This document shows positions 1-20,969 of a DNA stretch of 20,969 bases, one piece after another. The notes under the pieces are model-generated. The model did no database searches. It had not been told where the DNA came from and saw nothing but the letters and a program-made list of their open reading frames with translations. Made by a program: the position numbers and the translations under genes. This DNA comes from a virus. The DNA lies in IMG/VR virus record IMGVR_UViG_3300036822_000088, positions 1 to 20,969 of that record; one strand, given 5' to 3'. The first letter of the stretch is position 1. The number at the start of each line of letters is the position of its first letter.

Positions 1-306
1 TACGTCGGCAAGCTGACCAGTGAGGCCCTGGTCATGACCTACGAGGCCAGCGCCAAGCAGATCGAGGCGATGGGCAGTGGGCTCACTGACGGCGTCAGGG
101 AGTGCGAGCAGTCAGCCCTGGCCATGGTCAAGGAGCTGGAGCGAGTAAAGCAGGAGACCGAGGAGGCCGTGAAGCAGTGCCTGGCGGCGGCCGAGGTGTA
201 CAGGACGCAGGCGAAGGAGCTGTTCGAGCAGATCCAAAACAGAGCCATCCTCGCGGCCAAGGTCAGAGAGACCGCCTCCGCGATGATCGATGACCTCAAG
301 AAGTAA
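1..306 (+). CDS. Small coiled-coil protein, 5' end outside window
   Basis: The reading frame is open from the first base, so the protein probably starts upstream; 101 residues are visible, and the ATG at 34 is a possible internal start without a clear ribosome site. The visible part is almost all alpha-helical: it is rich in Glu, Lys, Gln and Ala with heptad-like spacing, which suggests a coiled coil, and shows no membrane segment or catalytic motif. It is the first of four co-directional small genes and is followed after 23 bases by the next. The family is not recognised. A structural or nucleoid-associated role would be a guess. Confidence 0.65.
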   Translation, partial: YVGKLTSEALVMTYEASAKQIEAMGSGLTDGVRECEQSALAMVKELERVKQETEEAVKQCLAAAEVYRTQAKELFEQIQNRAILAAKVRETASAMIDDLKK

Positions 307-329
307 ACCAAGCAAGGAAAGGATTGCGG

Positions 330-683
330 ATGTTCAAGATCGAGGTATTCGTAGATGACAAGAAGCTGGCCGAGGCGCTGCGAGCCCTGGCCGGCCTGGC
401 GCTGGGCCAGCCCAGCGTGGTGCCAGTGGTCAACGCAGAGCACAGCGGAGGCAAGATCAAGGCCGCCACCAATGGATCACTGCTGGACATGTTCCACCAA
501 CACCTGACCAAGACCAAGACCCAGAGCTTCAGGGCGGCCGACGTCAAGGCCTTCCTGAAGTCCGTAGGCAAGAGTGAGGGCTCATCGAACTATCTGAGCC
601 AACAGGCGGCCAAGGCTGGCTTCGCCAAGAAGAGCGGCAAGGGCAGCGCGATGAGCTACACCGTCGTGCCCAAGAAAGGATAA
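330..683 (+). CDS. Hypothetical protein, possible winged-helix C-terminus
   Basis: This 117-residue protein starts at ATG 330, preceded by AAGGAAAGG at good spacing; a TTG six bases upstream sits too close to that site. Residues 1-30 form a short charged region with helix-forming sequence. Residues about 50-117 contain a Ser/Thr-rich helix, an AADVKAFLKSVG segment, an SSNYLSQQAAKAGFAKK segment and a final strand-like AMSYTVVPKK. This order (helices, a recognition-like helix, then a Lys/Gly-rich wing) looks like a winged helix-turn-helix, so DNA binding is plausible. The fold assignment is inference; no named family is recognised. It lies in the small rightward cluster, six bases before the next gene. 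Confidence 0.6.
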   Translation: MFKIEVFVDDKKLAEALRALAGLALGQPSVVPVVNAEHSGGKIKAATNGSLLDMFHQHLTKTKTQSFRAADVKAFLKSVGKSEGSSNYLSQQAAKAGFAKKSGKGSAMSYTVVPKKG

Positions 684-689
684 CCAGAG

Positions 690-971
690 ATGGCCAAGAA
701 GGGCAACGGGAGCTACCACGCTCCGATCTACAAGAGCTACGTGTTCAAGGACAAGGACCCGGTGATCGATGAGCTCCGGACCCTGGCCGAGGACTACTTC
801 GGACAGAAGATAACCGGGAAGAACCTCAAGCAGATCGAGACTGCCGGCGGCCCGTCCAACAGCACGATGCGCTCGTGGTTCTTCGGCAAGACGAAGCGAC
901 CTGCGAGTGCGACCGTGGAGGCCGCGGGGAGGAGCATCGGCTTCGAGCGAACGTGGAGGAGGCGCAGGTGA
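690..971 (+). CDS. Helix-turn-helix-like phage protein
   Basis: A 93-residue protein with CAGAG upstream of the ATG. Residues about 24-85 read as a helical bundle: DPVIDELRTLAEDYF, then KNLKQIETAGGPSNSTMRSW (a helix, turn and second helix with Ser/Thr at contact positions), then RPASATVEAAGRSIGF. The pattern 'AGGPS-ST-R-WF-G-T-RP...T--AA-R-IGF' resembles small Xre/Cro-type DNA-binding proteins of phages, so a transcriptional regulator is a reasonable call. The Arg-rich end (RRRR) overlaps the following start. The TGA stop overlaps the next gene's GTG start (GTGA), implying translational coupling. Confidence 0.65.
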   Translation: MAKKGNGSYHAPIYKSYVFKDKDPVIDELRTLAEDYFGQKITGKNLKQIETAGGPSNSTMRSWFFGKTKRPASATVEAAGRSIGFERTWRRRR

Positions 972-1198
972 CCATAAGATACAAGTACGAGGTGAGCGGG
1001 ACCGCCTCCGGGGGCCAGACGTGGACCTCCTCCGGGGAGGTGACCATGGAGAAGGAGGGCGCGTTCTGGCTGGTCCCGGACAGGGCCATGCGGGAGGCCT
1101 TCATGCAGCTGACCGACGGGCGGGCCGTCTACGGGCTCCCTGGGGTAGGCTGCAAGGGGCCTTATACCTTCCTGCGCCTGGCCATAGAGAGGGTCTAG
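968..1198 (+). CDS. Small hypothetical protein, last gene of rightward cluster
   Basis: A GTG start at 968 overlaps the stop of the preceding gene by three bases and has GGAGGAGG just upstream, giving a 76-residue protein. An in-frame extension to 875 exists but would overlap the helix-turn-helix gene. The N-terminal half alternates strand-forming residues (ITIRYKYEVSGTA, TWTSSGEVTM); the C-terminal half contains an amphipathic helix and a GLPGVGCKGPY turn. It looks like a compact beta-rich domain. The function is not recognised. It is the last gene before the strong terminator. Confidence 0.6.
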   Translation: MTIRYKYEVSGTASGGQTWTSSGEVTMEKEGAFWLVPDRAMREAFMQLTDGRAVYGLPGVGCKGPYTFLRLAIERV

Positions 1199-1290
1199 CC
1201 CTGCCCTAGTCCTAGAGGCCCTTTAGGCCCTAGGCCTAGCCAGCCGCCCTCTCCAGGGGCCTGGGAGGGCCTGTGTGGTAGGTGTTTATG

Positions 1291-1317
1291 GGGGAGGCTA
1301 CTAGGTAGCCCACTCCC
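1291..1317 (+). other. Hairpin in the convergent intergenic region
   Basis: GGCTAC (1296-1301) and GTAGCC (1305-1310) form a perfect six-pair stem with a TAG loop. GGGA (1292-1295) can extend it by pairing with TCCC (1314-1317) across a three-base bulge. No T-run follows, so it is not a canonical intrinsic terminator. The surrounding 1199-1357 is gene-free, rich in CTAG and GGCC words, and includes the ten-base palindrome CTAGGCCTAG at 1230-1239. Confidence 0.4.
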
Positions 1318-1357
1318 TGTAGAAACCCACCAGCCGCGCCCTGCCAGCTCCCACAAC

Positions 1358-1398
1358 GGGGGAACCCTAGCCTGCGGGGCTGGGGTTCCCCCTTTTTT
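1358..1398 (+). terminator. Strong Rho-independent terminator of rightward genes
   Basis: GGGGGAACCC (1358-1367) is the exact reverse complement of GGGTTCCCCC (1383-1392). The stem continues inward through a T-G wobble and AGCC/GGCT to a five-base loop, giving about 15-16 pairs. Six T residues follow at 1393-1398. The A-run needed for efficient termination in the leftward direction is absent, so it mainly ends the + strand cluster, although it lies only 18 bases from the end of the leftward methyltransferase gene. Confidence 0.9.
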
Positions 1399-1416
1399 GC
1401 GTTCTGTACCCTACTA

Positions 1417-1983
1417 TCATACCTCTAACCGACAGAAGGCCAGCCACGTCCCTCTTACGCTAAAGAGGTCTGCTCCCCGCCTGCGAAGGTCCTCCAGGGC
1501 CAGGGTAACCTCTACCGTCGGGTTGCCGTAGTCGTGGAAGAACACCCAGCCGCCCGGCTTAACTACTCGCAGCGCCAGGTCGTAGTCGGCCATCACGCCG
1601 TCGTAAGAGTGGTCTCCGTCGATGAACGCCGCGTCGAACTGATCCTTAGCAATGATCGCAGCCTCGGTGGCCTCGTCCCTCAAGACCAACTCAAATCTAG
1701 GGTCGCCCAGGCACAGCCTGCCGGGCTCCAGCGGCACCTCGGACTGCTGGCCGATGATCGGCATCTGGTGGTCGTGGGGCACGTCTACGCCTAGGTAGTA
1801 CTCAATGCTCCCAACGTGGTCGAGCACCGCGCGGGCGGTCAGGCCCTCGTTGACCCCGAGCTCGATCATCCGCCTCGGAGCCGCGTGGCCCAGCAGGTTG
1901 AGCAGGATGCCCTGCTCATTGGGATGCATGTACAACCGCCGCTGGTCGGGCCACAGCGATTGCACCTCGACCAATGGAAGCAT
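1417..1983 (-). CDS. Class I SAM-dependent methyltransferase (Methyltransf_24-like)
   Basis: The start is taken as the ATG at 1983, preceded by GAGGGA at proper spacing; an in-frame TTG at 2001 has no ribosome site. The 188-residue protein has a SAM-binding core: motif I around residues 40-47 (IELGVNEG), an acidic residue after strand 2 near D67 (GVDV), FIDGDHSYDGV near 120-130 and KPGGWVFFHDY near 142-152. This is the signature of the Methyltransf_24 type common in glycan and small-molecule modification, not of DNA adenine or cytosine methylases, which carry DPPY or PC motifs absent here. It is the last gene of the leftward operon, 108 bases past the membrane protein. Its substrate is unknown. 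Confidence 0.8.
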   Translation of the reverse strand: MLPLVEVQSLWPDQRRLYMHPNEQGILLNLLGHAAPRRMIELGVNEGLTARAVLDHVGSIEYYLGVDVPHDHQMPIIGQQSEVPLEPGRLCLGDPRFELVLRDEATEAAIIAKDQFDAAFIDGDHSYDGVMADYDLALRVVKPGGWVFFHDYGNPTVEVTLALEDLRRRGADLFSVRGTWLAFCRLEV

Positions 1984-2091
1984 CCCAACGTCCCTCAGCA
2001 ATTGCGGCAGATCGAGGGAGGCGGAGGAGGAGGCGGAGGCATGGGCTCGATCCTGCTCGGATTGTCCGGCGTACTGGGACGCGGCGGCGCG

Positions 2092-2331
2092 CTACCTGAC
2101 TGGGTGAAAGGGTGGGCCGGCCCCGACCAAACATCCGAGCAGGCCGAAGATGAGGTAGACCACCATGATCGCGACGATCGCCCACAGGAGGATCATGATG
2201 ATCTGGCCAACGATCGGGTTGACCAGGCCGCTCAGCCACGGGACCAGCAGCTTGATGCAGGCCACGATGGCCCCGACGATGATCAGCCAGACGATCAGCT
2301 GCTCCAAGAAACCAAGTGTAAAGCACGCCAT
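2092..2331 (-). CDS. Two-helix membrane protein, candidate holin
   Basis: This 79-residue protein starts three bases after the stop of the endolysin and has GGAGGAG upstream. Two long hydrophobic segments, about residues 6-31 and 43-70, are joined by a short polar loop (SGLVNPIVG). The ends are short and soluble. Size, topology and position next to an endolysin fit a class II holin, which would make the inner-membrane hole that lets the endolysin reach the wall. No holin family signature is recognised, so it could also be another small membrane protein carried in the lysis region. Confidence 0.6.
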   Translation of the reverse strand: MACFTLGFLEQLIVWLIIVGAIVACIKLLVPWLSGLVNPIVGQIIMILLWAIVAIMVVYLIFGLLGCLVGAGPPFHPVR

Positions 2332-2334
2332 GGC

Positions 2335-3252
2335 TCACTCCTCCTCTTCAAACTCCCAGTCAACTGTGCCCATGCCGTCGATGCTCAGCATCGAGGCCAG
2401 GGCCGGCGAGAGGTCTATGCCCGCCTTGTTGGTGGTCCGCCCGGACATGTCCGTCCCGGTCTCCGCCTGCGGGCGCGTGCCCTTGTCCCAGTAGGGGTCG
2501 TCGATGTTCCACGGACCGACGTCCCAGATCTCGGCCGTGGCGTAGCTCCCGCTCTCGCGGTTGTAGACGATAACCCTGGGCCGGTAGCCCTCGAACCTGT
2601 CCGGCAGGGCCACGTAGAGGTCCTCGTCGTTCAGGACCTTGGCCTCGTCGTAGGCGGATACGTTGTAGTCGCTCTCGCCCCCGAACACGCTGGCCGTGAT
2701 CCCGGTCTGGTTGTCCGGGATGCCATCGGGGATGAAGTGGCGGCCGGACAATCCGACCGCGATCGCCCGGCAGAGCACCTCGAAGTTGTCCTTATACAGC
2801 TCCACGTCGGCTGCGCTGTCCACGAAGCATACCTCGAGCAGGACGGCCGCCTCCTCCGTGTTGTTCAAGAAGTACAGGTCGGTCCGCTTCTTCGCGCCCC
2901 GGTTGACGAACCCAGCGAACTTGGCCATCGCGTTCGAGAGGTCGCTGGCCAGTCCCGCCTGGGTCAGGTACAGGACCTCGCAGCCCATCGGCTTCTCAGT
3001 CTCTGTGTAGGCGTTGAAGTGGACGGACACGTCGAGGTCCCGAATGTGGTTGTTGTGGAAGTCCACGATCGTCTCGAGGTTCTCGCTCTGGGTGGAGCTC
3101 GTGTCATCGTGGAACGGCCGCGCGTCCACGCCCAGCTTGGCCAGGCACCTGACCACTTCGTCCACGACCCTCCTGGCCTCATCTACCTCGTCGATGTAGC
3201 CGGAGGCCCCGCGGACCAACTTGGCGTGGCCGGACGATATGACGATGTTCAT
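2335..3252 (-). CDS. Endolysin: Amidase_3 domain plus C-terminal barrel-like domain
   Basis: The start is ATG 3252, preceded by GGAGGAG and overlapping the previous stop (ATGA); the frame runs 15 codons further upstream without support. Residues 1-165 form a zinc N-acetylmuramoyl-L-alanine amidase (Amidase_3): H9 in SSGHAK, E22 or E25, H78 in SVHFNAY and catalytic E140 in VLLEVCF. It would cleave the lactyl-peptide amide bond of peptidoglycan. Residues about 205-305 contain AEIWDVGPWN, then NKAGIDLSPALASMLSI and VDWEF, the pattern of an RlpA-like double-psi beta-barrel. There is no signal peptide, so export would need a holin. This is the central gene of the lysis cluster. Confidence 0.88.
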   Translation of the reverse strand: MNIVISSGHAKLVRGASGYIDEVDEARRVVDEVVRCLAKLGVDARPFHDDTSSTQSENLETIVDFHNNHIRDLDVSVHFNAYTETEKPMGCEVLYLTQAGLASDLSNAMAKFAGFVNRGAKKRTDLYFLNNTEEAAVLLEVCFVDSAADVELYKDNFEVLCRAIAVGLSGRHFIPDGIPDNQTGITASVFGGESDYNVSAYDEAKVLNDEDLYVALPDRFEGYRPRVIVYNRESGSYATAEIWDVGPWNIDDPYWDKGTRPQAETGTDMSGRTTNKAGIDLSPALASMLSIDGMGTVDWEFEEEE

Positions 3253-3467
3253 TGGCTCAACTCCTCCACGACGACGACCAGGGCCACCGACGGCCATTGG
3301 TCCAGGCTCCTCCGATCATCCCACTTCACGTTGACGTACGTGCTTCCAACCGAGGCGACCGCCCCAGTTCGCTTGGACCAGTCCAGGCCGCGGCCGCCCG
3401 AGGCCCGCCGCCTCATGAGCGTCTTGGCCACGTTCTCCCTCAACCTCACCCTGTCTCCCTCCACCAT
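3249..3467 (-). CDS. Small basic SH3/KOW-like protein upstream of endolysin
   Basis: ATG 3467 is preferred, with AAGGGG at normal spacing; a GTG three codons earlier (3476) lies too close to that site. The 72-residue product is Arg/Lys-rich in the middle and ends in strands. VEGDRVRLRENV, then TGAVASVGSTYVNVKWDD and SVALVVV resemble a KOW or SH3-like small barrel ('G-V--V----V-V-WDD'). It is translationally coupled to the endolysin through an ATGA overlap. Function is unknown; the barrel call is by pattern only. Confidence 0.55.
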   Translation of the reverse strand: MVEGDRVRLRENVAKTLMRRRASGGRGLDWSKRTGAVASVGSTYVNVKWDDRRSLDQWPSVALVVVVEELSQ

Positions 3468-3566
3468 GGCACACACCCCTTCTTCGAAGAGACCTGGCCA
3501 GCTCGATCGCTGCGGCCGCAGCAGCCGCCCGCCTCCGCCCGCAGGCCTCGCACACCCCCACCACCC
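3468..3566. other. Short spacer in lysis cluster, coding status unclear
   Basis: These 99 bases separate the 52-codon membrane gene from the KOW-like gene. One leftward frame stays open from GTG codons near 3560 and encodes a Cys/Ala/Arg-rich stretch with a CEAC motif, but it then runs out of phase through the KOW-like gene and has no distinct ribosome site. No terminator or promoter is evident. It is recorded as a spacer. Confidence 0.35.
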
Positions 3567-3725
3567 CTAGTCCTTGAGCCAACACCGCAGCCAGAACGCG
3601 GCCGCGTACAGCCCGACGATCTGCCACTGGACCACCACCCTGAGCCAGGCCTCGCCGAGCCCTGGGCGCCGCTCGACCTCCGCTGCCTGGTCGCTCGAGA
3701 CCAGTCTGAGTTGCTGCCTGATCAT
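3567..3725 (-). CDS. 52-residue single-span membrane protein in lysis cluster
   Basis: The ATG at 3725 overlaps the TGA of the preceding gene (ATGA) and has GGAG eight bases upstream; the frame ends at a TAG at 3569-3567. The product has a charged N-terminus (MIRQQLRLVSSDQ, then E, R and R residues) and a hydrophobic, Trp-rich C-terminal segment at about residues 28-48 (VVVQWQIVGLYAAAFW), ending in LKD. One transmembrane helix is likely. Small one-span proteins beside endolysins can be spanin parts, antiholins or pinholins; there is no lipobox. No family is recognised, so the function is open. Confidence 0.55.
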   Translation of the reverse strand: MIRQQLRLVSSDQAAEVERRPGLGEAWLRVVVQWQIVGLYAAAFWLRCWLKD

Positions 3726-3955
3726 TTCGGCTTCTCCAGGGTTTCGATCTTCGCTCTGACCTCATCGCAGGTCTCGGTCACGGTCACGAACTTGCCGTCT
3801 GACATACTGATCGCGCACTGCCCACCAGGCGCGAGGTGCCTGCCATCCTCCCTGCCTCTCATGACGGTGATCCCATTTGGATTGAGGACGATCTCTCGCC
3901 CGTTCAGGCCGTGGAGCACGATCCACTGCAGCGTGGCTATGACCACTGGGTCCAT
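3722..3955 (-). CDS. Small hypothetical protein (FlbD-like pattern)
   Basis: This 77-residue protein starts at an ATG directly after the stop of the collagen-like fibre gene (TAGATG) and shares an ATGA overlap with the next gene. The arrangement LHGLNGREIVLNPNGI, then CAIS-SDGKFVTVTETCDEV and KIETL follows a small beta-hairpin plus helix pattern also seen in FlbD-like proteins. This similarity is weak, and no flagellar role is implied. Two Cys residues are present and there is no membrane segment. It bridges the fibre and lysis genes. Confidence 0.6.
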   Translation of the reverse strand: MDPVVIATLQWIVLHGLNGREIVLNPNGITVMRGREDGRHLAPGGQCAISMSDGKFVTVTETCDEVRAKIETLEKPK

Positions 3956-5356
3956 CTAGCCATCCTGGCCTCGCCGATCTATCCATCCGACCTGGAACAG
4001 ATTGGCGCCTACTTGGGTGCCAGATCCCTCCGCATAGATGGATGTGGCTATGCTGCCATTGGACGTACTGCAGTAGGTCCTAAGCTGCACGCAATTCGGC
4101 TGGCCTCCGTTTGATGTGAATACGGTCGAGACGACGGCGTTCACGTTGCTGGCGATGGCCCCGCTGGACAGTTCAGTGTCGTAGATCAGCATACTGGCCT
4201 CAACGCCGCCAACCGTGGCAACGTTAAAGAATATGTTAACATTGAGGATGGCCTGGCACTTGATGTTGGGCGGCACGGAGCACTGAACGATGGTGTAGCT
4301 GCCATTGATCAGACTTGTTGGCGCCCAGATGTTGTAGCCTAGCGTGGAGGTGCTCGACTTCCACTGGCCAGTGTCCCCGCTCTGGATGTATGGAAGGATC
4401 GCGCTGGAGCCGACCTGGAACGACCAGATCCTCCGCATGTAGGTCATGCCGGCTGGGATGTGCGAGCCGAGATAGTCGGTGTCGAGATAGACGTCCGCGG
4501 CCGGCGAGGAGGAGGAGCGACACGCGAACACGTGCATCCACCCACTCGCCGGGACGCTGACCCCCGGACCGAGCCCAGGCTGGTTGTTGCCGGCCACCCA
4601 GCCACCGCCGATGGTCTTGGTCATCGAGGCTGAGAGCTGCATCATGACCGCGTTGGTCGAGTCGATGCAGGAGCCAGGAGCTACCAGGACGTTGGGCGTC
4701 GCGGCCGACGACGTGTTCAAGCCGCCGATAAAGCCGAACGGCATGACCTGCGGGTGGACGTGGTCCCCTCTGGCGAACAGGCTCGAGACACCGACCGCCC
4801 CGGAGGCGGTAGACGGCAGCGGCAGCGTGCTCGACGGGCCACCACCACCTGGTGGACCGACCATCGACACGCCGGCGGGCCACGCCCCGGACGCCTTCGG
4901 GCCGAAGATAAAGTTGGTCGCCGTGTTGATGTAGAAGTCGCCGTTGTTGCCGGTGCCTGCTGCCGGGTTGGTGGTGCCCGACAGGATCGTATTGCCGTTC
5001 ACGCCGGGCACGCCCTGGATGCCCTGGATGCCCTGGACGCCCTGGGGTCCCTGGGGTCCCCGGAGGTTGCCGACCGGCGTGCCCCACGATCCAGCCGAGT
5101 AGGTGTAGACGTCTCCGTTCGCGGTGTTCAGGTAGTTGTCATTGTTCAGCGCACCGATCACCGTGCCTGGTGCGCCGGTACCCTCATACCAGAGGCTGCC
5201 GCGCAGGCCAGAAGGTCCGGATGGCCCGACTGGACCAGGCGGGCCTTGACCTGACTCCTGGATGACCTCGACCTCGAAGTCGGCGACCACTGAGACTGGA
5301 TCACCCGGAGAGACCAGTTGGACGTCCACGTCCTGGGTGATGTCTACCTTGCTCAT
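3956..5356 (-). CDS. Collagen-like tail fibre protein
   Basis: A 466-residue fibre. Residues 1-35 are a beta-rich head (DVDVQLVSPGDPVSV). Two Gly-X-Y tracts, about 38-52 (GPPGPVGPSGPSG) and 100-121 (GPQGPQGVQGIQGIQGVPG), flank short 'GDVYTY' and 'GDFYINTATNFIFGPK' modules common in phage fibres. ARGDHVHP at 195-202 is a known fibre motif linking shaft and tip. The remaining 260 residues form a beta-rich C-terminal domain with scattered Cys, probably the receptor-binding tip. Trimeric assembly at the baseplate is expected. It overlaps the preceding gene by four bases. The tip matches no family I can name. Confidence 0.82.
   Translation of the reverse strand: MSKVDITQDVDVQLVSPGDPVSVVADFEVEVIQESGQGPPGPVGPSGPSGLRGSLWYEGTGAPGTVIGALNNDNYLNTANGDVYTYSAGSWGTPVGNLRGPQGPQGVQGIQGIQGVPGVNGNTILSGTTNPAAGTGNNGDFYINTATNFIFGPKASGAWPAGVSMVGPPGGGGPSSTLPLPSTASGAVGVSSLFARGDHVHPQVMPFGFIGGLNTSSAATPNVLVAPGSCIDSTNAVMMQLSASMTKTIGGGWVAGNNQPGLGPGVSVPASGWMHVFACRSSSSPAADVYLDTDYLGSHIPAGMTYMRRIWSFQVGSSAILPYIQSGDTGQWKSSTSTLGYNIWAPTSLINGSYTIVQCSVPPNIKCQAILNVNIFFNVATVGGVEASMLIYDTELSSGAIASNVNAVVSTVFTSNGGQPNCVQLRTYCSTSNGSIATSIYAEGSGTQVGANLFQVGWIDRRGQDG
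5003..5062 (-). repeat. Nine-base tandem repeat encoding a Gly-X-Y tract
   Basis: Six to seven imperfect nine-base units (two identical GCCCTGGAT copies at 5012-5029, then GCCCTGGAC, GCCCTGGGG, TCCCTGGGG) lie in phase with the fibre frame, each encoding one Gly-X-Y-type triplet. Such in-phase repeats can change copy number without breaking the frame. Confidence 0.75.
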
Positions 5357-5715
5357 CGACTGGGCCCAGGATTGTTGGTCAGCGAGCCAGACCAGATGCG
5401 ATACTGCTCAGCCGCCAGGGTCGTGCGGATGAGTGAGTGCTGGTAGTCACCGATCTGGAGCTGCTCGAGTTGGCTCTGGGTGATCCTCACCGTGAATTGA
5501 CCCTGCGTCGGATCCATGAAGGCCAGAGCCCCGTTCTCGGTGGTCAACAGCAACTCCTCAGCGACGTCCGTGGCGTTGCGCCGCAGACCCATCCGCAGCT
5601 TGTTGCCGGTCAGATCGACCGGCGTGAAGATCGTGCCCGTTGAGTCAACGGTCTGGTAGACGAACGCCCGATAGAAGTCGGCGTCGTTCTCACAGGTGAT
5701 GTTGACGATGGCCAT
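5353..5715 (-). CDS. Small phage tail protein upstream of collagen-like fibre
   Basis: A 120-residue, mostly beta-strand protein: NITCENDADFYRAFVY at the start, then PVDLTGNKLRMGLRR, ALAFMDPTQGQFTVRIT and YQHSLIRTTLAAEQYRIWSG. The order 'D-Y---F-Y---DG---DLTG----M--R------E--L-L-T--G--------G-----I' is seen in small phage proteins next to fibre genes, often with a beta-sandwich fold that joins baseplate or fibre parts. It begins after a three-base gap and ends in an ATGA overlap with the fibre. A fibre-attachment or baseplate accessory role is inferred. Confidence 0.65.
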   Translation of the reverse strand: MAIVNITCENDADFYRAFVYQTVDSTGTIFTPVDLTGNKLRMGLRRNATDVAEELLLTTENGALAFMDPTQGQFTVRITQSQLEQLQIGDYQHSLIRTTLAAEQYRIWSGSLTNNPGPSR

Positions 5716-5718
5716 AGC

Positions 5719-5961
5719 TCAAGTCACCGTCAGGCTGTACGGAGTCAGCACGTCTTGGAGCGCCTGGGTGGTCTGGTTGCCGGCCGTGTCGAGCGGCCAC
5801 GCCGTGGCCTGGCCTGGGTTGCCCTCCGTGGACCACGTGATGTAGTCCGGGTCGCTCGTCGTGATGGTCGTCTGCGTTCTGCTGCAGTACAGTCGGCCGT
5901 CGTCGGCCAGCCAGTACCAATCGAACGGTTGGTAGTGCCTTGCTGGTATACCGCTGGGCAT
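5719..5961 (-). CDS. Small tail-fibre-associated protein
   Basis: The start is set at ATG 5961, four bases after AGGAGGAG; a GTG one codon upstream is too close. The 80-residue product has an aromatic core, FDWYWLADDGRLY, then DYITWSTEGN, AWPLDTAGNQTTQALQDVL and PYSL. The layout (W-DDG----------D--Y--W---G---T-WP-D--G-QT---L--VL-PY) resembles small tail fibre assembly or accessory proteins found between fibre genes in proteobacterial prophages. It begins just downstream of the tailspike stop. The exact role is not proven. Confidence 0.6.
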   Translation of the reverse strand: MPSGIPARHYQPFDWYWLADDGRLYCSRTQTTITTSDPDYITWSTEGNPGQATAWPLDTAGNQTTQALQDVLTPYSLTVT

Positions 5962-5971
5962 CACGCTCCTC

Positions 5972-7297
5972 CTAGATGTATTGGCCGCCGGTCACGATGC
6001 TCCCGGCCACGGTTCCTGGGAAGTAGTTCACGCCAGAGCCAACGGTGTTGATGATCGAGTTGGTCGAGAGCTGGAACTTCTGTCCGGTCACGTTCCCGAA
6101 GCCTCCCCACGCGCCGAACCTCCCGACCATCCTCCCGAGGTTGAACACGTTCACGAAGCCGCTGGTGTAGTTGACCGCGGTCTGGAAGTTGAGCACTGGG
6201 TGGTCGATGTCATTGACCACGATCCGACCTCCGTCGCACGCGATGAATGACCAGGCGCTGCCTTGGATCAAGATGGGTAGAGCTGTAGGAGCGACCAGCT
6301 GGACCATGCCCTCCGAGCAACCGATGTGGTTGCCCACGCATGGGCCGAATATGCAGTTCTGTATGAGCACACCAGGGGTGGGCGACAGGACCCAGATGCC
6401 GTTTCCGGAGTCACCCGAAGTGGCACCAGACGTTGAGAACTTCACGCCGTTCCAGTACTGGTTGAGCATGTACGAGGTGACCGCCGAACCTCCGGCTGGG
6501 TTGGTCAGTGACACGTTGCCAGGGTTGGCGAGATTGCCATTGATGTACACGTTGCCTGCGCCATTGGACGGCAGCCAGTTCGACGGGCCATAGGTGCCAT
6601 CGGCGACGTTGATCGTGACGTTGTAGCCATTGAGGTTGTAGCGGATGAGTTCGTTGGCTGCGCGCTGGAGGGTCTTGAATGGTCCGTGGATGCCGGAGCT
6701 GAACGCCGCCGAGAAGCCGTCGTAGGTGTCGTTGCCGGTGGTGATGTTGACGTACAGCGTTCTGGGCGCAAGCAGGTAGACCGGCTGGCCACCACCCACC
6801 CCGCCCTGGGACTGCTGCCAGACCATCTGGAAGTTTGTACCGTCAAACATCAGGCAGTGCAGCGACCCGTGGACCAGGTCACCACCGACCAGGGGCGAGC
6901 CGTCGATCCGCACGATCGGTACGTTGCCCAGGCTGTTCAGATTGAGCACCGATGGCCCGGTGTTGTCATTGGCGATCTTCAGCACGACGAACAGGCCCAT
7001 GATGTAGGCCAGAGGTGCTGGCGTCAGATTGCAGGCGTAGGCGTTGGCCGTGCCGGTGTCTACCTTGAAGTTCAATCCTCCGGTCTGGATCGTCCTGCCC
7101 AGCTGGTGGAGGTCAGCGTTGTCCGGCAACAAGGCGGCAACGTCCCTGATCAGGTTTACAATCTCACGCTGCGGAAATTCTATACTGCCCGCCGGAGGGA
7201 TCGACCCGGCCAAACCGGTGGAGGGATTGCCGTTGATGTACGGCGTGTCTCCCCAGGTGACCTCATCCGCCTTACCGTATGGGACGTTGTACTTCAT
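5972..7297 (-). CDS. Tail fibre/tailspike with beta-helix-like domain
   Basis: A 441-residue protein with GAGGAAGG upstream of its ATG. Residues 1-165 form a prophage tail fibre N-terminus: PPAGSIEFPQREIVNLI, a PNxADLHQLGRTIQ-like stretch and an ANAYACNLTPAP---GL segment, ending in FDGTNFQMVW. From about residue 180, TLYVNITTGNDTYDG and GPFKTLQRAANELI, followed by many short strands rich in Asn and Gly, point to a right-handed parallel beta-helix (pectin-lyase-like). Such domains bind or cut surface polysaccharide, but no catalytic residues can be assigned. It is the first receptor-facing gene after the baseplate set. Confidence 0.8.
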   Translation of the reverse strand: MKYNVPYGKADEVTWGDTPYINGNPSTGLAGSIPPAGSIEFPQREIVNLIRDVAALLPDNADLHQLGRTIQTGGLNFKVDTGTANAYACNLTPAPLAYIMGLFVVLKIANDNTGPSVLNLNSLGNVPIVRIDGSPLVGGDLVHGSLHCLMFDGTNFQMVWQQSQGGVGGGQPVYLLAPRTLYVNITTGNDTYDGFSAAFSSGIHGPFKTLQRAANELIRYNLNGYNVTINVADGTYGPSNWLPSNGAGNVYINGNLANPGNVSLTNPAGGSAVTSYMLNQYWNGVKFSTSGATSGDSGNGIWVLSPTPGVLIQNCIFGPCVGNHIGCSEGMVQLVAPTALPILIQGSAWSFIACDGGRIVVNDIDHPVLNFQTAVNYTSGFVNVFNLGRMVGRFGAWGGFGNVTGQKFQLSTNSIINTVGSGVNYFPGTVAGSIVTGGQYI

Positions 7298-7315
7298 GGT
7301 TCGCCTTCCTCTGTC

Positions 7316-8098
7316 TTACGGTGTCCCAGCCAAGGGACCTTGAGGCGTGAGCCCGGTGTAGTCGAAGATGATCTCGGTGTGGGCAGGTTTCCACCTGTTC
7401 AGGATGCACTCCAGATCGGTGTCGTGGCCTATGATCAAGTGGGGGTCGACTCCGGTCTGACCGCCACCTCCTCCGCACCTGAACCAGGTCAGGCTTACGG
7501 TGGCGACGTGGACGGTCCAGTAGAAGCGATTGTTGTCGGGACCGAGCCCATAGTTGGGATACTCGGACAGCACCCCCTTTTGGATGCGACCACCGCTGGG
7601 ATCGCAGACCGGGAGGTAGCCGCATACGAACATCGTACTGAACATCGGGTTGGTGCCGTCACCATACACCCGGTTGTCCCCGCAGCGATCCAGTCCAACC
7701 ATGAATGGCCTGAACTCACTGATGCTGATCGTGTACCCAATGTACGCCGCAAAGTCGATGAAGAACTGGCGGGACTGGCCACCCTTCATGGTCATGCGAA
7801 GCACCAGCGCCTTCTGGCGATCACCTATGCTCTGGGGAGCGGTGTAGCACGGGTCGGGCAGTCCCCAGTTGCGCTCCCAGTCCGGCAGCAACTCCTGGGT
7901 GATCCTCGGGTCGCTCTCCGTCTCCAGCAGGTCGGCGGCCCGCCCGTCTACGGTGCCCCAGTACTCACAGAGACCGTCGCAGGTCTGGTACAGCACGCTC
8001 CCAACCGCCCGCTTGGGCCACGCCTGTCCGTTTGGAAGCAGCGAGAAGAAGGCCTCACGATAGTCACTGCCCGACCTGCGAATGTGGCGGTCACTCAT
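7316..8098 (-). CDS. Baseplate protein, Mu gp48/YmfQ-like
   Basis: 260 residues starting at an ATG inside the end of the J-like gene (eight-base overlap, no strong ribosome site), so translation is probably coupled. The N-terminus contains YREAFFSLLPNGQAWPK, the 'LLP-G-AW' hallmark of the YmfQ/DUF2313 family, then LLETESDPRITQELLPDWERNWGLPD and QRKALVLRMTMKGGQSRQFF. The C-terminal part has several Cys and a Gly-rich loop (CGGGGGQTG) and ends with IIFDY, typical for the family. In Mu the homologue gp48 sits in the baseplate next to gp47, as here. Confidence 0.87.
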   Translation of the reverse strand: MSDRHIRRSGSDYREAFFSLLPNGQAWPKRAVGSVLYQTCDGLCEYWGTVDGRAADLLETESDPRITQELLPDWERNWGLPDPCYTAPQSIGDRQKALVLRMTMKGGQSRQFFIDFAAYIGYTISISEFRPFMVGLDRCGDNRVYGDGTNPMFSTMFVCGYLPVCDPSGGRIQKGVLSEYPNYGLGPDNNRFYWTVHVATVSLTWFRCGGGGGQTGVDPHLIIGHDTDLECILNRWKPAHTEIIFDYTGLTPQGPLAGTP

Positions 8099-9179
8099 AG
8101 AGGATGGTCCCCAGCACCGCCATACTTCCTGGATTGGCCATCGGCACGTCCGCGCTGGTAACTAGGGTGAACGACACGACCGACGGAGAGTTCATGATCG
8201 CGTAGTTGATCCAGGATGCGTAGATGGTCTGGCCGGGCGCGGCCTTGGTCGTCAGCATGTTCTGGATGCTGGCCTGGATCTCGCCCTGGGCCTCCGTGGT
8301 GTTCGGCACCAGGTTCTGGATGGTGATGCTCAGCATCTGCTTGATCGGGGCAACCACGTAGCAGTCCTTGACCGTAACCGGTCTCACCTTGTCGATGTAG
8401 TCGGCGACGGTGACCACGTCCTGCGGGGTGGGCCACCCGTCGTTGTACGCCCTCAGATCATCCATCAAGAACCGCACCGTCATGGTACCGGCGCCCATCT
8501 CGTTGGGCGAGGACCACGCCCTGGTCACCCCAGGAACGGCCAGCGCCCACTGCTCATAGTCGGTCGCGTCGCCACCCATGGGTGGCTGCTGGATGCGCCG
8601 CAGGACGCGAGCCCTGAGCTCATCGTCCGTCTCTGTGTCTGCTCCTCCATCTATCGACACCACCGTGACGCTCCCGTCCACTCCAAGAGGAGGGACCAAG
8701 AACCCGAGCGTGTCCTCGGCGACCATGTTACCCACGGAGCCGGCGTCCAGCGCGGTCACCGGGACCTCCGTGGGGCCAGAGCCGATGGTGGTCTGGGTGG
8801 TAGTCTGGTACGTGGCCAGCGCCGCGGAGCCTGAGCCTCCGAGCAGCGAGCCGGCCGGAATGATGCTCCCGACGATGCCGGTGGCCGCCACGACCCCGGT
8901 GGCCAGCGTGGCCTGCTTCCGCCCGGTGGTCCCATCCGCATTGACCAACCAGATGTTACCGTGGCGATCCAGCCACTCCGTCTCGGCGGTGTCCGGGAGG
9001 AGCTGGAGCGCCAGCCAGTCCACGTACTCCAGCGTGAGGAAGCACAGCGCACCCTGGGTGTCACTCATCACCCTCAGCACACTGTTGGCGATCGTAGCAT
9101 CGCTGCCAGGCAGGGATCCATGGATCGAGTCCCTGACCAGCGAACGAACGTCAATGAGAGTTGGAGTTGACCACGGCAT
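8091..9179 (-). CDS. Baseplate wedge protein, J-like (Mu gp47-like)
   Basis: A 362-residue member of the Baseplate_J family. The N-terminal helical part has an EYVDWLALQLLPDTAETEWLD segment. The middle holds a beta domain (GSIIPAGSLLGGSG, then VPVTALDAGSVGN), and GGADTETDDELRARVLRR--QPP followed by DYEQWALAVPGVTRAW is the diagnostic J motif at about residues 195-245. The C-terminus is a paired helix-strand domain. In contractile tails this protein is the wedge component (T4 gp6 relative) linking hub and fibres. It shares one base with the gp46-like stop (TAATG) and overlaps the gp48-like start. Confidence 0.92.
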   Translation of the reverse strand: MPWSTPTLIDVRSLVRDSIHGSLPGSDATIANSVLRVMSDTQGALCFLTLEYVDWLALQLLPDTAETEWLDRHGNIWLVNADGTTGRKQATLATGVVAATGIVGSIIPAGSLLGGSGSAALATYQTTTQTTIGSGPTEVPVTALDAGSVGNMVAEDTLGFLVPPLGVDGSVTVVSIDGGADTETDDELRARVLRRIQQPPMGGDATDYEQWALAVPGVTRAWSSPNEMGAGTMTVRFLMDDLRAYNDGWPTPQDVVTVADYIDKVRPVTVKDCYVVAPIKQMLSITIQNLVPNTTEAQGEIQASIQNMLTTKAAPGQTIYASWINYAIMNSPSVVSFTLVTSADVPMANPGSMAVLGTILYE

Positions 9180-9799
9180 TACGGCGCTATTCCCTGCCAG
9201 AGGAGTTGGTACATCAGATCGATCGCTGCGGTCGGACCTCGGTAGACCCTGATCACGACATCAATCTGTTGCTTGGTGACTCTCGCGGATAATATCTGGA
9301 AGCGACTGGCGATCTTGCGATCAATGAACGGTTGCAGGGTCTCGTTGATGTAGTTCATCACCCAGGTCTGGGTGGCTCCGAACTTTGCCTGGGGTCCTTC
9401 GATCGCGCTCCTCCGGAGCAGCCACAGTCTCGACCCGATCGGCCAGCCGCTCCAGATCGTGTCCACGTCCATATCACCCCACCATCCCTCTCGATTGGTT
9501 GAGTCGGGGTCTGGCAGCCTGTCGTTCACGTCGGCCAGGGCATTGGTACCCAGCGCGACCACCATCGCAGTGGCCAGCGCCATGCTGTCATCGAGCGTGC
9601 CGTCGGACAGCAACTGCCAGTCGATCGTCACAGAGTACTGAGGGAACGCGTTGTTCTGAACCGTCCTGATATCAGGAGGGACAGTGCTGGAGAAGGGCGG
9701 CGCGACCGGCGGTCTTAGGTTTGGTACGATCCCAAGAATGAGAACCGGCGCGGTCCGCGTCGTGGTCAGACTGCCCTTCGGGGGTACTATGGCAACCAT
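9179..9799 (-). CDS. Mu gp46-like baseplate protein
   Basis: 206 residues. The decisive pattern is LATAMVVALGTNALADVNDRLPD followed by NREGWWGDMD and SGWPIGSRLWLLRR, characteristic of the phage GP46 family. It is longer than Mu gp46, with a Pro-rich N-terminal extension (residues 1-45). The C-terminus (FQILSARVTKQQIDVVIRVYRG) matches the usual strand ending. It sits between the gp45-like and gp47-like genes exactly as in Mu and starts by a TAATG overlap without a clear ribosome site. Confidence 0.88.
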   Translation of the reverse strand: MVAIVPPKGSLTTTRTAPVLILGIVPNLRPPVAPPFSSTVPPDIRTVQNNAFPQYSVTIDWQLLSDGTLDDSMALATAMVVALGTNALADVNDRLPDPDSTNREGWWGDMDVDTIWSGWPIGSRLWLLRRSAIEGPQAKFGATQTWVMNYINETLQPFIDRKIASRFQILSARVTKQQIDVVIRVYRGPTAAIDLMYQLLWQGIAP

Positions 9800-10686
9800 T
9801 ACGGCAACGTGTCCTGGGAGGTCGGAGGTCCTGGCTCAGGTGCGTTGATCAGCACAGCGTCATCGCCGTTTGGATCACTGGTCATTCCAACGCCACCGTT
9901 GACACCGTAGACTGGGTTCGAGGCACTCTCCGTCCCAAGCTTCACCTTGCCAATGAAGCACCACGTCGTGCTGGCCTTGTCGTAGTAGCCGACCACATCC
10001 TCGCCGGAATAAAACTCGATGCGTTTCTTGCTGACGCGCACCTCGAGATTGACGCTCTCGCCCTCGTGCTTGAAGTCCTGCGAGCTAGTAGTAGTACTTC
10101 CAGTAGTGGCGCCACCCCCTGCCCCGCCGCCCTGTTGGGGACGAGGCTGCTTCTGCTTCTCGACGTGGCGCACTGACACGAACCGCTCAACCTGTTGACC
10201 ACCATTCCCACCACCAGTAGCATCCAATGCTCCAACGCCACTCCCGCCACCACCGGCTCCGCCGCCCTGCTGCTGGCTGTCATCTGGGTTGTCCAGCGAC
10301 AGCAGATACAACCCGGTGCGCCTGAGCAGGGTCATCTGGCCGAGGTCGTCGTACTGAGAATTTTCACCCTCCTTGAGACCCATCGGGCGATAGCGACGGT
10401 CATCCATTATCCCCATCACGGGGAAGGAGCGGTTGCCTCCCATGAACGAGACGAAGCCCTCGGCGCTCTCCTTGATCTTGCCGTCGGCTCCCTTGGTCGC
10501 AGCCTTGACCACCGAGGAGAAGCCGTAGTTCTGGGGAGCCTCGATGGCCTTCCTGGCCTCATTGCTCATGAAGTTACCCATCGACTCCTGCATCATCTTG
10601 GAGTCATCCACCTGTGGGATGGTCGTCCTCGCCCCTCCAGAGACGTAGGACCGGAATGATGAGTTGGCTGGCGTGGCTCGATGCAT
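9799..10686 (-). CDS. Baseplate spike protein, Mu gp45-like, with Gly-rich insertions
   Basis: A 295-residue protein in the gp45 slot. The N-terminal half contains SFRSYVSGGARTT, the QNYGFSSVV motif typical of Mu gp45, and then LLRRTGLYLLSL. Two glycine-rich linkers follow (about 140-163 and 186-195), with the strand KQVERFVSVRHVEKQ-type segment between them. After these comes a beta-strand repeat region (SVNLEVRVSKKRIEFYSGEDVVGYYD) expected to form the trimeric spike under the hub. The C-terminus (YGVNGGVGMTSDPNGDDAVLINAPEPGPPT) is acidic and Pro-rich. The protein should pierce or contact the outer membrane during contraction. The linkers look like an insertion relative to compact relatives. 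Confidence 0.82.
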   Translation of the reverse strand: MHRATPANSSFRSYVSGGARTTIPQVDDSKMMQESMGNFMSNEARKAIEAPQNYGFSSVVKAATKGADGKIKESAEGFVSFMGGNRSFPVMGIMDDRRYRPMGLKEGENSQYDDLGQMTLLRRTGLYLLSLDNPDDSQQQGGGAGGGGSGVGALDATGGGNGGQQVERFVSVRHVEKQKQPRPQQGGGAGGGATTGSTTTSSQDFKHEGESVNLEVRVSKKRIEFYSGEDVVGYYDKASTTWCFIGKVKLGTESASNPVYGVNGGVGMTSDPNGDDAVLINAPEPGPPTSQDTLP

Positions 10687-10698
10687 TACTCTCTGTCC

Positions 10699-11913
10699 TC
10701 ACGGTGTCGGTTGGACGCCGCCTCCGGGCGGGGTCGGACCTGGTAGATTGCTGCTCGTCGGAGTGGGACCAACGTTGATGCTCTCATCCAGCAGCGCCCA
10801 AGGCTGCTTCAGATACAACTCCGTCTCGGTGCCTCCGTCGGGGGTCTGCGTGAACGTCACGTTCTGGATCGTCATCATCATGTTCAGTGGGCACATCGGA
10901 GAGTAGACGAACACGTTGTCGCCCGGCCACCACACGGTCGTCTCGTCCCTGAACCATCCCTGCACCGTGACCGTCGCCTCGATCTTGGTGCCCTCATGCC
11001 AGACCGACTCATTCTTGGCGCGGTCGATCACCTCTTGGATCTGCTTCACCGGCTGCTCGGACGGTGTAATCAGCAGGCTTCCAGGCCAGCCAGTGCCCGC
11101 CCAGCTGCCCCGCAGCTCACTGGCCGCAGTGCCGGCGTTGTCGTCGCTGGCCGGGCTCTGGGCGGTCACCACGTACTCATTGAAGGTCTGGGTGTCCTCG
11201 AACACGCACTGGATCTTCTTGATGTTCTGGCCCTCGATGAGCTGGGTGTTCACCACAGGGTTGCTGTGGTCTCCGATCGCCAAGAAGTTGCCGAACGAGT
11301 CGCTGCCCAGGATGATCCCTCGGGGTCTCGCGATCCGCTCCAGGAAGTCCCACACCGACTCACCCGGCTGGTTCTGAAGTTTGTCGAACGGGATGCTGTT
11401 CAGCGTCCCAATCGGAATGATCCTGCTGCCGTAGGTCGAGAGCACCTTGTCGGCGACCTGCTTGAACGTCATGCCGTCGAAGCTGCCGGTCGTGGTGTTG
11501 ACACTGCTGTGGGCGACCTTGGCCGTCAGGCTCCTGCCCTGGAGCTCGATCCCGTGCTGGGTCGCGTCGGCGGCCACCTGTCTGATCTCAATGACACCGT
11601 CGATGACGTCGACCCCGCCGAGGTTGATCTGACACCTGGTGCCCGGCATGAACTGCAGCTTGTAGAACATGTCGGCTGGTGTGTCACGCTCCACGCTGGT
11701 GAAGCGAAAGTAGGCGGCCTGGTCGCCCCACCGAAGTTGGACGTACACCGTCTCCCAGTCCCTGAAGTTGATCCCACCGACGATCAGGGTGGCCTGGTCC
11801 TTGGTCACCTGGGCGTTGGCATCCCGCACCGGCTCAACGTACTGATCCAGAGGTAGTGGTGGGCTCTCTTTAGTTACGATGATGTGGGTCGTCGGAGGAG
11901 CTTCATCGGCCAT
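10699..11913 (-). CDS. Baseplate hub protein, Mu gp44 (P)-like
   Basis: A 404-residue protein. INFRDWETVYVQLRWGDQAAYF near residues 48-70, a hub barrel with GTRCQINLGGVDVIDGVI, and HGIELQGRSLTAKVAHSS near 140-160 fit the Mu P/gp44 family. So do SVWDFLERIARPRGIIL and the C-terminal GWFRDETTVWWPGDNVFV with PLNMMMTIQNVTFTQ. Mu gp44 is the trimeric tail hub, related to T4 gp27. The Pro-rich tail (PGPTPPGGGVQPTP) is a disordered end. It sits between the split N gene and the spike, in the canonical Mu order. Confidence 0.88.
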   Translation of the reverse strand: MADEAPPTTHIIVTKESPPLPLDQYVEPVRDANAQVTKDQATLIVGGINFRDWETVYVQLRWGDQAAYFRFTSVERDTPADMFYKLQFMPGTRCQINLGGVDVIDGVIEIRQVAADATQHGIELQGRSLTAKVAHSSVNTTTGSFDGMTFKQVADKVLSTYGSRIIPIGTLNSIPFDKLQNQPGESVWDFLERIARPRGIILGSDSFGNFLAIGDHSNPVVNTQLIEGQNIKKIQCVFEDTQTFNEYVVTAQSPASDDNAGTAASELRGSWAGTGWPGSLLITPSEQPVKQIQEVIDRAKNESVWHEGTKIEATVTVQGWFRDETTVWWPGDNVFVYSPMCPLNMMMTIQNVTFTQTPDGGTETELYLKQPWALLDESINVGPTPTSSNLPGPTPPGGGVQPTP

Positions 11914-11917
11914 CGTT

Positions 11918-12586
11918 CTACACCGACAACGCCTGACCGACCACTGGACAGAAGGCAGGGTGGACTATCTTGTTCTCTGTCCTGATCTCATCGTAGCGAC
12001 TGGCATCACCGTACAGCCGCTGCGAGATGATCAGGCTCGGGAGAGAATTGGCGAACTGGTAGGACAGCATGCTCGGAAGGGGTCTGGCCGTGGCCACCAG
12101 ATAGTTGACGATCGCCGCCCGCAGTTCGACCAGCGCGATGTAGTCTGCTCCAGCCATGGTGTCCGCGACGACCTCCTCCGCCGTGTTGAACGGGACTTGG
12201 ATCGCCTTGATCAACGCGTCGACGTCTTGGCGGCTGGAGAACGTCATCCTGGAGATGATCTTGCCCTCTTGGGCCAGCGTGAACAGAATGCTGCGATCCC
12301 TGACCATGGTGGCTCCGAGCGACGCCGGTGTCTCGACGTCCAGCAGCACGCGGACCTCCTCCATCTGTGGCAGCGTGCAGCCGGACTGGCGCACCAGATC
12401 AAAACAGTAGTCCAACGGCATGCCGAGCTGGTCGGAGCACAGCAGGCTCATCGCATTAGCCGACACAAACCCAATGACCATCTTGGCCTGGACGGCAACG
12501 CCACCGGTTCCCACGATGATCCTCAATAGATTGGACAGCGTTCTCTGGACAATCCCGTTGGCCTCTAGTGCGTCTGGTTTCTCCAT
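11918..12586 (-). CDS. Mu N-like tail/DNA-circulation protein, C-terminal half as separate gene
   Basis: 222 residues with no N-terminal DNA_circ_N domain. The body is helical (AGADYIALVELRAAIVNYLVATARPLP). Its end, SLIISQRLYGDASRYDEIRT followed by ENKIVHPAFCPVVGQAL, matches the conserved C-terminus of Mu N-type proteins ('LYGDASRADEI--RN-I-HP-F--G--L'). The gene starts with a TAATG overlap at the end of the DNA_circ_N gene, so the two are coupled. Together they total about 427 residues, close to a full-length N protein. It probably works with the N-terminal half in the baseplate or tail tip. Confidence 0.72.
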   Translation of the reverse strand: MEKPDALEANGIVQRTLSNLLRIIVGTGGVAVQAKMVIGFVSANAMSLLCSDQLGMPLDYCFDLVRQSGCTLPQMEEVRVLLDVETPASLGATMVRDRSILFTLAQEGKIISRMTFSSRQDVDALIKAIQVPFNTAEEVVADTMAGADYIALVELRAAIVNYLVATARPLPSMLSYQFANSLPSLIISQRLYGDASRYDEIRTENKIVHPAFCPVVGQALSV

Positions 12587-13203
12587 TATCTATGCACCAT
12601 CATCAGGCGTTGCTGCTGTGGAAAGCGATCATTGAACGTGTCACCGGCGATGGATGGCGGCGCCGTCGCGTCTCCGGCCAATCCCCGTGCTGTCTGGTCT
12701 CGAAGCGTGTCTGCGGCCGTATTCAACACCGCGGCGGTGTTCACCGACATGGTCAGCACCTGGGGGTCGAGCCCAAACTCGGCAAACTCAATGTCGAATG
12801 TGCAATAGCCTCCCTTGGCATCCTCCTCGGTCAATCTGTATCGAGTTACGACGACGTTCTCTGGAGGCAGCGTCTGGAGCACCAGCTTGCCTGGACCACC
12901 CTCCTCCAACACGCTGAGCAGATTGTCACGAGCTACCCGATAATCGATGTTGTAGAGCCCACCCGCAGCACCATCCATGGTGTAGGGATAGGTGATGCAG
13001 TATGCCCTGATGGTGAACACCTTGGCCCGCCTGCCCATGTCCTCCGAGTACGGAATGTCCTTCTTCGGAAACTCGTGGGTGATGATCCTGCGGCCGTTGT
13101 TCTTGCTGTTCGCCTCGGTGAAGAAGTACGCATTCTTATACGATGAGGGAACGCCAGCCATGGCGTCTCGAAACGGGAGGTGGATGTCCATGATGGTCGA
13201 CAT
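12586..13203 (-). CDS. DNA circularization-type (DNA_circ_N) protein, N-terminal half of Mu N
   Basis: 205 residues with the DNA_circ_N pattern: SSYKNAYFFTEANSKNNGRR and ITHEFPKKDIPYSEDMGRRA, then VFTIRAYCI, DYRVARDNLLSVLEEGGPGK and LVLQTLPPENVVVTRYRLTE. In Mu this domain opens protein N, a baseplate/tail component named for DNA circularization but structurally part of the tail tip. Here the protein stops after the domain and a short Ala/Asp-rich tail, and the C-terminal half is the next gene. It starts by a TGATG overlap with the tape measure stop. Confidence 0.85.
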   Translation of the reverse strand: MSTIMDIHLPFRDAMAGVPSSYKNAYFFTEANSKNNGRRIITHEFPKKDIPYSEDMGRRAKVFTIRAYCITYPYTMDGAAGGLYNIDYRVARDNLLSVLEEGGPGKLVLQTLPPENVVVTRYRLTEEDAKGGYCTFDIEFAEFGLDPQVLTMSVNTAAVLNTAADTLRDQTARGLAGDATAPPSIAGDTFNDRFPQQQRLMMVHR

Positions 13204-15446
13204 CAGCGCTCACCCGAGAAGCGTTCTTCGAACGTGGCAGCCGGCCCAACCTCCGCCGGAGCCATCTGAGTTTGCCGATTGATCTCCGTCTTCTTGAACA
13301 GGCCTCCGCCCTCCATCTTGACGTTAGTACCTGGAGGAGCATTGATGTCGGCAGTCAGCTTGCCGGTGCCCTCGACCTTGACGCCCTGCCTGGCGTTGGA
13401 GTCAACCACAGCCCGGTCGTCGTCGGCACGGCGGAAGGAGAAGCCTTGGTCGGTTGGAAAAGTCTTGGAGGTGTAGCCCATCTGCGTGGCGGCTGCCGAG
13501 GTGATGTCGATCCCACGACCCGTTCGTGCAGCCGGGCCTATGTCCGTCTGGGGCAGCATGAACTTTCGACCGTCTGGAGTAGTCACCTCGAACATCTTGC
13601 CCAACCCTGCGCGCGAGGGTAGCGCGATCCCCGGGACCTGGTTAGATGCTCCACTGGCCGTTGGACGCCCCACCGGCTCCGACGGGTCCTTCCAGCCCGG
13701 GCCACTGCCGAACCACGATCCCTTGACGGTCGGAGGACCACCCTGACCAGCATCTTGGGTTGGCCTGATCCTGATGCCAGTGTTGGCCTGGTCTGGCGCC
13801 GGGGCCTGAGCCTGGCCAGGTGGCTTGCCGGTGACGGCCGCGTTGGCCTGGTCCGGCGTCAGGCCCTGGTCGATCAAGGCCTTCTTGGCCGCATCCTGGC
13901 TCCTGATCCCGAAGTGGCCAGCATCCGGGTTGCGCCAGTCGGCACCAGAGACCATCCCCCACTTTGACGCGAGGGCACGCTCAGTCTCCGCCGGTAGCGA
14001 GACGCCTCCACTGCGGATATTGCGACCTATTTGGTTGATGTCAATGGCCGCCCCAATGGGATGGCCGCTGGCGTTACTCGGGCGCTCTCCCAGTGTGCCG
14101 CTGGAGGGACCGATCACACCACCAGCCTTCTCATAGTCATTGATGAAGCCCTGGAAGTTCTGCGCGTAGCGGGCGTCGACTTGAAACTTCTTGCCGCTCG
14201 CTGTGGTCACGGTAGCCATGCCTCCGCGGGCGATCGGTGTGCCCGCCGGAGCGGTGATCCCTCCACTGCCGCCAGCACTCCCAATCGGAGGCGCACCTCC
14301 ACTGGGTGCTTCACCCGCACCGGCTCCAGTGCCAGGACCTACAGCTGAGCCATTGGGCAGCAACGTGGTGCCCTGACCTCCCCTGAGCAACCCTCCGCCC
14401 AGCTGGCGCTGCTGCTCGGTGAACCCACCACCACCCTGGCGGCCAGAGAACCGATCCCAAAAACTGGGCGGAGCGTTCCCGCCACCTGAAGGTAGCTCCT
14501 CCGGCTTCAAAAACTTCTCAACGGCTTCCAACGCCTTATTGAGCAACTCGATCTCATGCGTGGTATTCCTTATGACCTCCGCCAGTCCAGGTCCTAGCGC
14601 GAGGACCAGCGTTTCACCAAGTCCCTTGGAGGTCACCATCAGTTCCTTGATCGCCTTGTTGGCCTTCTCCGACCGCTCAAACAGTTCTCCAAAGCGCTTC
14701 TTCTCTTCCTCACCCATCTCCCTCATGTGTGGACCGAGCAATCTGGTGCTCTCATCCAGTTTCAGAATTGACTCCAGCCAAGTATTGGCCGCCTTGGCTG
14801 CGTCCGCCTGTGCGACGTTCTCCTCCACACCTCGGCGCTTATTCGCCTCATAGCGATACTGCCTGACATTCTCAGCCTGCTGCTGCGCCCAGTTGAACTT
14901 CTGCTCCCAAGTCGTCAGCTTCTCAATCTGGGCGAGGCTGGCGATCATGTCCGCCTTGTGAGTGCCAGCCATATTGATAGCTTGCTGGTAGCGCTCACTG
15001 CCTACTCGCGACAGCTCAGCCAAGGCATCTGCAAAGCCGGCCACACTGCTCTGGGCCTTATCCGCATCCACCCCAGCTCGCTCGAGCTGGTCGACCATGT
15101 TCTTGAAAGTCGCAGGCTGTACGCCGATCAGCTTGGCCTTCTCAGCCAGCTCGGCCAGCTTGATGGCGGTGCTGGTAAGGACCGCACCCAGGCCACCCAC
15201 GACTGCTCCGAACGCACCCATCCTGCCAATCATACCGAGCATCGCACGCTCGCCGCCGGTGGCCAGCTCGGTGAGCTTCTTAATCCCCTCACCGATCTCT
15301 TGCTGCGAGCGCTTGAACTTATCCAAGCTCGCAGCAGCTTGGCCACTCGTGAGCTGGGTGATGTTGCCCTTGAGCTGCGCCAACGCAGTAGACGCCTGGT
15401 CGTCAAGGACGACCTTAAGTCGAAGCTCTTGTTCCTCTACGGCCAT
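13203..15446 (-). CDS. Tail tape measure protein with M15-like peptidase and double-psi barrel-like domains
   Basis: 747 residues with AGGAG five bases before the ATG. Residues 1-310 are long helices with a hydrophobic stretch at 68-98 (AMLGMIGRMGAFGAVVGGLG), the usual tape measure layout. A Gly/Pro-rich linker follows (320-410). Residues 420-515 resemble M15 peptidases: GHPIGAAID gives H462 and D469, and NPDAGHFG gives D508 and H511 as zinc and catalytic ligands. Residues 615-675 (LPQTDIGPAARTGRGIDITS) resemble an RlpA-like double-psi beta-barrel. Such domains open peptidoglycan for DNA entry. Total length is short for a tape measure, with about 310 helical residues, implying a short tail if only that part sets length. 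Confidence 0.85.
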   Translation of the reverse strand: MAVEEQELRLKVVLDDQASTALAQLKGNITQLTSGQAAASLDKFKRSQQEIGEGIKKLTELATGGERAMLGMIGRMGAFGAVVGGLGAVLTSTAIKLAELAEKAKLIGVQPATFKNMVDQLERAGVDADKAQSSVAGFADALAELSRVGSERYQQAINMAGTHKADMIASLAQIEKLTTWEQKFNWAQQQAENVRQYRYEANKRRGVEENVAQADAAKAANTWLESILKLDESTRLLGPHMREMGEEEKKRFGELFERSEKANKAIKELMVTSKGLGETLVLALGPGLAEVIRNTTHEIELLNKALEAVEKFLKPEELPSGGGNAPPSFWDRFSGRQGGGGFTEQQRQLGGGLLRGGQGTTLLPNGSAVGPGTGAGAGEAPSGGAPPIGSAGGSGGITAPAGTPIARGGMATVTTASGKKFQVDARYAQNFQGFINDYEKAGGVIGPSSGTLGERPSNASGHPIGAAIDINQIGRNIRSGGVSLPAETERALASKWGMVSGADWRNPDAGHFGIRSQDAAKKALIDQGLTPDQANAAVTGKPPGQAQAPAPDQANTGIRIRPTQDAGQGGPPTVKGSWFGSGPGWKDPSEPVGRPTASGASNQVPGIALPSRAGLGKMFEVTTPDGRKFMLPQTDIGPAARTGRGIDITSAAATQMGYTSKTFPTDQGFSFRRADDDRAVVDSNARQGVKVEGTGKLTADINAPPGTNVKMEGGGLFKKTEINRQTQMAPAEVGPAATFEERFSGER

Positions 15447-16105
15447 CTATTCTCCTGACTCCACGGCGCGACTTCTCTCCAGTTGGGCCGTCCTGCTGAG
15501 ATGGAGCTGGACCTCGCTGATCGACATCTCAAGAAAGATGCGCGGATCGAGGTGGTAGTAGCTGGCTAGTCGATAGCAATCGATGACCATGCCATCGTCG
15601 ATGACGGTGGTCACCACGCCCGCAGATCGGGTAAAAAAAATTTACGCAGACGATAGGCACAACTGTTCCAGTCACGCGGGTCCATAGCCTCGAGCAAGGG
15701 CGGCAGGATGCCGCAGAGCGCACCCATGATGTAAGTCATCTTGCGCTCCTCGATGATGATCTCGCCGTCCCACAACATCCGCGTCGGGTTGCCTATCCTG
15801 TTGATCTCGCTTGCACGAGGCTCACGAAACGACAGGCTGTTGATTGTCTCACCGCGATCATTCTTGATCGAGCGATACAGGAGTTGGACCGTGATCGGCC
15901 AAATCTCCGCACCCTCGGTGATCTCCTTCCTGAGCTGATCGGTCTCACTGATCGGTGGCTCAATCTTGGGAGCCTCAGTCTTGAGCTGCGACGGCAGTGG
16001 TGGCTGTGGCGGCGCAGACAGTGGGGGCTCCAGCGGAGGCGGCTCAGGAGAGATGAAACCCTCCCTGATTTTCGCGCCGCCGTTTCCCTTCTCCAGTTCT
16101 ACCAT
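15447..16105 (-). CDS. Tail assembly chaperone fusion made by -1 frameshift
   Basis: A TTTTTTA heptamer at 15638-15632 is in phase as T-TTT-TTA. A -1 slip there would continue through 61 further codons (15632-15450) to the TAG touching the tape measure ATG (TAGATG), giving about 219 residues. The extension contains DCYRLASYYHLDPRIFLEMS and then EVQLHLSRTAQLERSR, the small helical shape of downstream gpGT/E'-type chaperone extensions. In contractile and siphophage tails, a minority frameshift product binds the tape measure. The frame, position and length all fit. Efficiency is unknown, and the extension could also be made from an internal ATG at 15590, which lacks a ribosome site. Confidence 0.75.
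15611..16105 (-). CDS. Tail assembly chaperone, short form (Mu gp41/TAC-like)
   Basis: The zero-frame product is 164 residues. GAGGTG precedes the ATG. Residues 20-55 are Pro-rich and disordered. ITVQLLYRSIKN, INSLSFREPRASEINRIG and YIMGALCGILPPLLEAMDPRDW with the LRKFFL end match the Mu gp41/phage_TAC_7 family ('V-L---I-----G-----L--REP---D'). It lies between tube and tape measure, the standard place for this chaperone, which coats the tape measure before tube polymerisation. It ends six codons after the slippery site, with PDLRAW then TGA. Confidence 0.82.
   Translation of the reverse strand: MVELEKGNGGAKIREGFISPEPPPLEPPLSAPPQPPLPSQLKTEAPKIEPPISETDQLRKEITEGAEIWPITVQLLYRSIKNDRGETINSLSFREPRASEINRIGNPTRMLWDGEIIIEERKMTYIMGALCGILPPLLEAMDPRDWNSCAYRLRKFFLPDLRAW
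15632..15638 (-). promoter_or_regulatory. Slippery heptamer T TTT TTA for -1 frameshifting
   Basis: Read on the - strand, eight T residues (15640-15633) are followed by A (15632). The zero-frame codons are AAA TTT TTT TTA, so the X_XXY_YYZ heptamer is U UUU UUA. Short inverted repeats follow at once: CCCG/CGGG around ATCTG, then GTGG/CCAC around TGA. These might act as stimulatory structure, although the first is closer than usual. Confidence 0.78.
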
Positions 16106-16113
16106 GGTTCACC

Positions 16114-16482
16114 TCACGCGATCGAAATTTCCTGACAGGCGAGACCCTCCCAGCGAACTCTGACCTGACCGTCTCTGGTGTTGTTCTCGAAGCCGGCCTT
16201 GCAGGTACCACCCGTCAATGTGTATTGCATCCCATTAGCCAGTTGGGCGACGACAGTCACATCCGTCTCCAACTCAAGGTCCTCAAGCAGCAGCCCAGGT
16301 ATCGTAGACAGATCACCCTCGATGTATGGTACTCGGGGCAGCTCTTGGTAGCCGTGGACGCCGTCCTGACCGGCGATCATGGTGCGCTCTACCGAGCTTG
16401 GACTCACAGTAAAGTTTCCGCGAAGGGCCAGCTGAGTGCCATCCACGGTCAGGAAGGCGATGCCAGCGAAGCGTTGTGCCAT
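16114..16482 (-). CDS. Tail tube protein (Mu M-like)
   Basis: 122 residues, mostly beta strands, with GAGGAG upstream. RFAGIAFLTVDGTQLALRGNF, then ERTMIAGQDGVHGYQELPRV and PYIEGDLSTIP fit the Mu M-type tail tube family (Phage_tail_tube). So does the ending YTLTGGTCKAGFENNTRDGQ followed by VRVRWEG. The protein stacks as rings inside the sheath. It follows the sheath gene by 32 bases and precedes the chaperone gene, the canonical order. Confidence 0.9.
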   Translation of the reverse strand: MAQRFAGIAFLTVDGTQLALRGNFTVSPSSVERTMIAGQDGVHGYQELPRVPYIEGDLSTIPGLLLEDLELETDVTVVAQLANGMQYTLTGGTCKAGFENNTRDGQVRVRWEGLACQEISIA

Positions 16483-16514
16483 TGGTCAGTTCTCCTCTGT
16501 TTAGATTTTTAGGT

Positions 16515-18101
16515 CTATGGTGCGCCAGATGAGGCTTGGAATGGAGCCGGTGCCGCACCGATGATCGCCACGTCGATCCCACGATCATACTGCAACCGGA
16601 ACTGGGCCAGCACGGCGAAGATGCGGAGCTGGTTGATCAGGTCGGGTGGGTAGAGCACGTTTACCCGGTTCGGATTATTTGGGTCACGCTCTACCAGCAG
16701 ATTGGCCTTAAACGCCCGGAGGTTCTCAACCAATCCATTCCACATGTCTATCTGGTACTCATTGACCAGCTCGGCCTTGATGATGCCAGGTGTCACGATG
16801 GCTTGCCCAGGACCGAACTTAGTACCGTCGTCCGCCAGCTTGTGCCTCGGGAACTTAGTCGTGATGGCGTGCTTCTGGTTGCGTAGCAGCTTGGCGAGGG
16901 TCGCCAGGGTGGTTACCAACTCGTAGGCGTCATCCGCCGCACCGTAGAGGTTGAGCTGGTAGGTGGTCTGCTCCCGTAGGATCATTGGCTGTGCGTCGGT
17001 GCCGATCTCCTGAATGGCCAGGCCGTTGGATGCCAGCGCGTTCAACTCTGGGAAGTTGAACCGATCGATCAGCAGGCAGCCCTTGATATCATTCAGGGAC
17101 AGCGACTGCAATGGTCGTGCAGGATCATTGATCAAAGCCCGCTGCGCCTTGGCACAATAGGCCGCCGCGCACTCAAACATCGGTGACGCCGTCGATGGTT
17201 CAAACGCCATTATCGACATCACCCCACTGTTGTTTGAGTCACCGAACGTGAGCAGTGTGGAGTAGGTGCCTCGCTTGGCATTGAAAATGTGGCCAAACTG
17301 CTGGCGCTCCCATCCCCAGCGACCAGTGTCAGAGAAGCCGTACTCCTGCTCCCATGCCAGCAGAGAATTGCTATCAGTGTATGGCATCGCCACATATTCA
17401 AAGTTCTGCTGTTGGATGTTGCTGATCGCGGTCGTGAATATCGGTGTACCAACGCCGCCGGTCAATAAGCCAGTAGCCGGGAGCGTGATACCGAGGCCGA
17501 TCGGCGTCATCTCCGAACCGATCGTGCCATAGTAGTTAAGCTGAACCGATATCTCATTGCCATTGACACCCTTGAACTTTGAGGTCAGCGTCACAACACC
17601 GGCCGCTGCAACTGCCGTCACTGGCAGCGCCTCATTGCCGATCGTCGCGCTATAGGTATTGATCGCACTCGCAATCGCGGAGGCAATCGTTGTGGGCGTA
17701 TCCGTAGTCATGATGTTAATCTGGACGGGACTGCCCCCGATGTACAGACTGATCGTTCCGGCCGCCGTTGGTGCAGCAGTGATGGTGATCGTTCCAGTGG
17801 CGGCGGTACCAGCTACCGGCTCAGCCACTCCCAATCCCCAGACCTCGTTGGCAAAGTTATTGGCAAAGAACGCCTGAAACATTCTGGATAGTTCTGAGCC
17901 AGCACCGTACGCAGCGTCGGCCTGAGCCTGGCTGCCGATCGGGATTGGAACATCAGGCGCAGCGGTTCCAGCCGCAATCTTGACACCCACCAGCAGGCCG
18001 ATCAGATTGATGCTGGAGAGGCCAGCCATGGATGGATCGACCTCGACCCAATACAGCGGGACCTTGATGTTTTGGGGGATGTTTGAAAAACTGATCGGCA
18101 T
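16515..18101 (-). CDS. Tail sheath protein (Mu L-like)
   Basis: 528 residues with GAGGAG before the ATG. PLYWVEVDPSMAG and NLIGLLVGVKIAAGTAAPDV at the start, a QAQADAAYGAGSELSRMFQAF segment, and a beta-rich insertion at about 105-215 fit the contractile tail sheath family. FNFPELNALASNGLAIQEIG near 360 and the conserved C-terminal core (IIKAELVNEYQIDMWNGLV, then FAVLAQFRLQYDRGIDVAI) support this. The sheath contracts to drive the tube through the envelope. The start overlaps nothing; the DUF2635 gene ends three bases upstream. Confidence 0.93.
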   Translation of the reverse strand: MPISFSNIPQNIKVPLYWVEVDPSMAGLSSINLIGLLVGVKIAAGTAAPDVPIPIGSQAQADAAYGAGSELSRMFQAFFANNFANEVWGLGVAEPVAGTAATGTITITAAPTAAGTISLYIGGSPVQINIMTTDTPTTIASAIASAINTYSATIGNEALPVTAVAAAGVVTLTSKFKGVNGNEISVQLNYYGTIGSEMTPIGLGITLPATGLLTGGVGTPIFTTAISNIQQQNFEYVAMPYTDSNSLLAWEQEYGFSDTGRWGWERQQFGHIFNAKRGTYSTLLTFGDSNNSGVMSIMAFEPSTASPMFECAAAYCAKAQRALINDPARPLQSLSLNDIKGCLLIDRFNFPELNALASNGLAIQEIGTDAQPMILREQTTYQLNLYGAADDAYELVTTLATLAKLLRNQKHAITTKFPRHKLADDGTKFGPGQAIVTPGIIKAELVNEYQIDMWNGLVENLRAFKANLLVERDPNNPNRVNVLYPPDLINQLRIFAVLAQFRLQYDRGIDVAIIGAAPAPFQASSGAP

Positions 18102-18104
18102 GGG

Positions 18105-18440
18105 TCACTTCTCCTCTGAAGCATCGGTTGAGCTGGGCTCCTCATCTTCCTCTGGAGCCTCGCTGGGCTTTTCATCTTCCTTTGGAGCGTCGCTGGGCTT
18201 CTCCTCATCCTGCTGCTTTTGCTCGGACAACTTGATTGAGCCCTCTTTCAATCTCCTGAAGGTGAACGTGTCATTCGGCCACTCGATGTCACCCTCGGCG
18301 CGGAAGCCTCCAGCAGTAGGATGCTTGAGCAATCTCCGCATGTCATCATCAGCTGGCTCGACGCGGATGCCTGGAACTGATGACGACTTCATCATACCAG
18401 GCCGTCCCTTCGTAACTATTCTTGGATTGATTTTGACCAT
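18105..18440 (-). CDS. DUF2635-like protein (Mu gp38-like) with acidic repeat tail
   Basis: 111 residues with GGAGGAG upstream. The core, VPGIRVEPADDDMRRLLKHP, then PTAGGFRAEGDIEWPNDTFT and FRRLKEGSIK, matches the short DUF2635 proteins that precede the sheath gene in Mu-like phages. After residue 72 the sequence becomes a disordered Glu/Asp/Lys/Pro tail with repeats of the form DEEKPSDAPKEDEKPSEAPE. DUF2635 proteins are usually about 50-70 residues, so the tail is extra. Function is unknown; position suggests sheath assembly. Confidence 0.75.
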   Translation of the reverse strand: MVKINPRIVTKGRPGMMKSSSVPGIRVEPADDDMRRLLKHPTAGGFRAEGDIEWPNDTFTFRRLKEGSIKLSEQKQQDEEKPSDAPKEDEKPSEAPEEDEEPSSTDASEEK

Positions 18441-18444
18441 GGCC

Positions 18445-19140
18445 TTAACTCCTCCTCGCGGCTTGTAACGTGCTTAGCATGTACTTGATCGAGACCTGTT
18501 GCCGTTGGTTTCTTTGGGTCTGGGTGTCGCCCGCCTTGATGCCGGTAGTCACATCGATCTCATCGAGCGTGTCAGTGATGTCCGGATACCACTCACTTCG
18601 AGAGAAGCAGTTGACCTCATACTGAAGCTCTCCTATCGGTGTCTCATTGTTGAGCCCAGCGTTGCCGAACACGTGGCGTCTAGTTCCCCTGATTATGCTC
18701 TCGATACCGACTCCCTCGGGATTGTTATTGTGCAGAACGTTCATCAGCTTTATGTCGGTCCACAGCGCGCCCATCAATCTGAGATACGCAGCGTCGATCC
18801 CATGCTCCAACGCGTCCGGATCACTATTAGCTTGGATCACCGAAAAGCCGATGCGCGATGTGTGGTTGAACCTGACGCACCCAGTGTTGGCGTCGCCATC
18901 CGGCACCATCATCTCATCTATGACATAGACCCCAAGAAACGGCAGCAGGTCGGCCTGCACCGGCATCATCTTTGTCTTGCGGAACGTATAGCCGGCGAAG
19001 TATGGATTGGAGGTCACCACGTCGAACATCGCGTCGCGAATATCGACGGCGAAGCTCTGGCTCTCGACGAGGCCGAGCACCTCTACGCCTGGAGCCATTG
19101 CGCTCAGAGCGAGCAGACCCCTGGCTGGACTGATCACCAT
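18445..19140 (-). CDS. Tail terminator/completion-like protein (Mu gp37 position)
   Basis: The ATG at 19140 overlaps the preceding stop (TGATG); a GTG one codon upstream is also possible. 231 residues. ESQSFAVDIRDAMFDVVTSN, then LPFLGVYVIDEMMVPDGDAN, RFNHTSRIGFSVIQANSDPD and ALEHGIDAAYLRLMGALWTD show the alpha/beta shape of tail terminator proteins that cap the tube. Position between the joining proteins and DUF2635 corresponds to Mu gp37. The C-terminal 60 residues are polar, with a Gln/Arg-rich stretch. The assignment rests on context and pattern, not a proven family. Confidence 0.6.
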   Translation of the reverse strand: MVISPARGLLALSAMAPGVEVLGLVESQSFAVDIRDAMFDVVTSNPYFAGYTFRKTKMMPVQADLLPFLGVYVIDEMMVPDGDANTGCVRFNHTSRIGFSVIQANSDPDALEHGIDAAYLRLMGALWTDIKLMNVLHNNNPEGVGIESIIRGTRRHVFGNAGLNNETPIGELQYEVNCFSRSEWYPDITDTLDEIDVTTGIKAGDTQTQRNQRQQVSIKYMLSTLQAARRS

Positions 19141-19487
19141 CACACGAGCGCCTTCAGCTCTAGGGTGACTTCCCCTCCTCCGTTGTGAAACACGTTGGTT
19201 ATCTCAAAGCTACCCACGGCCGGCAAACCAGAGACTGACTCAGCCGGAATGTCTATGGTGTCTCCCTGCACCGGCAGGACAGAAAACTCACTGGTCCTGA
19301 TGTCCAAGATGGTCTGCTGGTCGGAGAAGATGCTCCCATCCTCAAGCATCACGTTCAAGGTTCGGCTGTCGTAGATGCCCCTGTTGATCCCAGAGTAGGA
19401 GTTGCCCAGCCTGGACGCAAAGGTCACTGGGCGACCAAACACATCTTGAGTCGGCATGTAGACTAGCGTTGAGAAGTTTACCGCCAT
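19140..19487 (-). CDS. Head-tail joining-like protein
   Basis: 115 residues, with GAAGGAG five bases before the ATG. The composition is almost all beta strand: QDVFGRPVTFASRLGN, then RGIYDSRTLNVMLEDGSIFS and DQQTILDIRTSEFSVLPVQG, and GSFEITNVFHNGGGEVTLEL. This resembles small phage head-tail attachment proteins (lambda FII or gp23 type), where an 'EF-V-P--GD-I--P' segment is common. It lies between the connector side and the tail terminator, which supports a joining role. It overlaps the previous gene by ten bases. Confidence 0.65.
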   Translation of the reverse strand: MAVNFSTLVYMPTQDVFGRPVTFASRLGNSYSGINRGIYDSRTLNVMLEDGSIFSDQQTILDIRTSEFSVLPVQGDTIDIPAESVSGLPAVGSFEITNVFHNGGGEVTLELKALV

Positions 19488-19867
19488 GACAGCTCCTTCA
19501 CCATCAATTCATCCATTCTTGTGACTAACTTCTCGTAGAGCTCAAATCTCAGGATCGGCCTGTTCGTGCCAATCCTCCTGACTGCGCCGAGCCGAGGTCT
19601 ATTGGCCACCCTGCGAGCTCTCAAGATGGCATTGATCTTCTTTTGGTCTCGCTCGACCACCCTGGCCACCCTCGAACTAGGCCAGATGTCGGTCTCCACC
19701 GTGTGCTCATCCGGCATCTTAGTGTTCGGGAAGCGTCGTCGCATGTCATCCGTCTGCCAGGCAGTCAGCTCCACAGTCATGTGCTGCTTGGGAAACTCCT
19801 CGATCTTCTTGATCATTGCCTCCTGGCGCTCAACCAAACCACTGACGTCTAGCGAGATATCCAGCAT
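19478..19867 (-). CDS. Neck/minor tail-like small protein
   Basis: 129 residues, strongly basic in the middle (RRVANRPRLGAVRRIGTNRP), with predicted helices at both ends (VERQEAMIKKIEEFPKQHMT, LRFELYEKLVTRMDELMVKE). The order, helix then basic loop then helix, recalls the HK97 gp10-type neck proteins, but no signature is clear. It starts by a TGATG overlap with the connector gene and overlaps the joining protein by ten bases. A role in connecting head and tail is inferred from position only. Confidence 0.55.
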   Translation of the reverse strand: MLDISLDVSGLVERQEAMIKKIEEFPKQHMTVELTAWQTDDMRRRFPNTKMPDEHTVETDIWPSSRVARVVERDQKKINAILRARRVANRPRLGAVRRIGTNRPILRFELYEKLVTRMDELMVKELSWR

Positions 19868-20511
19868 CAGACCTCGAGCCTCACGTAGTGCATGAGCAGG
19901 TTGTTGGTCACTCCTCCGATGATCCCCTGGATAGTCAGACCCTTGCCCTGTTGGGTGGCATCGTAATACATCACGCGGCTGTCCTTGTGGGATATGCTTC
20001 GTATCCCGATCACAGCCAACCTGTTCATCAAGGCCTGGCCCTCCCGCACCATCAAGGCGGCCGCCTGCTTCAGCGCCGGTGGTGTCTCGTCCGGCAACAC
20101 ATAACCACCAGAGTAGGTCACCTTGATCGGCTCACTGTTCGTGGCCAGGAGCTCAATCTTTCCAGACTTCTCCTCCACCTCATAGGTTGAGGGATCGAGC
20201 ACGGCACCCGACGGACTCTCCAGGGTCAACGCGGCCTCAAGATCGATGGGATAGTGGCTCACAAACAACCTGGTCATGGAGTTCGTATTATCGTAGTTTA
20301 CACACTGCCAGATCTCGCTGACCTCCTCGTATGCGAACACCCTGTTGCAGACGGTAGCAATCACGTCAGAGTACTGGGTTATGTAGGACTGGAGCACCTC
20401 GTCCTGACTGGTATCGGTAGGCAAAATGTTGATTAGGAGCTTCAAGTCCTCCAGCGAGATCAAGTCATAGTTGTCCGCCGGAGTAATGATCTTGACGACC
20501 CGGTCAGCCAC
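19867..20511 (-). CDS. Head-tail connector protein (gp6-like)
   Basis: GTG 20511 is chosen as start because GAGGAG lies seven bases upstream; an upstream ATG at 20577 would overlap the collagen-like gene by 74 bases. 214 residues. SLEDLKLLINILPTDTSQDE followed by VLQSYITQYSDVIATVCNRV, then a beta region, then PPALKQAAALMVREGQ, form the helix-rich plan of adaptor/connector proteins (Phage_connect_1 or gp6-like). These form a ring beneath the portal. The gene overlaps the preceding gene's end by eight bases. Confidence 0.75.
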   Translation of the reverse strand: MADRVVKIITPADNYDLISLEDLKLLINILPTDTSQDEVLQSYITQYSDVIATVCNRVFAYEEVSEIWQCVNYDNTNSMTRLFVSHYPIDLEAALTLESPSGAVLDPSTYEVEEKSGKIELLATNSEPIKVTYSGGYVLPDETPPALKQAAALMVREGQALMNRLAVIGIRSISHKDSRVMYYDATQQGKGLTIQGIIGGVTNNLLMHYVRLEV

Positions 20512-20969
20512 GGTTAATCTCCTCGTTGTATTGTTCGAAGAGTGATCTGATGCAAACCGGCTCGACCTCTGTTCCATTGGACAAGACCGGAGTAATCGTG
20601 TAGGTCTGCCTGTTCAACTTCCACGTCTTGATCGTCGGAGCATCTCTGCCTGGAGCACCCGATACTCCGCTCGGGCCGCGCTCTCCTGGCTCTCCCCTCG
20701 GACCAGGCTTGCCTGGCTTTCCAGCGCTGGCGATCAACTGCCAACCGTCTCCCGGACATGGCCCTGGGTCATCACACTTGGCGATGAAGCTCGAGCCATT
20801 GAGTGCCGCGATGTTCAAGAAGCTGTAGACGGCGTCATCTCTCCACGTACCCTTGATTACCGGCACCGCCGCATTGATGCCAGCTGCGGCAACGCAGACC
20901 CAGTCGTCGTGCGGAGGGGCGTGGACAGTGTCACACTGGGCCTGATACGTGCTGCCTTTGTGCGTAACC
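20504..20969 (-). CDS. Collagen-like protein with W/Y repeat modules, 5' end outside window
   Basis: The frame is open to the right edge without a stop, so the GTG at 20866 is probably internal; 154 residues are visible. Two modules follow the pattern GS-Y-A-CD------P-DDW-C-AAAG, one near the window edge (GSTYQAQCDTVHAPPHDDWV) and one at about 20780-20730 (GSSFIAKCDD, DGWQLIASAG). They are followed by a Gly-X-Y tract (GKPGPRGEPGERGPSGVSGA, then PGRDAP) and a beta-rich end. Such modules resemble carbohydrate-binding-like repeats in phage surface proteins. Placed just before the connector, it may be a capsid decoration or attachment protein. Confidence 0.7.
   Translation of the reverse strand, partial: VTHKGSTYQAQCDTVHAPPHDDWVCVAAAGINAAVPVIKGTWRDDAVYSFLNIAALNGSSFIAKCDDPGPCPGDGWQLIASAGKPGKPGPRGEPGERGPSGVSGAPGRDAPTIKTWKLNRQTYTITPVLSNGTEVEPVCIRSLFEQYNEEINRG

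Follow-up and report, generated by a model that had tools for sequence, protein, structure and literature searches.

Locus and gene neighbourhood

The window analysed here is a stretch of DNA of 20,969 nucleotides from a soil phage (positions 1 to 20,969 of IMG/VR record IMGVR_UViG_3300036822_000088). It includes an ORF of 747 amino acids on the minus strand between positions 13203 and 15446; the plus-strand frame of this region is interrupted by stops. The N-terminus of the encoded protein matches the tape measure protein (TMP) family phrog_2276 (residues 9-155, E 4.8e-7), and also phrog_8125 (TMP) and phrog_2013 (lytic tail protein). The gene is located in a Mu-like contractile-tail cluster, with a sheath gene upstream and, downstream, genes for a DNA_circ_N/gp43-type protein, a gp44/GpP-like hub, a gp45 spike, gp46, Baseplate_J/gp47 and gp48. 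Together, the PHROG matches at the N-terminus and the Mu-type tail neighbours bear out the identification as a tape measure that had been made from the sequence alone. The features of the gene are as follows.

13203..15446, minus strand: tail tape measure protein, 747 aa, with two wall-active-like domains (ORF, PHROG match, gene context)
14499..15446, minus strand: N-terminal tape measure region, residues 1-316 (phrog_2276 match)
14259..14498, minus strand: Gly/Pro-rich linker, residues about 317-396 (translation)
13854..14258, minus strand: M15/LAS metallopeptidase-like domain, residues 397-531 (Pfam in relatives, AF2, VIA-align)
14061..14063, minus strand: H462, predicted zinc ligand, SGHPIGAAID motif (invariant)
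14040..14042, minus strand: D469, predicted zinc ligand (invariant)
13923..13925, minus strand: D508, predicted catalytic acid, DAGHF motif (invariant)
13914..13916, minus strand: H511, predicted zinc ligand (invariant)
13731..13853, minus strand: second linker, residues 532-572 (mostly low pLDDT, length variable among relatives)
13425..13730, minus strand: RlpA-like double-psi beta-barrel, residues 573-674 (AF2, PA4485 match, hhalign)
13647..13649, minus strand: A600, at the position of the second catalytic acid of RlpA, acid absent (Glu in 1 of 30 relatives)
13542..13544, minus strand: D635, counterpart of the RlpA catalytic Asp, NDRGP motif (30 of 30 relatives)
13506..13508, minus strand: D647, second invariant Asp, GIDI motif (30 of 30 relatives)
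13224..13379, minus strand: conserved C-terminal tail, residues 690-741 (15 invariant columns in 15 sequences)

The C-terminal tail is common to relatives that carry quite different enzyme modules. A Pfam match to FlgE_D3 (residues 669-733, E 0.024) was set aside because it lies below the cut-off, begins at the end of the barrel and spans the tail, and is present in only two of 24 relatives.

Two other places in the tail cluster contain paired ORFs. Between the tube-like gene and the TMP gene, two small ORFs (164 and 64 aa) overlap in different frames at 15529-16105 (minus strand), as one would expect if they encoded a pair of tail chaperones related by a frameshift. In place of one Mu gp43-like gene there are two adjoining ORFs (11918-12586 and 12586-13203, minus strand) matching opposite ends of phrog_184, which could represent either a split gene or a frameshift.

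The M15/LAS peptidase-like domain

The sequence-only reading had placed two wall-active-like domains behind a Gly/Pro-rich linker, and both the linker and the domains are present. The first domain carries the HxxxxxxD ... [DE]xxH pattern, formed by H462-D469 and D508-H511. These four residues belong to the 22 columns that do not vary across 36 M15 sequences, whose identity to the window protein ranges down to 36%. They are also invariant, together with D635 and D647 of the second domain, in an alignment of 24 relatives that takes in more divergent M15 subtypes with inserted loops. All six residues had been named previously, and each was found at the position assigned to it.

A Pfam search with the whole TMP yields Peptidase_M15_4 at 18.3 bits (E 0.0036), and the scores obtained for the window protein (18.3-21.5 bits) are below the curated 25-bit cut-off. 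The same family matches 34 of the 36 relatives at E<=0.01, with a best value of 1.5e-6. As a sequence-based prediction, the M15 assignment therefore becomes firm once relatives are included. A search of solved-structure sequences with the whole TMP or the M15 profile produced nothing relevant.

The AF2 model of the isolated domain has a pTM of 0.82, with low confidence in the loop directly before H462. When this model was compared with known structures by VIA-align, the best 21 rows were without exception LAS metallopeptidases or Hedgehog relatives of theirs (Z 4.9-7.0), including LdcB (7.0), DacB (6.8), VanYB (6.4), Ply500 (6.2), LysB4 (5.7), ChiX (5.2) and VanX (5.2), and the row that follows is an unrelated protein at Z 4.1. 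The top row aligns 115 residues at an rmsd of 3.9, placing the model in the LAS fold. All of these Z scores are modest (<8), and Foldseek gives E values no better than 0.009, yet the uniform LAS identity of the top rows is telling. Known M15/LAS peptidases such as LdcB, VanY, Ply500, LysB4 and ChiX share both the fold and the HxxxxxxD/DxxH pattern with the TMP domain, which differs from them in being shorter, in having only 10-20% identity over the aligned residues, and in residing inside a tape measure.

The RlpA-like barrel domain

The second domain is modelled confidently across residues 571-676, with pLDDT mostly above 90. Its best structural match by VIA-align is PA4485 (4avr), with which 91 of 94 residues align at Z 11.6 and rmsd 2.1, identifying the fold as that of RlpA. 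This is followed by the hub of Anabaena phage A-1(L) (Z 10.7) and then by kiwellins, loosenin, expansins and MltA (7.6-7.7), with expansins and loosenin at Z 7.5-8.7. By hhalign, the barrel matches an RlpA-type profile, made from four sequences of one Bradyrhizobium genome plus the A-1(L) hub barrel, at 93.9% (E 1.6e-7), and the M15 profile used as a negative control gives 0.5%. A profile of the barrel searched against solved structures reaches PA4485 with an E value of 0.37 when built from 10 sequences and 0.012 when built from 26. Pfam DPBB_1 gave no reportable match to the whole TMP and only E 0.15 with the C-terminal half. The barrel is clear from AlphaFold2, from Foldseek and VIA-align and from profile-profile alignment, and barely registers with DPBB_1.

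Both D635, the counterpart of the RlpA catalytic Asp, and D647 are retained in all 30 non-redundant relatives that carry the barrel. In contrast, the second acid of the T-A-[SN]-G-E motif is replaced by Ala600, with Glu at this position in a single relative, and the conserved His of RlpA is replaced by Ser611. The second-acid position is also Gln in one of three bacterial RlpA-type proteins that were aligned. Another acidic residue, E620, is nearly invariant among the TMP barrels and peculiar to this family. In Pseudomonas aeruginosa RlpA, the residues at these motifs are presumably E120 (second acid) and D157 (catalytic Asp). The two acid positions are 37 residues apart in three of four sequences measured, which is consistent with this sequence-based placement. 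From this spacing we infer that D157, and D145 of the Vibrio cholerae protein, correspond to the Asp of NDRGP. The active-site mutation D145A abolishes the function of V. cholerae RlpA (PMC8820737).

In short, RlpA and PA4485 (PF03330) have the same fold, the NDRGP Asp and the Asp of the IDxS motif in common with the TMP barrel. Unlike them, the TMP barrel lacks the second acid and the conserved His and is part of a tail protein. In addition, the lipobox that would be expected of a lipoprotein of the RlpA type is not seen at the TMP N-terminus (MAVEEQELRLKV), and a Pfam scan of the TMP gave no match to the SPOR domain.

The phage endolysin (2335-3297, minus strand) has, besides its Amidase_3 domain, a stretch of ~110 aa at the C-terminus that contains the barrel-like motifs WDVGPW and AGIDLSPALA. 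Single-sequence hhalign of this stretch against RlpA is weak (13.5%, E 0.0021), and the lysis enzyme possibly has the same peptide-plus-glycan pairing.

Precedents in other phages

The strongest comparator for the TMP is gp15, the baseplate hub of the Anabaena myophage A-1(L) (PDB 8kea). When isolated, its 'endoglucanase' domain and its peptidase domain both cause lysis of host cells in vitro, and mutations of conserved catalytic residues lower activity or expression (PMC10966104). We regard this 'endoglucanase' as an RlpA-like barrel because its sequence includes TANGERF, NDRGA and IDLS. Like the TMP, the hub combines such a barrel with a peptidase in one contractile-tail protein, and the two barrels superpose at Z 10.7 over 100 aligned residues. 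However, the A-1(L) protein is a hub rather than a tape measure, has an extra lysozyme domain, and keeps the second acid (TANGE) where the TMP barrel has Ala. Its peptidase was considered as an M15 candidate and rejected, given that the motifs look like those of M23. In the Nostoc phage A1 record KU234533 (L153:12978-15676), the hub appears split into two genes as deposited.

Peptidoglycan-cutting domains within tape measures are documented (PMC1796659; PMC6116005; PMC10194240). Examples include motif 3 of TM4 and the TMPs of T5, phiIPLA35 and enterococcal phages (GH23), although these domains belong to other fold families than the two described here. For TM4, there is experimental evidence that the hydrolase motif of the TMP promotes infection of cells in stationary phase (PMC1796659), and the Barnyard tape measure carries two wall-cutting motifs. 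A search of the open-access literature found no paper that mentions both 'tape measure protein' and RlpA.

Relatives and their modules

Scans of viral contigs returned 50 loci with the whole TMP, 37 with the barrel alone and 65 with the M15 profile. From these, 74 non-redundant C-terminal halves were annotated with locally built module profiles. The SLT, Glucosaminidase, Phage_lysozyme2, CHAP and Amidase_2 modules are supported by Pfam. The glycan-slot labels SLEB, MAEV, LYSX and LYS31 and an NLPC-like module have no relevant Pfam match and were classed by resemblance; the NLPC-like module matches a tail-lysozyme family in PHROGs (E 1.5e-24).

The barrel is present in 30 of the 74 relatives. 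Its neighbour is an M15 or CHAP module in every case and another glycan module in none (0 of 30). The partners are M15A, the subtype of the window TMP (19), M15B (4), M15D (2), M15C (1) and CHAP (4). Outside viral contigs, a search for barrel modules gave hits in 4 of 265 Bradyrhizobium genomes, one of the four being weak and in a 122-aa frame, and in 1 of 397 genomes of the order containing this genus. In BFVD, the matches include phage proteins annotated as M15 or RlpA, among them A0A6J5LEY6 (a D-Ala-D-Ala carboxypeptidase by name, with 341 aligned columns), which suggests that the M15 and barrel pairing exists in other phages. This pairing had been called uncommon, a description that holds only outside the TMP group, because within it the barrel always accompanies a peptide or amide module and because the A-1(L) protein with a barrel and a peptidase has already been solved and assayed. 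In three relatives (L130, L134 and L226), very long Gly-rich repeats between the modules extend the tape measure to 1000-1600 aa.

The more interesting result is the pattern in which modules are combined. Two recognised modules are present in 62 of the 74 relatives, representing 22 distinct pairings. In all 62, one is a peptide or amide cutter and the other a glycan module, a putative glycan module or the barrel; none carries two modules of one class. When labels were shuffled over the 22 pairings, with the barrel and the putative modules counted in the glycan class, none of 20,000 shuffles reproduced this pattern, and on this wider count the sequence-based case for the rule appears strong. 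The strictest count, restricted to the seven distinct pairings in which the glycan partner was classed as SLT or glucosaminidase, has a chance probability of 128/3432 (about 4%) and is suggestive. All such counts are less independent than they look, owing to shared ancestry.

To avoid the bias of querying with M15 or the barrel, the scan was repeated with the conserved C-terminal tail alone. This recovered 53 non-redundant TMPs, 34 of which have two recognised modules, and again no same-class pairs were observed (0 of 34). The two sets partly overlap, with some contigs in common, and their counts are not additive. Additional pairings in the tail-anchored set are Amidase_2 with the barrel and a reversed order of barrel and CHAP. 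Most tail-anchored TMPs with fewer than two recognised modules appear, by eye, to have an extra enzyme-like domain beyond the profiles used.

Modules also appear to be exchanged between close relatives. Windowed identity between L010 and L018 is 95% at the N-terminus, mostly 85-95% in M15 and 98% in the tail. Between M15 and the tail it falls to 20-30%, and this stretch forms the barrel in L010 but a Pfam-recognised glucosaminidase in L018; the mid coiled-coil part has also diverged (35-75%). Conversely, L054 and L056 share a barrel (85-88% identical) beside M15 domains of different subtypes (about 20%). By sequence comparison, both look like clean recent swaps of a single module. Mosaic pairs escaped detection by BLAST, whose gapped alignments extend across the unrelated modules, and it was windowed identity that revealed them.

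Proposed function

We consider it likely that the TMP of this Mu-like contractile-tail phage doubles as a two-headed virion-associated lysin, in which an M15/LAS peptide cutter is joined to an RlpA-like barrel that cuts or loosens glycan. In Mu, residues 674-690 at the C-terminal end of the TMP are located with the hub and spike where the tail is closed off, and the spike and TMP have been proposed to be released once the hub has rearranged (PMC11915804). By analogy, the tail of the TMP described here is probably held by hub and spike in the virion, and the M15 domain and barrel would lie just above it in the tube, to be first out after the spike. On contraction, judging from Mu and other TMPs, the protein would leave with the spike so that both domains reach the periplasm and peptidoglycan. 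The M15/LAS domain is predicted to cut a stem-peptide bond with zinc on H462, D469 and H511 and D508 as general acid/base, and the barrel to cut or loosen glycan strands via D635. The two activities together would open the cross-linked wall faster than either alone. The role in entry is thus drawn from analogy.

That one tape measure might cut both peptide and glycan strands had also been proposed from the sequence alone. The peptide-plus-glycan split is still the best reading, but glycan cleavage by the barrel is open to doubt given A600 and Ser611. With D635 kept and these two positions changed, cleavage is better described as likely than as established. That earlier interpretation is therefore partly supported: it overstated the rarity of the pairing and understated the doubt about barrel catalysis. 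The loss of the second acid and the His in almost the whole family, together with the presence of expansins and loosenin among the closest folds, would also fit a barrel that binds and loosens glycan and positions M15 as the only enzyme; expansins act without hydrolysis. We hold this to be rather unlikely, since the better matches are PA4485 and the barrel of the A-1(L) hub, the latter reported to be lytic, and since a recognised glucosaminidase takes the barrel position in close relatives. Moreover, MltA, a lytic transglycosylase whose barrel is related, works with one Asp.

The specificity of the M15 domain is a separate matter. The structures that it matches best are LD- and DD-carboxypeptidases (LdcB, DacB, VanY) and its Pfam family is named for D-Ala-D-Ala carboxypeptidase, so that the domain might only trim stem peptides and leave the cross-links, with the glycan module alone making the hole. 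The endolysins Ply500 and LysB4 and the endopeptidase ChiX are nevertheless within 2 Z units; with both kinds so close, fold does not discriminate between carboxy- and endopeptidase, and we judge the trimming role unlikely. That both domains are retained decoration or structural stuffing devoid of lytic function is very improbable. Domain borders do vary, and three relatives (L115, L119 and L123) have M15 as their sole recognised module, but all predicted catalytic residues are invariant across divergent modules and every named module that is swapped belongs to a wall-enzyme family.

Beyond the two-headed lysin, the family-wide pattern raises the possibility that the TMP is a two-slot cassette holder, selected to hold exactly one module that cuts peptide or amide bonds and one that cuts glycan, in which either could be freely replaced by another of its class and the barrel fills the glycan slot as a new single-Asp double-psi lytic branch. 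We give this broader proposal slightly less than even weight. Lysin domains in tape measures are already known, and the literature consulted on wall-cutting tape measures contained no description of one-of-each pairing; the new point is a pattern in the combination of enzymes, which may amount to a rule. A survey of phage protein mosaicism saw mosaic signals in TMPs and could confirm no recent case (PMC10684548), and the two swaps described above bear on that open point. If the rule is true, entry by this route would require that both kinds of bond are cut, and the function of unlabelled modules could be read from that of their partners.
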